Positions 1 to 64,000 of a stretch of 64,000 nucleotides of DNA are shown one piece after another; positions within the stretch are counted from its first letter, which is position 1; the number at the start of each line of letters is the position of its first letter. This DNA is from Thioalkalivibrio sp. XN279. GTDB lineage: Bacteria; Pseudomonadota; Gammaproteobacteria; Steroidobacterales; XN24. Location: assembly GCF_011089885.1 (NCBI RefSeq), contig NZ_JAANBD010000028.1:494389-558388 (forward strand), read 5' to 3'. The notes beneath the pieces are model-generated. The model saw only the letters and a list, made by a program, of their open reading frames with translations. It was not told the DNA's origin and searched no databases. The translations under genes and the position numbers were made by a program.

Positions 1-63
1 GCGCGCAAGGCCCCCAAGCCCGCCGCCCTCGCCGAGGCCGGCGAAGAGTGGGCCGAGTTCTAG
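1..63 (+). CDS. Methyl-accepting chemotaxis receptor, C-terminal end only (partial)
   Basis: Only the last 20 codons are in the window, ending at the TAG of 61-63. The visible tail is rich in Lys, Pro, Ala and Glu and ends in EWAEF. This fits the xWxxF pentapeptide that some receptors carry at the extreme C-terminus to dock the methyltransferase CheR (NWETF in Tar/Tsr, GWEEF in Pseudomonas McpB/Aer2). cheR is the next gene, cheD and cheB follow, and the receptor-cheR-cheD-cheB neighbourhood recalls the Che2 cluster of Pseudomonas. The identity is inferred from the tail and context alone, because no signalling domain is visible here. Confidence 0.6.
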   Translation, partial: ARKAPKPAALAEAGEEWAEF

Positions 64-111
64 TCCTCTCCTGAGGCTCAACCTCCTCTCCCCCCCTCGA
101 GCCTCTTCAAA

Positions 112-145
112 CCTCCGGCAGGCAACTGCCGGGGGTTTTCTTTTT
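112..145 (+). terminator. Rho-independent terminator after the partial receptor gene
   Basis: A stem of about 9 bp (112-120 with 127-135, one G-T pair) encloses a 6-nt loop and is followed by a T-rich run at 136-145. It separates the receptor gene from cheR, so cheR may have its own promoter or depend on read-through. Confidence 0.8.
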
Positions 146-222
146 CCGGCCTACAGAAACCAGCTTCGCAGCCGATACGGACTGTGGGCCCGTACCCGAT
201 CCAACCCGAGGATGCACCTCGC

Positions 223-1050
223 GTGAGCGCAGTCGAAAAAGAGTTCGATTTCAGCGACCGTGACTTCGATGAAGTCCGGCGGCTGATTCACAAGCACGCG
301 GGCATCGCGCTGCATCCCGGCAAGCGCCACATGGTCTACAGCCGCGTGGCACGACGCCTGCGCGCGACGCGCCTGACCCGCTTCGACCAGTACCTCTCCC
401 GGCTCGAGAGCGATCGCGTCGAGTGGCAGAACTTCGTCAATTCACTGACGACCAACCTCACGGCGTTTTTCCGTGAGTCGCACCACTTCCCGCTGCTGGC
501 AGAGCACGTGCAACAGCACTGCCGCGGGCGCGAGGTGGTGATCTGGTCGGCGGCCTGCTCCACCGGCGAGGAAGCCTGGTCGATCGCCATGACCATGGTC
601 GACGCGTTCGGCACTTTCACGCCGCCGGTGAAGATCGTCGCCACCGACGTCGATACCAACGTCCTGATGCACGCAGAAGAAGGCGTGTACAGCACCTCGC
701 GTATCAGCGGCATCCCGGAACAGGACGTGAAGCGCTTTTTCCTGCGTGGGAAAGGCGCCCGCGAGGGGCTGGTGAAGGTCCGGCCCGAACTGATGGAGCT
801 CGTCACCTTCCGGCCGCTGAACCTGCTCGCCGAAGAGTGGTCGGTGCGCCCGCCGGTGGACGCGATCTTCTGTCGCAATGTCATGATCTATTTCGACAAG
901 CCCACGCAACGGCGGGTGCTGGAGCGTTTCGTGCCGCTGTTGCGGCCCGAGGGCCTGCTGTTCGCCGGCCACGCCGAGAGTTTCTCGCACGCCGCCGACC
1001 TGTTCCGCGCCCGCGGTAAAACCGTTTACACCCTGACGGGGGCCAAATGA
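223..1050 (+). CDS. cheR: Chemoreceptor glutamate methyltransferase CheR
   Basis: CheR transfers methyl groups from S-adenosylmethionine to glutamates of chemoreceptors for adaptation. The 275-residue product has the N-terminal helical CheR domain, then the Rossmann methyltransferase domain. Visible motifs are NSLTTNLTAFFRE (about residues 73-85), the SAM-binding WSAACSTGEE (about 108-117), and FCRNVMIYFD near the C-terminus. I chose GTG 223 because GAGG lies at 208-211 and the protein then begins close to the usual CheR N-terminus; an in-frame GTG at 184 would add 13 residues. The stop overlaps the cheD start (ATGA). The EWAEF receptor tail just upstream is its probable docking site. Confidence 0.93.
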   Translation: MSAVEKEFDFSDRDFDEVRRLIHKHAGIALHPGKRHMVYSRVARRLRATRLTRFDQYLSRLESDRVEWQNFVNSLTTNLTAFFRESHHFPLLAEHVQQHCRGREVVIWSAACSTGEEAWSIAMTMVDAFGTFTPPVKIVATDVDTNVLMHAEEGVYSTSRISGIPEQDVKRFFLRGKGAREGLVKVRPELMELVTFRPLNLLAEEWSVRPPVDAIFCRNVMIYFDKPTQRRVLERFVPLLRPEGLLFAGHAESFSHAADLFRARGKTVYTLTGAK

Positions 1051-1676
1051 AGCCGACCCCGGCAGTCACGACGCCGCCGCTGGGCAGCAAGCTGGTGCCC
1101 AACCTGTACTTCGACCGCGACCACGGGTCCATGGCGGTGAAGATCCTGCCGGGCGAGTTCTATGTTTCCACCCGCGGCGAGATCATCGTCACGGTGCTCG
1201 GCTCCTGCGTCTCGGCCTGCATTCGCGATCCCAGGCTCGCCATCGGCGGCATGAACCATTTCATGCTGCCGCATGGGCACCCCGACAGTCGTTGGTCGCA
1301 ATGCCTCTCCCAGGCGGCGCGCTACGGCACCTATGCCATGGAGTGCCTGCTCAACGAGCTGTTCAAGCTGGGCGCCGACCGCCGCCGACTCGAGATCAAG
1401 CTGGTCGGCGGCGGTCGGGTGCTGGCGCAGATGTCGGACATCGGCAAGCGCAACGCCGAGTTCGTGCGCGAGTTCCTGCGCACCGAGGGGCTCAAGGCGG
1501 CCGGTGAGGACCTTGGCGGCGACTTCCCGCGCAAGGTCGTCTATATGCCCGAGTCAGGTCGCGTAAAAGTGAAGCGACTCCAGGTGCTGCGCAACGACAC
1601 CATCGCACAGCGCGAGAAGAGATACCTGGATGAAATCGACCATATGCCCGACCAGGGCAGCGTGGAGCTTTTTTGA
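1047..1676 (+). CDS. cheD: Chemoreceptor glutamine deamidase CheD
   Basis: CheD deamidates specific glutamines of chemoreceptors to glutamates, which creates methylation sites for CheR. The 209-residue protein carries the conserved core: the catalytic cysteine in LGSCVSACIRD, the histidine in GGMNHFMLPHG, and a later KLVGGGRVL stretch. It overlaps cheR by 4 nt and is followed by cheB after 9 nt, so the three adaptation enzymes are co-transcribed. Oddly, the protein ends in GSVELF, the same six residues that end the receptor-like protein encoded at 2820-3944, although the codons differ. Confidence 0.92.
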   Translation: MKPTPAVTTPPLGSKLVPNLYFDRDHGSMAVKILPGEFYVSTRGEIIVTVLGSCVSACIRDPRLAIGGMNHFMLPHGHPDSRWSQCLSQAARYGTYAMECLLNELFKLGADRRRLEIKLVGGGRVLAQMSDIGKRNAEFVREFLRTEGLKAAGEDLGGDFPRKVVYMPESGRVKVKRLQVLRNDTIAQREKRYLDEIDHMPDQGSVELF

Positions 1677-1685
1677 GGTGCGCAC

Positions 1686-2783
1686 ATGAGCGGCAAGCCT
1701 ATCAAGGTGTTGGTGGTCGACGACTCGGCCCTGGTCCGCAAGATCCTCACCCTGATGCTGCAGCACGACCCCGCCATCGAGGTCGTCGGCGCGGCCCCGG
1801 ACCCCTATATCGCACGCGAGAAGATCAAGGAGCTGGAGCCGGACGTCATCACGCTGGACGTGGAGATGCCGCGCATGGACGGGCTGACCTTCCTGCGCAA
1901 CCTGATGCGCCTGCGGCCGATGCCCGTGATCATGGTCTCTTCACTGACCGAGCGCGGTGCGGATGTCACGCTCGAGGCCCTGTCGCTCGGCGTGGTGGAC
2001 TTCATCACCAAGCCCAAGGGCGACCTCGGCAACCAGCTGCAGGCGCTGGGCGAGGAGCTGTGCGCCAAGGTGAAGGCGGCCGCGCACGCGCGCATCCGTG
2101 GACCGGTCCCGCAGCAGAAGCTCAGTGCCGATGCCGTGCTGCCGCGCCGCCCGCACAAGCACCTCGCCACCACCGACAGCCTGATCGCCATCGGCGCCTC
2201 CACCGGCGGCACCGAGGCCATCAAGGAAGTCCTGCTCGGCATGCCGCCCGACGCTCCTGGCATCGTCATCACGCAGCACATTCCGCCGGGCTTCAGCCGG
2301 GCCTTCGCCGAGCGCATGGACAAGATGACGCGGCTGCGCGTGAAGGAAGCCGAGGACGGCGACGCGGTCATCCAGGGACATGCCTTCGTCGCACCCGGGG
2401 ACAAGCACTTGTTAGTGGAGCGCTCCGGCGGCCGCTACGTGTGCCGCCTCAGCGACGGGCCGCCGGTGAACCGCCACAAGCCCAGCGTCGACGTGCTGTT
2501 CCGCTCCATCGCGCATTCCGCCGGGCCGCGCGCCACCGCGGCGATCCTTACCGGTATGGGCGCCGACGGCGCGCAGGGCCTGCTGGAATTGCACGAGGCC
2601 GGCGCCCACACCGTCGCCCAGGACGAGGCCACCTGCGTAGTCTGGGGCATGCCCGGCGAGGCGGTGAAACTCGGTGCAGCGGATGAAGTGCTGCCCCTGG
2701 CCAAGGTGGCTGCGGCACTGCTCGCCGCGCCGGCGACCCGCGGCACTGCGCGTGCTAAAGCGGCGGCCGGTACCGGCCGATAA
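1686..2783 (+). CDS. cheB: Chemotaxis response regulator / protein-glutamate methylesterase CheB
   Basis: CheB removes receptor methyl groups after phosphorylation by CheA. The 365-residue product has an N-terminal receiver domain with acidic D12/D13, phospho-acceptor D58 (in [12 protein letters not shown]) and K109, then a linker rich in basic residues, then the methylesterase domain. The catalytic triad is visible as S172 (GASTGGTEA), H198 (ITQHIPPGF) and D294 (GMGADGAQG). It is the third adaptation enzyme of this operon. No cheA, cheW or cheY is in the window, so these are presumably upstream or elsewhere. Confidence 0.95.
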
Positions 2784-2819
2784 CAAGCACACACGGACGC
2801 GACCACCTGGACACCAGAC

Positions 2820-3944
2820 ATGCATAGCATCCCGACCCGAATCTACATCGCCATCGGCGCCGTCGCTGCGCTGGTGCTGCTCGGTCTCGCACTCGCTGCG
2901 GGCGCATGGCTCCAGGCCAGCGTGGCGGTCGCCGCGGTGCTCGCGCTCGCCGCAGCGGCCGCTGCGGATATCGCTTCGCGGCGGAATGCCGTGCGGCAGG
3001 AAGCGCAGGTCGCGAAGGTGGTCGACGCCGCCCTGGCCGAGGAACTGCCTCGCATCCACACCCAGATCGACCGCGTGAAGCGGCTGATCGCCGACGCGGT
3101 GAACCAGTTGTCGCGCAGCTTCAACAAGATGCACGGCCTGAGCCAGGCCCAGTCCGCGGTGCTGCAAAAGGGCTTCCAGGAAGCCTCGCGGGACGAGGGC
3201 CACGCGCGCGAAGAACAGCCCAGCGACGCGCTGGAACGTTTCGTGGACGCACTGATCCAGTCCAGCCAGCAGAGCGTGCACATGGCGAACGAGACCGAGA
3301 AGATGCTCGGTCACCTGCAGGGCATCTTCAAGCTGCTGGAAGACGCGCGCAGCCTGGCGGAGCAGACCAACCTGCTGGCGCTCAACGCCAGCATCGAGGC
3401 CGCGCGCGCCGGTGAAGCGGGCCGCGGATTCGCGGTCGTCGCCGACGAAGTGCGCAAGCTCTCCATCCGTTCCGCCGAGTTCAACGAGCAGATCCGCGGA
3501 CGCGTCACCGAGACCAGTGAGGCCGTGGCGCGCGTGCAGCAAAAGGTCAACCAGATGGCGGCGCGCGACATGAGCGAGACGCTGCATGAAAAGGAACGCA
3601 TCACGCACATGATCGCCCAGGCCGAGGCCGTGAAGGCCCAGCTCCGGTCTGCTATCGGAGAGCTGGGCCCGATCGGCGACGAGCTCGGTGCCGCGGTGGC
3701 GGATGCCGTCCGCTCGCTACAGTTCGAGGATATATCCGCCCAGTCGCTGGGGGTCGCGGTGGAGAGCATCGAGCATCTGGAAGCGCTGCGTGGCGAGATC
3801 CATGCGCCGACGGCCAGGCCAGCCCCGATGGAACACGCCGCAACCAGGGCCGCCCCGGTCCCCGCTCCGGCTGCGCCGGCGCCGCGCCCGCACGGCCCGG
3901 TCTCCCAGACCAGCATGCAGGCAGGCAGCGTCGAACTGTTCTAG
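2820..3944 (+). CDS. HAMP-less methyl-accepting chemotaxis-like protein with CheZ-like motif
   Basis: The 374-residue protein begins with a hydrophobic stretch (about residues 7-48, likely two membrane passes). It has no obvious periplasmic sensor or HAMP domain. A long helical region follows, with the receptor signalling tip at about 181-215 ([19 protein letters not shown] and onward), which is where CheA/CheW would bind. After the tip, residues 301-308 read QFEDISAQ, which resembles the CheZ active site QDLTGQ with its catalytic D-x3-Q spacing. A Pro/Ala-rich flexible linker then leads to a terminal GSVELF, the same tail as CheD. It is the last gene of the cheR-cheD-cheB operon. A receptor-like scaffold is clear; any phosphatase role is inference. 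Confidence 0.8.
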
Positions 3945-3954
3945 ATACTGTCGT

Positions 3955-3978
3955 CGCCGGGCCGTACGTGGCCCGGCG
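3955..3978. terminator. GC-rich hairpin between convergent genes
   Basis: A 9-bp perfect stem (3955-3963 with 3970-3978) with a 6-nt loop lies between the convergent che operon and hydrolase operon. Neither side has a clear T-run, so it may act as a weak or Rho-assisted bidirectional terminator. Confidence 0.45.
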
Positions 3979-3980
3979 CC

Positions 3981-5441
3981 TCATTGCGGCGGGGTTCGGC
4001 CGTGCGCAAGCAGCGCCCGCGCCAGCCCGTCGGCCACGCCTCCCCCGGCATTGACCAGGACGACGAGCGCGAGGTCCTCGTCCGGGACGATGGCGAGAAA
4101 GCTGCTGCTGCCGGCGGTCCCGCCGTTGTGCCAGGTCACCGTCCGGTCCGCGATGGTGACCTGATGCCATGCCAGCCCGCCACCGTCCTCCGTGCGCGGC
4201 TCCAGTGCGGCAGTCACCCAGGCCGGCTCTCCGGACACCAGGCGCTGCGCCAGCGCCAGTGCGTCCCGCGCCGAGGTCTGCCAGCCGCCTGCCGGGGCGT
4301 AGGCATCCAGCGTCCACGGCGGGACAGGCTGGCCCGCCTGGTGGCCCTGTGCACGGCGGCCATCCACCGCATCGGGCGCCAGCGCGGGCGCCGCCAGCCC
4401 CAGCGGAGCGAACACGCGCTCTGCCAGCAAGTCCGCGTACGACGCCTCGCCCGCCCGCGCCAGGAGCTGCCCGAGCAGGGCGCTGCCGAAGTTGGAATAG
4501 GCATAGCTGCCGCGACCGGCAGCGACCTGCGCCGCGTCCACCCGCGCCACGTCGGCGAAGATCTCCTCCGGCGTGCTGCCCGCATAGGGGTCGGCGCTGG
4601 TCATGCGAGCCTGCATCTCGGGCCCGCTCGCCAGCCGGGGCAGGCCCGAGCGATGCGTGGCGAGCTCTTCGAGGGTAATGGCCGCGACTGCGGGATCGAC
4701 ACCCAGATCCGCCGGCAGCAACTCGCCGACGGGCTGGTCCAGCCGCACGTCCCCTGCATCGACCATCTGCGCCAGCAGCAGCCCCGTCAGTCCCTTGGTC
4801 ACGGAGCCGGCCTCGAACACCGTGTCGGGGTCCGGCGCGCGGCCGTCGCCGGCATCGCCATGCGCCACGAAGCGGGCGCCCTCGCTGTCGAGCAGGCCCA
4901 CCACCACGCCTGGCGCAACCTGCCGCTGCTCGACGAATTCCTCCAGATACTGCGCCACCACGTCATCGGCGGGCAGGCGCCCGTCCGGCGTCTCGCCGGC
5001 AGCCACGGCGGCGCCGAGATTTTCCGCCGGCGCCGGCCGGACGCTGAAACCCTCGATGAGACCATCCGGCCCCAGGGCCCAGGTGACGGCGATGGGGTTC
5101 GGCGACCCGCTCCACCGGCTCACGCGGCGATACACCGCGATGCCCTGCTGCCGTGTGACCTGCTCGGACAGCACTGCGTTCTCCTCGCCGAGCTGCGCCA
5201 GGATGCCGGCGCCGGTCTGGGCCAGGCCCTCGCGACTGCCCACCACCGCCTGCATCTGGGACCCGAAGCGCTCCCACAGCCCGGCAATCTCGCCGGACAT
5301 CCATTGCTGGGTCAGCGCGCGCCCGGCCTCCAGCACCGGCGCATCAGACGCCGTATCGGTCTCGGCCAGCGCGCCGGCGGCATGTCCCGCCAGAACGCAT
5401 ATCGTCAACACCACCACCATCCGCTGCACAATCGTTTTCAT
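3981..5441 (-). CDS. Secreted serine hydrolase, class C beta-lactamase fold
   Basis: The 486-residue protein starts with a signal peptide (about residues 1-26). A small domain of about 100 residues follows, resembling DUF3887, which is often found before beta-lactamase-fold esterases. The C-terminal catalytic domain has the class C/penicillin-binding signature: S213-V-T-K216 (SxxK), Y315-S-N317 (YxN) and H438-N-G (replacing KTG). An HxG third motif is more typical of esterases and peptidases of this fold than of true cephalosporinases, so antibiotic hydrolysis should not be assumed. It is last in a three-gene operon, overlapping the regulator gene by 4 nt. Confidence 0.8.
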   Translation of the reverse strand: MKTIVQRMVVVLTICVLAGHAAGALAETDTASDAPVLEAGRALTQQWMSGEIAGLWERFGSQMQAVVGSREGLAQTGAGILAQLGEENAVLSEQVTRQQGIAVYRRVSRWSGSPNPIAVTWALGPDGLIEGFSVRPAPAENLGAAVAAGETPDGRLPADDVVAQYLEEFVEQRQVAPGVVVGLLDSEGARFVAHGDAGDGRAPDPDTVFEAGSVTKGLTGLLLAQMVDAGDVRLDQPVGELLPADLGVDPAVAAITLEELATHRSGLPRLASGPEMQARMTSADPYAGSTPEEIFADVARVDAAQVAAGRGSYAYSNFGSALLGQLLARAGEASYADLLAERVFAPLGLAAPALAPDAVDGRRAQGHQAGQPVPPWTLDAYAPAGGWQTSARDALALAQRLVSGEPAWVTAALEPRTEDGGGLAWHQVTIADRTVTWHNGGTAGSSSFLAIVPDEDLALVVLVNAGGGVADGLARALLAHGRTPPQ

Positions 5442-5785
5442 CTCTGCTCTCCTCCATTCCTGTTGTCTCGCACTTCACCGATCAGCGCCTTCAGCTGCTC
5501 GCGATAGCGCGCCAGCGCCGCCTGTCCGGCCGGCGTGATGGCCGCCCGCGTCTGTGGGCGCTTGCCGACGAAGCGCTTTTCGATGAGTACCAGGCCGCCG
5601 GCCTCCAGCTTGCTGAGGTGACTCGAAAGGTTGCCCTTGCTCAGCCGGCAGGCCATTTCCAAGAAGCTGAACTCCGCGTGCTCGGCCTGGCTCAGCACCG
5701 TGAGAATCGCGAGGCGCGCGGGCTCGTGGACCAGGCGGTCGATGCCGAGCACGCCATCGATGGCGTCGCGCGTACTGTCTTTCAC
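5438..5785 (-). CDS. Winged-helix transcriptional regulator (HTH_34/MarR-like)
   Basis: The 115-residue protein is a single winged-helix DNA-binding domain of the small HTH_34 (PF13601-like) type. Residues about 20-75 carry the helix-turn-helix (FLEMACRLSKGNLSSHLSKL), followed by the wing (LVLIEKRFVGKRPQTRAAIT) and a C-terminal dimerisation helix. It overlaps both neighbours by 4 nt, so it is made with a membrane protein and a secreted hydrolase. The palindrome at 6434-6449 just before the operon is a good candidate for its own binding site, which would imply autoregulation. No ligand can be read from the sequence. Confidence 0.75.
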   Translation of the reverse strand: MKDSTRDAIDGVLGIDRLVHEPARLAILTVLSQAEHAEFSFLEMACRLSKGNLSSHLSKLEAGGLVLIEKRFVGKRPQTRAAITPAGQAALARYREQLKALIGEVRDNRNGGEQR

Positions 5786-6414
5786 TCGCGCGCCTCCTGG
5801 GCCGCGAATTCCGCGCGCAGCGCAAGATACTCGCGGTGTTCGCGCAGCCCGTAGAACGCGGCGATGGCCGCGCAGGCGCCGACGTAGATGAGCCAGGTGG
5901 CCGGGTAGTTACCGCCGCCGATCACCACCGCGGACTGGCACATCAGGAGCACACCGACCAGGAAGTCGCTCACCGACCAGAACCAGCGCCAGGCCACCAG
6001 CGGCAGTGCGGTGACGATGAGGGCATAACCGAGCATGTCCGGACCCGGCATCTTGCCCACCTCGAGCGCGGTGTAGCCGAGCACCCCGAGAACGAACGCG
6101 GCGACCACCGCGAGATAAATCACCATCCAGCGATGCTCGCGCTGTTCCTTGGCGGTCGGTGCCTGCAGGGCCCGGCCGTCGCGCTGGTAGTAGCCGACCC
6201 GCAGCAGTTCCTTGGCGAGCAGCCAGAGCGCCGGCGCCAGCGCCAGGACGATCCGGTCCGCCGGGCCGAGCTCGACATAGGCATTGGCCAGGAAACTGGC
6301 AAAGAGCAGGATGCCGCCGATCACGGAGCTGAGCCCGCCGGCGCTGCGTGAATATCTTGCGTAGCGCTGTGCGCGCGCAGCCAGTCGGTCGAGGTCGTCG
6401 AGGTTCACGTGCAT
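5782..6414 (-). CDS. Multi-pass membrane protein of unknown function
   Basis: The 210-residue protein is first in the regulator-hydrolase operon. It begins with a short polar helix (NLDDLDRLAARAQRYARYSR) and has about six hydrophobic segments spread over residues 28-190. These include pairs around GLSSVIGGILLFASFLANAY and MVIYLAVVAAFVLGVLGYTA. I do not recognise a catalytic motif. The start is supported by an AGGGAGG-like ribosome binding site at 6421-6428 on this strand. Small membrane proteins paired with HTH_34 regulators are common, and the regulator may control membrane abundance of this protein, but the function is unknown. Confidence 0.6.
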   Translation of the reverse strand: MHVNLDDLDRLAARAQRYARYSRSAGGLSSVIGGILLFASFLANAYVELGPADRIVLALAPALWLLAKELLRVGYYQRDGRALQAPTAKEQREHRWMVIYLAVVAAFVLGVLGYTALEVGKMPGPDMLGYALIVTALPLVAWRWFWSVSDFLVGVLLMCQSAVVIGGGNYPATWLIYVGACAAIAAFYGLREHREYLALRAEFAAQEARE

Positions 6415-6433
6415 CTGCCTGCCTCCCTATGGA

Positions 6434-6470
6434 TGCAAACTAGTTTGCAGCGCAAACCTTATGTCGTCAA
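6434..6470 (-). promoter_or_regulatory. Operator/promoter of the hydrolase operon: palindrome with three half-sites
   Basis: A perfect 16-bp palindrome TGCAAACTAGTTTGCA lies at 6434-6449. The half-site GCAAAC occurs three times in alternating orientation (6435-6440, 6443-6448 reversed, 6452-6457). A TTGACG box at 6465-6470 (reverse strand) could be the -35 element, with a weak -10 inside the palindrome region. The site sits about 20 nt before the first gene of an operon encoding its own regulator, so it is a likely repressor operator. Confidence 0.55.
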
Positions 6471-6480
6471 CCCCCTCTTG

Positions 6481-7833
6481 TCAGCCGCTCCTGTCGACAG
6501 CCCGGCGCTGGCGCCGCATCACCACCAGCACCAGCACGATGGCCGGAATCCCCGTGGCCGCGGCGTAGATGAAGAACAGCGGGTAGCCAAAGGCGTCTAC
6601 GAACACGCCGGACCAGCCGCTGATGGCCTTCCCCACGAGCGACATCAGCGAGCTGAACAAGGCGTACTGGGTGGCGGTATAAGCCGGGTTGGTGAGGCTG
6701 GACAGCCAGGCGATGAAGGCCACGCCGGCCAGGCCCATGCTCAGGTTGTCGCCGCTGATGGTGAACACCAGGATCCGCAGGTCCGGCCCCGACAGGGCAA
6801 GGAACATGAACATCAGGTTGGTCACGGCCAGCATCACCGCCGCCAGCAGCATGGTCTGCAGCGTGCCCCAGCGCGCCACCAGCACGCCGCCGGCAGCGGC
6901 GCCGACGATGGTCATCATGAAGCCGAAGACCTTGGTGACACTGGCGATCTCGGACTTGGTGAAGCCGAGGTCGAGATAGAAGGGATTGGCCATGATGCCG
7001 AGCACGCGGTCGGAGATGTTGAAGCACAGCACCAGGCCCAGCAGCACCAGCGCGAAGCGGCCGTTACGGCGGAAGAACTCGGCGAAGGGCGACACCACGG
7101 CGGCGCCGATCCAGGCTGCCATCCGCCGCAGCGGGTCCCACAGGCCCGCGTGCGCGGAGAGATAACGCGCGATCTCGCCTTCCATTTCCGCGGTGATGGG
7201 GTCGATGCGGCGTTCCGGCTCGCCCACGGACAGGGTGGTGACGACGCCCACCAGCATGAGGCCGGCCATGGCGGCGTAGGCCACGTGCCAGTTGTAGAAA
7301 TCGGCCAGGTAAAGCGCGCCCGCGCCGCCGGCGAGCACCGCGAAGCGGTAGCCGAAGTTGTAGGCCGCCGCCATGGCCCCCTGGCGGGACTGCTCCACGG
7401 CCTCGATACGCCAGGCGTCGACCGTGATGTCCTGCGTCGCCGAGGAGAAGGCGACCAGAAGCGCGAAAACCACCACGCTGCCGATCTGCAATGCCGGATC
7501 CAGGCGCGAGAGCATGTACAGCCCCGCCACCACGCCGACCTGCGCGAGCAGCATCCAGGAGCGCCGCTGGCCGAGGAGCCGTGTCAGCCCGGGCAGGGCC
7601 ACCCGGTCCACCACCGGCGCCCACAGCACCTTCACCGAGTACGTGATCCCGATCCAGGCGAAGAAGCCGATGGTGGCCCGCTCGACACCGAAGTCCCGCA
7701 GCCACGCGGAGAGCGTGGAGAAGACCATCGGGAACGGCAGCCCGGCGGAAAAGCCGAGGAACAGCATGGCCAGCACCCGCGGATGCCGGTAGATGCGCAC
7801 CGCCTCGAGCCAGGCGCCGAGGCGGCTGCTCAC
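6481..7833 (-). CDS. ampG: AmpG-family muropeptide permease (MFS)
   Basis: The 450-residue inner-membrane protein has about 12-14 hydrophobic segments and AmpG-type motifs such as GFSAGLPFPMVFSTLSAWL near the N-terminus, SATQDITVDAWR (about residue 120) and AAYNFGYRFAVL. AmpG imports anhydro-muropeptides for cell-wall recycling, and in some bacteria this signals beta-lactamase induction. The start is GTG 7833, overlapping the xthA stop (GTGA). A longer reading frame upstream is antisense to nothing real and lies inside xthA, so it was trimmed. No ampR or true ampC is adjacent, although a beta-lactamase-fold hydrolase lies downstream in another operon. Confidence 0.85.
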   Translation of the reverse strand: MSSRLGAWLEAVRIYRHPRVLAMLFLGFSAGLPFPMVFSTLSAWLRDFGVERATIGFFAWIGITYSVKVLWAPVVDRVALPGLTRLLGQRRSWMLLAQVGVVAGLYMLSRLDPALQIGSVVVFALLVAFSSATQDITVDAWRIEAVEQSRQGAMAAAYNFGYRFAVLAGGAGALYLADFYNWHVAYAAMAGLMLVGVVTTLSVGEPERRIDPITAEMEGEIARYLSAHAGLWDPLRRMAAWIGAAVVSPFAEFFRRNGRFALVLLGLVLCFNISDRVLGIMANPFYLDLGFTKSEIASVTKVFGFMMTIVGAAAGGVLVARWGTLQTMLLAAVMLAVTNLMFMFLALSGPDLRILVFTISGDNLSMGLAGVAFIAWLSSLTNPAYTATQYALFSSLMSLVGKAISGWSGVFVDAFGYPLFFIYAAATGIPAIVLVLVVMRRQRRAVDRSG

Positions 7834-8618
7834 CCGCCGGCGCTCCCGGGCTCGAAGTCGTAGTCGAGGATCAGCGGCGCATGATCGGAGAAGCGTTCGC
7901 CGGTGTAGATGTCGGCAGCCCTGACTCTCTCGCCGAGCCCGGGCGTGACCACCTGGTAGTCGATACGCCAGCCCACGTTCTTCTCGCGCGCCCGGCCGCG
8001 GTTGGACCACCAGGTGTAGCGGTCGGGCCGGGGATCGACGACGCGGAAGGCGTCGACGAACTTGAGCCGGTCGAACAGCATGTCCATCCAGGCCCGCTCC
8101 TCGGGCAGGAAGCCGGAGTTCTTCAGGTTGCCGCGCCAGTTCTTGATGTCGATCTGCTTGTGGGCGATGTTCCAGTCCCCGCAGATGACGTACTCGCGTG
8201 GGCGGCGCTTCACCCGGCGCAGGAAATCCTCGAACTCGTCGAGGAAGCGGAACTTGGCCTCCTGGCGCACTTCGCCGGAGGAGCCCGACGGCATGTACAG
8301 GGACGCCACCGAGAGCCCGGGGAACACCGCCTCGATGTAGCGCGCCTCGGGGTCGAACTCGGCCGAGCCGAAGCCCGCGATGACGCGGATCGGCTCCTGC
8401 CGGCAGTAAAGCGCCACGCCGCTGTAGCCCTTGCGCTCGGCATCGAGGTAGTAGCAGTGATAGCCCGCGGGCCGGAACAGCCCGTCGCTGATCTGGTGCT
8501 CCTGGGCCCGGGTCTCCTGCAGGCAGACGACGTCGGCCTGCTGGCCGGCGAGCCACTCGAAGAAGCCCTTGCGGGCGGCGGAACGGATGCCGTTGGCGTT
8601 GAGGCTGATGATACGCAT
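7830..8618 (-). CDS. xthA: Exodeoxyribonuclease III
   Basis: This is an AP endonuclease and 3'-5' exonuclease of base excision repair, 262 residues long as usual. Endonuclease/exonuclease/phosphatase motifs are visible: NANGIRSA (substrate/metal), CLQETRAQ with the metal-binding Glu, CGDWNIAH with the catalytic Asp-Asn, IDYQVV, and [12 protein letters not shown] with the catalytic His near the C-terminus. The start ATG 8618 ([10 protein letters not shown]) matches the family N-terminus; no strong Shine-Dalgarno is seen. The gene is divergent from pyrE and overlaps ampG by 4 nt. Confidence 0.95.
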
Positions 8619-8709
8619 GTCACAGGAGGACTCGGGCCTGCGGTGTATGATACCTGCCGACGCAGGATCGGCCGCAGCGCGGCCCACGACAGCCTTTGCG
8701 GATAGCTAC

Positions 8710-9357
8710 ATGCAGGATTACAAGCACGCCTTCATCGAGCTCGCCATGGCCCGCGGGGCCCTGAAATTCGGCAGCTTCACGCTGAAGTCGGGGCGCCAGA
8801 GCCCTTACTTCTTCAATGCCGGCCTGTTCAACACGGGTGCGGCGCTGGGCGAGCTGGGCGCCTGCTACGCGGACGCCATCGTCGCCTCCGGCATCGAGTT
8901 CGACGTGCTGTTCGGGCCGGCCTACAAGGGCATCCCGCTGGCCACGGCGGCCGCCACGGCGCTGGCCGAGCGCCACGGGCGCGACATGCCCTGGTGCTTC
9001 AACCGCAAGGAGGCCAAGGACCACGGCGAGGGCGGCAACCTGGTCGGCGCGCCGCTGGCGGGGCGGGTGCTGGTGATCGACGACGTCATCACCGCCGGCA
9101 CCGCCATCCGCGAATCCATCAGCATCATCCGCGGCGCCGGGGCGGAGCCCTGCGGCGTGGTGCTGGCGCTGGACCGCCAGGAACGCGGGCGCGGGGAACG
9201 CTCCGCAGTGCAGGAGGTCGAACAGGACATGGGCCTGCCGGTAGCCAGCATCATCACCCTCGCGGACCTGCTGGCGGACATGGCGGCGCGGTCCGACACC
9301 GATGCCGAGAGCCTGGCGGCGCTGCGGGACTACCGCGAGCGCTACGGGGTCGGCTGA
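8710..9357 (+). CDS. pyrE: Orotate phosphoribosyltransferase
   Basis: PyrE joins orotate with PRPP to give orotidine 5'-phosphate in pyrimidine synthesis. The 215-residue product has [19 protein letters not shown] at the N-terminus, the [10 protein letters not shown] loop, [13 protein letters not shown] (active-site lid lysines) and the PRPP-binding [17 protein letters not shown] motif. The start at 8710 is the family start. A TATGAT box at 8646-8651 may be the -10 of its promoter, with no convincing -35. The xthA-pyrE divergent arrangement is common in this class. Confidence 0.95.
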
Positions 9358-9405
9358 AGGCGGAAACCCAGGAAGATGTTGAGGGGGGAGGCACCCGGAG
9401 GCACT

Positions 9406-9975
9406 ATGAGGCGCATGAGCATGAGACACCTTGGCTTGCTGGCCGCGCTGGCGCTCGCCGTCTTTCCCATGGCGGATGCTGTTGCCAGCTCCGGCAAGAT
9501 CTACCGCTGGGTCGACGAGAACGGCGTGGTGCATTTCGGCGACGCCATCCCGCCCGAGTATTCCAAGGAACGCCACGACGTCGTGGACGAGCGCGGCGTG
9601 CGCACCGCGGTGAACGAGGCGCGGCCGGCGGAACCGGTGCAGAGCGACCGCGACCGCGCGCTGCTCGCCACCTACGGCAGCGTGGGGGAGATCGAGGAAG
9701 TGCGCGATCGGCGCACCGGCTACCTCGATGCGCAGAACGACGTGGCGCGGGATCGCCTCGAAGGACTGAAAACGCGCCGGCAGGAGCTCGAGGGCAACCC
9801 GAACGCCATGAACGAGCTCGCCACCGTGACCCAGCGCATCGGCGAGTACGAGGCCGAGATCGGGCGGCGCAGTCGGGAGATCGAGCGCATCCGCGGTGAT
9901 TTCGACGCGGATATCCGGCGCTTCCGCGAACTGAAGGGGCTGCCGGAACCGGCCCAACCGGCGCCGCCACAGTAA
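9406..9975 (+). CDS. Secreted DUF4124 protein with C-terminal coiled coil
   Basis: The protein (189 residues from this start) has a signal peptide (LGLLAALALAVFPMADAVAS), then a DUF4124 domain (KIYRWVDENGVVHFGDAIPP), a short module common in gammaproteobacterial envelope proteins. About 90 charged residues with heptad-like spacing follow (RDRLEGLKTRRQELEG to REIERIRGDFDADIRRFREL), likely a coiled coil, and a Pro/Ala tail. ATG 9406 is preceded closely by GGAGG (9397-9401); ATG 9376, 9415 and 9421 are alternatives in the same frame. It probably sits in the periplasm; the role is unknown. Confidence 0.7.
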   Translation: MRRMSMRHLGLLAALALAVFPMADAVASSGKIYRWVDENGVVHFGDAIPPEYSKERHDVVDERGVRTAVNEARPAEPVQSDRDRALLATYGSVGEIEEVRDRRTGYLDAQNDVARDRLEGLKTRRQELEGNPNAMNELATVTQRIGEYEAEIGRRSREIERIRGDFDADIRRFRELKGLPEPAQPAPPQ

Positions 9976-9999
9976 CCCGGGCCGGGCGGCGCGCGCCGC

Positions 10000-10455
10000 C
10001 TAGTGCCTGCCGGAGTGACCGAAGCCCCCGGCGCCCCGGGCACTGGCGTCGAAATCGTCCACCACCTCGAAACGCGCCCGCACCACCGGGACGATCACCA
10101 TCTGGGCGAGGCGTTCGCCGGGCTGGATGGTGAACGGGGCGGTGCCCCGGTTCCATGCCGACACGTACACCTGGCCCTGGTAGTCCGAGTCGATCAGCCC
10201 GACCAGGTTGCCCAGCACGATGCCGTGCTTGTGCCCGAGCCCGGAGCGCGGCAGCAGCACCGCCGCCAGGCCGGGGTCGTCCAGGTGCATGGCCATGCCC
10301 GTCGGCACCAGTTCGGCCTGGCCCGGCGCCAGCTCCAGCGGCCCGTCCACGCAGGCGCGCAGGTCCAGCCCCGCGGAGCCGGCAGTGGCGTAGTCCGGCA
10401 GCGGGAAGTCGCGCCCCAGGCGCGGGTCAAGAATTTTCAGCTTGATGACCTGCAC
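10000..10455 (-). CDS. dut: dUTP pyrophosphatase
   Basis: Dut hydrolyses dUTP to dUMP, keeping uracil out of DNA and feeding dTMP synthesis. The five trimeric dUTPase motifs are present: [31 protein letters not shown], the NRG/PGERLAQ region, and a C-terminal Gly-rich [10 protein letters not shown] that closes over the substrate. I chose GTG 10455, giving 151 residues, which is the usual length; a TTG at 10470 would add five residues. The gene start lies inside the last 29 nt of coaBC, an arrangement that couples the two. Confidence 0.95.
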
Positions 10456-11647
10456 GCATCCTCTCCGCAATAATCTCCACCAGGCGCCGCGCCAGCCCGG
10501 CCTTGGCGCCGCTGCCCAGGTCCTCGCCGCCGCCCGGCCACAGCACGCGCAGCGCGTTGTCCTCGCGATCGAAGCCGCAATCGGCGCCGACGCGGTTGGC
10601 GGCGATCATGTCCAGGCGCTTGCCCTCCAGTTTCTTGCGCGCGTTGGCCTCGACGTCGTTGGTCTCGGCGGCGAAGCCGACCACGAAGGGCCGCGGCGCC
10701 GCCGCCGCCACCTCGGCGAGGATGTCCGGATTGCGCAGCAGCTCGAGCTGCATCTCGTCCGCCTGCTTCTTGATCTTGCTCGCGGCGACCTGCGCCGGGC
10801 GATAGTCCGCCACCGCAGCCGCGGCGACGAACACGTCCGTCCCGGCCAGCTCGCCCTGTACGGCCGCACGCATCTGCGCCGCGGTTTCGACCCGGATCAC
10901 CCGCGCCCCGGGCGGCGACGGGAGATCCACCGGCCCACTCACCAGCACCACCTCGGCGCCGGCCTCGAGCGCCGCCCGCGCCACCGCGTAACCCATCTTT
11001 CCCGAGCTGCGGTTGGTGAGGTAGCGCACGGGATCGAGCGCCTCGCGCGTCGGCCCGGCCGTGACCATGACCTTGCGGCCTGCCATCGCACCCTCGGCCG
11101 GAGTCGGCGCCCCCTGCAGCGCGGCCACGATCTCGACCGGCTCGAGCATGCGCCCCGCCCCGGTCTCGCCGCAGGCCTGGGCGCCCTCGGCCGGGCCCAG
11201 CACGCGCAGGCCCCGGGCCTGCAGGCGCACGATATTGTCCTGCGTGGCGGGGTTGGCCCACATCTGCCGGTTCATGGCCGGCGCCACCCACAGCGGCGCC
11301 TCGGTCGCCAGGCACAAGGTGGTGAGCAGGTCGTCGGCCATGCCCGCCGCGAGCCGGGCGAGGAAATCCGCCGTGGCCGGCGCCACCAGCACCAGGTCGG
11401 CCCAGCGCGCCAGCTCGATGTGGCCCATGGCGGCTTCGGCCGCCTCGTCCCACAGGCTGTCGCGCACCGGGTTGCCGGAGACCGCCTGGAAAGTGAGCGG
11501 CGTGACGAACCTGGCCGCCGCCGGGGTCATGACCACGCGCACCTCGGCGCCCTGCTCGCGCAGGCGCCGCACCAGGTCGGGCGCCTTGTACGCGGCGATG
11601 CCGCCGGTGACGCCGAGAAGCACCTGTTTTCCAGCCAGACTGCCCAT
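10427..11647 (-). CDS. coaBC: Bifunctional phosphopantothenoylcysteine decarboxylase / phosphopantothenate-cysteine ligase
   Basis: CoaBC carries out two consecutive steps of coenzyme A synthesis. The 406-residue protein has the FMN-binding CoaC half first ([20 protein letters not shown], later [17 protein letters not shown] with the catalytic region). The CoaB half begins near residue 190 ([39 protein letters not shown]). The start ATG 11647 ([16 protein letters not shown]) fits the family; longer forms run into the divergent radC region. It overlaps dut by 29 nt and is divergent from radC, the common gammaproteobacterial order. coaD, another CoA gene, is further along at 20928-21422. Confidence 0.95.
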
Positions 11648-11727
11648 AAAGGCTCCATGCCCCGGATGCGTGCGGCAGCTTAACCTGAGTGACCCACGAA
11701 TTGGCAACCTCGGGACACCTGCACGCC

Positions 11728-12411
11728 ATGCCACACCTGCCCATCCGGGACTGGCCGAAGAGCGAGCGGCCGCGCGAAAAACTGCTCGCCGCCGGGCCTT
11801 CACGACTGTCCGACGCCGAATTGCTGGCCATTTTCCTGCGCACGGGCGCCCGCGGTCGCAGCGCCGTGGACCTGGCGCGGGAGCTGCTGGTGGGATTCGG
11901 CGGCCTGCGCGGCCTGCTCACCGCGGATCTCCCCCGCTTCTGCGCCCTGCCCGGCCTCGGGCCGGTGAAGTACGCCCAGCTGCAGGCCGGCCTGGAGCTG
12001 GCGCGGCGCCACCTCGAGGAGACCGTGCGGCGCGGTCCCGCCCTGGGCTCGCCCGACGCCGTCCGCACCTTCCTGCGGGCGCGGCTGCGCGACCTGCCGC
12101 ACGAGGTGTTCTGCTGCCTGTACCTCGACAACCGCAACCGCGTGATCGCCTTCGAAGAGCTGTTCCGCGGCACCATCGACGGCGCCAGCGTCCATCCGCG
12201 GGAAGTCGTCAAGCACGCCCTGGCGCAAAACGCCGCCGCCCTCATCCTGGCCCACAACCACCCCTCCGGCGTGGCCGAGCCGAGCCAGGCCGACGAGGTC
12301 ATCACCCGCCGGCTGAAGAGCGCCCTGGGGCTGGTGGACATCCGGGTGCTGGACCACCTGGTCGTGGGCGACGCGACCTGCGTATCCTTCGCCGAGCGCG
12401 GCCTGCTGTAG
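11728..12411 (+). CDS. radC: RadC-family JAMM-domain protein
   Basis: The 227-residue protein begins [17 protein letters not shown], which is typical of RadC. It has a helix-hairpin-helix region ([18 protein letters not shown]) and a C-terminal MPN/JAB domain with the metal-binding signature [14 protein letters not shown] (H-x-H-x7-S-x2-D). RadC was once called a DNA repair protein, but its biochemical role is still unclear. A GTG at 11689 would add 13 residues; ATG 11728 matches homologues better. It sits between divergent coaBC and the downstream rpmBG. Confidence 0.88.
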
Positions 12412-12442
12412 GCGGGAGAGCCCCGCGCGGCGGCCCGCGGTC

Positions 12443-12471
12443 TTGCACCACGGCAGGCGGGGCGGCATAAT
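12443..12471 (+). promoter_or_regulatory. Sigma-70-type promoter of rpmB-rpmG
   Basis: TTGCAC at 12443-12448 and CATAAT at 12466-12471 are separated by exactly 17 bp. This is the best vegetative promoter match in the window, consistent with strong expression of ribosomal protein genes. Confidence 0.7.
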
Positions 12472-12487
12472 GCCCGACTCTCCAGCG

Positions 12488-12506
12488 ACCGGGTCACCGG
12501 TTTTTT
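12488..12506 (+). promoter_or_regulatory. Hairpin followed by T-run in the rpmB leader
   Basis: ACCGG (12488-12492) pairs with CCGGT (12497-12501) around a GTCA loop, followed directly by more T residues to 12506. It lies in the predicted transcript leader, 16 nt before rpmB. It could be a weak attenuator or just a chance hairpin. Confidence 0.3.
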
Positions 12507-12521
12507 CGAGGAATAACAGTC

Positions 12522-12758
12522 ATGTCGCGAGTCTGCCAGGTCACCGGCAAGGGGCCGATCACCGGGAACAACGTGTCCCACGCGAACAACAGGACGCGCC
12601 GGCGCTTCCTGCCGAACCTCCACACCCATCGCATCTGGGTGGAGAGCGAGCGGCGCTGGGTCAAGCTGCGCGTCTCCCAGCAGGGGCTGCGCATCATCGA
12701 CCGCAAGGGCATCGACAGCGTCCTGTCGGAGCTGCGCGCCCGCGGCGAAAAGGTCTGA
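12522..12758 (+). CDS. rpmB: 50S ribosomal protein L28
   Basis: The 78-residue basic protein begins [20 protein letters not shown] and includes KKR-type loops and [17 protein letters not shown], matching bacterial L28 over its whole length. Only one of the zinc-type cysteines is present (Cys5), so it looks like the zinc-free form. GAGGAA precedes the start. It is followed by rpmG after 11 nt as an operon. Confidence 0.97.
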
Positions 12759-12769
12759 GGAGCAATACG

Positions 12770-12925
12770 ATGCGCGACAAGATCAGGCTCGTATCGAGCG
12801 CCGGCACCGGCCACTTCTACACCACCACCAAGAACAAGCGCCTGCACCCGGAGAAGATGGAGGTCATGAAATATGACCCCCGCGTGCGCAAGCACGTGGC
12901 GTACAAGGAAGCCAAGATCAAGTAA
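12770..12925 (+). CDS. rpmG: 50S ribosomal protein L33
   Basis: The 51-residue protein ([20 protein letters not shown] and onward, ending [10 protein letters not shown]) matches L33. It lacks the CxxC pairs of zinc-binding L33, so it is the zinc-independent (C-minus) form. TGAGGAGC lies just before the start. A strong terminator follows at 12953-12980, closing the rpmBG operon. Confidence 0.97.
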
Positions 12926-12952
12926 GGCTTGCCGCGCTTGCAGCGACGCATG

Positions 12953-12980
12953 AAAAAGCCCGCCTTTCGGCGGGCTTTTT
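12953..12980. terminator. Strong bidirectional terminator
   Basis: A 12-bp stem (12953-12964 with 12969-12980) with a TTTC loop is flanked by five A on the left and five T on the right. It can therefore stop both rpmG transcription and transcription of the convergent desaturase gene. Confidence 0.92.
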
Positions 12981-13020
12981 CGTTACCGGCTGTTGCCGCC
13001 AGGCGCGGCGCGCAGCAGGT

Positions 13021-14214
13021 TCAGGCCGCGCGCAGCTGGTAGCCGCGCAGGGACGCGGCGAATTCCTGCAGGGCGCGGACGCCGCTCTGCTCGGCCTGGG
13101 CGCACCACTCGCGAAACTGCGCCAGCAGGGCCTCGTTGCTCGCAGCCTTGCCGCTCCAGATGGACTTCAGGCGCTCGCGGAACTCGTGCACCGTGGCCAG
13201 CGCCTGGCTGTTCGCCAGCACTTCTTCCAGCCGCCGTCGCGCCGCAGCGTCCAGCAGCGCCGTCTCGCGCACCAGCAAACGCCGCAGATGCCCGCCGCGC
13301 TCCGGCAGGCGGGCGCGTAGCGCGGCCAGTTCCAGGCGCAGAGTCGGCAGGGTGACGTGCCGGCTGTAGTCGCGCATCACGTGCATGCGCGCCACGACCA
13401 CGGCGCGCAGGGTTTCGAGCTCAGCCTGCGGGGCCGCAGCAGCGCGTGCCGGCCGGGGCGCGGTACGCCGCACCCGCGCCAGGCGGAAGAACTGCAGCAG
13501 CCGCAGCACGCCCCAGCCGATGTCGACCTCCCACGGGCGGATCGAGAAGCGTGCGGAGGAAGGATAGGCATGGTGGTTGTTGTGCAGTTCCTCGCCGCCG
13601 AGCAACAGCGCCCAGGGGGTGACGTTGCGAGACGCATCGGCGCACTCGAAGTTGCGGTAGCCGGCGTAGTGGCCCACCCCATTGATGATCCCCGCCGCGA
13701 GCAGGGGCTGGGAGACCAGCTGCACGGCGATCATGATGATGCCCGGCACGCCGAACAGCAGCAGGAAGGCGACGACCATCAGGCCGATGCCGAGGTAGGT
13801 GTGGCCGGAATAGACGTTGCGCTCCAGCCAGTCGTCCGGCGTGCCGCGACCATACTTCTCCAGGGTCTCGGCATTCTGCGCCTCGGCGCGGTACAGTTCC
13901 GCCCCTTCGAGGAGCACCTTGCGCAGCCCCTCGACCTGGGGACTGTGCGGGTCGTCGGGGGTTTCACAGCGCGCATGGTGCTTGCGGTGGATCGCGACCC
14001 ATTCGCGCGTGCTGATGCCGGTGGTGAGCCACAGCCACAGGCGGCTGAAATGCCGGATGGCCGGATGCAGGTCGACGGCGCGGTGCGCTGCGTCCCGGTG
14101 CAGGTACAGCGTGACGGCGAAGACCGTGACCTGCACCATGAGCAAGGAGGCAAGCACGTAGCCCCAGGCGGACAGGCCGAGCAGGCCGTTGAAATGAGCG
14201 AGAATGAAATCCAT
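13021..14214 (-). CDS. Membrane acyl-lipid/acyl-CoA delta-9-type fatty acid desaturase
   Basis: The 397-residue membrane di-iron desaturase has the three histidine boxes: HRDAAH (H39-H44), HRKHH (H76-H80) and HNNHH (about residue 220). Two pairs of hydrophobic helices lie between them. It would insert a double bond in saturated acyl chains with oxygen, keeping membranes fluid. The catalytic domain ends near residue 270. About 120 more residues follow that are Arg/Ala/Leu/Glu-rich and probably helical (HLRRLLVRETALLDAAARR). ATG 14214 is the natural start; longer frames run into the divergent mutM. A Fur-box-like site lies 15 nt upstream of the start. Confidence 0.88.
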   Translation of the reverse strand: MDFILAHFNGLLGLSAWGYVLASLLMVQVTVFAVTLYLHRDAAHRAVDLHPAIRHFSRLWLWLTTGISTREWVAIHRKHHARCETPDDPHSPQVEGLRKVLLEGAELYRAEAQNAETLEKYGRGTPDDWLERNVYSGHTYLGIGLMVVAFLLLFGVPGIIMIAVQLVSQPLLAAGIINGVGHYAGYRNFECADASRNVTPWALLLGGEELHNNHHAYPSSARFSIRPWEVDIGWGVLRLLQFFRLARVRRTAPRPARAAAAPQAELETLRAVVVARMHVMRDYSRHVTLPTLRLELAALRARLPERGGHLRRLLVRETALLDAAARRRLEEVLANSQALATVHEFRERLKSIWSGKAASNEALLAQFREWCAQAEQSGVRALQEFAASLRGYQLRAA

Positions 14215-14228
14215 CACAGGGAGCGCAC

Positions 14229-14247
14229 CGTATTGAGAATCGTTCTC
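14229..14247. promoter_or_regulatory. Fur-box-like inverted repeat between desaturase and mutM
   Basis: The 19 bp match 13 positions of the Fur consensus, with a symmetric core GAGAA-TCG-TTCTC at 14235-14247. It lies 15 nt upstream of the desaturase start codon and 64 nt before mutM. The desaturase is an iron enzyme, so iron control is plausible. No experimental support can be drawn from sequence alone. Confidence 0.35.
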
Positions 14248-14311
14248 TCGACTATAGAGGGTCGGTACCGGGAAGTCATGTCGCGCGCTCCCGCGTTCGC
14301 GGACACGCCGC

Positions 14312-15130
14312 ATGCCTGAGCTGCCGGAGGTCGAAACCACGCGCCGCGGCGTGGCGCCGTGGATCGAGGGCGTGCGGGTCAGCGCCGTGGACCTGCGCCA
14401 ACCCGTGCTGCGCTGGCCGGTGCCGCGCAGCATGGCGCGCGAACTCCCGGGACGGCGCATCGTGGCGGCACGGCGCCGCGCCAAGTACCTGCTGTTCGAG
14501 GCCGAGGGCGACCGCACGCTCATGCTGCATCTCGGCATGAGCGGCAGCCTGCGCGTGCTGCAGCAGCCGGAACCGGCCGGCGTCCACGATCACCTCGACA
14601 TCGCGCTGGAGAACGGGCGCGTGCTGCGTTTCCGCGATCCGCGTCGTTTCGGCTCGGTGGACTGGGTGCGCGGCGACCCGCTGCGGCATCCGCTGCTGCG
14701 CGAGCTCGGGCCCGAACCACTGGGCCCGGACTTCACCGCGGGGTATCTGCGCGCTGCCTGCCGCGGGCGACGCACCAGCATCAAGCAGCACATCATGAAC
14801 GGCCGCATCGTCGTCGGCGTGGGCAACATCTACGCCAGCGAAGCGCTGTTCCGCGCCGGCATCCACCCGGCGCGCGCCGCAGGACGCATCGGCGCGCCGC
14901 GCATCGCCGCGCTGGTGGCCTCCATCCGCGAGGTGCTGGAGGACGCGATCCGCCAAGGCGGCACCACGCTGCGCGACTTCGCCTGGGGCGACGGGCAGAG
15001 CGGCTACTTCCGCATCGAGCTCGCCGCCTATGATCGCGCCGGCCAGCCCTGCCAGCGCTGTCATGGCATCATCAGGGCCATCGTCCAGGGACAACGCACG
15101 ACTTACTACTGCCCCGCATGCCAAAGGTGA
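14312..15130 (+). CDS. mutM: Formamidopyrimidine-DNA glycosylase
   Basis: MutM (Fpg) removes 8-oxoguanine and formamidopyrimidines and nicks the abasic site. The 272-residue protein starts with the catalytic PELPEVETTRRG (Pro2 nucleophile, Glu3). It has LLFE with the conserved lysine at KYLLFE, HLGMSGSLR, the ISGNPL-equivalent NIYASEALF helix region, and ends with a zinc finger CQRCHG...CPACQR. The next gene starts 10 nt after its stop, so the two are probably one transcript. Confidence 0.96.
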   Translation: MPELPEVETTRRGVAPWIEGVRVSAVDLRQPVLRWPVPRSMARELPGRRIVAARRRAKYLLFEAEGDRTLMLHLGMSGSLRVLQQPEPAGVHDHLDIALENGRVLRFRDPRRFGSVDWVRGDPLRHPLLRELGPEPLGPDFTAGYLRAACRGRRTSIKQHIMNGRIVVGVGNIYASEALFRAGIHPARAAGRIGAPRIAALVASIREVLEDAIRQGGTTLRDFAWGDGQSGYFRIELAAYDRAGQPCQRCHGIIRAIVQGQRTTYYCPACQR

Positions 15131-15140
15131 GCCGCCCGCA

Positions 15141-16844
15141 ATGAGCCTGTTCAGCTTCTCCCGCCTGACACCGTTCGAGAGACTGCTGTCGGCGCTGACC
15201 TCGGTGCGGCCTGGCGAGGGTCGCGGCATCTTCCTCATGCTGGCGCAGATCTTCCTGCTCATGCTGAGCTATTACCTGCTGCGACCGCTGCGCGAAGCGC
15301 TCATCCTCGCGGAGGGCTCGCCGGAGATTCGCGCCTACGCCACCGGGGCCGTGGCGCTGGTGCTGATCTTCATCATCCCGCTGTACAAGATGCTGTTCTA
15401 TTACCTGAAGAACAGCGGCGGGAAATCGGCCGTGCTGCGCTGGGTCGGCGCCTTCTTCGTCGTCAACCTGGTGATCTTCGCCGCCATGATCTGGCTCGAG
15501 ATCCCCGTGGCGGTGCCGTTCTACATCTGGCTCGGCGTGTTCAGCGTCATGGTCGTGGCGCAGTTCTGGGCCTTTGCGGCGGACCTGTTCAACGTCAAGA
15601 CCGGCCAGCGGCTGTTCGCGCTGATCATGGTCGGCGCCGCGGTGGGCGCCTGGCTCGGCAGCCAGGTCGCGGGCCGGCTGTTCGCCGTCCTCGGCGCGCC
15701 GCGCCTCATGCTGCTGGCTGCCGGCATCCTGGCGGTCACGCTGGTCATCAGCCGCAAGGCCGAGCAGGTAGTGCCCGAGGGCTCACGCAGCATCGATTCG
15801 CGCGACGCGGCCCCGGAGGAACTCAACGGCATCTCGAAGGTGCTGGCGGGCTTCCAGATCGTGGCGCGCAGCCGCTACCTGCTGCGCATTGCGGTGTTCG
15901 TGCTGCTGCTCAACTGGGTCAACTCCACCGGTACCTACATCCTCGCCACCTTCGTCACCGCGCATGCGGACGCGACCGTCATCGCCAGCGGCGGGGCCGT
16001 CACCAGCGGCGAGGTGCTGGCGCGCTTCTATGGCAGCTATTTCGCCTGGATCACCGCGCTGCAGATCGGCCTGCAGCTGTTCCTGGTGTCACGCATCTTC
16101 CGCTGGTTCGGCGTGCGCGGCGCGATCCTGGTGCTGCCGCTGGTGATGGTGACGAGCTACGGCCTGATGCTGCTGGTGCCGGTGTTCGCACTGGTGCGCG
16201 TGATGATGATCGCGGAGAGCGCCACCAATTACTCGGTGCAGAACACCACCAATCATGCCCTGTACCTGCCGGTGACGCGCGACGAGAAGTACGTCGGCAA
16301 GACCACCATCGACACCTTCTTCGCGCGCTTCGGCGACCTGGTCTACGCGGCGATGATCTTCCTCACCGCCCAGGTACTGCTGTTCGACATCAGCTGGATC
16401 ATCGCCATCAACCTCGGCCTGGCCGTGGTGCTGGTGACCCTCGGCATAGGCATCGGCCGCCACCACCGCAGCGAGATCCGGCAGAACCTCGCCAACCTGC
16501 CGCCGGTGGTGAATGCGCGGCTGCCGGACGTCTACGTGCCGGCCGGGCAGATGCTGGTGTTCACCGTGCCCGAGCACGCCTTCCTCGATCCGGACCCGGG
16601 CGATGCGCTGCGCTTCCAGGCCTGCTGCGGCGACGGCGCTCCGCTGCCCGGCTGGGTCCGCTTCGACGCCTTCAACCACAGTTTCACCATCCGGCCGCCG
16701 CCCGGGGAGAGCGGGACGCTGGAGGTGAAAGTGTCGGCCACCGACTTCGAGGGCCTGAGCGTGGAGTCGGCCTTCGCCATCAGCTACGGCGCCGACCCCG
16801 TGCCCCGCTTCATGGAAGCTGCTGCAGAGCCTGTGCCCGGCTGA
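15141..16844 (+). CDS. ATP/ADP-translocase-like (Npt/TLC family) permease with C-terminal cadherin-like domain
   Basis: The 567-residue protein has about 12 membrane segments over residues 22-435. Its motifs are typical of the NTP/NDP exchanger-like family (TLC, TC 2.A.12): YYLLRPLREALIL, YIWLGVFSVMVVAQFWAFA and ALIMVGAAVGAWLGSQ. After a basic loop (RHHRSEIRQNL) there is a soluble domain of about 100 residues (about 458-560). It reads like a dystroglycan-type cadherin/Ig fold (PGWVRFDAFNHSFTIRPP, then VKVSATDFEGLSVESAFAIS). Known free-living relatives may carry HEAT or nucleotide-binding C-terminal domains; this fusion is unusual. It is co-directional with mutM (10-nt gap). Its 3' end overlaps by 35 nt the convergent exported phosphatase/kinase gene. 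The transported substrate is not proven. Confidence 0.72.
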   Translation: MSLFSFSRLTPFERLLSALTSVRPGEGRGIFLMLAQIFLLMLSYYLLRPLREALILAEGSPEIRAYATGAVALVLIFIIPLYKMLFYYLKNSGGKSAVLRWVGAFFVVNLVIFAAMIWLEIPVAVPFYIWLGVFSVMVVAQFWAFAADLFNVKTGQRLFALIMVGAAVGAWLGSQVAGRLFAVLGAPRLMLLAAGILAVTLVISRKAEQVVPEGSRSIDSRDAAPEELNGISKVLAGFQIVARSRYLLRIAVFVLLLNWVNSTGTYILATFVTAHADATVIASGGAVTSGEVLARFYGSYFAWITALQIGLQLFLVSRIFRWFGVRGAILVLPLVMVTSYGLMLLVPVFALVRVMMIAESATNYSVQNTTNHALYLPVTRDEKYVGKTTIDTFFARFGDLVYAAMIFLTAQVLLFDISWIIAINLGLAVVLVTLGIGIGRHHRSEIRQNLANLPPVVNARLPDVYVPAGQMLVFTVPEHAFLDPDPGDALRFQACCGDGAPLPGWVRFDAFNHSFTIRPPPGESGTLEVKVSATDFEGLSVESAFAISYGADPVPRFMEAAAEPVPG

Positions 16845-18591
16845 CCAGCGCCTGCACCTGGCGCCGGTTGAGCCAGGGGCGGAGCGGCTCGAGCCGTTCC
16901 TCCGTGACGCGCGCCAGCATGGCAGCAAGCTCGGGCGTGATCTCGACGCGTGCGTCTTCCAGCATGTCGGGAATGCCACGCTCCGTGCCGAAGGCACGGC
17001 TGTGGTCGATCAGCCAGACCTGGTGGCGGGCGTCGTACAGCACGTTGCCGAGATTGCGGTCGACGTTGAAGATCAGCAGGTCGAATACGTTCATGAGGTT
17101 GAACTGCGCGGCGATGCTGCAGGGCGTGTCGAGGGGGATGCCGTCACGCTGTCGCTTGCCCTCGTGAAAGCTGTCCGGCAGCCAGTACTGCAGCGTGCCG
17201 GCTTCGCCCTCCAGCGTCCTGGCCACGGCCACCGGCACCATCCCGAGTCCCAGGATGCGGTCGAGCTTGTAGGCCGCGATGTCGTAGACGTGGCGGTCGG
17301 CACGATCGTCCGCGCGCGACCAGCGGCGCTTGCTCTCCAGGCCGGGGTCGGTGTCCATGCTCTTGAACACGCCCTGCATGACCTTGCCGTCCTGCTCCAG
17401 GGTGAGGCGGCGCGGCCGGGTCACGCCTTCGCCCAGCTCCTCCACGCGGGTGATCTCGGCGCTGCGCAGGAAGTCCTCGATCTCGGCGTCCGTCATGCCG
17501 TAGGGCCGGTCCCACTGGCGCACCGGCTCGGCCGCCACGGCGACCGCGCCCGCACCGGGATACCAGGCGAATATCGCGTCGTCCTCGAACACCAGCGCAG
17601 CCGGGTTGCCTTGATAAGCGGCGCGATTCATGCCGGTGTCGACGCGGTAGACCAGGCCGTCGAGGCGACTGGTGAGCCGCCGCTCGGCGGTCGGCGTGTG
17701 CCCGATCACCACCCGCGCCGCACCGAGCGCGGCCAGGATGTCACGCAGCGCCGGCGCCTCGGCCCAGGCATGGCAGCGGGCGTTGCCGCGGTACCAGAGT
17801 ACCCCGTCGGGGTGGAACGGCAGCCCGTCGAGCGCGTCCGCGATCGCGCGCGCCTTGCCTGCCTGCGCTGCTGCCGCCGCGCCCTCTGCCGTGTCCCGCG
17901 CCCAGTCGCGCAGGTCGCCGAAGTCGTCCTCGTCCGCCATGACGCCGGCGGCGAGCAGCGCATGCCATCCATCCGTCACGGTGCGCAGGTCGCCCGCGGC
18001 GGCGCGGTTGATCTCCGCCAGCGACAAGCCCTCGGCGCGGGACGACAGCCCGCCGTGCACGAACAGCGTGTCGTTGATCACCAGTGCGAATGGCAACGTC
18101 AGCAGCCAGCGCCCGTAAGCGCCGTCGGGCGCGAGCGCGGCACGGCGTTCGAAGAAGCCTGCGGGAAAGCCCGCGCGCGCCTCGGCGCCGTACTGGGCAT
18201 AGTCGCCCGCGCTGACATAGCGCAGGTCGCCGACCAGGTTCATCGCCTCGTGGTTGCCGGCCAGCACGTGCACGGCGCCGCCGGCCGCGGCGGCTTCCTG
18301 CTGCAGGCGCATCATGAGGTCCATCACCTGGCGCCCGTGGTCGCCGCGGTTCAGCAGGTCGCCGACCGACACCAGGTGCGTGGCGCCGCCGCTCCAGCGA
18401 TCCTCGGCATCGATCAGGCCGATGTCCCGCAGCAGGCCATGCAGCTCGTCGTAGGCGCCATGCACATCGCCGATGGCGACCACCCGCTCGACGCCCGCGA
18501 TGCGCCATGGCTCGGCCGCATAGCCTGGCGGCGCGGCCAGCAACCACGCGAGGAGGAGAAGAAAAAAGAGTCTCGTCGCAATCAGGCGCAT
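16810..18591 (-). CDS. Exported PPP-type phosphatase fused to FAM20-like kinase domain
   Basis: The 593-residue protein has a signal peptide (about 1-26, LFFLLLLAWLLAAPPGYAA). Residues 35-330 form a calcineurin-like phosphoesterase with all metal motifs: GDVHG (41-45), GDLLNRGD (77-84), GNHEA (112-116), VHGG (178-181) and GHTP (297-300). Residues about 380-540 look like an atypical kinase of the FAM20/PI4K/HipA type: GVFK410 (candidate ATP lysine), IAAYKLDRILGLGMVPV (438-454, very like secretory kinase FAM20C), NVFDLLIFNVDRNLGN (501-516, catalytic D511) and LIDHSRAFG (527-535, metal-binding D529). Both domains appear intact and should act outside the cytoplasm. It is the last gene of the run rsmD-coaD-ggt-unknown-this, 49 nt after the unknown gene. 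Substrates are unknown. Confidence 0.78.
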   Translation of the reverse strand: MRLIATRLFFLLLLAWLLAAPPGYAAEPWRIAGVERVVAIGDVHGAYDELHGLLRDIGLIDAEDRWSGGATHLVSVGDLLNRGDHGRQVMDLMMRLQQEAAAAGGAVHVLAGNHEAMNLVGDLRYVSAGDYAQYGAEARAGFPAGFFERRAALAPDGAYGRWLLTLPFALVINDTLFVHGGLSSRAEGLSLAEINRAAAGDLRTVTDGWHALLAAGVMADEDDFGDLRDWARDTAEGAAAAAQAGKARAIADALDGLPFHPDGVLWYRGNARCHAWAEAPALRDILAALGAARVVIGHTPTAERRLTSRLDGLVYRVDTGMNRAAYQGNPAALVFEDDAIFAWYPGAGAVAVAAEPVRQWDRPYGMTDAEIEDFLRSAEITRVEELGEGVTRPRRLTLEQDGKVMQGVFKSMDTDPGLESKRRWSRADDRADRHVYDIAAYKLDRILGLGMVPVAVARTLEGEAGTLQYWLPDSFHEGKRQRDGIPLDTPCSIAAQFNLMNVFDLLIFNVDRNLGNVLYDARHQVWLIDHSRAFGTERGIPDMLEDARVEITPELAAMLARVTEERLEPLRPWLNRRQVQALVSRAQALQQLP

Positions 18592-18640
18592 GCGTTCATC
18601 CTCCGCGCAGGCGCCATGCCCGGCGCGCGCTCCTCAACGG

Positions 18641-19249
18641 TCACTCTAGCTCCGGATGGCCCCACGGCGTGGGCGGGAGAGCCACCGGCGCCGCGAGGTC
18701 GAACTCCACCCGGAACAGCCGCCCCGAAGGCCGGGACAGCTCGTAGACGAAACGTTCGCCCGGCGCGATCTCCATCGCCCAGGTGTTCTGCAGCGAGGCC
18801 GCCAGGCCCTCGCGCTGGAACATGGCGACGGAGTGCTGGTCCACGGGAAACTCCTGGCGCCATGGCGTGCCCGGCCCGGTGCTGTCGCCGCCGTACTGGG
18901 TGACGGCGTCCTCGCTGCCGTCCTCGTGGCGGTGGTCGTGCTTCAGGCGCAGCCCCTCCGGCGTGCGGGTCAGCACCCAGGTGCGGCTGTGGTCGTCGCC
19001 GACATGGAAGGGAATCTTCAGCTCCCCGGGCGTGCATTCGCGCACGTGCATCACCAGCGCCTTGCCGGCGAAAGGATCGTCCGGCTGCGGCGGCTCGTTG
19101 GCCACGATGCGCCCGGCGAAAGCCTGGCCGCAATGGCTCGCAATGCGCGCCATGAAAGCATCGGGCGGATACATCTCGGAGCTCGCCGGCAGCGCCGCAG
19201 CGCCAAGGCCGAGACACAGGAACAGCACGCCACGGTTCAGTAAGTCCAT
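18641..19249 (-). CDS. Secreted protein of unknown function
   Basis: The 202-residue protein has a signal peptide (LLNRGVLFLCLGLGAAALPASS) and a mature part that begins MYPPDAFMARIASHCGQAFAG. It has two cysteines in the mature part (HCGQAF and RECTPG), which may form a disulfide. A HDHRHEDGSEDAVTQYGG loop and a beta-rich C-terminus (FVYELSRPSGRLFRVEFDL) are also seen. I do not recognise a catalytic family; it resembles conserved hypothetical secreted proteins of gammaproteobacteria. It overlaps the end of ggt by 13 nt and precedes the phosphatase/kinase gene by 49 nt, so all three exported products are probably co-expressed. Confidence 0.6.
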   Translation of the reverse strand: MDLLNRGVLFLCLGLGAAALPASSEMYPPDAFMARIASHCGQAFAGRIVANEPPQPDDPFAGKALVMHVRECTPGELKIPFHVGDDHSRTWVLTRTPEGLRLKHDHRHEDGSEDAVTQYGGDSTGPGTPWRQEFPVDQHSVAMFQREGLAASLQNTWAMEIAPGERFVYELSRPSGRLFRVEFDLAAPVALPPTPWGHPELE

Positions 19250-20927
19250 GTCTCCACCTCCGCACGCGGGTCAGTCGCCGCCTGCATGCGTCGCTCGCCG
19301 AGGTCCCAGGTGACCACGTTCATGTTGCCGTACAGGCGCCGGCTCTGCTGCAGCACGTGGCCGCGCCGCTCGAGCTCGACCAGCTCCGCGGCGCTCAATG
19401 CGCCTTCCTCGTACAGCACCCGGTCGGGCAGGTACTGGTGGTGATAACGCGGCAGCGCGACCATGCCCGCGGCGTCGGCGCCGTCCACCCATGCCAGCGA
19501 GGCCAGCAGCACCATGCTGATGATGCGGCTGCCGCCCGGCGTGCCCAACACCGCGACCCCGCGCGGCGACTCGATGAAGGTCGGCGTCATGCTCGAGAGC
19601 ATGCGCTTGCCCGGCTGGATGTTGTTCGCCCCGGCCCCCACCAGCTGGTAGAGGTTGGGTGCGCCCGGCTTCACCGCGAAATCGTCCATCTCGTTGTTCA
19701 GCAGCAGGTCGAGCCCGGGCACCGCGAAGCTGCTGCCGAACCAGCCGTTGATGGTCTGCGTCACCGCCACCCGGTTGCCCTCGGCGTCGATGATGGAGAA
19801 ATGCGTGGTGTGCTCCCCGCCGTCCTCGCTGTGCAGCGGCGCGAAAGTCGCGCTGGGCGTGGCGCGATCCAGCCGCAGCGTGGCGCGCAGCCCGTCCGCG
19901 TAAGCCGGGTGCAGCAGCGTCTGCAGCGGCATGTCGACGAAGTCCGGGTCGCCGAGCCAGGCGCGGTCGCGGAAAGCGCGCCGCAGCACCTCGATCACCA
20001 GGTGCTTCCGGTCCACCTCCGCCAGTTCTTGCGCCGGCCCCGACTGCAGCATGTTGAAGGCCTGGATCATGGCCACGCCCCCGGCCGACGGCGGCGGCGG
20101 CACGACCAGGCGCAGGCCGCCGGGATACTCCGCCACCAGCGGTTCGCGTTCCACCACGCGATAGCCCTGCAGGTCCTCGAGCGACCAGATCCCGCCGTGT
20201 GCCCGTACGGCCTCGACCATGCGCGCCGCAATCTCGCCCTGGTAGAAACCGGCCGCACCCTCCGCCGCGAGACGCTCCATCACCTCGGCCAGCCCCGGCA
20301 GGCGGATGAGCGTGCCCGGCTCCGGCACCTTGCCTTCCGGCAGGTACGCCTCGACACCCGGCCAGCGCCGCAATTGCTCGGCCTTGAAGGTGAGGCCGAG
20401 GTGCATGCGGCGATACAGCGGGAAGCCCTCGCGCGCCTGGCGGATGGCCGGAGCCAGCGCCTGCTCGAAGGGGAGGCGCCCGTAGCGCTCGCTGATGTGC
20501 ACCAGCGCGGCCGGCGTGCCCGGGATCCCGGCCGCCAGCGGCCCGTTGAGCGACAGCCCTTTGACCGGCTCGCCCTCGGCGTCGAGGTACATCGCGGCAT
20601 GCGCCGCGCCGGGCGCGGTCTCGCGCGCGTCCACCACCACCTGGCGACCGTCCGCGGCAAAGTGCAGCAGCCAGAACCCGCCGCCGCCCAGGCCGGAAGA
20701 GAACGGCTCGACCACGCCCAGCGCCGCGCTCACGGCGACGGCCGCATCGAAGGCATTACCGCCGGCCTTGAGCACTTCCAAGCCGGCGCGCGTCGCCAGC
20801 GGGTGCGCACTGGCGATCGCCGCCTGGCCGGGGGGCGGCGCCGGTTCCGCCGCGACGCTGCTGACGCACGTCAGCAGCGCCAGCGCCAGCCAGGCGTGGA
20901 GGCATCGTCGGCCAAGCGCGCGGCTCA

Positions 20928-20928
<1 letters not shown>
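19237..20928 (-). CDS. ggt: Gamma-glutamyltranspeptidase (glutathione hydrolase) precursor
   Basis: GGT cleaves or transfers the gamma-glutamyl group of glutathione in the periplasm. The 563-residue precursor has a signal peptide (CLHAWLALALLTCVSSVAAE) and the large-subunit start ASAHPLATRAGLEVLKAGGN. The self-processing site is at T374 (HTTHFSIID), whose threonine becomes the nucleophile of the small subunit. Substrate-binding features LLNNEMDDFA and MLSSMTPTF (oxyanion serines) are present. ATG 20928 overlaps the coaD stop (ATGA), so it is translationally coupled to a cytoplasmic CoA gene. Confidence 0.95.
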
Positions 20929-22160
<1,232 letters not shown>

Positions 22161-22187
22161 TCACCCCTGTTGGGAGGAGTCAGAACA

Positions 22188-24650
22188 ATGAGAAGCCTCT
22201 ATTCGGTGACGCTGGTCGCCGTGGCGCTGGCGTTGTCCGGGTGCATCAAGGACTCGGAAAGCGTTTCCGGCAAAATTGGCGAGCCGAATACCGGCGTGCC
22301 GCAGGTGCCGACGGCCGACGCGACTTTCCGCGCCCAGTTCGACCCGCTGAAAGCCATCATGCCGTACCCGAACGACATCCTCGGCTTCGTCGCGGCGCCG
22401 GATACCGACGGCACGCTAAACCTGCCGGCGCAGCCGCTGCAGCCGCTGGCGCCGCTGGTCAACCAGCTCGACGGCTTCTCCATCAACGCTCGCATCAGCG
22501 CCAACTTCACGCGCGCGGTTGACCCGGAGAGCCTGGCGCCGGGCACCGTGTTCCTCATCGAGGTGGCGATCGACCCGGCCACCAAGGGCGTCGTCGGCCT
22601 GTCCGACGCCACCCTGTGCAAGCTCGGCGCCGCGCCGCCGGAAGCCTGCGCCTCGATCGGCGTGGCCTGGGGCGGACAGAGCCCGTTCCTGGTCCAGGGC
22701 GTGGACTACGAGGTCGGCGTCGCGCCGGACATCGACGCCGGCGGCCAGACCATCCAGCTGAAGCCGCTGCGCCCCCTGAACTCCAACCGCGGCAACCTGT
22801 TCACGCCGGGCACCGAAAACGGCTACCTGCTGTTCCTGACGGACGGCATCACCGACACCGCCGGCAACCCGGCCCAGCCCGACGCCACTTACGCGGCCAT
22901 CCGCGCCGGCTTCCTCTCCGGCGCCATCCAGTTGCCGGACCCGGAAGTGGGCCTGCCGCCCGGCCTGACCACTGAACAGCTGCTCGGCATCTTCATCGCC
23001 GCGCACCTCGCCGTGGGCGAAGTGGTGCAGATCGACCCGGCCAACGTCGTCGTCACTGCCAGCTTCACCACCCAGGACACGACCACGGTGCGTGACACGG
23101 TGGCCGACATGGCGACCGCCGGCCCGAGCCAGGTCGAGCGCGCCGTAACACCGGTGCCGGTGCCGATCTCCGCCGAGATCACCCTGCCCCCGGGCACGCC
23201 GGTAACGACCACCCTGCTGCTCGGCCTGCAGGGCGTCGACGGCACGGCCATCCCCGGCGAGGGCGACGTGTACGCCGGCGCCGTCGTGGTGCCTTACTAC
23301 CTGTCGCCGCCTTCGGCCGAGGCACCCACGGCGCCGCTGAACCTGCCGTGGATCGCAGCCTCCGAGAGCCCGCTCGACGAGACCAGCCGGGTGCTCAACA
23401 AGTACAACCCGGTGCCGCTGAAGCGCGCCGACCAGCCCGTTCCGGTGCTGATCACGGTGCCCAACGACAATACCGCCTACGCGGCACTGAATGGCGGCAC
23501 GGCCGTGAAGCCGGAGACCGGCTGGCCGGTGGTGATCTTCTATCACGGCATCACGCGCAACCGATTTGATGCGCTGGCCCTCACCGAGCCGCTCAACAAC
23601 GCCGGCTACGTCGTAATCGCCATCGACCAGCCGCTGCACGGCGTGGCCGCGCCGGAGATCGATTTCGAGACCATCACGCCGGAAGAACTGGCCGACATCC
23701 TGGCCAACAACCCGACGGCGCTGCTGCGGGTCCCCGGCGTGCCGGAGCGCACTTTCGATCTCGACCTGCTCAACAACACCACGGGCGCGGCCGGTCCGGA
23801 CGGCGTCGTCGACGCCAGCGGCGCGCACTTCATCAACCTGTCCAACGGGCTGGTGAGCCGCGACAACCTGCGCCAGGCGGCCGCCGACCTGGTGGCGCTG
23901 ACGCGCACCATCCCGACCATCGACCTCGACGGCGACGAGTTGCCCGACCTCGACGGCAGCCGCGTGCACTTCATCGGCCAGTCGCTGGGCGGCATTTCCG
24001 GCACCAACTACCTCGCCATGGACGACACCGCGGTCACCGCGACCCTGGGCGTCGCGGGCGGCGTGATCTCCGACCTGCTGCTGGACAGCTTCTCCTTCGG
24101 CCCGCGTATCGAGGCGGGGCTGATCGGCAACGGCCTGGTGCCCAACACCAGCCTGTACAACAACTTCATCCGCGACCTGCAGTCGCTGGTGGATGCGGGC
24201 GACCCGATCAGCCACGCGGCCGACGCCGCCGGCGCTGCCGCCATCCACTTCATCCAGGTGGATGGCGACCTGGTGGTGCCGAACAGCGCCTCCAACCGCC
24301 TCGCCGCCGAGATGGAGCGGGCCGGCCTCGAGGACTACGCCTTCTCGCCGACCCCGGTCATCGATCTGGCCGGGCTGAAGGCGCGCGTCTGCTTCACCAA
24401 CGGCGCCTCGCACGGCTCCCAGCTCGACCCGGGCACCACGCCCGAGTCGCAGACCGTGACCGGCGAGATGCAGGCCCAGCAGCTGGTGTTCATCGCCGGC
24501 AACCCGCTGGTGCCGCTGCCCGCGAACGGCCAGACGCTGCTCTTCGGCGGCAGCCAGAGCCCGCTCGCGGCCAGCGTGTACGGCGATTTCGCCACGGACT
24601 GCGACGCGCCCGACCGCGTGCGGACCAACGAGCCGGCGCCGGTCGAATAA
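22188..24650 (+). CDS. Surface-type lipase/lysophospholipase lipoprotein (VolA/Pla-1-like)
   Basis: The 820-residue protein has a lipoprotein signal peptide with lipobox LSGC. A large N-terminal region follows (about residues 45-430), rich in proline and resembling the bacterial virulence-factor lipase N-terminal domain. The C-terminal alpha/beta hydrolase has an oxyanion-type YHGITRNR and the nucleophile elbow GQSLGG (S599), then a late FTNGASHG histidine. VolA in Vibrio is a surface-exposed lipoprotein lysophospholipase that feeds fatty acids to the cell; a similar role is inferred. The start ATG 22188 is preceded by GGAGGAG (22173-22179); an ATG at 22170 lies upstream of that site. A terminator follows at 24671. 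Confidence 0.82.
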   Translation: MRSLYSVTLVAVALALSGCIKDSESVSGKIGEPNTGVPQVPTADATFRAQFDPLKAIMPYPNDILGFVAAPDTDGTLNLPAQPLQPLAPLVNQLDGFSINARISANFTRAVDPESLAPGTVFLIEVAIDPATKGVVGLSDATLCKLGAAPPEACASIGVAWGGQSPFLVQGVDYEVGVAPDIDAGGQTIQLKPLRPLNSNRGNLFTPGTENGYLLFLTDGITDTAGNPAQPDATYAAIRAGFLSGAIQLPDPEVGLPPGLTTEQLLGIFIAAHLAVGEVVQIDPANVVVTASFTTQDTTTVRDTVADMATAGPSQVERAVTPVPVPISAEITLPPGTPVTTTLLLGLQGVDGTAIPGEGDVYAGAVVVPYYLSPPSAEAPTAPLNLPWIAASESPLDETSRVLNKYNPVPLKRADQPVPVLITVPNDNTAYAALNGGTAVKPETGWPVVIFYHGITRNRFDALALTEPLNNAGYVVIAIDQPLHGVAAPEIDFETITPEELADILANNPTALLRVPGVPERTFDLDLLNNTTGAAGPDGVVDASGAHFINLSNGLVSRDNLRQAAADLVALTRTIPTIDLDGDELPDLDGSRVHFIGQSLGGISGTNYLAMDDTAVTATLGVAGGVISDLLLDSFSFGPRIEAGLIGNGLVPNTSLYNNFIRDLQSLVDAGDPISHAADAAGAAAIHFIQVDGDLVVPNSASNRLAAEMERAGLEDYAFSPTPVIDLAGLKARVCFTNGASHGSQLDPGTTPESQTVTGEMQAQQLVFIAGNPLVPLPANGQTLLFGGSQSPLAASVYGDFATDCDAPDRVRTNEPAPVE

Positions 24651-24670
24651 CCGGCTGCAGCCTTCTCATG

Positions 24671-24702
24671 ACGGGCGGCCCTCGGGCCGCCCGTTTTCTT
24701 TC
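24671..24702 (+). terminator. Rho-independent terminator after the lipase-like gene
   Basis: A 10-bp stem (24671-24680 with 24685-24694) with a CTCG loop is followed by a T-rich stretch. It insulates the lipase-like gene from ftsY. Confidence 0.88.
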
Positions 24703-24762
24703 CGGGGGCGCGAGCGAAGCGGTAGCATAGGGCCTCGTCCGCAACCGCCTTTCGCACCGCCC

Positions 24763-25752
24763 ATGTCTTCACCTCCCCCCACCCCCGCAACCGAGCCCGG
24801 CGCCGGCGAAAAGCGCAAGGGCTTCTTCCGCCGCCTGCGCGAGCGCCTCAACAAGGGCGACAGCTGGCTGACCTACGATCTCGCCCATCTCCTGCCGGGC
24901 GGCAAGGTCGGCGAGGAATTCATCGAGGAGATGGAGACGCGCCTGCTCACCGGCGACGTCGGCGTGGACGCCACCCAGCAGATCGTCGACGGTCTGGAGA
25001 GAAAACTCTGGCGCGACGAGCTCGGCGACAGCCGCGCGGTGCTGGCCACCATCCGCGACAGCATGCTGGGCATCCTCGGGCCCTGCGAGCAGCCGCTGCG
25101 CATTCCCGACGACGTGCGGCCTTTCGTGATCCTGGTGGTGGGCGTGAACGGCTCGGGCAAGACCACCACCATCGGCAAGATCGCGCATCGGCTGAAAAGC
25201 GACGGGCTCTCGGTGATGCTCGCCGCCGGGGACACTTTCCGCGCCGCGGCGGTGGAGCAACTGCAGGCCTGGGGCCAGCGCAACAACGTGCCGGTAATCG
25301 CCCAGGGCACCGGCGCCGACCCGGCAGCGGTCGCCTACGACGCCTTCGAGGCGGCGCGGGCGCGCGGCGTGGACGTGCTGCTGGCCGACACCGCGGGGCG
25401 CCTGCACACCCAGGAAAACCTCATGGACGAGCTGCGCAAGGTGAAGCGCGTGCTCACGCGTCTCGATCCCGCGGCGCCACACGAGGTGCTGCTGGTGCTG
25501 GACGGCGGCAGCGGCCAGAACGCGCTGCTGCAGGCACGTCGTTTCAACGAGGCCATCGGCCTGACCGGTGTCGCCATCACCAAGCTGGACGGTACCGCGA
25601 AGGGCGGCGTGGTCCTGGCGGTGGCGCGCGAACTGCAGCTGCCGGTGCGCTTCATCGGCATCGGCGAAGCGATCGAGGACCTCGCCCCCTTCGAGGCGGG
25701 CCCCTTCGTCGACGCCCTGCTTGGCGCACCCGGCGAACGCGCCCCACGGTGA
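24763..25752 (+). CDS. ftsY: Signal recognition particle receptor FtsY
   Basis: FtsY is the membrane-bound SRP receptor GTPase for co-translational targeting. The 329-residue protein has a short acidic/basic A region, then the NG domain with G1 GVNGSGKTTTIGKIA, DTFRAAAVEQLQ, DTAGRLHTQENLM and TKLDGTAKGG. The A domain is much shorter than that of E. coli, as in many proteobacteria. It starts the ftsY-ftsE-ftsX set, with ftsE 4 nt after its stop. Confidence 0.97.
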   Translation: MSSPPPTPATEPGAGEKRKGFFRRLRERLNKGDSWLTYDLAHLLPGGKVGEEFIEEMETRLLTGDVGVDATQQIVDGLERKLWRDELGDSRAVLATIRDSMLGILGPCEQPLRIPDDVRPFVILVVGVNGSGKTTTIGKIAHRLKSDGLSVMLAAGDTFRAAAVEQLQAWGQRNNVPVIAQGTGADPAAVAYDAFEAARARGVDVLLADTAGRLHTQENLMDELRKVKRVLTRLDPAAPHEVLLVLDGGSGQNALLQARRFNEAIGLTGVAITKLDGTAKGGVVLAVARELQLPVRFIGIGEAIEDLAPFEAGPFVDALLGAPGERAPR

Positions 25753-25756
25753 GGCC

Positions 25757-26443
25757 ATGATCCGCTTCGAGCAGGTGTACAAGCGCTACCCGGGCGGGCG
25801 CGACGCGCTGCGCGACTTGAGCTTCCGCGTCGCCGAGGGCGAGATGGCGTTTCTCACCGGCCACTCCGGCGCCGGCAAGAGCACGCTGCTGAAACTGGTC
25901 GCCTGCATCGAGCGGCCCACGCGCGGCCAGGTGCTGATCGGCGGGCGCAACACCGGCGGCATCTCGCGGCGCCAGGTGCCGGCCTTCAGGCGCCACATCG
26001 GCATGGTGTTCCAGGACCACAAGCTGCTGGCGGATCGCACGGTGTTCGACAACGTGGCGCTGCCGCTGGTGATCGCCGGCACCGGGTCGCGCGAAACCGG
26101 CCGGCGCGTGCGCGCAGCGCTGGACCAGGTCGGGCTGCTCGGCAAGGAAGGCCTGCCGCCGGTCATGCTCTCCCAGGGTGAGCAGCAGCGCGTCGGCATC
26201 GCGCGCGCCATCGCCGCCCGCCCGCCCCTGCTCATCGCCGACGAGCCGACCGGGAACCTGGATCCCGACCTGTCGCTGGAGATCATGTACCTGTTCGCGC
26301 GCCTCAACCGCGTCGGCACCACGGTGCTCGTCGCCAGCCACGACCTGGCGCTGCTCGAGCGCATGGGCCATCGCCGCATCGCGCTGGGCGACGGACGCCT
26401 CGTCGAGGACCTGGATCATGCCTTCCCGGGCGCCCCGGCCTAG
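25757..26443 (+). CDS. ftsE: Cell division ATP-binding protein FtsE
   Basis: FtsE is the ATPase that works with FtsX at the septum to activate peptidoglycan hydrolases. The 228-residue ABC protein has Walker A GHSGAGKSTLLK, Q-loop VFQDHK, a signature LSQGEQQRVGIARA (LSxGE), Walker B LLIADEPTGNLD and the switch histidine ASHD. It overlaps ftsX by 26 nt. Confidence 0.97.
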   Translation: MIRFEQVYKRYPGGRDALRDLSFRVAEGEMAFLTGHSGAGKSTLLKLVACIERPTRGQVLIGGRNTGGISRRQVPAFRRHIGMVFQDHKLLADRTVFDNVALPLVIAGTGSRETGRRVRAALDQVGLLGKEGLPPVMLSQGEQQRVGIARAIAARPPLLIADEPTGNLDPDLSLEIMYLFARLNRVGTTVLVASHDLALLERMGHRRIALGDGRLVEDLDHAFPGAPA

Positions 26444-27473
26444 GGCCCGCAAGGGCGGGCCAAAGCGCGGGCGGCAGCCGCTGCTGGCCCGCCTGTCCGC
26501 CCTGCGCCTGCCGCGACCGGCGCTCAAGTGGCCGCGCTGGCGCGGCCCCGGGCTGCTGCGCAGCTGGGTGCGCCTGCACGTCCAGACGCTGGTCGGCTCC
26601 CTCGGCCGGCTGGCGGAGCAGCCTGTCGCCACCGCCATGACGCTGGCCGTGATCGGCATCGCCCTGGCCCTGCCGGCGAGCCTGTACCTGCTGGTGAACA
26701 ACCTGCAGGGCCTGTCGGGACACTGGGAGCAGGGCGTCGAGCTGTCGGTCTACCTCGAGCCGGGACAGCCGGAGGCGCAGGTCCGGTCCCTCGCCGCCGA
26801 CATCGAGGCGTGGGACGAGGTCGCCGCCACCGGGCTCATCACGGCCGCAGAGGCGCTGGTGACTTTCCGCGCCGAGTCCGGGCTGGGAGATGCCCTCGGC
26901 GCACTCGAGCACAACCCGCTGCCACACTTGATCACCGTGCGGCCCGCGCCCGATCACGACTCTCCGGAGGCGATCGAGGCCATGGCCGAGCGCCTGCGTG
27001 CGCTGCCGGAAGCGGACCTGGTGCAGGCCGACGCCGACTGGGTGCGCCGCCTGTTCGCCATGCTGGACATCGCGCGGCGCCTCGCCACGCTCGCCGGCGT
27101 GCTGCTCGCCGTGGGCGTGCTGGTGATCGTCGGCAACACCATCCGCCTGGACATCCAGAACCGTCGTGCGGAAATCGAGGTCATGAAGCTCATCGGCGGC
27201 ACGGACGGCTTCATCCGCCGGCCGCTGCTCTACGGCGGCACCTGGTACGGCCTCGGCGGCGCCCTGGTGGCGCTGGCCATCGTGCAGCTCGGGCTCTGGA
27301 CGCTGTCGGACCCGGTGGCGCGCCTGGCCGGGCTGTACGGCTCCGGATTCCGCCCGGGCGGCCTCGGCGGCACGGGTGCGCTGGCGTTGTTGCTGCTCGG
27401 CGCGGGTCTCGGCTGGCTCGGCGCCTGGGTGTCGGCTACGCGCCACCTGCGCCGGGTCGAGCCCGGCCTGTAG
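26418..27473 (+). CDS. ftsX: Cell division protein FtsX
   Basis: FtsX is the membrane partner of FtsE. The 351-residue protein has a basic Pro/Arg-rich cytoplasmic N-terminus of about 60 residues. A first membrane helix ([22 protein letters not shown]) precedes a periplasmic domain ([19 protein letters not shown] to about 210), then three more helices including [20 protein letters not shown]. The motif [21 protein letters not shown] is typical. The start ATG 26418 lies inside ftsE. rpoH follows, as in many gammaproteobacteria. Confidence 0.94.
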
Positions 27474-27490
27474 GGGAACCCCGGCGCCGC

Positions 27491-27520
27491 TTAGCACTCT
27501 AACCGCTCGAGTGCTAAAAT
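27491..27520 (+). promoter_or_regulatory. CIRCE operator (HrcA site) overlapping the rpoH promoter
   Basis: TTAGCACTC at 27491-27499 and GAGTGCTAA at 27509-27517 are separated by exactly 9 bp. This is a perfect CIRCE element, the binding site of the heat-shock repressor HrcA. TAAAAT at 27515-27520 is a good -10 box overlapping its right arm, so bound HrcA would block initiation. rpoH starts 24 nt further, with GGGAGG at 27532-27537. No hrcA gene is in the window. Confidence 0.88.
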
Positions 27521-27543
27521 TCGGCCGCTATGGGAGGAAATGC

Positions 27544-28431
<888 letters not shown>

Positions 28432-28447
28432 CCCTTCCGGGGCGCGC

Positions 28448-29119
28448 TCAGCCCGTAATCGGCGACAGCCGGATTTCCACCCGCCGGTTCAGTGCCCGAC
28501 CTTGCGCGGTCGTATTGTCCGCGATCGGCTGCGTCAGGCCGCGACCAAAAGCGAGGATGCGCTGGCGATCGATGCCACGGTTGTTCAGGTAAGTCGCCAC
28601 CGTGGCCGCCCGCTGCTCCGAGAGGGTCTGGTTGTAAGCCGCGCTGCCCGTGCTGTCCGTGTGACCCGTGACCTCGACGACTGTCTTGTCGAACTTCAGC
28701 GCCACCAGCGCCACCGAGTCGAGCACGCCGAAGAACTGCGGCTTGAGGTCCGAGCTGTCGGTCTCGAAGGTGATGTTGCCGGGCATGTTGAGCACGATCT
28801 CGTCGCCCACGCGCGTCACACCGACCCCGGTGCCTTCCAGTTGGCGCCGCAGCTCGGCTTCCTGCTGGTCCATGTAGTTGCCCACCGCGCCGCCGGCCAG
28901 CGCGCCGACGCCGGCGCCGATCAGGGCGCGCTTGCGCCGTTCCTTGGAGTCGTCGCCCGTGAGGATGCCCAGCAGCGCCCCGGCCCCGGCGCCGATGGCG
29001 GCGCCCTTGGTGGCGCTCGCGGTCTTCTCCTCGCCGGTGTAGGGGTCGATGGTCTGGCAGCCGGCCACCAGGGCGGCGGCGACGGCGGTGAGCATTAAAC
29101 GCTGCATGCGGGAAGTCAT
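28448..29119 (-). CDS. OmpA-family lipoprotein with glycine-zipper (YiaD-like)
   Basis: The 223-residue protein has a lipoprotein signal with lipobox LVAGC. Gly-rich hydrophobic repeats follow (GAAIGAGAGALLGILTG and ALIGAGVGALAGGAVG), a glycine-zipper that inserts in or crosses the membrane. The C-terminal OmpA peptidoglycan-binding domain shows ITFETDSSDLKP, EVTGHTDSTGS (the diaminopimelate-binding Asp) and LSEQRAATVATYL, RALNRRVEI. It probably tethers the outer membrane to the cell wall. It is transcribed alone towards rpoH. Confidence 0.88.
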   Translation of the reverse strand: MTSRMQRLMLTAVAAALVAGCQTIDPYTGEEKTASATKGAAIGAGAGALLGILTGDDSKERRKRALIGAGVGALAGGAVGNYMDQQEAELRRQLEGTGVGVTRVGDEIVLNMPGNITFETDSSDLKPQFFGVLDSVALVALKFDKTVVEVTGHTDSTGSAAYNQTLSEQRAATVATYLNNRGIDRQRILAFGRGLTQPIADNTTAQGRALNRRVEIRLSPITG

Positions 29120-29239
29120 GATGATTCTCCCTGGTTCCTGTTTTTGCGCTGCCGGGCCGGGTCCCGCCGGAAGCGGCTTGTGTTAGTTTCTCAGACCGTC
29201 GCGCCCGGCGCGCGTTCCGGAATTGCCTGGAGGACACCG

Positions 29240-29707
29240 ATGCGCAGCATCCACCAGTGGCTGGCCGAGTACGGCGAGAGCCACCAGAACCCGGTCAACA
29301 AGCGGATCCACTGGGTCTGCGTGCCGGCCATCGTGCTCAGCGTCATCGGCCTGCTGTGGTCGTTGCCGGTGCCGGAGGCTTTCGGCGCCATCTCGCCGGC
29401 GATGAACTGGGCCGTGCTGTTTGCCATGGCAGCTGTAGTGTACTACTTCATCCTCTCGGTGCCGCTGGGTATCGGCGCCGCAGCAGGGTTGGCGCTGCTG
29501 CTGCTCGCGACGGCCGCGCTGGATCGACTGGCCACCCCGCTGTGGGTGCTCTCGCTGGCGATCTTCGTGGTGGCCTAGATCGGCCAGTTCATCGGCCATC
29601 ACGTCGAGGGCAAGAAACCCTCATTCTTCAAGGACCTGCAGTTCCTGATGATCGGCCCGCTGTGGCTGCTGGCGGCGGCGTACCGCGGCGCCGGGCTGCG
29701 TTACTGA
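29240..29707 (+). pseudogene. Mpo1-like/DUF962 membrane protein interrupted by an in-frame TAG
   Basis: The reading frame starts at ATG 29240 (MRSIHQWLAEYGESHQNPVN) with GGAGGA just upstream. It runs 112 codons to TAG 29576-29578, then continues in the same frame for 42 more codons to TGA 29705-29707. The part after the stop (IGQFIGHHVEGKKPSFFKD) is the conserved second half of the family, with its histidines. Family members usually have Trp at the stop position, so a single TGG-to-TAG change explains it. Mpo1-type proteins are Fe2+-dependent 2-hydroxy fatty acid dioxygenases of membranes. It may be a recent null mutation, a sequencing error or a read-through case. The 3' end overlaps the convergent malic enzyme gene. 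Confidence 0.8.
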
Positions 29708-31026
29708 GTCCCGCCCCGTTCCGCGCACGCGCCTGAGTCCCGCGCCGCCTGCGCGACGGCGCGGCTCACGGCATCGTGCACGCGCGCGTCCAGCGGCTCC
29801 GGCACCAGCTCGTGCTCGCCGGCATGGTCGGCGATGGTCTCGGCGGCTGCGACGAGCATCTGGTCGGTGAAGCGGCGCGCGCCGGCTTCCAGGGCGCCGC
29901 GGAACAGGCCCGGAAAGCCCAGCACGTTGTTGATGCTCTTGCCGTCCGCGGCAAAAGACGCCCCGGCCGCGAGGGCGTCGGTCGGCTCGATCTCGGGGTC
30001 CGGGTTGGACAGCGCCAGGATGACCTGGCCGGGGCGCACCATGGCGGGCTTGAGCAGGCCGCGCACGCCGGTGGTGGCGATGACGATGTCGGCCTCGGCC
30101 ATGACGCGAGCCAGCTCGGCCGGCTCACCGCCCAGCGCGGCGAAGCGCTCCAGCGCCGCGGGGTCCAGGTCGGCGCCGAGGATGCGCGGCGTGCCGCGCG
30201 AGAGCAGCAACCGTGCGATGCCGATGCCCGCGGCGCCCAGGCCCACCTGGCCGACGACGCTCTGGGACAGCCGCTGCCCGGCCTGGCGCCCGGCATTGCG
30301 CACCGCCGCCAGGGCGACCACGGCCGTGCCGTGCTGGTCGTCGTGCAGCACCGGGATGTCGAGCCGGGCGCGCAGCGTATCCTCGACCTCGAAGCACGCC
30401 GGCGCGGCGATGTCTTCGAGCTGGATGGCGCCGAACGAGGGCGCGATGGCCGCCACCACGGCGGCGAGCTTCTGCGGATCCTTCTCGTCCACCAGGATGG
30501 GCACGCCGGACAGCCCGGCCAGCCCCGCCATCAGCGCGGCCTTGCCCTCCATGACCGGCAGCCCCGCCAGCGGGCCGATGTCGCCGAGGCCGAGCACGGC
30601 GGTGCCGTTGGTGACGATGGCCACGGTGCGTGCGATGGCGGTGAACTCGCGCGCCAGCGCCGGCTCGTCGCGGATGGCCAGGCACACGCGTGCCACGCCG
30701 GGCGTGTAGACGTCGCGCAGGATCTGCAGGCTGCCGATGTCGAGCGCGCTGACGGTGCGGATCTTGCCGCCGCGATGCCGGTTGAACACCCGGTCGGAGC
30801 GGCCGAGCAGGCGGGCGGTCGGCAGGGCGTCGATGCGCTGCTGCAGCCGCGGCCCCGCGCTGGCCTCCATCTCCAGCGTGATCTCCCACACCGTGCGGTC
30901 CTGGTCGCGGCGCACCGCGGCGAGGTGCTCCACCACCAGGCCCTCCTCGCCGATCACGGCCAGGATGCTCGCCAGGCTGCCCGGGCGGCGCTCGGATTCG
31001 ACCAGCAGGATCTCGGGTATCTTCAT
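29701..31026 (-). CDS. NAD(P)-dependent malic enzyme with N-terminal ACT-like domain
   Basis: The enzyme oxidatively decarboxylates malate to pyruvate. The 441-residue protein starts with an ACT-like regulatory domain of about 80 residues (IPEILLVESERRPGSLASIL). The malic domain follows with VYTPGVARVCLAI (catalytic Tyr), MEGKAALM (catalytic Lys), the metal-binding LEDIAAPACFEVE, and HDDQHGTAVVALAA. The NAD domain carries GLGAAGIGIARLLL and LALSNPDPEIEP. The start ATG 31026 lies 7 nt after a TATAAT box, which suggests a leaderless mRNA; an in-frame ATG at 31035 overlaps the box. It is divergent from the acyl-CoA dehydrogenase gene. Confidence 0.88.
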   Translation of the reverse strand: MKIPEILLVESERRPGSLASILAVIGEEGLVVEHLAAVRRDQDRTVWEITLEMEASAGPRLQQRIDALPTARLLGRSDRVFNRHRGGKIRTVSALDIGSLQILRDVYTPGVARVCLAIRDEPALAREFTAIARTVAIVTNGTAVLGLGDIGPLAGLPVMEGKAALMAGLAGLSGVPILVDEKDPQKLAAVVAAIAPSFGAIQLEDIAAPACFEVEDTLRARLDIPVLHDDQHGTAVVALAAVRNAGRQAGQRLSQSVVGQVGLGAAGIGIARLLLSRGTPRILGADLDPAALERFAALGGEPAELARVMAEADIVIATTGVRGLLKPAMVRPGQVILALSNPDPEIEPTDALAAGASFAADGKSINNVLGFPGLFRGALEAGARRFTDQMLVAAAETIADHAGEHELVPEPLDARVHDAVSRAVAQAARDSGACAERGGTQ

Positions 31027-31033
31027 GGCGCGC

Positions 31034-31039
31034 ATTATA
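31034..31039 (-). promoter_or_regulatory. Consensus -10 box (TATAAT) just before the malic enzyme start
   Basis: A perfect TATAAT on the reverse strand ends 7 nt before the ATG at 31026, which places the expected transcription start at or next to the start codon. No -35 box is evident and no Shine-Dalgarno is seen, consistent with a leaderless transcript. Confidence 0.45.
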
Positions 31040-31071
31040 GAATGGGCGCCTGCCAGCCCGGAGATTCCAGC

Positions 31072-32218
31072 GTGAGTGCCGTCAATCCCCTCGACTTCTA
31101 CGACGTCCGCAGCCTGCTCAGCGAGGACGAGCAGATGGTGAAGGACACCGTCGCGCGCTTCACCGACGAGAAGGTGCTGCCGATCATCCGCGAGTGCTTC
31201 GAGGAGCACCGCTTCCCGGCCGAGCTGGTGCCGGAGATTGCTGCGCTCGGCCTGCTCGGCTCGTCGCTGGAGGGCTACGGCTGTGCCGGCCTGAACGGCG
31301 TCTCCTACGGTCTCATCTGCCAGGAGCTGGAGCGCGGCGACTCGGGCATCCGCAGCTTCGTCTCGGTGCAGTCCAGCCTCGTCATGTGGCCGATCCACGC
31401 CTACGGCAGCGAGGAGCAGAAACAGCGCTGGCTGCCGGCGCTCGCCGCCGGCGAGGCCATCGGCTGCTTCGGCCTCACCGAGCCGCACGGGGGCTCCGAC
31501 CCCGGCAACATGAAGACGCACGCGAAGCGCGACGGCGGCGACTGGGTGATCAACGGCGCCAAGATGTGGATCACCAACGGCAGCGTCGCCGATGTCGCCG
31601 TGGTGTGGGCCATGACCGAGGACGGCCTGCGCGGCTTCCTGGTGGAAAAAGGCACGCCCGGCTTCGACGCCCCCGAGATCCATCGCAAGTTCTCGCTGCG
31701 CGCCTCGGTGACCTCCTCGCTGTTCTTCGACAATGTGCGCGTGCCGCAGGAGAACATGCTGCCCGGCGTGGTCGGCCTGAAGGGCCCGCTGAACTGCCTC
31801 ACCCAGGCGCGCTACGGCATCACCTGGGGCGCCATCGGCGCCGCCCAGGCCTGCCTGCGCGAGTCCATCGACTACGCCAACGACCGCGAGCTGTTCAACC
31901 GCCCCGTCTCACACACCCAGACCGTGCAGCGCCGCCTCGCCGACATGGCGCGGCGCATCACCACCGCGCAGCTGCTGTCGCTGCAGCTCGGCCGCCTCAA
32001 GGACGCGGGCGCGATGAAGCCGGCGCAGGTGTCGCTGGCGAAATGGAACAACGTGCGCATGGCGCTGGACATCGCGCGGGACGCGCGCGACATCCTCGGC
32101 GGCGCCGGCATCAGCGCCGAGTACTGTCCCATCCGCCACATGCTGAACCTCGAGAGCGTCATCACCTACGAGGGCACGGAAACCATCCACGAGCTCGTGG
32201 TCGGGCGGGAGCTGACGG

Positions 32219-32235
<17 letters not shown>
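31072..32235 (+). CDS. gcdH: Acyl-CoA dehydrogenase, glutaryl-CoA dehydrogenase type
   Basis: The 387-residue flavoprotein has the acyl-CoA dehydrogenase fold: VQSSLVMWPIHAYGSEEQK, CFGLTEPHGGSDPGNM (FAD/substrate), WITNG, and the catalytic base region ITYEGTETIHELVVGRELTG. The wording SVQSSLVM and the C-terminal EGT..IH..V.GR..TG.NAF are closest to glutaryl-CoA dehydrogenase, which makes crotonyl-CoA in lysine and aromatic degradation. A related specificity cannot be excluded. The start is GTG 31072 with GGAG 10 nt upstream. The next gene begins inside its last codons. Confidence 0.75.
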
Positions 32236-34501
<2,266 letters not shown>

Positions 34502-34530
34502 AGACCGACCGCGCGGGCATCGGCGGCGCG

Positions 34531-34552
34531 CCGGGGGTAAACTCCGGTTTTT
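34531..34552 (+). terminator. Rho-independent terminator after the E1 gene
   Basis: A 6-bp stem (34531-34536 with 34542-34547, one G-T pair) and a 5-nt loop are followed by five T. It ends 22 nt before the next start codon. Confidence 0.6.
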
Positions 34553-34573
34553 GAGCACTTCGACGGCCACGAC

Positions 34574-34975
34574 ATGCAGGCAACCGCAGACCTTCCCCGG
34601 CTCACCCTTTCCGGCATCTCGCAGGTCTCCATGCGTGCCCGCGACCTCGACCGGGCCATCGAGTTCTACCATCACACGCTCGGCCTCGAGCTGCTGTCGC
34701 GCCACGAGGGCATGGCCTTCGTGCTGGCCGGCTCGGTGCGCATCATGCTGGCCGTGCCGTCCGCGCCGGAGTTCGATCATCCGGGCTCCATCCTGTACTT
34801 CGACTGCACGGACATCGACAGCGAGTTCGCCGCGTTGCAGGCGCTCGGCGTGGACGTGCTGCGCGAACCTTTCGTCGCGCACCGCGAGGACGAGCACGAG
34901 TTCTGGCTGGCGTTCTTCCGCGACAGCGAGGGCAACACGCTCGGCCTCACGCAATGGCGTCGCGGGCCGCGCTGA
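34574..34975 (+). CDS. VOC (glyoxalase/bleomycin-resistance fold) protein
   Basis: The 133-residue protein is a single vicinal-oxygen-chelate domain: ISQVSMRARDLDRAIEFYHH at the N-terminus, HPGSILYFDCTDID in the middle, and EFWLAFFRDSEGNTLGLTQW at the end. Candidate metal ligands are a first-strand residue, the His in the HPG loop and the late Glu, but the set is incomplete to the eye. These proteins are often isomerases, dioxygenases or lyases; the substrate is unknown. It is followed by the two-component system after 24 nt. Confidence 0.75.
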   Translation: MQATADLPRLTLSGISQVSMRARDLDRAIEFYHHTLGLELLSRHEGMAFVLAGSVRIMLAVPSAPEFDHPGSILYFDCTDIDSEFAALQALGVDVLREPFVAHREDEHEFWLAFFRDSEGNTLGLTQWRRGPR

Positions 34976-34999
34976 GGCCGCCGCAGGAAACCTGGACGG

Positions 35000-35704
35000 G
35001 TGAGCCGGCATATCGCGATCGTCGAGGACGAGGCGGCCATCCGCGAGAACTACGCGGATGCCTTCCGGCGTGAAGGCTACCGCGTCAGCACCCATGCCGG
35101 GCGCCGCGAGGCGCTCGACGCCTTCGGCGCGCGCCTGCCGGACCTGGTGCTGATCGACGTCAGCCTGGGCGACGAACCTGAAGGCGGCTTCGAGCTGTGC
35201 CGTGAGCTGCGTGCCCGCGCCCCGCGCCTGCCGCTGATCTTCCTCACCGCGCGCGACAGCGACTTCGACGCCGTGTCGGGGCTGCGGCTCGGGGCCGACG
35301 ATTACCTCACCAAGGACATCAGCCTGCCGCACCTGCTGGCCCGCGTTGCGGCGCTGTTCCGGCGGCTGGACGTGCTGGGCGACCCGGCCGGCGGCCAGGA
35401 CGGGCTGGTGCGCCGTGGCAGTCTGGAGCTGGACACCGACCGGCTCGAGGCTCGCTGGAACGGCCACGACCCCGGCCTGACACTGACGGAGTTCTGGATC
35501 GTGCACGCCCTCGCGCGCCATCCCGGCCACGTGAAGAACCGCCAGCAACTGATGGACGCCGCCCGGGTGGTGCTGGACGACGCCACCATCACGTCTCATG
35601 TGAAACGTATCCGGCGCAAGTTCGCTGCAATCGACGCAGGCTTCGACGCCATCCAGACGGTTTACGGCCTGGGCTATCGCTGGCGCGACGGCGCCGCGTC
35701 ATGA
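35000..35704 (+). CDS. pdsR: Response regulator of the proteobacterial dedicated-sortase type (PdsR-like)
   Basis: The 234-residue OmpR/PhoB-type regulator has a receiver domain with the DEAA acidic pair, phospho-acceptor Asp in LVLIDVSLGDEPEGG, and Lys in YLTKDISLPHLLARV. A winged-helix domain follows (LTLTEFWIVHALARHPGHVK, TITSHVKRIRRKF, VYGLGYRW). The KDISLPHLLAR wording and the partner kinase fit the regulator that accompanies dedicated sortases in marine proteobacteria. No sortase or its target is in this window. The start is GTG 35000. It overlaps the kinase by 4 nt. Confidence 0.7.
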   Translation: MSRHIAIVEDEAAIRENYADAFRREGYRVSTHAGRREALDAFGARLPDLVLIDVSLGDEPEGGFELCRELRARAPRLPLIFLTARDSDFDAVSGLRLGADDYLTKDISLPHLLARVAALFRRLDVLGDPAGGQDGLVRRGSLELDTDRLEARWNGHDPGLTLTEFWIVHALARHPGHVKNRQQLMDAARVVLDDATITSHVKRIRRKFAAIDAGFDAIQTVYGLGYRWRDGAAS

Positions 35705-37647
35705 GGCTGGCGGGCCAGCTGTTGCTGGTCGGCTCCTTCACGCTGCTGTTGCCCTGGGCGGGTTGCCAGTACGCCCGCGAGGTCGAGTCTGCGCTGCGCA
35801 GCGGCGAAGCCGAAGCGGTGGCGGCGACAGCACGGCTGCTGGGCGCAGCGCTGGCGCCCGCCACGCGCGACATCGCGCCGGACCCGCAACGCTGGGCGCC
35901 GCGGCGGACGGACGACGCCGACCTCTACGTCCATCCCCTGGCGTCGGCGCCGACGCTGGACGGGTTCGTCGAGGACTGGCGCCCGCCGGGCGAGCTCGTC
36001 GAGGCCGTCGGCGGGCTGCGACTGGCGGTGGGCAGGCATGGCCAGTTCACCTACGTTTTCGCGGCGACGCGAGGCTCGCGGCCGCCGCAGCGCCTGTTGC
36101 TGCACGGCCTCGACAGCGTGCTGGAATTCCCGCTGGATGCGCCGGGCAGCGTGCTGCCGCGCGCGCTCAGCGGCGCGGCCGACCCACGCAGCCGTGGCGC
36201 GTGGCAAGCGACCAGCGACGGCTGGCAGCTGGAGGCGCGCGTGCCCTCGAGCCTGTTGCAAGGTCGCCTCGGGCTCCGTGTCCTGGGGCCCGACGGCGCG
36301 GTGCTCGCGCAGACCTTCGTCGGCCGGCCCGGCTGGCTGACCGGGCCCGCGCCCGCGGCGCAGGCCGTGCTCGACGACCTGGCGCCGCCGGGCTCGCGCG
36401 CCTACCTGGCTGATCGCGCCGGCTTCATCCTGGCGCAGCATGCCGCGGGACCGCCGGAAGGCGGCGGAGGCCGCGACGGCTGGATGGAGCGCATCTTCCG
36501 CCTGGCGCTGGGCGCGGAACTCGAAGTCGACCGGCTGCCGGCCGCGCGGCCGGGGCAGCTCGCCGGACGGCACATCGAGCTGGCTGCGCTCGGCGCAGTC
36601 GACGCCCGCAGCTATATCCGCGACGGGCGGCGCCTGCTCGCCGCGGCCGCGCCGGTCGGCGGCGGTGCGCAACCTGCATTGCTGGTGGCGGTGGAACGGG
36701 ACACTGCCGAGATTCTGGCCCTGACCCGTGAGCCGACGCGCCGGCTGTTCGCCGCCAGCCTGCTCGCCAGTTTCGGCGCGGCGCTGCTGCTGGTCGGCTA
36801 TGCGGCGTGGCTGTCGTGGCGCATCCGGCGCCTGCGCGACGCCGCCGGCCGCGCGGTGGGCCGGCGCGGCGAAGTCGTGGCCGCGCTGCCGGGCACTGCG
36901 GCGCCGGACGAGCTGGGCGACCTGGCGCGCCAGCTGGACGGCCTGCTCGGCAAGGTGCGCGACCACAACCTCTACCTGCAGGGCCTGGGCGGTCGCCTGG
37001 CGCACGAGTTGCGCACGCCGCTCGCCGTGGTACGGACCTCGCTGGACAATCTCGAGGCGGAGCCGGGCGCGCCCGGGCCCTGGCTCGGCCGCGCCCGCGA
37101 GGGCGTGGAGCGCATGAGCATGCTGGTCAACGCGCTGGCCGCGGCCCGCCAGATGGAACGCGCCATCGCCGCAGCGGAAACCGAGCCCTTCGACCTGGCG
37201 GCGCAAGTGGAGGACATGACCGGGGCCTATCGCGAGCTGCACCCGGCGCTGGCGTTCGCGTTCGAGCGACCGGCGGGCGCCTGCCTGATCGATGGCGCGC
37301 CCGAGCTGGTCGCCCAGGCGCTCGACAAGCTGGTCGACAATGCGGCGGACTTCGCCCCCGCGGGATCCACCATCCGGCTGGCGCTGGAGCGCCGCGGCTC
37401 GGCCTGGCGCCTGTCCGTGAGCAACACCGGCAGTCGTCTCCCGCCCGGGTCGCCGGCACAGCTGTTCCAGTCGCTGGTGTCGCTGCGTACCGGCGACCGT
37501 GCGCCGCACCTGGGTCTCGGGCTCTACATCGTCCGCCTGGTGGCCGAGCGCCATGGCGGCCGCGCCGGCGCGATGAACCTGCCGCAGGACGCCGGCGCCT
37601 GTTTCTACATGGATTTTCCGGCCCCGGCCCCGGGCGGGAGCGGCTGA
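35701..37647 (+). CDS. pdsS: Sensor histidine kinase of the dedicated-sortase type (PdsS-like) with CBM9-like sensor
   Basis: The 648-residue kinase has an N-terminal membrane helix and a long periplasmic region. Residues about 74-200 begin LYVHPLASAPTLDGFVEDW and read like a carbohydrate-binding CBM9-type beta sandwich. A second helix lies near 350 (LFAASLLASFGAALLLVGYAA), then a HAMP-like stretch and the kinase core with phospho-acceptor H435 (RLAHELRTPLAVV). The ATP-binding domain shows LDKLVDNAADFAP and HLGLGLYIVRLVAERHGG. It overlaps pdsR by 4 nt (ATGA). A sugar or glycan signal is inferred from the CBM9-like region only. Confidence 0.72.
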   Translation: MRLAGQLLLVGSFTLLLPWAGCQYAREVESALRSGEAEAVAATARLLGAALAPATRDIAPDPQRWAPRRTDDADLYVHPLASAPTLDGFVEDWRPPGELVEAVGGLRLAVGRHGQFTYVFAATRGSRPPQRLLLHGLDSVLEFPLDAPGSVLPRALSGAADPRSRGAWQATSDGWQLEARVPSSLLQGRLGLRVLGPDGAVLAQTFVGRPGWLTGPAPAAQAVLDDLAPPGSRAYLADRAGFILAQHAAGPPEGGGGRDGWMERIFRLALGAELEVDRLPAARPGQLAGRHIELAALGAVDARSYIRDGRRLLAAAAPVGGGAQPALLVAVERDTAEILALTREPTRRLFAASLLASFGAALLLVGYAAWLSWRIRRLRDAAGRAVGRRGEVVAALPGTAAPDELGDLARQLDGLLGKVRDHNLYLQGLGGRLAHELRTPLAVVRTSLDNLEAEPGAPGPWLGRAREGVERMSMLVNALAAARQMERAIAAAETEPFDLAAQVEDMTGAYRELHPALAFAFERPAGACLIDGAPELVAQALDKLVDNAADFAPAGSTIRLALERRGSAWRLSVSNTGSRLPPGSPAQLFQSLVSLRTGDRAPHLGLGLYIVRLVAERHGGRAGAMNLPQDAGACFYMDFPAPAPGGSG

Positions 37648-37739
37648 ACAGCGGGCCGCCGGATGCGGGCGACCACGTATGCGCGGCGACCGCCGGCGGG
37701 CTATAGTGGGCGCACCAGCCAGTACCCGGAGCGTCCATC

Positions 37740-38120
37740 ATGAACCGCGCTTTCCTGTACCTCTGCGGCGTGCTTTACCTCGGCTACGGGCTCTGGGTCC
37801 TGCTCTCTCCGACCACCAGCCTGGCTTACCTCGGCGTGGACCTGTCCGCCGTGAATGCCATGTCCGACCTGCACGGCAGCCACGGTGGCCTGAACGTGGC
37901 GGTGGGACTGTTCCTGCTCTGGTCCGCCGGTAACCAGGACTGGTTCCGCTACGGGCTGTGGCTGGTATTCCTGATGAACCTCGGCTACCTCGGCGGGCGA
38001 CTGGTGGCGCTCGCCTCCGACGGCATGCCCACCGGCATCGTGCCGCTGGTGATGCTCATGGAAGCCGCGTTCGTCGTGGTCGCCTTCCTGTTCGCCCGGC
38101 GCACCAGCCCATCCACCTGA
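37740..38120 (+). CDS. DUF4345 small membrane protein
   Basis: The 126-residue protein has four predicted membrane helices (for example FLYLCGVLYLGYGLWVLLS, GGLNVAVGLFLLWSAG, LWLVFLMNLGYLGGRLVALA, IVPLVMLMEAAFVVVAFLF). The loop SDLHGSHGG between helices one and two is the DUF4345 hallmark. GGAG precedes the start. Function is unknown. A TATAGT box at 37702-37707 may be a -10 element but has no clear -35. Confidence 0.7.
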   Translation: MNRAFLYLCGVLYLGYGLWVLLSPTTSLAYLGVDLSAVNAMSDLHGSHGGLNVAVGLFLLWSAGNQDWFRYGLWLVFLMNLGYLGGRLVALASDGMPTGIVPLVMLMEAAFVVVAFLFARRTSPST

Positions 38121-38157
38121 GCCCGGCGTCCCGACCAGGCACGCAGGGGCGCACGAG

Positions 38158-44733
<6,576 letters not shown>

Positions 44734-44874
44734 GCTTCCCTCCGGCGCTAGGCCGACCCCTTGCGGGCTGCCCTGGGTTAAGAACTCCGGTGCCGTGCCG
44801 GCCCGGCTCTTGCAAGTGCCTGTTTTCGCTCAGGCGCTCATGCGACTGCGGTTTTTGTGCGCAGTGCAACACAG

Positions 44875-44905
44875 AATATAAAACAGACCGCGTGCCGCAC
44901 GTCAA
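44875..44905 (-). promoter_or_regulatory. Candidate promoter of gltBD
   Basis: On the reverse strand, TTGACG (44900-44905) and TATATT (44875-44880) are 19 bp apart. This places transcription start about 135 nt before gltB. The -35 box overlaps the stop codon of the upstream lipoprotein gene. The long AT-poor leader has no recognised riboswitch. Confidence 0.45.
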
Positions 44906-45396
44906 ATACCGCCGGCCGCTTCGCGCCCCCAGCGCGCCCGGGTCACCTGCCAGCCATCGCCCTCGTCACGCAGCGACAGCTCGAGCAGAAAGGCGTCGGC
45001 CGACACCCCGGCCGGCCCGAGGCCCGCAGTGAGAATGTCGAGCCTGACCCGCGCCAGTTGCGGCGAAAGAAGCTCGATCTCCCGCACGCTGACGATGAGC
45101 TCCAGCCGCGGATAGCGCATCAGCAATCCCCGAATAGTGAGCACCATGCGCGTACGGTCGCGCCCGGAAGCATCGGCGTAGTCGCGCGCCACCAGCGCGG
45201 CGAGTACGGCGTGCTCCCCCGCCTCCGCCGCTTCCTCGGCCGCCGCGATTGCCGCCCGGAGGCGACCCTCGGGATCGGGCGCGGGTCCGCCGCAGGCCGT
45301 CATCGCCAGCGCCGCCAGCAGCAGCGCCGCCCGCGCTGCCAGGCCCATGGCTCGCGACCCTGCCCCGGGCCGGCTGTTCATACGCTCGTGCTGCAT
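44902..45396 (-). CDS. Small lipoprotein, NTF2-like
   Basis: The 164-residue protein has a lipoprotein signal with lipobox MTAC (AALLLAALAMTACGG). The mature part begins with an Ala/Glu-rich helix (LRAAIAAAEEAAEAGEHAVL), then VARDYADASGRDRTRMVLTIRGLLMRYPRLELIVSV and a beta strand run ending GDGWQVTRARWGREA. This order of helices then curved sheet suggests a SnoaL/NTF2-like fold, which I infer rather than recognise firmly. Three ATGs at 45396, 45381 and 45348 are possible starts. The function is unknown. Confidence 0.55.
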   Translation of the reverse strand: MQHERMNSRPGAGSRAMGLAARAALLLAALAMTACGGPAPDPEGRLRAAIAAAEEAAEAGEHAVLAALVARDYADASGRDRTRMVLTIRGLLMRYPRLELIVSVREIELLSPQLARVRLDILTAGLGPAGVSADAFLLELSLRDEGDGWQVTRARWGREAAGGI

Positions 45397-45477
45397 CGTC
45401 GCTCGCGCCTTGCACCCCTGTCCGGCATCCAGCGTAAACTGGGCGCGCAGCCCGCGAAAGCAGGAGGACCCCGACCC

Positions 45478-46161
45478 ATGCACGACCAGTCCATCGCCGA
45501 CGAGATCCTGGACTACTGGTTCGGCGACACGGTGCGCGACCCGTCCCGGGCGCCCGGACGCATGGCGTTCTGGTTCGGCGCGGATCCGGCGCGGGATGCG
45601 GACATGCGCGAGCGCTGGGGCGAGCTGGTCACCGCCGCTTCCGAGGGCAAGCTGGACTTCTGGACCCGCACTCCGCGCGGACGCCTCGCGGTGCTCATCC
45701 TGCTCGACCAGATGCGCCGGAATATCTACCGCGGCACGGCCGAGGCGTTCCGCCGCGACGGGCGCGCACGCTACCTGATGCGGGACGGCGTCAGCCGCAT
45801 GATGGACCTCAAGCTGACGCCCATCGAGCGCGTGTTCTTCTACATGCCGCTGCAGCATGCCGAATCGCTGGACGACCAGGAACTGGCGGTGGACCGTTTC
45901 CTCCAGGTCGAGCGCGAGGTCGCCTCCCAGCATCGCGAGATCTTTGCCGGCTTCCGCAAGTACGCGCAGAAGCACCGCGACATCATCGCCCGCTTCGGCC
46001 GCTTCCCGCACCGCAACGCCATCCTGGGGCGGCGCGACACCAGCGAGGAGGCCGCCTGGCTGGCCGGCGGCGGCGAGCGCTTCGGCCAGGCCGTCGCATC
46101 GGGCACCACGGAGCCCGCCGACACGGTGAGCCCGGCGCGCCCGGACGTTCTCACCGGCTAG
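45478..46161 (+). CDS. DUF924 family protein
   Basis: The 227-residue protein starts IADEILDYWFGD and has FWFGADPARDADMRERW, VLILLDQMRRNIYRGTAEAF, IERVFFYMPLQHAESLDDQE and GRFPHRNAILGR, the consecutive hallmarks of DUF924 (PF06041). The fold is thought to be all-helical, TPR-like. ATG 45478 has an AGGAGG site 10 nt upstream (45462-45467). It is a single gene that converges with the MATE transporter. The biochemical role is unknown. Confidence 0.85.
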   Translation: MHDQSIADEILDYWFGDTVRDPSRAPGRMAFWFGADPARDADMRERWGELVTAASEGKLDFWTRTPRGRLAVLILLDQMRRNIYRGTAEAFRRDGRARYLMRDGVSRMMDLKLTPIERVFFYMPLQHAESLDDQELAVDRFLQVEREVASQHREIFAGFRKYAQKHRDIIARFGRFPHRNAILGRRDTSEEAAWLAGGGERFGQAVASGTTEPADTVSPARPDVLTG

Positions 46162-46168
46162 CCGGGCC

Positions 46169-47578
46169 TCAACCTGCTGCACCGCCGGCGCCGCCGGCCA
46201 GGGCGTCCTGGTGCGTCGCGGCAGCAGCGACACGTCGATTCGACAGGCGCGCGAAACGCGTCGTCAGCAGGATGGCGGTCACAGTCAGGCCGGCGATCAG
46301 CGCGATCCATATGGCCACCGGCCCGAGGCGGGCGTGGACGCCGGCGTACCAGGCCATCGGGAAGGCGATGAGCCAGTAACTGCCGACATTCATGAGCATC
46401 GGCACCCGCGTGTCTTTGAAACCGCGCAAGGCGCCGGCCGCGCCGACCTGCAACCCGTCGGAGACCTGGAAGATCATGGCCATGGTCAGCAGCGATGTCG
46501 CCAGCGGCAGCAACTCGGGATCGTTGGTGTAGAAGCTGGCGATGTGCTCGCGAAACAGCAGCAGCACCAGCGCCGACAGCAGCATGAACGCGCCGCACAG
46601 GCCGATGCCGCTCCACCCGGCGAGGCGCGCGAGCACCGGCTCGTCGCGCCCCAGGGCCTGGCCGACCCGGATCGTGGTCGCGGAGTGAAAGGCCAGCGGC
46701 ACCATGAACATGGTCGCCGCATAATTGATGGCGATCTGGTGCCCCGCCACCTGGGTGGCGCCGAGCGTGCCCATGATCAGCGCCACGCCGGCGAACAGCC
46801 CCGCCTCCGCCTCGACGCTGGCGGCAATGGGCAGACCCAGGCCGAGGATGTCGCGCTGCGTGCTCCAGCGCGGCCACTCGAAGCCGCGCCACAGGGCGAA
46901 GCGCGCGTAGCGCGGCGACCTGCGCACATAAAACAGCATGGTGGCAAACATGCACCACATGGCAATGGCACTGGCCATGCCGCAACCGACGGCGCCGAGC
47001 CGGGGGAAACCGAGGTTGCCGTACATCAGCACCCAGTTGCCGAACACGTTGACCACCAGGCCGACGGCGGCCGCATACATGATAGGCCGCGTCCAGCCCA
47101 GGCCCTCGCTCATGAAGCGCATGGCGAGGAAGGCGAAGATGCCGGGCAGCCCGAAGGAAATGGCGAACAGGTAACCGCCGGTCAGCGGCACCACTTCAGG
47201 GTCGATGCCGATGGCCGCCAGCAGCAGCGGCACGCCGAGCAGCGCGGTGAAAGCGAGCACCGCCAGCGCCTGGCTGAGCCATAGCGCCTGGCGCAGCACG
47301 ACCCCGGCGTCCTCCCAGCGTCCGGCGCCGTAGGCGTGCGCCACCACCGGGCTGACCGCCATGAGCACGCCCAGCCCGCACAGGAACACCACCATCCAGG
47401 CCGACCCGCCCACGGCCACGGCGGCCAGGTCGCGCGTGCCGAGCCGGCCGGCCATGACCGTGTCGGCGAAGTTCATCCCGGCCAGCGCCAGGTTGTTGAA
47501 CACCAGCGGCCCGGCCAGGCGCAGGATGGCCAGCGCTTCGCCGAACTTGCGATGGCGGGAATCAGGATGCGCAGGCAC
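46169..47578 (-). CDS. MATE family multidrug/sodium efflux transporter
   Basis: The 469-residue inner-membrane protein has 12 hydrophobic segments in two similar halves. It has NorM-type features such as PLVFNNLALAGMNFADTVMAGRLG in helix 1, PVVAHAYGAGR and a second-half PIAASVEAEAGLF...GATQVAGHQIAINYAATMFMVP. MATE pumps export cationic drugs against Na+ or H+. It is a single gene; nothing in the sequence shows the ligand. The stop is 7 nt from the convergent DUF924 gene. Confidence 0.88.
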   Translation of the reverse strand: MPAHPDSRHRKFGEALAILRLAGPLVFNNLALAGMNFADTVMAGRLGTRDLAAVAVGGSAWMVVFLCGLGVLMAVSPVVAHAYGAGRWEDAGVVLRQALWLSQALAVLAFTALLGVPLLLAAIGIDPEVVPLTGGYLFAISFGLPGIFAFLAMRFMSEGLGWTRPIMYAAAVGLVVNVFGNWVLMYGNLGFPRLGAVGCGMASAIAMWCMFATMLFYVRRSPRYARFALWRGFEWPRWSTQRDILGLGLPIAASVEAEAGLFAGVALIMGTLGATQVAGHQIAINYAATMFMVPLAFHSATTIRVGQALGRDEPVLARLAGWSGIGLCGAFMLLSALVLLLFREHIASFYTNDPELLPLATSLLTMAMIFQVSDGLQVGAAGALRGFKDTRVPMLMNVGSYWLIAFPMAWYAGVHARLGPVAIWIALIAGLTVTAILLTTRFARLSNRRVAAAATHQDALAGGAGGAAG

Positions 47579-47649
47579 GGTCGCTCACCGGGAAACGGGG
47601 CGAGCATTCTACGCCCGCGCCCGCCTCCCGGTCGCGCCGGACCGCGCGG

Positions 47650-48297
47650 CTAGAAGCGGTAAGCCACCCCGAGGTTGATCACCGGGTAGTATTTCGCGTC
47701 CTCGAGCTCCCCACGCAGCGCCTCTTCTTCGCGCGCCAGGTCGTCTTCGAACTCCGCCTGGAGCAGCGGGTCGTCGACCGTGCCGGTCAGCGACACCGTC
47801 GGCTCGCCGGTGAACATTACGCCGAGGTCGAAGGAGAACGACCAGCCGGCGCTGCCGACGGCGTTGCCCCAGCCGATGCCGAGGTAAGGCGCGAAGCCGT
47901 CCCAGTCCACGTCGGCCTGCAGCTGCGCGAGATAGGTGTTGTCGCCGACATCGAGCTCGCCGTCCGCGCTGCCGCCGAAAGCATTGCCGCTCTGCACGCC
48001 GCCGACGCTGACGCGGAAAGCCCCCGTGAAAGGATGCCAGTCGGCGAACAACCCGAGGTTGCTCAGCTCGAGGTCGCCATCGTACTGGATGCCGTTTTCC
48101 TCGATGTCGGTCGAGTAGTCGAAAGCATAGAAGCCGCCGCGCAGGTTGAATGCCTCGCTCATACGGAAAGTGCCCTCGAGCCCGAGCCCGGTGGTGCCGG
48201 CCTTCGCCCCGAGGGCGAAGTTCTCTGCGGCAGCGCCGTGTCCGCCGAGGAGCAGGGCGAGGGCGCAGGGGACGGCGAATGCCAATCTGGTTTTCAT
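47650..48297 (-). CDS. Outer-membrane beta-barrel-like protein
   Basis: The 215-residue protein has a signal peptide (LAFAVPCALALLLGGHGAAA) and alternating amphipathic strands (NFALGAKAGTTGLGLEGTFR, NLRGGFYAFDYSTDIEENGI and similar). It ends in YRF, the terminal Phe signature for barrel insertion. The strand LGVAYRF is a typical last strand. The size fits an 8-stranded barrel. A Glu/Asp-rich stretch (EFEDDLAREEEALRGELED) near the end probably forms a loop. It is downstream of a small exported protein, 24 nt away, in the same direction. Confidence 0.65.
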   Translation of the reverse strand: MKTRLAFAVPCALALLLGGHGAAAENFALGAKAGTTGLGLEGTFRMSEAFNLRGGFYAFDYSTDIEENGIQYDGDLELSNLGLFADWHPFTGAFRVSVGGVQSGNAFGGSADGELDVGDNTYLAQLQADVDWDGFAPYLGIGWGNAVGSAGWSFSFDLGVMFTGEPTVSLTGTVDDPLLQAEFEDDLAREEEALRGELEDAKYYPVINLGVAYRF

Positions 48298-48320
48298 AAC
48301 GCGTTTCTCCAGCTGTGTAG

Positions 48321-48689
48321 TCAGTCTTGCCGGAAGCAGTGCAATTCGATGCGCAGGCGCACGACCTTGCGGTTGGGCGCCCACGACAGCGCTGCCGACT
48401 CGCCGGCAGCCACGATCGCCCGGCGGGTGCGCGCGATCTCGGGACCGTTACGGAACACGGCCTCGCAGCGCAGTGCGAAGTCTTCGCCGTTCACGACGCG
48501 CACCAGCGCGAGCCGTCCGTCGCTATGCGCCTCGGCAACGACGTCCAGCCCGGCCGGATCGAACTCGAGCTCCACGGCGAAGGCGAGGGCGTTGCCGGCG
48601 GCCAGCAGCAGCGCAGCCAGGGCGGCCGGCCTGAACAAAAGCCGGGCGAGTCGTAGGATAATGCGTGCAGTCACGGGAGCATTTTTCAT
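48321..48689 (-). CDS. Small exported protein of unknown function
   Basis: The 122-residue product has an N-terminal basic stretch and signal peptide (LLFRPAALAALLLAAGNALA), then a beta-rich body (VELEFDPAGLDVVAEAHSDG, VVRLRIELHCFRQD). Two cysteines (LRCEAVF and LHCFRQ) could form a disulfide. I do not recognise a family. ATG 48689 shares bases with the hemH ATG 48688 on the other strand, so the two genes have overlapping divergent start codons. GAGG lies 9 nt before it on this strand. GTG 48674 is an alternative start. Confidence 0.5.
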   Translation of the reverse strand: MKNAPVTARIILRLARLLFRPAALAALLLAAGNALAFAVELEFDPAGLDVVAEAHSDGRLALVRVVNGEDFALRCEAVFRNGPEIARTRRAIVAAGESAALSWAPNRKVVRLRIELHCFRQD

Positions 48690-49818
48690 GAGCCAATACC
48701 TCGGCACGAGCACATTTCACCACGGCAAGGCGGAAAAACTCGGGATTCTCGTCACAAACCTGGGCACGCCCGACGCCCCCGAGACCGCCCCGCTGCGGCG
48801 CTACCTGGGCGAATTCCTGTGGGACCCGCGCGTGGTGGAAGTGCCGCGCCCCCTGTGGTGGCTGATTCTCCATGGCGTCATCCTGCGCACGCGACCGAGC
48901 CGCTCCGCCGAAGCTTACCGCAGCGTCTGGACCGAAGCAGGCTCGCCGCTCCTGACCTGCGCGCGGGAACAGGCGGCCGGCCTCAAGGCGCGCCTGGCGC
49001 CGCGGCTCTCCGGGCCGGTGGAGGTCGCGCTCGGGATGCGCTACGGCAATCCCTCGATTTCCTCGGCGCTGCGCCAGCTGCACTCTCTCAACGTCACGCG
49101 CCTGCTGGTGCTGCCGCTCTACCCGCAGTATTCCGCCAGCACCACCGGCTCCACCTTCGACGCCGTCGCCGCCGAGCTGATGCGCTGGCGCTGGGTGCCG
49201 GAGCTGCGTTTCATCGGCCGCTACCACGAAGAGCAAGGCTACATCGCGGCGCTGGCCGCGAGCATCCGCGAGCACTGGGCGGCGCACGGGCGCGGCGAGC
49301 ACCTGCTGATGAGCTTCCACGGCGTGCCGCGGCGCTACCTCGACTCGGGCGACCCCTACCACTGCCAGTGCCACAAGACCGCGCGCCTGGTGGCGGAGGC
49401 GCTGGAGCTGGAGGACGGCAGCTGGACCACCACCTTCCAGTCGCGCTTCGGCCGCGAGGAATGGCTCAAGCCCTACACTGACGCCACGGTGAAGGCGCTG
49501 GGCGCCAAGGGACTGAAGCGCATCGACGTGGTCTGCCCCGGCTTCTCCGCCGACTGCCTCGAGACCATCGAGGAGATCGCCGAGGAGAATGCGGGCTACT
49601 TCCGCGAGGCCGGCGGCGAGACGCTCAGCTACATCCCCTGCCTGAACACCCGCGACGACCACCTCGACTTTCTCACCGAGCTGGCGCTGAAACACCTGCA
49701 GGGCTGGCCCGAGACCGGCCCGGCGCCAGACCCGGACCGCGTGGCCGCGGAGTTGCGTGCCAGCAAGGAACGGGCGGACCGCGTCAAGGCGGCACGCGAG
49801 GCAGGCGAGCTCGGCTGA
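48688..49818 (+). CDS. hemH: Ferrochelatase
   Basis: HemH inserts Fe2+ into protoporphyrin IX, the last step of protoheme synthesis. The 376-residue protein has GILVTNLGTPDAPETAPLRRYL, YRSVWTEAGSPLL, MRYGNPSI, LPLYPQYSASTTGS, the catalytic His in LLMSFHGVPRRYLDSGDPY, and VCPGFSADCLETIEEI. ATG 48688 has GGGAG at 48675-48679. The frame is open further upstream but that part is antisense to other genes. It overlaps the next gene by 1 nt. Confidence 0.95.
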   Translation: MSQYLGTSTFHHGKAEKLGILVTNLGTPDAPETAPLRRYLGEFLWDPRVVEVPRPLWWLILHGVILRTRPSRSAEAYRSVWTEAGSPLLTCAREQAAGLKARLAPRLSGPVEVALGMRYGNPSISSALRQLHSLNVTRLLVLPLYPQYSASTTGSTFDAVAAELMRWRWVPELRFIGRYHEEQGYIAALAASIREHWAAHGRGEHLLMSFHGVPRRYLDSGDPYHCQCHKTARLVAEALELEDGSWTTTFQSRFGREEWLKPYTDATVKALGAKGLKRIDVVCPGFSADCLETIEEIAEENAGYFREAGGETLSYIPCLNTRDDHLDFLTELALKHLQGWPETGPAPDPDRVAAELRASKERADRVKAAREAGELG

Positions 49819-50507
49819 TGCTCGGCCGCTTTCTCGAGCTCAGCGTTTTCAGCCGCGACATCGCCGCCTCGGTGGCCTTCTGGGAGCACCTCGGCCTCAC
49901 CCACGGGCGCGTCGGCGACACCTGGCGGCACCACTACGCGGTATTGAGCGACGGACGCCTGGTGCTCGGGCTGCACGCCTACGAGTTCGATTCGCCATCG
50001 GTGACCTGGGTCCGGCCGGGCCTGGCCGACGCGCTCCCCGGCATGGCGGCGCTGGGCGTCGAGTTTGACTTCGCCAAGACCGGCGAGCACGAGTTCAACG
50101 AGGCCGGCTTCCGCGACCCCGACGGCCAGGTGGTGACGCTGCTGGAGGCACGCACCTGGTCGCGCGACTTCGACCAGGCCTGGCCGGCGACACCGCTGGG
50201 TCACTTCCGCGAATACCGCTATCCCTCGCGCGACCCGGCGGCCACCGTGGCCTTCTGGGAACGCCTCGGGCTGGTGGCCGACGCGACGTGCACAGGCCCG
50301 GTTGCGGTGGCCGGCGGCATCACCCTGGCGCCGCGCCAGTCGGCGCGCGGGCCGGAACTCGTGTTCGAGCACCCCGAGCTCGGGGCCGCGCGCGACGCGC
50401 TGGCCGCGCGGGGGCTGGCGGTCGAGGCTGCGGCCGGCGGCGAGCTGGTGTTGCCGGCCCCGGACGGGCTGCGGCTGCGCTTGCAGGCGGCCGGCGCCGA
50501 GGACTAG
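49818..50507 (+). CDS. Two-domain VOC (glyoxalase-fold) protein
   Basis: The 229-residue protein contains two similar halves of about 110 residues. The first is LGRFLELSVFSRDIAASVAFWE to QVVTLLEARTW, the second HFREYRYPSRDPAATVAFWE to LRLRLQAAGAED. Each has a start strand and an FWE-x-LGL helix, as in paired vicinal-oxygen-chelate modules. Metal ligands are not obvious in the second half, so that half may be structural. The start codon overlaps the hemH stop (TGATG), so it is coupled to heme synthesis. Function unknown. Confidence 0.7.
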   Translation: MLGRFLELSVFSRDIAASVAFWEHLGLTHGRVGDTWRHHYAVLSDGRLVLGLHAYEFDSPSVTWVRPGLADALPGMAALGVEFDFAKTGEHEFNEAGFRDPDGQVVTLLEARTWSRDFDQAWPATPLGHFREYRYPSRDPAATVAFWERLGLVADATCTGPVAVAGGITLAPRQSARGPELVFEHPELGAARDALAARGLAVEAAAGGELVLPAPDGLRLRLQAAGAED

Positions 50508-51391
50508 GGCAGCCCGGCGCCGCTGCCGACGGCATCCAAGAGCGCGCCTGCCTGGCGCACATAGCCGCCACCGAACAGGTTGGCGTGGTTCAACACGTGG
50601 TAGAGCTGGTACAGCGGCAACCGCTGCCGCCAGCCCGGCGCCGGTGGCAGCACCGCGTCGTAGGCGTCGTAGAAGGCCCGGTCGAAGCCGCCGAACAGGC
50701 GGGTCATGGCGAGGTCGCACTCGGGATCGCCGTAATGCACGGCGGGGTCGAACACCACCGGCCGTCCCGCCTCGTCGGCGGCCCGGTTGCCGCCCCAAAG
50801 GTCGCCGTGCAACAGGGCGGGCGCCACTTCCCGGTCGGCCAGCAGGGCCGGTATCCGCTGCACCAGCCGTTCGCCTCGCGCCAGCAACTCGGCCGGCAGC
50901 CCATTGCGCCGGCCGAGCTCGAGTTGGGCGCCGATGCGGCAGCGGGCGAAGAACCGCCCCCAGTCATCGTCCGGCGTGTTGAGCTGCGGCGAGGCGCCGA
51001 TGGCGTTGTCGCAGGACCAGCCGAAATACGGACCGGGCACGGCATGCTGGCGCGCCAGGCCCGCGCCGAGCGCAGCCTCCGTCACCGGCGACGGCGCGCG
51101 CAGCTCCAGCCACTCCAGCGCCAGCCAGGCGGAACCCTCGGCCTCGCCGCAGCCCAGCACCGCGGGGACCGGCAGCGCGCCGGCCGCGGCTAGCGCAGCC
51201 AGGCCGTCCGCTTCCGCCTCCAGCATCCAACCGGCGTCGGCTGAGTTGGTCTTGAGGAAGACAGGTCCCGGTCGGCCTGCCACACGCCAGGCGTGGTGGA
51301 TGCAGCCGCCGCCCACCGGGCGCGCGGAGCCGGGCTCGAGCTCGAGCCCGGCGGCGCCGAGCGCGGCCACGAGGCGGTCGATGGAACTCAC
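50504..51391 (-). CDS. Fructosamine-3-kinase family protein
   Basis: The 295-residue protein has the PF03881 kinase fold: GGGCIHHAWRVAGRPGPVFLKTN (nucleotide-binding lysine), GLARQHAVPGPYFGWSCDN (family signature), the catalytic LLHGDLWGGN (Asp), and VFDPAVHYGDPECDLAMTRLFGG (metal Asp, DFG-like). These kinases phosphorylate ketoamine adducts so that glycated proteins shed the sugar (E. coli YniA-like). The start GTG 51391 gives the usual length. It converges with the VOC gene and is followed upstream by HNH in the same direction, 37 nt apart. Confidence 0.85.
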   Translation of the reverse strand: MSSIDRLVAALGAAGLELEPGSARPVGGGCIHHAWRVAGRPGPVFLKTNSADAGWMLEAEADGLAALAAAGALPVPAVLGCGEAEGSAWLALEWLELRAPSPVTEAALGAGLARQHAVPGPYFGWSCDNAIGASPQLNTPDDDWGRFFARCRIGAQLELGRRNGLPAELLARGERLVQRIPALLADREVAPALLHGDLWGGNRAADEAGRPVVFDPAVHYGDPECDLAMTRLFGGFDRAFYDAYDAVLPPAPGWRQRLPLYQLYHVLNHANLFGGGYVRQAGALLDAVGSGAGLP

Positions 51392-51428
51392 GGACCCGGG
51401 TACGGCGACGCGCGGCGCGGGCGGCCGG

Positions 51429-52034
51429 TTATTGCCATCGCGCCGAGGACAGCCGTGCGTGCAGCGGGCTGGTGCGCGGGAAGTGCGCGCGCAGGTATTC
51501 CATCTGGTCGGCGAGGACACGCCGGCCCTTCAGGTAAATGTACTCGGCATAGGTCGGCTGGAAGGGCACCGCAAGCAGCTGCATCCCGGCCTCCTCCGGG
51601 GTACGGCCGGCCTTGTGGTTGTTGCAGCGGCGGCAGGCGGTGACGACGTTGGTCCAGGCGTCGCGCCCGTTGCGCACCAGCGGGGTGACGTGATCGCGCG
51701 ACAGGTTCACGGCGAGGAAGTGCTCGCCGCAATACAGGCACAGGAAGGCGTCACGGCGGAACAGCGCGTGGTTGTTCAGCGGCGGGGTGTAAGCGTCGCG
51801 CGCCGGATAAGTGGCGCCATGGCCGTGCGTGGCGATGATGCTGGAGACCTCGACCGCGGAACGCCGGCCGGTGCGGGCGTTGATGCCGCCGCGCAGGCGA
51901 AACAGCGGCCGGCCGCACTCGTAGGCGACCTGCTCCGTGTGGTAAAGGCGCACCGCGCACCGGTAGTCCACCCACTCGAGAGGCATGCCGGCGACGTCGG
52001 TGCGCAGGATCTGCTGGCCCAGGGACATCCCCAT
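51429..52034 (-). CDS. Stand-alone HNH endonuclease
   Basis: The 201-residue protein ends in an HNH domain: FLCLYCGEHF, LSRDHVTPLVRNGRDAWTN, and VVTACRRCNNHKAGRTPEEAGM. The four cysteines of CxxC pairs bind a structural zinc, and the H and N residues form the beta-beta-alpha metal site. The N-terminal ~95 residues (LEWVDYRCAVRLYHTEQVAY) match the proteobacterial HNH family of McrA-like type, which is often a lone gene. Its biological target is unknown; no partner restriction or phage genes are nearby. Confidence 0.85.
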   Translation of the reverse strand: MGMSLGQQILRTDVAGMPLEWVDYRCAVRLYHTEQVAYECGRPLFRLRGGINARTGRRSAVEVSSIIATHGHGATYPARDAYTPPLNNHALFRRDAFLCLYCGEHFLAVNLSRDHVTPLVRNGRDAWTNVVTACRRCNNHKAGRTPEEAGMQLLAVPFQPTYAEYIYLKGRRVLADQMEYLRAHFPRTSPLHARLSSARWQ

Positions 52035-52183
52035 CGCCGACCGCTCCGTTGCGCTGCCTCGTCGCTGCAGGTGTTATTCCAGAAGGCCGCGGGAAAATCA
52101 ATCAGGACATCAACGGGCGCGCGTCTTCCTGTACACTCGACCGCCGGGTTAAGAGGGGCCCAGGGGCCCGGGGGAGATTGCCC

Positions 52184-53326
52184 ATGGCGGTGGTCATTGG
52201 CGTCCTGCGCGAGACCGTTGCAGGCGAAACGCGTTCAGCACTGGTGCCGGAAGTGGCGAAGAAGCTCGCCGCGCTCGGCGCCACCCTGTGCGCCGAAAAC
52301 GGCGTGGCGGAAGCCGCGCGCATTCCCGACAGCCGCTTCGAGAACGTCGAGTTTCTCGGGCGCGAGGAAGTGGTGAAGCGCGCCGACGTGTTGCTCTCGG
52401 TCAACCCGCCGCCGCTCGAGGTGGCCTCGGGCCTGCGCGAGGGCGCCGTGCTCATCGGGCTGCTGCAGCCGCATCGCTCCGACGAGCTGGTCGGGCTGAT
52501 GCGCGACCGCAAGATCACCAGCTTCGCCATGGAGCTGGTGCCGCGCATCTCGCGCGCGCAGTCCATGGACGCGCTCTCCTCCCAGGCCGCGGCAGCCGGC
52601 TACCGCGCCGTACTCATCGCCGCGATGCAGCTGGACAAGTTCTTCCCCATGCTCACCACCGCGGCAGGCACCATCCGGCCCGCCAAGGTGCTGGTCATCG
52701 GCGCCGGCGTGGCCGGGCTGCAGGCCATCGCCACCGCCAAGCGTCTCGGCGCCGTGGTGGAGGGCTACGACGTGCGCGCCGCGACGCGCGAGCAGGTGCA
52801 GTCGCTCGGCGCCAAGTTCGTCGACACCGGCATCAGCGCCGAGGGCAGCGGCGGCTACGCGCGCGAATTGACCGAAGAAGAGAAAGCCAAGCAGGCCGGC
52901 ATCCTGGCCGACCACGTGGCGGCGGCCGATGTCGTGATCACCACCGCGGCCATCCCCGGGCGGACCGCGCCGCGCATCATCGACGCCGAGACCGTGGGCC
53001 GCATGCAGCCCGGCTCGGTCATCGTCGACCTGGCCGCGGAGACGGGCGGCAACTGCGAGCTCACCAGGGCCGGCGAGGTGGTGGACGCGGACGGAGTGCA
53101 GGTCGTGGGCCCGGTGAACCTGCCGGCCGCGGTGGGGCGCCATGCCAGCGAGATGTACGCCAAGAACCTGCTCAACTTCCTCAGCCCCGCCATCAGCGAG
53201 GGGGCCCTGCAACTGAATTGGGACGACGAGGTGTTCGCCGGCAGCGTGCTGACCCACGACGGCGAGATTCGCCATGCCCAGACCCGCGAGCGGATCGAGG
53301 GCGCCGGCGCAGGAGAAAACTCATGA
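52184..53326 (+). CDS. pntAA: NAD(P) transhydrogenase alpha subunit part 1 (domain I, NAD-binding)
   Basis: PntAA binds NAD(H) on the cytoplasmic side. The 380-residue protein has an alanine-dehydrogenase-like fold: VIGVLRETVAGETRSALVPEV, QAAAAGYRAVLIAAMQLDKFFPM, VLVIGAGVAGLQAIATAKRLGA (NAD motif), YDVRAATREQVQSLGAKF, and the mobile loop PGRTAPRIIDAETV. GGGGAG precedes ATG 52184. This form, with alpha split in two genes, is the Rhodospirillum type. It overlaps pntAB by 4 nt. Confidence 0.96.
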   Translation: MAVVIGVLRETVAGETRSALVPEVAKKLAALGATLCAENGVAEAARIPDSRFENVEFLGREEVVKRADVLLSVNPPPLEVASGLREGAVLIGLLQPHRSDELVGLMRDRKITSFAMELVPRISRAQSMDALSSQAAAAGYRAVLIAAMQLDKFFPMLTTAAGTIRPAKVLVIGAGVAGLQAIATAKRLGAVVEGYDVRAATREQVQSLGAKFVDTGISAEGSGGYARELTEEEKAKQAGILADHVAAADVVITTAAIPGRTAPRIIDAETVGRMQPGSVIVDLAAETGGNCELTRAGEVVDADGVQVVGPVNLPAAVGRHASEMYAKNLLNFLSPAISEGALQLNWDDEVFAGSVLTHDGEIRHAQTRERIEGAGAGENS

Positions 53327-53613
53327 TCGACGGGTTTATCGCGCTCTACATTTTCATGCTGGCCGCGTTCACCGGCTACGAGATCATCGCCCGCGTGCCG
53401 GTGATCCTGCACACGCCGCTGATGTCCGGCTCCAACTTCGTGCACGGCATCGTGCTGGTCGGCGCCATGGTCGCGCTCGGCAAGGCCGACAGCACGCTCG
53501 GCATGCTGATCGGCTTCTTCGGCGTGGTGCTCGCCGCAGGCAACGCGGTCGGCGGCTACGTGGTGACGGAACGCATGCTGGAGATGTTCAAGGCCAGCAG
53601 GGAGCGCAAGTGA
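53323..53613 (+). CDS. pntAB: NAD(P) transhydrogenase alpha subunit part 2 (membrane)
   Basis: The 96-residue membrane piece holds the first helices of the proton channel (ALYIFMLAAFTGYEIIARVPV, HGIVLVGAMVALG, LGMLIGFFGVVLAAGNAVGGY). It ends with a short charged tail. It overlaps pntAA by 4 nt and pntB by 1 nt, so translation of all three is coupled. Confidence 0.94.
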   Translation: MIDGFIALYIFMLAAFTGYEIIARVPVILHTPLMSGSNFVHGIVLVGAMVALGKADSTLGMLIGFFGVVLAAGNAVGGYVVTERMLEMFKASRERK

Positions 53614-54992
53614 TGGGCTTCGCCGAGTTCATGATCAAGGTCAGCTACTTCGCGGCCGCACTGCTGTTCATCATCGGCCTGAAGCGCATGAGCTCGCCGC
53701 GCACCGCGCGCGGCGGCATCGTGTGGGCCGGCTGGGGCATGGTGATCGCCACCGTCGCCACCTTCTTCTGGCCCGGCCTGTCCTGGGGCAACATCACCCT
53801 GATCGCGCTGGGCATCGCGGTCGGCGGCGGCCTCGCCTGGTGGACCGGCAAGAAGGTCGCCATGACCGACATGCCGCAGATGATCGCGCTCTACAACGGC
53901 ATGGGCGGCGGCGCCGCCGGCGCCATCGCGGCGGTGGAGCTCTACCAGGGCGGCAACCACGGCCTCACGGTCACTTTCCTCGCCGTGCTGGGCGGCCTGA
54001 TCGGCTCCGTGTCCTTCTCCGGCAGCCTGATCGCCTTCGCCAAGCTGCAGGGCTGGATGACCAAGCCGATCCGCTTCAAGGGCGGCAACCAGGTCAACGC
54101 CGCGCTGCTGCTCGGCGCGTTCATCGTCGGCATGTTCCTGCTCGGCAACTATCCCGCCCACACCACGCTGGTCACCATTTTCTTCGTTCTCGCGCTGACT
54201 GCGGGCGTGATGCTGACCAATCCCATCGGCGGCGCCGACATGCCGGTGGTCATCTCGCTCTACAACGCCCTCACCGGGCTGGCCGTCGCCTTCGAGGGCT
54301 TCGTGCTGCAGAACGAGGCCATGATCATCGCCGGCACGGTGGTGGGCTCCGCGGGCACGTTGCTGACCCAGCTCATGGCCAAGGCCATGAACCGCTCGCT
54401 CGCCAGCGTGCTGTTCAGCGGCTTCGGCGACGCGGCCGTGGACGGCGGCGAGGTCGAGGGCAGCATGAAGGAGATCGAGGCGTCCGACGCCGGGATCCAG
54501 ATGGCCTTCGCCAGCCGCGTCATCATCGTGCCGGGCTACGGCCTGGCCGTGGCCCAGGCCCAGCACAAGGTGTGGGAGCTGACCCGGCTGCTGCAGGAGA
54601 AGGGCGTCCAGGTGAGTTTCGCGATCCACCCGGTGGCGGGGCGCATGCCGGGGCACATGAACGTGCTGCTGGCCGAGGCCGGCGTGCCCTACGACCTCAT
54701 CTACGACCTCGACGAGATCAACGCCGATTTCGAGAAGACCGACGTGGTGCTGGTCATCGGCGCCAACGACGTGGTCAACCCGGTCGCCCGCACCGACCCG
54801 TCCAGCCCGATCTACGGCATGCCCATCCTCAACGCAGACAAGGCGAAGAACGTCATCGTCATCAAGCGCGGCAAGGGCAAGGGCTTCTCCGGCATCGAGA
54901 ACCGGCTGTTCTACCTCGACAACACGCGCATGCTCTACGGCGACGGCCAGGCCGCGGTGTCCGAGCTGATCCACGCCGTCAAGGCCAGCTGA
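53613..54992 (+). CDS. pntB: NAD(P) transhydrogenase beta subunit
   Basis: PntB spans the membrane and binds NADP(H), driving NADPH formation with the proton gradient. The 459-residue protein has about nine membrane helices up to about residue 260, including TDMPQMIALYNGMGGGAAG and GGADMPVVISLYNALTGLAVA. The C-terminal NADP domain has IIVPGYGLAVAQAQHKV, HPVAGRMPGHMNVLLAEA and VIGANDVVNPVARTDPSSP. ATG 53613 overlaps the pntAB stop. Confidence 0.96.
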   Translation: MGFAEFMIKVSYFAAALLFIIGLKRMSSPRTARGGIVWAGWGMVIATVATFFWPGLSWGNITLIALGIAVGGGLAWWTGKKVAMTDMPQMIALYNGMGGGAAGAIAAVELYQGGNHGLTVTFLAVLGGLIGSVSFSGSLIAFAKLQGWMTKPIRFKGGNQVNAALLLGAFIVGMFLLGNYPAHTTLVTIFFVLALTAGVMLTNPIGGADMPVVISLYNALTGLAVAFEGFVLQNEAMIIAGTVVGSAGTLLTQLMAKAMNRSLASVLFSGFGDAAVDGGEVEGSMKEIEASDAGIQMAFASRVIIVPGYGLAVAQAQHKVWELTRLLQEKGVQVSFAIHPVAGRMPGHMNVLLAEAGVPYDLIYDLDEINADFEKTDVVLVIGANDVVNPVARTDPSSPIYGMPILNADKAKNVIVIKRGKGKGFSGIENRLFYLDNTRMLYGDGQAAVSELIHAVKAS

Positions 54993-54998
54993 TGGACG

Positions 54999-55025
54999 CG
55001 GGGCTGCCCTTCCCGGCAGCCCCGC
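54999..55025. terminator. Hairpin just after pntB
   Basis: An 8-bp stem (55002-55009 with 55016-55023) lies right after the pntB stop, with a GC flank that extends it with a bulge. No T-run follows, so termination is uncertain. Confidence 0.4.
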
Positions 55026-55136
55026 AGCGCCCGCGCCGGGCCCCGGCGCCGGCCTCCCGCGACCTTGTTCCTACCGGACGCAAGGCGCCCTGCCCGATGC
55101 GCCTTCGACCCGCTCCGCGGCCTCGTCCTGGAGCAC

Positions 55137-55145
55137 TTATTCACA
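55137..55145 (+). promoter_or_regulatory. DnaA box (TTATTCACA)
   Basis: The nine bases match the DnaA consensus TTATNCACA at every fixed position. The box lies 66 nt before the AT-rich tract of the pntB-priA gap. Confidence 0.6.
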
Positions 55146-55170
55146 AGAACCGGAAATTACCGTGTGAAAC

Positions 55171-55191
55171 GTGCTTTAGCGCACAAAGCAC
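55171..55191. repeat. Inverted repeat in the pntB-priA gap
   Basis: GTGCTTT (55171-55177) and AAAGCAC (55185-55191) form a 7-bp stem around a 7-nt spacer. It sits between a DnaA box and the AT-rich tract. No function can be assigned. Confidence 0.4.
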
Positions 55192-55210
55192 CGGAACTAG
55201 GTACCGTAAC

Positions 55211-55340
55211 TGATTGTTTTTTATTTTATTTATTGACATGACCATTTTTTGACCAAACTGAGTCGCCCCCATAAGTGACGCGGACTACCCCGCAAATCCA
55301 CCCACTAGTCCACAGAGTTATCCACAGGTTCTGTGGACAA
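55211..55340. other. AT-rich tract plus DnaA-box cluster, replication-origin-like
   Basis: The 377-nt gap 54993-55369 is the only long non-coding stretch. From 55211 to 55254 just 10 of 44 bases are G or C, a sharp contrast to the GC-rich surroundings, like a DNA-unwinding element. From 55306 to 55340 there are three DnaA-box-like sites: TAGTCCACA (two mismatches), TTATCCACA (55318-55326, perfect) and TGTGGACAA (55332-55340, reverse, one mismatch). With the box at 55137 this makes two perfect and two near boxes around the AT tract. It could be a replication origin or a DnaA-regulated promoter for priA. No dnaA, dnaN or gidA is nearby, so the origin reading is unproven. Confidence 0.5.
55318..55340. 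promoter_or_regulatory. Facing pair of DnaA boxes upstream of priA
   Basis: TTATCCACA (forward) and TGTGGACAA (reverse, TTGTCCACA) face each other 5 nt apart. Their inner part forms an inverted repeat CCACAG-GTT-CTGTGG. The pair ends 29 nt before the priA start codon. Confidence 0.65.
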
Positions 55341-55369
55341 CTTTGGCCGCCCGCCGGACGATCATCGCC

Positions 55370-57529
55370 ATGACCATTCTCCGCGTCGCGGTCGATGCGC
55401 CGCTCGACACCTTGTTCGACTACCTCGCGCCGGCCGCAGGCCCGGCCCCGGCGCCTGGCACGCGCGTCCGCGTACCCTTCGGCCGGCGTCGCCCGGTGGG
55501 GCTGGTGATGGCGCACGCGCCGTCCTCGGACCTCCCGCCGGAGCGGCTGAAACCGGTGCAGGAAACCCTCGACGAAGCGCCGCTGTTCGACCCCGGGCTG
55601 CTGCAGCTGCTGGCTTGGACGGCGCGCTACTACCACGAGCCGCCCGGCAGCGTAGCGGCCACGGCCCTGCCGGCGCCGCTGCGCCAGGGCCGGCCGCTGC
55701 CCGAACCACCGCTGCGCGTCTCGGCCAGGGGGCCTGCCCCGGACGCCATGACGCGGCGCGCGCCGAAGCAGGCGGCGCTGCTGGACCTGCTGTCAGCCGG
55801 ACCCCGACGCGCCGACGACCCGACCCTCCCGGCCGGCTGGCGCGCCACGGCCGCGCGCCTCGCCGCCCGCGGCCTGGTGGACATCGAGCCCGAGCCGGCC
55901 GCCGCCTCCTGGGACATGGCCAACCCCGGCCCGGAACTCAATGCCGCGCAGGCCGACGCCGTAGCAGACGTGCTGGCGTCCCTGGGCAGCTTTTCCGCAC
56001 GACTGCTGTTCGGCGTCACCGGCAGCGGCAAGACCGAGGTGTATCTCGCCGCCGCGGCCGAGTGCCTGCGCCGCGGGCTGCAGGTGCTGGTGCTGGTGCC
56101 CGAGATCGGGCTCACGCCCCAGCTGGTGCAGCGCTTCAGCGCGCGCCTGGGCGTGCCGGTGGCAACCCTGCACTCCGGCCTGGGCGCGAGCGCACGGCTG
56201 GCGGCCTGGGCCGACGCCCGTGCCGGGCGCGCGGCCGTGGTCATCGGCACCCGCTCCGCGGCCTTCGTGCCCCTCGCCCGGCCCGGCCTGATAATCGTCG
56301 ACGAGGAGCATGACCCCTCGCTGCGGCAGCACGAGGGCCTGCGCTATTCGGGGCGGGACGTGGCCGTGATGCGCGCCAGCATCAGCCGGATCCCCGTGGT
56401 GCTCGGCTCCGCCACACCCGCGCTGGAAAGCCTGCGGCACGCACGCGAGGGCCGCTATGCGCTGGCGCGGCTCCCGGAGCGGCCCGGAGCGGCGCGCCAT
56501 CCGGCGGTGCGACTGGTCGACCTGCGGCGCCATCCGGCGAGCGAGGGACTCTCCGGGCCGCTGCTGCGGGCCATGGCGCAACACCTGGAGAAGGACGGCC
56601 AGGTGCTGCTGTTCCTCAACCGCCGCGGCTTCGCCCCGGCGCTGTTCTGCGCCTCCTGCGGCTGGACCGCGGACTGCAGGCACTGCGATGCGCGCTACAC
56701 GTGGCACCGGCGTGCCGCACGCCTGCGCTGCCATCACTGCGGCCACGAGACGGCTTTGCCGCCGGCCTGCCCCGACTGCGGCGCCGACCTGCGTCCCGCC
56801 GGAGAAGGCACGGAGCGGCTCGAGGAGGCGCTGGTGCGCCGCTTCCCCGGCGTCGCGCTGGCGCGCATCGACCGCGACAGCACGCGGCGGCAGGGCGCCG
56901 TCGACCGGATCCTCGACGACGTGCGCGACGGCCGCACGCGCATCCTGGTGGGCACCCAGATGATGGCCAAGGGGCACGACTTCCCGGGCGTCACCCTGGT
57001 GGGGATCATCAATGCCGACCAGGGCCTGTTCGGCACCGATTTCCGCGCCAGCGAGCGGCTCGCCCAGACCCTGGTGCAGGTGGCGGGCCGGGCCGGGCGC
57101 GCCGACCGCCCCGGGGAAGTCCTGGTGCAAACGGCCTACCCTGAACACCCCCTGCTGCGGCGCCTGCTCGAGGGCGGCTACGAGGCCTTCGCCGAGGCCA
57201 CGCTGGAGGAGCGCCGCGCCGCGGGCTGGCCGCCGTACAGCCACCTGGCACTGCTGCGCGCCGAAGCCGACCGGCCGCAGCGGGCCATGGCCTTCCTCGC
57301 GGCGCTGCGCGACGCGGTCCGGGTCCCGCGCACCGTCACCGTGCTCGGCCCGGCGCCGGCGCCCATGGAGAAGCGCGGTGGGCGCTGGCGGGCGCAGCTG
57401 CTGCTGCAGTCCGCGGCGCGGCCGGCATTGCACCGCGCGCTGGACGCCTGCAGCGACGCCGCGCCGGGACTGGCGGAGAGCCGCGGCGTGCGCTGGTTCA
57501 TCGAGGTGGATCCCCAGGACCTGTTCTGA
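55370..57529 (+). CDS. priA: Primosomal replication-restart helicase PriA
   Basis: PriA is the 3'-5' helicase that reloads the replisome at stalled forks. The 719-residue protein has the N-terminal 3' DNA-binding domain (LRVAVDAPLDTLFDYLAP), Walker A LLFGVTGSGKTEVYL, the DEEH box IIVDEEHDPSLRQHEGLRYSGRD, and GSATPALESL. Eight cysteines bind two zincs (CASCGWTADCRHC and CHHCGHETALPPACPDCG). Helicase motifs V/VI follow (GTQMMAKGHDFPGVTLV, QVAGRAGRADRPG). ATG 55370 is the start that matches the family. The leader contains the DnaA-box cluster. Confidence 0.96.
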   Translation: MTILRVAVDAPLDTLFDYLAPAAGPAPAPGTRVRVPFGRRRPVGLVMAHAPSSDLPPERLKPVQETLDEAPLFDPGLLQLLAWTARYYHEPPGSVAATALPAPLRQGRPLPEPPLRVSARGPAPDAMTRRAPKQAALLDLLSAGPRRADDPTLPAGWRATAARLAARGLVDIEPEPAAASWDMANPGPELNAAQADAVADVLASLGSFSARLLFGVTGSGKTEVYLAAAAECLRRGLQVLVLVPEIGLTPQLVQRFSARLGVPVATLHSGLGASARLAAWADARAGRAAVVIGTRSAAFVPLARPGLIIVDEEHDPSLRQHEGLRYSGRDVAVMRASISRIPVVLGSATPALESLRHAREGRYALARLPERPGAARHPAVRLVDLRRHPASEGLSGPLLRAMAQHLEKDGQVLLFLNRRGFAPALFCASCGWTADCRHCDARYTWHRRAARLRCHHCGHETALPPACPDCGADLRPAGEGTERLEEALVRRFPGVALARIDRDSTRRQGAVDRILDDVRDGRTRILVGTQMMAKGHDFPGVTLVGIINADQGLFGTDFRASERLAQTLVQVAGRAGRADRPGEVLVQTAYPEHPLLRRLLEGGYEAFAEATLEERRAAGWPPYSHLALLRAEADRPQRAMAFLAALRDAVRVPRTVTVLGPAPAPMEKRGGRWRAQLLLQSAARPALHRALDACSDAAPGLAESRGVRWFIEVDPQDLF

Positions 57530-57531
57530 CG

Positions 57532-57561
57532 CTGACCCGCAGCCGCGCCTGACGCTACAAT
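57532..57561 (+). promoter_or_regulatory. Candidate promoter of argS
   Basis: CTGACC (57532-57537) and TACAAT (57556-57561) are 18 bp apart in the short priA-argS gap. Initiation would be about 30 nt before the GTG start at 57599. Confidence 0.4.
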
Positions 57562-57598
57562 GAGCGGCTCACCGCCTGACCACGCAGGAAATCCCGCC

Positions 57599-59350
57599 GT
57601 GAAGACAAAGATCGAAGGCCTGCTCGCCACGGCGCTGGATGCGCTGCGCGACCAGCTCCCGCAGGACATCGCCCTGGAGGCGCGGGTCGAGCGTGCGCGC
57701 GACCCCAGGCACGGCGACCTGGCCACCAACGCCGCGCTGATGCTGGCCAAGCCGGCGGGGCGCAACCCGCGTGAGCTGGCCGAGCTCATCGTCGCGCAGC
57801 TGCCCGCCTCCGAGCTGGTGGAAAGCGTGTCCATCGCCGGGCCCGGCTTCATCAACTTCCGCCTCAGCAAGCTGGCCTTCGAGCAGGAAATCGCCGCGGT
57901 GCTGGAGCAAGGCGCGGGCTATGGGCACTCCTCGACAGGCGCAGGCCGCCGCGTCCTGGTCGAGTTCGTCTCCGCCAACCCGACCGGCCCCCTGCATGTC
58001 GGCCACGGGCGCCACGCTGCCTACGGCGACTCCGTGGCCAACCTGCTGGAGGCAACGGGCCACGCCGTGCACCGCGAGTATTACGTCAACGACGCCGGGC
58101 GCCAGATGGACATCCTCGCCGCCAGCGTCTGGCTGCGTTACCTCGAAGCGCTGGGCGAGTCCTTCGCTTTCCCGGCGAACGGTTACCGCGGCGGCTACGT
58201 GCAGCCGATCGCCGACAGGCTCGTGGCGGAGGCCCATCACAGCCTGCTGCGCCCCGCCGCCGAGGTGTTCGCGGGCCTGCCGCCGGACGCGCCCGAGGGC
58301 GACAAGGACGAGTACATCGACGCCGTGGTGGCGCGCATGCGCGAGCTGCTCGGCGAGGACGACTACCGCAAGGTGCACAAGCTGGGTCTCGACGAGATCC
58401 TCGCCGACATCCGCAACGACCTGGAGGAATTCGGCGTCACGCACGACGAGTGGTTCTCGGAGCGCAGCCTGACCGAGCTCGGCCTCGTGGCGGAGTGCAT
58501 CGACCGCCTCAAGGCGGACGGCCACGCCTACGAACGGGACGGCGCACTGTGGTTCCGCGCCAGCGCGCTGGGCGACGAGAAAGACCGCGTGGTGGTGCGT
58601 GACAACGGCCAGGCCACCTACATCGCCTCCGACATCGCTTACCACCTCAACAAGCGCCAGCGTGGCTATGCGCAGCTGCTGGACATCCTCGGAGCCGATC
58701 ACCACGGCTACGTGGCCCGCGTGCGCGCCGGGCTGGAGGCCATGGGCGAGCCGGGCGACAGCCTGGAAGTGCGCCTGGTGCAGTTCGCCGTGCTCTATCG
58801 CGGCGGCGAGAAGGTGCAGATGTCGACGCGCTCGGGCGAGTTCGTCACGCTGCGGGAACTGCGGGAGGAAGTCGGCAACGACGCCGCGCGGCTGTTCTAC
58901 GTGCTGCGCTCCAACGACCAGCACCTCGACTTCGACCTCGAGCTGGCCAAGTCACGCAGCAACGAGAACCCCGTCTACTACATCCAGTACGCTCACGCGC
59001 GCGTGCGCAGCGTGTTCCGCCAAGCGACGGAGAAGGGACTGGACTGGAAGCCCGCGCAAGGCGTCGCCGCGCTCGCCGCCCTCGACAGCGAGCACGAACG
59101 CGCCCTGATGGCGACGCTGGGACGCTTCCCGGAGGCCGTGGAACTTGCCGCGGCCAACCGCGCGCCGCAGAACGTCGTGCATTACCTGCGCGAGCTCGCC
59201 CAGGAGTTTCACACCTGGTACAACGCCGAGACCTTCCTGGTCGACGATGCGACGGTGCGCGCCGGGCGGCTGGCGCTGGCGGAGGCCGCGCGCCAGGTCA
59301 TCGCCAACGGCCTGGCACTGGTCGGCGTGAGCGCGCCGGAGTCGATGTAG
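57599..59350 (+). CDS. argS: Arginyl-tRNA synthetase
   Basis: ArgS charges tRNA-Arg. The 583-residue class I enzyme has the Add1 N-terminal domain, the HIGH-type motif in [32 protein letters not shown], and the KMSKS-equivalent [16 protein letters not shown]. The C-terminal anticodon domain carries [15 protein letters not shown] and [16 protein letters not shown] chose GTG 57599 with AGGAA 8 nt upstream; an ATG at 57560 lies on the likely -10 box. It is followed by the SPOR gene after 3 nt. Confidence 0.96.
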
Positions 59351-59353
59351 GAC

Positions 59354-59914
59354 ATGGCGCAGGATTACAAGCGCCGCAGCCGGAGGAAGCCGCCGACGCC
59401 AGCGTGGGTATGGTTCACCAGCGGGCTCGCGCTCGGCCTGTGCGTGGCGCTGGGCGTGCACCTGTATCACGGCCGTATCCAGGCACCGGAGCAGCCGGTG
59501 GCCACGCGCAGCGCCAAGCCCGCCTCGCAGCAGGTCGAAGAGCCGGTGGCGGTCGAGGCCGAGGAAGACGGCGGCTTCGATTTCTACACCATGCTGCCCG
59601 GTCTCGAAGTGGTGGTGCCGGAAGAACCCGCGGCCGTGCGCCGCGGCGAGAAACCGGCGCCCGCGCCGAACCTCGCCCCGGGACGCTACTGGATCCAGGC
59701 CGGCTCGTTCCGTCGCTTCGCGGATGCCGACCGGCGCAAGGCCGAGCTCGCGCTGCTCGGGCTCACCTCCAGCATCCAGGCCGTCGCCATCGAGGGCCAG
59801 ACCTGGCACCGCGTGCGCATCGGTCCGCTGCCGGATGCGGCCCAGGCCGACGCCACGCGCCGGCAACTGGCGGAGGCGGGCATCGGGGCGCTGGCCGTCA
59901 GGGAGCGGAACTGA
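59354..59914 (+). CDS. FtsN-like SPOR-domain protein
   Basis: The 186-residue protein has a cytoplasmic basic start (DYKRRSRRKPPTPAWVWF), one membrane helix (FTSGLALGLCVALGVHLYHG), a Pro/Ala/Glu periplasmic linker, and a C-terminal SPOR domain (RYWIQAGSFRRFADADRRKAE, TWHRVRIGPL). SPOR domains bind denuded glycan at the septum. FtsN-type proteins next to argS are common in gammaproteobacteria. Its tail converges with and overlaps the doxX stop by 17 nt. Confidence 0.82.
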   Translation: MAQDYKRRSRRKPPTPAWVWFTSGLALGLCVALGVHLYHGRIQAPEQPVATRSAKPASQQVEEPVAVEAEEDGGFDFYTMLPGLEVVVPEEPAAVRRGEKPAPAPNLAPGRYWIQAGSFRRFADADRRKAELALLGLTSSIQAVAIEGQTWHRVRIGPLPDAAQADATRRQLAEAGIGALAVRERN

Positions 59915-60572
59915 GCAGGGTCTCCCGGAAAAGCACCACGCCGGCGATTCCCGCCAGCAGCAAGCCGAGACCCAGTACCGGGAACAGCGCCGTCAACGGC
60001 AAGCCGAAACCCAGCCCGGCCAGCGACCATGCCAGGCCGTCGGCCCGCGCAGCGCGCGTGGCGGGCAGCAGCCAGCGGCCGAGCAAGCGATCGACGCTGA
60101 GCTTGCCGGCGCCGTTGAGCACCAGGGGCAAGAGCATCAACGCGAACAGCAGCGGCAGCTTGAAGTTGCCATAGCCGTCGTCGCTGATGGCATAGCCCTG
60201 CCACAACTCCGCCAGCGAAGACCAGCCGTCAGGCCAGTGCACCGCCGCCGTGGCCACGAAGGTGAGGATCAGCAGCGAGAACGCGAAGAACCGCGTGAAC
60301 AGTCCCAGGACGAGCGCAAAGGCGCCGATGATCTCGAACCAGGTCGCCATGAACCAGCTCAGCTCGGGGCTGACGATGCTGAAGGGGAAGGGAAAGCTGT
60401 CCTGCACATGGCTGAACCAGTTCTCGCCGTGCAGCTTTTCGACACCGGCCTCGCCGAACTCCCAGGCCAGGATCAGCCTCAGGCCGAGCGGCGCCAGCCA
60501 GGCACCGAGTCCCTCGAGGCGTGAAGTCGTGAGGCGCCAGAGGGTCGGCAGCGATTGCGACGCATCGTTCAT
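59898..60572 (-). CDS. DoxX family membrane protein
   Basis: The 224-residue protein has four or more hydrophobic segments and a start typical of DoxX/DoxD-like proteins (LRLILAWEFGEAGVEKLHGENW). It includes the segment TWFEIIGAFALVLGLFTRFFAFSLL and ends in a second hydrophobic pair. AGGAGAG precedes the ATG at 60572. DoxX-type proteins are linked to quinone- or thiol-related redox functions in membranes; the role here is unknown. Confidence 0.75.
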   Translation of the reverse strand: MNDASQSLPTLWRLTTSRLEGLGAWLAPLGLRLILAWEFGEAGVEKLHGENWFSHVQDSFPFPFSIVSPELSWFMATWFEIIGAFALVLGLFTRFFAFSLLILTFVATAAVHWPDGWSSLAELWQGYAISDDGYGNFKLPLLFALMLLPLVLNGAGKLSVDRLLGRWLLPATRAARADGLAWSLAGLGFGLPLTALFPVLGLGLLLAGIAGVVLFRETLLSSAP

Positions 60573-60669
60573 CAGCTCTCTCCTGCAAGTTCTTTACTTC
60601 CCGCGCGGGCGGGTATGCAGAGAGAGACCCGGGTCAGGGCGAAAACATTACGCGCGCGGCTGCGCTGGA

Positions 60670-62037
60670 TCAGTCATCCGAACCGCCGCTGCGGAAATCG
60701 ATGCCGAGCGCGCGCAGCTTACGATACAGGTGGGTGCGCTCCATGCCGACCCGCTTGGCGAGCCGGCCGACCTTGCCCTCGCACAGCTGCAGCTGCTGCT
60801 GCAGGTAAGCTCGCTCGAACTGTTCGCGCGCCTCGCGCAGCGGCAGCGCCATGAGGTCCTGGCTGAGCAAGGGCTCGTCCGGCGGCGCCGTCTCCGACAG
60901 CGCCTGCTCCACTTCGCCGAGCCCGATCTCCTCGTCACCGCCGAGGATCAGGAGCCGATGCACGAGATTGCGCAGCTCGCGCACGTTCCCGGGCCAGGGG
61001 TAATTGCGCAGGCGGTTCTGCGCCGCCACGCTGAAGCGGCGGTACGCCAGGCCCTGGCTGTCCACCAGCTTGTCGAGATAATGGCGCAACAGGTCGGGGA
61101 CGTCCTCGGGGTACTCGCGCAACGGCGGCACGGTCAGCACCACGACGGCCAGGTACATCAGCAATTCCTGCCGCAGCCCCGCCGGAGGAGAACGCTCAAA
61201 GCCGGGGGGCGCCGAGGCGATAATGCGCGCATCCAGGGGGCGCGCGACGTCGCCGCCCAGGGGCTTGTAGCGGCCGCTCTCGAACGCACCCAGCAGCAGG
61301 CGCTGGGACTCGGCGCCGAGGTCGTGCAGGTTCTTGATGAAGAGCGTGCCGCCCTGGGCGCGCTCCAGCAGGCCGGGCTCGATGTTGCCCTGGAACGCCC
61401 TGCCGAACAGCGCTGCCTCTGCGCCCGCGTCCTGCATCGCACTGGCGACGAGCCTGACGAAGGGCCCGCGCGCGCGCGGCCCCATCGAGTGGATGTAACG
61501 CGCGAACAGCTCCCGCCCGCTGCCTGCCTCCCCGGTGACGAGGACGTTGGTAGCGTGGCCGGCGACGCGCTCGGCCTGCTCCCGCAACGCCTGCATGGCG
61601 CGGCTGTGGCCCACCGGCGCTGTCGACTGCGGCACCAGGCCGCGCCCGCCCTTGCCGCCGGCGCGATCGGCTTCGAGTGCGCGCTCGACCGTGCGCAGCA
61701 GCTTGGCCAGCGACACCGGCTTTTCGATGAAGTCCACGGCGCCGAGACGAGTCGCCTCCACCGCCGTCTCGACCGTGCCATGTCCCGACATCATCACCAC
61801 CGGGCACTGGCGGGCCGACTTGGCGGCGGACCATTCGCGCAGCAGCGTGATGCCGTCGACGTCGGGCATCCAGATGTCGAGCAGGACCAGGTCGGGCGAA
61901 TCCTTGGCGTAGCGCTCGCGCGCCTCCGCCGCGTTCGCCGCCGCCACCACCGCGTAGCCTTCCTCGGAGAGGATCTCTTCCAGCAGGCTGCGGATGTCCG
62001 CCTCGTCGTCGACCACCAGGATCCTGGCGCTGCTCAT
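60670..62037 (-). CDS. ntrX: NtrX-type response regulator with degenerate sigma-54 ATPase domain
   Basis: The 455-residue protein has a receiver domain with phospho-acceptor D54 (LVLLDIWMPDVDG), a central AAA+ domain and a Fis-type helix-turn-helix at about 425-450 (LAKRVGMERTHLYRKLRALG). The AAA+ core is altered. Walker A reads GEAGSGRE (169-176), with R for the usual lysine. The region around 210-220 (LFGRAFQGNIEPG) lacks GAFTGA. Walker B is TLFIKN (231-236) without D-E. It therefore should not hydrolyse ATP or contact sigma-54. It overlaps ntrY by 4 nt. It probably acts as a plain DNA-binding regulator. Confidence 0.85.
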   Translation of the reverse strand: MSSARILVVDDEADIRSLLEEILSEEGYAVVAAANAAEARERYAKDSPDLVLLDIWMPDVDGITLLREWSAAKSARQCPVVMMSGHGTVETAVEATRLGAVDFIEKPVSLAKLLRTVERALEADRAGGKGGRGLVPQSTAPVGHSRAMQALREQAERVAGHATNVLVTGEAGSGRELFARYIHSMGPRARGPFVRLVASAMQDAGAEAALFGRAFQGNIEPGLLERAQGGTLFIKNLHDLGAESQRLLLGAFESGRYKPLGGDVARPLDARIIASAPPGFERSPPAGLRQELLMYLAVVVLTVPPLREYPEDVPDLLRHYLDKLVDSQGLAYRRFSVAAQNRLRNYPWPGNVRELRNLVHRLLILGGDEEIGLGEVEQALSETAPPDEPLLSQDLMALPLREAREQFERAYLQQQLQLCEGKVGRLAKRVGMERTHLYRKLRALGIDFRSGGSDD

Positions 62038-64000
62038 GCGTGCGTTCTCCTCAGCTCAGCGCCCCGGGCCTCGCGTCGCAGCATGGCGCTGCGCGCCTCC
62101 TCGTCGGCCGGGAGCGCGATGGTGATGCGGACGCCGCCCTCCTGGCGGTTGCTCGCTTCGACCCAGCCACCGTGCTCCTCGACGAGCTTCTTCACGATGG
62201 CCAGGCCGAGGCCGGTCCCCTTGGGCTTGGTCGTTACGTACGGATCGAAAACCCGGTCCAATGCCTCCGCCGGCAGTCCCGGCCCGTTGTCCTCGACAAT
62301 GATGAACACGGCGTGCAGCTCGAACTCCTCGGTGCTGCGCGTGGTGATGCGGAGCATGGCGTCGTCCACGCGGCCCTCCAGTGCTTCGACCGCGTTGCGG
62401 ATCAGGTTGTGCAGGATCTGTCGCAGGCGTCCGGCATCCGCCTCCACGAGCCCGACGTCCGGGTCCAGGCTGAGATCGATGCTGACGGGGATCTCGCGCA
62501 CGCGGTACAGCTCGGCCACCTCGGCCACGAGGTGGTTCAGGTGGAGGCGCGTGATCTCCATGTCCGGCGCACGGGCGTAGTCGGAGAAAGCGTTCACCAT
62601 GTCCTTCATGGACTCCACCTGCTGCACGATGGTGCGCGTAGCGCGCTCCAGCACCTGGGCGTCCTCCTCGTTCATGTGCTCGAGGAAGCGGCGCCGGATG
62701 CGCTCCGCCGAGAGCTGGATCGGCGTCAGCGGGTTCTTGATCTCGTGCGCCAGGCGCCGCGCGACCTCGCCCCAGGCCGCGTCGCGCTGCGCCTGCAACA
62801 GGGCCGTGATGTCGTCGAACACCACCACGAAGCCGTCCGGCTCGCCGTCGTCTCCGGGCAGCGCAGAGCAGGCGCACATCAGCACGCGCCCGCCCGCTTC
62901 GCCGCGCAGCACGATCTGCTCGCGCCACTCGTAATCACCTGCATCGATGTGGGTACGCCCCACCTCGATGAACTGCTGCAACAACGGCTTGTCGACCGCG
63001 ACTTCGGGCAACGGCTTGCCGACCGCGGCTTCGAGATCGACGCCGAGGATGGCGCCGGCGGCCTGGTTGGCGGTGCTGATGCGCCAGTCGCGCTGCAGCG
63101 ACACCACCCCGGTGGACAGCCGGCCGAGAATCACCGCCAGGTATGCGCGCTGGCTTTCCACGGCCTGCTCGCTCTGCCGCGCCAGCTCGCGCGCCCCGGC
63201 CAGGCGCGTGATCATGTCGTTGAAGCTGTGCACCAGGAAGCCCATCTCGTCCCGCGCCGGCAACGGCAGCCGCGTGTCGAAGTCGCCCTGCGCCACGGCG
63301 CGCGTGCCGGCGACCAGCGTCTGGATCGGCGCGGTGAGCTTGCGCGCGAAGAAAAAAGCCCCCCACACCGCCAGCAGCAACGAGAGCAGCAGGACCAGGG
63401 TGAGGGTCAGCGTCAGGCTGCGCGTGAACGGGCTGCGCAGGAACGACAGCTCGCGGTACTGGGCGTAGGCCTCCTGCACCGAGTTGGCGAGCATGCCGAC
63501 GCGTTCCGGCACCGTGAACAGTCCCTGCAGGACGCGCATCTCCTCGAGCGGGTGCAGGCCGGGTATCGCTACCGCAGTACGGATGACATAGCCCTCGCGC
63601 ACCGGGTCCAGGCTGACGAAAGGGCGACCCTGGCGGATCTGCAGCATGACCTCCTCAGTCGGCGCCGAGGGCAGGTCGGTCAGGCTGAGGTCTGACGACA
63701 GGGCGATGATGCGGCTGCTCTGGCCCACCACGGTCATCTCCGTGGCGCCGGCGCCGCGGCGCGCGAATTCCAGCTGCGCGCCCAGCTCACGGTCCTCGCT
63801 GCCGCTGAGCGACTCCGCGATCTGGCGCGTGGCCTCGAGGTGCTCGCGCATGCGACTCTCTAGCGTGGCGCGGGACAGCTCGAGTGCGTCGCCGAGGCCG
63901 GCCTCGACATTGACGTCGAACCAGGTGTCGATGCCGCGACTGATGAACTGGACCGAGAAGTAATAGACCATGCCGAGGGGCACGACGGCGAGGCCGACGA
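62034..64000 (-). CDS. ntrY: NtrY-type sensor histidine kinase (5' end beyond the window)
   Basis: The frame is open to the window edge and continues into a membrane helix (VGLAVVPLGMVYYF), so the true start lies beyond 64000. The visible part has a periplasmic domain, a second helix (LTLTLTLVLLLSLLLAVWGAFFF) and a HAMP domain (GDFDTRLPLPARDEM). A PAS domain (LSTGVVSLQRDWRISTAN) follows, then the kinase with phospho-acceptor His in ARRLAHEIKNPLTPIQL and the ATP site IVEDNGPGLP...GTGLGLAIVKK. It partners NtrX and is likely linked to nitrogen or redox sensing, which is inference from the family. Confidence 0.9.
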   Translation of the reverse strand, partial: VGLAVVPLGMVYYFSVQFISRGIDTWFDVNVEAGLGDALELSRATLESRMREHLEATRQIAESLSGSEDRELGAQLEFARRGAGATEMTVVGQSSRIIALSSDLSLTDLPSAPTEEVMLQIRQGRPFVSLDPVREGYVIRTAVAIPGLHPLEEMRVLQGLFTVPERVGMLANSVQEAYAQYRELSFLRSPFTRSLTLTLTLVLLLSLLLAVWGAFFFARKLTAPIQTLVAGTRAVAQGDFDTRLPLPARDEMGFLVHSFNDMITRLAGARELARQSEQAVESQRAYLAVILGRLSTGVVSLQRDWRISTANQAAGAILGVDLEAAVGKPLPEVAVDKPLLQQFIEVGRTHIDAGDYEWREQIVLRGEAGGRVLMCACSALPGDDGEPDGFVVVFDDITALLQAQRDAAWGEVARRLAHEIKNPLTPIQLSAERIRRRFLEHMNEEDAQVLERATRTIVQQVESMKDMVNAFSDYARAPDMEITRLHLNHLVAEVAELYRVREIPVSIDLSLDPDVGLVEADAGRLRQILHNLIRNAVEALEGRVDDAMLRITTRSTEEFELHAVFIIVEDNGPGLPAEALDRVFDPYVTTKPKGTGLGLAIVKKLVEEHGGWVEASNRQEGGVRITIALPADEEARSAMLRREARGAELRRTHA

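Follow-up and report, generated by a model that had tools for sequence, protein, structure and literature searches.

How does a kinase outside the cytoplasm obtain ATP, and what do the NTT carriers (ATP/ADP translocase family) of free-living bacteria do? Both problems meet in one locus of Thioalkalivibrio sp. XN279, within a stretch of 64,000 nucleotides (the window), where a gene for an NTT-family carrier overlaps one for a protein that appears, from its sequence, to comprise a signal peptide, a Shewanella-type PPP phosphatase and a FAM20-like kinase domain, in that order. Our preferred reading, to which we give slightly less than an even chance, is an extracytoplasmic kinase/phosphatase that acts on secreted or envelope substrates with ATP exported by the neighbouring NTT. 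The enzyme would be soluble and exported, with two opposed halves: the Shewanella-like phosphatase would remove phosphate outside the cytoplasm and the FAM20-like kinase would add it there. The substrates would most likely be proteins, with glycans or lipids as possibilities, and the carrier would swap cytosolic ATP for periplasmic ADP, thereby feeding the kinase. We propose the NTT as this supply because the periplasm is not known to produce any ATP of its own.

The fusion protein and its two halves

The fusion ORF lies exactly at 16810..18591 on the minus strand, starts with ATG and encodes 593 residues plus a stop. Its N-terminus, MRLIATRLFFLLLLAWLLAAPPGYAA, resembles a signal peptide of about 25 residues with cleavage near ...GYAA (18517..18591, minus strand), as read from the sequence over a model N-terminus of low confidence. 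The signal peptide claimed in an initial annotation of this DNA is echoed across the family: a hydrophobic segment (12-residue Kyte-Doolittle mean of at least 1.8) lies ahead of the first domain in all 106 fused ORFs scored and, among stand-alone ones, in 46 of 49; of the internal control windows, only 32 of 775 contain one. The count includes some records twice and leaves out ORFs with an incomplete first domain or fewer than 20 residues before it. The majority of the stand-alone kinase relatives look likewise exported. An assembly artefact was rejected, as the ORF is one open frame without internal stops in its own genome and the fusion turns up again in other members of the order and in further phyla. 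It is present in 47 of the 147 order genomes, and one further member of this set (G044) has a phosphatase fragment alone, at a contig end; in the phylum sample the family occurs in 1 of 299 genomes, the window's own. In Aminicenantes the phosphatase and kinase modules are neighbouring genes. The initial annotation was silent on such split-gene relatives, on pseudokinase relatives and on the NTT neighbour.

The phosphatase domain (residues ~30-345; 17557..18504, minus strand) was identified by Pfam (Metallophos, E 1.1e-13), by its best PDB match, the Shewanella PTPase (E 2.3e-30), and by structure comparison with that enzyme, which gave Z 35 over 271-272 residues, the next structure giving Z 22.8. 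The metal ligands D42, H44, D78, N113, H179 and H298 are all present, bearing out the complete calcineurin-like metal site described earlier; each is kept in 50 to 52 of 52 aligned fusions, and they are nearly invariant also in a 30-row order set of intact and degenerate kinases together. The PPP signature motifs are GDXHG, GDXXDRG and GNH(E/D) (PMC535813, in part). The window protein has the first and third exactly, but reads GDLLNRG at the second, within the stretch listed earlier as GDLLNRGD. In place of the signature Asp is N81 (18349..18351, minus strand), a position that is D in 46 of 52 aligned fusions; the change may weaken the window's phosphatase. VDTG at residues 317-320 fits the signature (I/L/V)D(S/T)G, which marks bacterial-type PPPs (PMC535813, in part). 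A nucleotide enzyme (ApaH, Pnkp) was rejected, the matches being at the motif level alone and far under the cut-offs; those to diadenosine tetraphosphatases are sub-threshold (NCBIfam E 5e-8, 33 of 176 bits; PDB E 0.001 to 0.96).

For the kinase domain (residues 362-593; 16813..17508, minus strand; profile search, predicted structure and Foldseek), the sequence alone gave weak Pfam matches (HipA_2 E 0.003, Fam20C E 0.1), and the assignment is clear because of a profile built from relatives. With this profile of 14 domains the PDB yields FAM20 proteins alone below E 0.001 (FAM20A 2.4e-8, FAM20B-type 1.5e-6, FAM20C 1.4e-5). Outside that family no match is better than 0.33, the value for PI4KII. 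The predicted structure (pLDDT 95.7) has FAM20 at Foldseek ranks 1-4; VIA-align gives Z 18.1 with PI4KII, 18.0 with FAM20 and 11.9 with HipA structures. Fold comparison and a profile search had been suggested with the initial annotation, and together they group residues 362-593 with the FAM20 kinases, with PI4KII structurally tied and HipA lower. The blocks IAAYKLDRIL, DRNLGN and LIDHSRAFG, whose likeness to FAM20C had been pointed out, align with the same blocks in FAM20 chains. Profiles and predicted structure thus support the earlier reading of a phosphatase and a FAM20-like kinase in one exported chain. A HipA-type kinase was rejected as the best description on its Z of ~12 against 18 and on the signal peptide; anti-phage defence was also rejected, the PADLOC match being just 14.5 bits, over the catalytic loop.

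The domain is FAM20-like and not a member of FAM20. It reaches 12.7 bits with Pfam Fam20C, short of the gathering score of 26.8 bits (10 of the 14 domains match at E<=1, best E 3.2e-4), and C491 is the single Cys in residues 362-593, where the conserved disulfides of the FAM20 kinase part are not found; hydra FAM20 and FAM20C have four disulfides (PMC5865150, in part). PF06702 matched none of 185 class genomes and equally none of 14 control genomes, which makes it uninformative. HipA_2 (PF20613, cut-off 27 bits) gives 17.5 bits in the window and matches 10 of the 14 domains at E<=1 (best 2.4e-5). NCBIfam TIGR03843 gives E 1.4e-12 and 47.5 bits, under its cut-off of 172.4 bits; it matches all 14 domains (best E 2.8e-13), and in a search of four genomes it found the fusions again and nothing more.

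The tied Z scores are consistent with a different enzyme: a PI4KII-like or FAM20B-like kinase of lipids, small molecules or glycans that acts on an envelope component, while the phosphatase has this or some other target. Pointing the same way, 6 of the 14 domains give weak matches to Pfam PI3_PI4_kinase, and FAM20B itself phosphorylates a sugar (PMC5865150, in part). We nevertheless consider this unlikely, since the sequence profiles prefer FAM20 (1e-8) over PI4KII (0.33) and the Shewanella relative of the phosphatase is Tyr-specific, although substrate specificity is not predictable for bacterial-type PPPs (PMC535813, in part).

Retention and loss of the kinase residues

The window protein carries the kinase motifs K410, D432, D511-R512, N516 and D529, which are conserved in the intact class. 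From alignments, K410 (17362..17364) is the predicted ATP-binding lysine, D511 in NVDRNLGN (17059..17061) the predicted catalytic base, and N516 (17044..17046; N in 96 of 107 intact domains) and D529 in LIDHSRAFG (17005..17007) the predicted metal-binding residues, all on the minus strand. D432 (17296..17298, minus strand) aligns with the FAM20-type ion-pair acid, its role being taken from the literature; this position is E in FAM20C, D in FAM20B-type kinases and Q in the pseudokinase FAM20A. An ion-pair acid here is peculiar to FAM20, and the window protein has the complete feature: D/E five residues before the alpha-C acid, the catalytic DR and the metal-binding D.

K410, D511 and D529, whose loss in all close homologues had been named beforehand as the test, occur together in 107 of 163 related domains (91 of 146 distinct domains; the larger count holds some records twice, e.g. 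L031 and L141). Residue 432 is outside the definition of an intact domain in these counts; it is D or E in 107 of 107 domains with the three residues (91 of 91 distinct) and in 2 of 41 without two or more of them (2 of 40 distinct). The covariation is not all-or-none, D432 still being present in 12 of 15 domains that miss just one. The joint retention of K, D/E, D and D in 107 of 163 domains implies that catalysis is under selection where they are kept.

Other lineages have lost the residues. Of the 47 order genomes that encode the fusion, 15 retain K410, D511 and D529, while the residues are degraded in 32, a count that again holds some records twice; intact here, as in the tree and NTT-distance counts, means K410, D/E432, D511 and D529 together. 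One degenerate copy (L142) lies within the window's own genus. At least one of the four kinase residues fails in 44 of 92 distinct fusions, rows chosen for having a phosphatase domain, which is retained. On a tree of 92 non-identical rows, limited to those that cover most of the phosphatase domain, the state of the kinase half changes 9 times at fewest, 4 of the changes being forced by supported branches. The kinase half has hence decayed at least four times, and its function is dispensable in some lineages, including the window's own genus.

Such losses would also fit a kinase half that is mainly regulatory for the phosphatase (a nucleotide sensor, scaffold or dimerisation module), with kinase catalysis secondary or fading. 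In the 41 strongly degenerate domains D504, N509 and R512 are each still found 38 to 40 times, the PPP in the Aminicenantes clusters carries or adjoins a degenerate kinase with separate intact kinases following, and the pseudokinase FAM20A activates FAM20C (PMC5865150, in part). This alternative seems to us quite improbable, as the window copy is fully intact and the four residues stand together in most related domains.

The NTT gene and the supply of ATP

NTT carriers are common in free-living bacteria, where their role is uncharacterised; the characterised ones come from parasites and endosymbiotic organelles, and uptake was studied (PMC5381601, in part). The window's gene (15141..16844, plus strand; listed ORF start 15030, probable start 15141) encodes a TLC/NTT transporter of the ATP/ADP translocase family with a C-terminal Ig-like (He_PIG) domain, as judged from Pfam and profiles, and at its 3' end it shares 35 bases with the fusion gene. 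With 35.5 bits it passes the PF03219 gathering score of 21 bits, and 16 of 18 aligned neighbour NTTs match PF03219 at E<=0.001. Against solved structures the NTT profile finds two ATP/ADP carriers (2.8e-20 and 1.8e-13) and no other protein at E 0.1 or below, a homology which suggests that the window's NTT may exchange ATP and ADP. The sequence does not predict the direction of transport.

The linkage of an NTT gene to exported FAM20-like kinases is new here. Contigs were scanned with the patterns LID[HQ]SR... and ...AAY[RK]LD, a choice biased towards intact kinases; from the 152 loci, the 80 best were kept. Measured between domain edges, an NTT lies within 300 nt of the kinase or fusion in 35 of these best 80 and within 500 nt in 36; by open-frame ends, the frames overlap widely in L077, L091 and L102. 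The NTT of the 36 loci is downstream on the same strand in 24, convergent in 7, upstream on the same strand in 3 and divergent in 2. In another locus (L039) it is 1904 nt off, with HEAT and cNBD parts in between. Among the 72 loci of the collection whose kinase is intact, 32 have no NTT in the available stretch. NTTs adjoin stand-alone exported kinases too, and both single-domain NTTs and NTT-HEAT(-cNBD) forms are found near these kinases.

When neighbours were clustered, the NTT family appeared in 37 loci and was, besides the kinase, the sole family in more than 14. Two neighbour sets of 14 loci each are confined to one gammaproteobacterial clade, and the neighbours identified are ordinary (DEAD helicase, zinc dehydrogenase, dicarboxylate symporter, acetyltransferase, OmpA, HemN-like and histidine-kinase type). 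Some smaller sets are antisense frames of the fusion gene. A gene 49 bases upstream of the fusion (18641..19249, minus strand; ORF list) encodes a 202-residue protein with a hydrophobic N-terminus, for which Pfam and NCBIfam gave no family; it was rejected as a partner, being found among the loci searched only in the nearest relative (L031/L141), and probably does not belong to the system as a rule.

For a census of the order we used our own alignment (A5) because PF03219 is too insensitive; it misses G007, whose NTT is adjacent. At E<=1e-20 A5 picks up a widespread MFS-like set as well (126 of 147 genomes), and therefore only NTT matches of at least 280 bits were counted as strong, a cut set by eye (scores near it are 335, 291, 269 and 256; the 291-bit match is cut by a contig end, in a genome counted anyway). 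Where the fusion is intact, 10 of 15 genomes have a strong NTT; the figures are 6 of 32 where it is degenerate and 3 of 99 where there is none. Four of the five intact-fusion genomes without a strong NTT are less than 82% complete. An independent-pairs test of intact kinase against NTT found 4 pairs on supported branches with a sign-test median p of 1, so that the link loses significance once phylogeny is corrected for. This, the intact kinases with no NTT nearby, the lost kinase halves and the rarity of the family weigh against the preferred reading. Comparing the kinase and NTT alignments as profiles found nothing.

A role in salvage, with the NTT importing nucleotides, the fusion processing periplasmic nucleotides and the adjacency reflecting nucleotide metabolism and not fuel, can draw on the uptake studied in characterised NTTs and on the diadenosine tetraphosphatases among PPP enzymes (sub-threshold matches here), but is very improbable given that the protein-tyrosine phosphatase of Shewanella is a much closer match (2e-30), that the NTT stands beside stand-alone exported kinases as well and that, to our knowledge, no nucleotide kinase is known with a FAM20-like fold. 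The adjacency rather suggests, in keeping with our preferred reading of an ATP-exporting carrier, a route by which ATP may reach a kinase outside the cytoplasm.

Relation to known systems

If this is true, an ATP-exporting NTT would give free-living NTTs a function and answer the question of the ATP source of a periplasmic kinase; the recurrent kinase-NTT gene pair is testable in culturable hosts, e.g. Lysobacter daejeonensis and Parahaliea mediterranea. FAM20-type secretory phosphorylation, called eukaryotic- or Metazoa-specific in one survey (PMC9758233, in part), would be extended to bacteria, with a kinase/pseudokinase theme like that of FAM20C/FAM20A. More tentatively, we suggest as a possibility that some bacteria have a complete extracytoplasmic phosphorylation system: exported FAM20-like kinases and their pseudokinase partners, an exported phosphatase that opposes them, either fused or encoded next to them, and an NTT dedicated to supplying them with ATP by export.

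A literature search for a phosphatase-FAM20 fusion found no paper. The closest annotated bacterial profile is that of the SCO1664 family (TIGR03843) / HipA_2 (PF20613), but the window domain is far below both cut-offs. Bacterial Pnkp is a cytoplasmic RNA repair enzyme with a P-loop kinase. It too has a kinase and a metallophosphatase on one chain, and the fusion matches its profile (TIGR04075) at N-terminal motifs with E 5e-7; however, this match is limited to shared phosphatase motifs, 28 of 750 bits. The Shelphs (1v73/2z72, cold-active PTPase) share with the window protein 27-32% identity over the domain, besides the Z of 35 and VDTG, whereas the window protein adds a C-terminal kinase domain and has N81 at the signature Asp. 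Free-living bacterial NTTs (PF03219, including NTT-HEAT-cNBD) belong to the same superfamily as the neighbour gene; the word 'kinase' is absent from the main text of PMC5381601, whereas linkage to an exported kinase is seen here.

Unlike the FAM20 kinases (FAM20C, FAM20B and the pseudokinase FAM20A), the window protein is bacterial, fused to a phosphatase and below the Pfam Fam20C cut-off, with one Cys in its kinase part and N516 where the aligned FAM20 chains carry E. What it has in common with them is predicted export, the fold that places them first in Foldseek, the blocks (D/E/Q)RH..(D/E)IAA..LDR.L and FD.LI.N.DR with a later metal-binding D before ..F, and the ion-pair acid five residues ahead of the alpha-C acid.

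An apparently exported phosphatase-kinase fusion

The initial annotation had read the gene at 16810-18591 (minus strand) as one exported chain joining a PPP-type phosphatase to a kinase fold, and this architecture held. The gene is a single open frame of 593 residues in its own genome, residues 1-25 look from their sequence like a cleavable signal peptide, and residues 30-345 form a PPP phosphatase domain (Pfam Metallophos, E = 1.1e-13). A PDB sequence search found the closest solved relative of this half to be a cold-active Shewanella protein-tyrosine phosphatase (E = 2.3e-30), which also came first when the full-length model (pLDDT 93.1, pTM 0.90) was compared by structure, at Z = 35 versus 22.8 for the next entry. 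As the top match agrees by sequence and by model structure, the phosphatase half can be placed among the Shewanella-like PPPs (PMC535813).

All metal ligands of the PPP site are present, as had been claimed; however, the second signature reads GDLLNRG, with asparagine at residue 81 where 46 of 52 aligned fusions have aspartate. In PP1 the aspartate at that position supports the catalytic histidine, so N81 could weaken the predicted phosphatase activity of the window copy.

Directly upstream lies a gene (18641-19249, minus strand) for a 202-residue protein with a hydrophobic N-terminus, which had no family match in profile searches and, among the loci searched, has a counterpart in the nearest relative only.

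The FAM20-like kinase half

Queried alone, the kinase domain (residues 362-593) gave only weak matches to HipA_2, PI3_PI4_kinase and Fam20C, and a match under threshold to the NCBIfam SCO1664 family. A profile of 14 homologous domains, searched against all PDB sequences, matched FAM20A (2.4e-8), a FAM20B-type xylosylkinase (1.5e-6) and FAM20C (1.4e-5), with no non-FAM20 match below 0.33. The resemblance to FAM20 noted initially is thus borne out, but the domain is FAM20-like and not a member of FAM20 itself.

Foldseek searches with the kinase model (mean pLDDT 95.7, from 67 sequences) placed FAM20 structures at ranks 1-4 and PI4KII next. The fold comparison with FAM20 and HipA that had been proposed was made with VIA-align, and gave Z = 18.0 for hydra FAM20 (3.7 Å over 219 residues) and 11.9 for HipA (4.4 Å, 192 residues), with PI4KII tying with FAM20 at 18.1 (3.6 Å, 217 residues). 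Because PI4KII and FAM20 are equal structurally, the C-terminal half may instead act on lipids or glycans, a less likely reading.

K410, D511 and D529, whose retention in homologues the initial annotation had made its test, occur together in 107 of 163 related domains (repeats included). PMC5865150 describes an unusual ion pair in FAM20 between the ATP-binding lysine and the residue aligned with D432; the profile alignments show glutamate at this position in FAM20C, aspartate in the FAM20B-type enzyme and glutamine in FAM20A, a pseudokinase. When domains were classed by K410, D511 and D529, leaving residue 432 out, D or E stood at 432 in 107/107 complete domains, 12/15 lacking one of the three and 2/41 lacking two or more, repeats included (91/91, 12/15 and 2/40 among 146 distinct domains). 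Since residue 432 tracks classes defined without it, the alignments are good evidence of selection acting on a FAM20-type active site.

Distribution and loss of the kinase site

Of 147 genomes in the order sample, 47 encode the fusion; its kinase site is intact in 15 (K410, D/E432, D511 and D529 all present) and degenerate in 32. In one further genome, G044, only a fragment of the phosphatase is seen, where a contig stops. Across the phylum as a whole the kinase is rare: a sample of 299 genomes yielded only the window's own. The first 30 sequences compared were all fusions, one of them truncated where its contig stops. From a scan of GTDB genomes by kinase profile the best 80 of 152 loci were kept; the matched ORF contains a PPP domain in 55 and lacks one in 25, the latter mostly from Acidobacteria and Aminicenantes. 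A hydrophobic N-terminal segment was found in 46 of 49 stand-alone kinase proteins. Four loci (L076, L078, L093 and L099) carry fusion ORFs of 846-1403 residues with long additional N- or C-terminal regions.

A tree of the phosphatase domain alone, covering 92 fusions (48 intact, 44 not), contains at least nine changes of kinase state, four of them forced by well-supported branches, so the kinase site was lost repeatedly while the fusion was retained. The fusion at L142 (7246-9231), from the window's own genus, has lost K410 and D511 and still adjoins a gene for an ATP/ADP-translocase family (NTT) transporter; its kinase looks like a recent inactivation.

Phosphatase and kinase modules lie side by side in Aminicenantes. 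At L108 the PPP ORF ends at 1103 and the kinase-like ORF starts at 1096; at L104, L109, L100, L102 and L083 the PPP ORF immediately precedes the kinase-like ORF, and at L092, L107 and L110 the two are fused. The kinase adjoining or fused to the PPP domain is degenerate at all nine loci and is followed by two or three intact PPP-less kinases, with an NTT also among the clustered genes. This arrangement recalls, by analogy only, the pseudokinase FAM20A beside FAM20C. Several of the clusters include an SdiA-regulated/phytase-like protein (L109, 3062-3922; related ORFs in five loci), which could be a substrate or partner. A regulatory pseudokinase role for the kinase half would agree with many relatives, but leaves the fully intact window copy unexplained.

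A neighbouring gene of the ATP/ADP-translocase family and a possible phosphorylation cycle

Convergent to the fusion gene, and overlapping it by 35 bases, is an NTT (TLC) transporter gene (15030-16844, plus strand; PF03219, 35.5 bits versus a cut-off of 21). Its product ends in an Ig-like He_PIG domain, as do 6 of 18 aligned NTT neighbours. A profile of these 18 matched two solved ATP/ADP carriers in the PDB (2.8e-20 and 1.8e-13) and nothing beyond them up to E = 0.1.

Among the best 80 of 152 loci, 40 have an NTT (at least 280 bits) within the collected stretch; it lies within 200 nt of a kinase or fusion by open-frame ends in 36, and by domain edges within 300 nt in 35 and 500 nt in 36, counts in which the closely related Halieaceae loci represent few independent events. 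The NTT in the last 36 is downstream on the same strand in 24, convergent in 7, upstream on the same strand in 3 and divergent in 2. A single inherited block does not fit well with four arrangements spread over Gamma- and Deltaproteobacteria, Acidobacteria and Aminicenantes. Clustering of neighbour families in the collected loci found none besides NTT in more than 14. Seven loci of one gammaproteobacterial clade (L037, L044, L046, L048, L051, L055 and L059) have two different NTT genes, one following the other, after the fusion gene and on opposite strands. The long NTTs of five Acidobacteria-type loci (L039, L077, L079, L094 and L098) were all NTT-HEAT or NTT-HEAT-cNBD proteins, a form whose function is given as unknown in a passage of Major et al. 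(PMC5381601); at L094 and L098 roughly 1.6 kb separates NTT and kinase, and at L039 the transporter's own HEAT and cNBD parts occupy the gap.

Across the sampled genomes of the order, a strong match to NTT (at least 280 bits) occurs in 10 of 15 with intact fusions, 6 of 32 with degenerate ones and 3 of 99 with neither, and also in G044 (intact versus degenerate, Fisher p = 0.002, kinship ignored). On the tree, 28 of 48 intact fusions have an NTT within 5 kb compared with 4 of 44 others, a difference that was not significant across the only four independent pairs available on supported branches. Gene neighbourhoods support well a link between NTT and the kinase/fusion family, and are suggestive of one to the catalytic competence of the kinase.

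What computation shows here (a signal for export, the fold, the key residues and the link to NTT) is most economically read as an extracytoplasmic phosphorylation cycle, for which we infer the enzyme activities, substrates and direction of NTT transport. The kinase half would add phosphate outside the cytoplasm, the phosphatase half would take it off again, and the NTT would provide ATP through exchange for ADP. Against this cycle count N81, the dispensable kinase, the lack of a strong NTT in five intact-fusion genomes of the order, of which four are less than 82% complete, and the lack of any NTT within the collected stretch at 32 of 72 intact loci.

The open-access full-text literature, a body that leaves out most subscription papers and bioRxiv preprints, yielded in the portions searched no exported PPP-kinase fusion, no bacterial FAM20 relative of this kind and no NTT feeding an exported kinase. 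A Legionella survey (PMC9758233) places four novel families of bacterial kinases in a group with FAM20/CotH, and names FAM20 itself as one case of a cluster specific to eukaryotes or Metazoa. The fusion seen here is a new variation on known parts, and its most interesting lead is the pairing of an exported kinase with an NTT.
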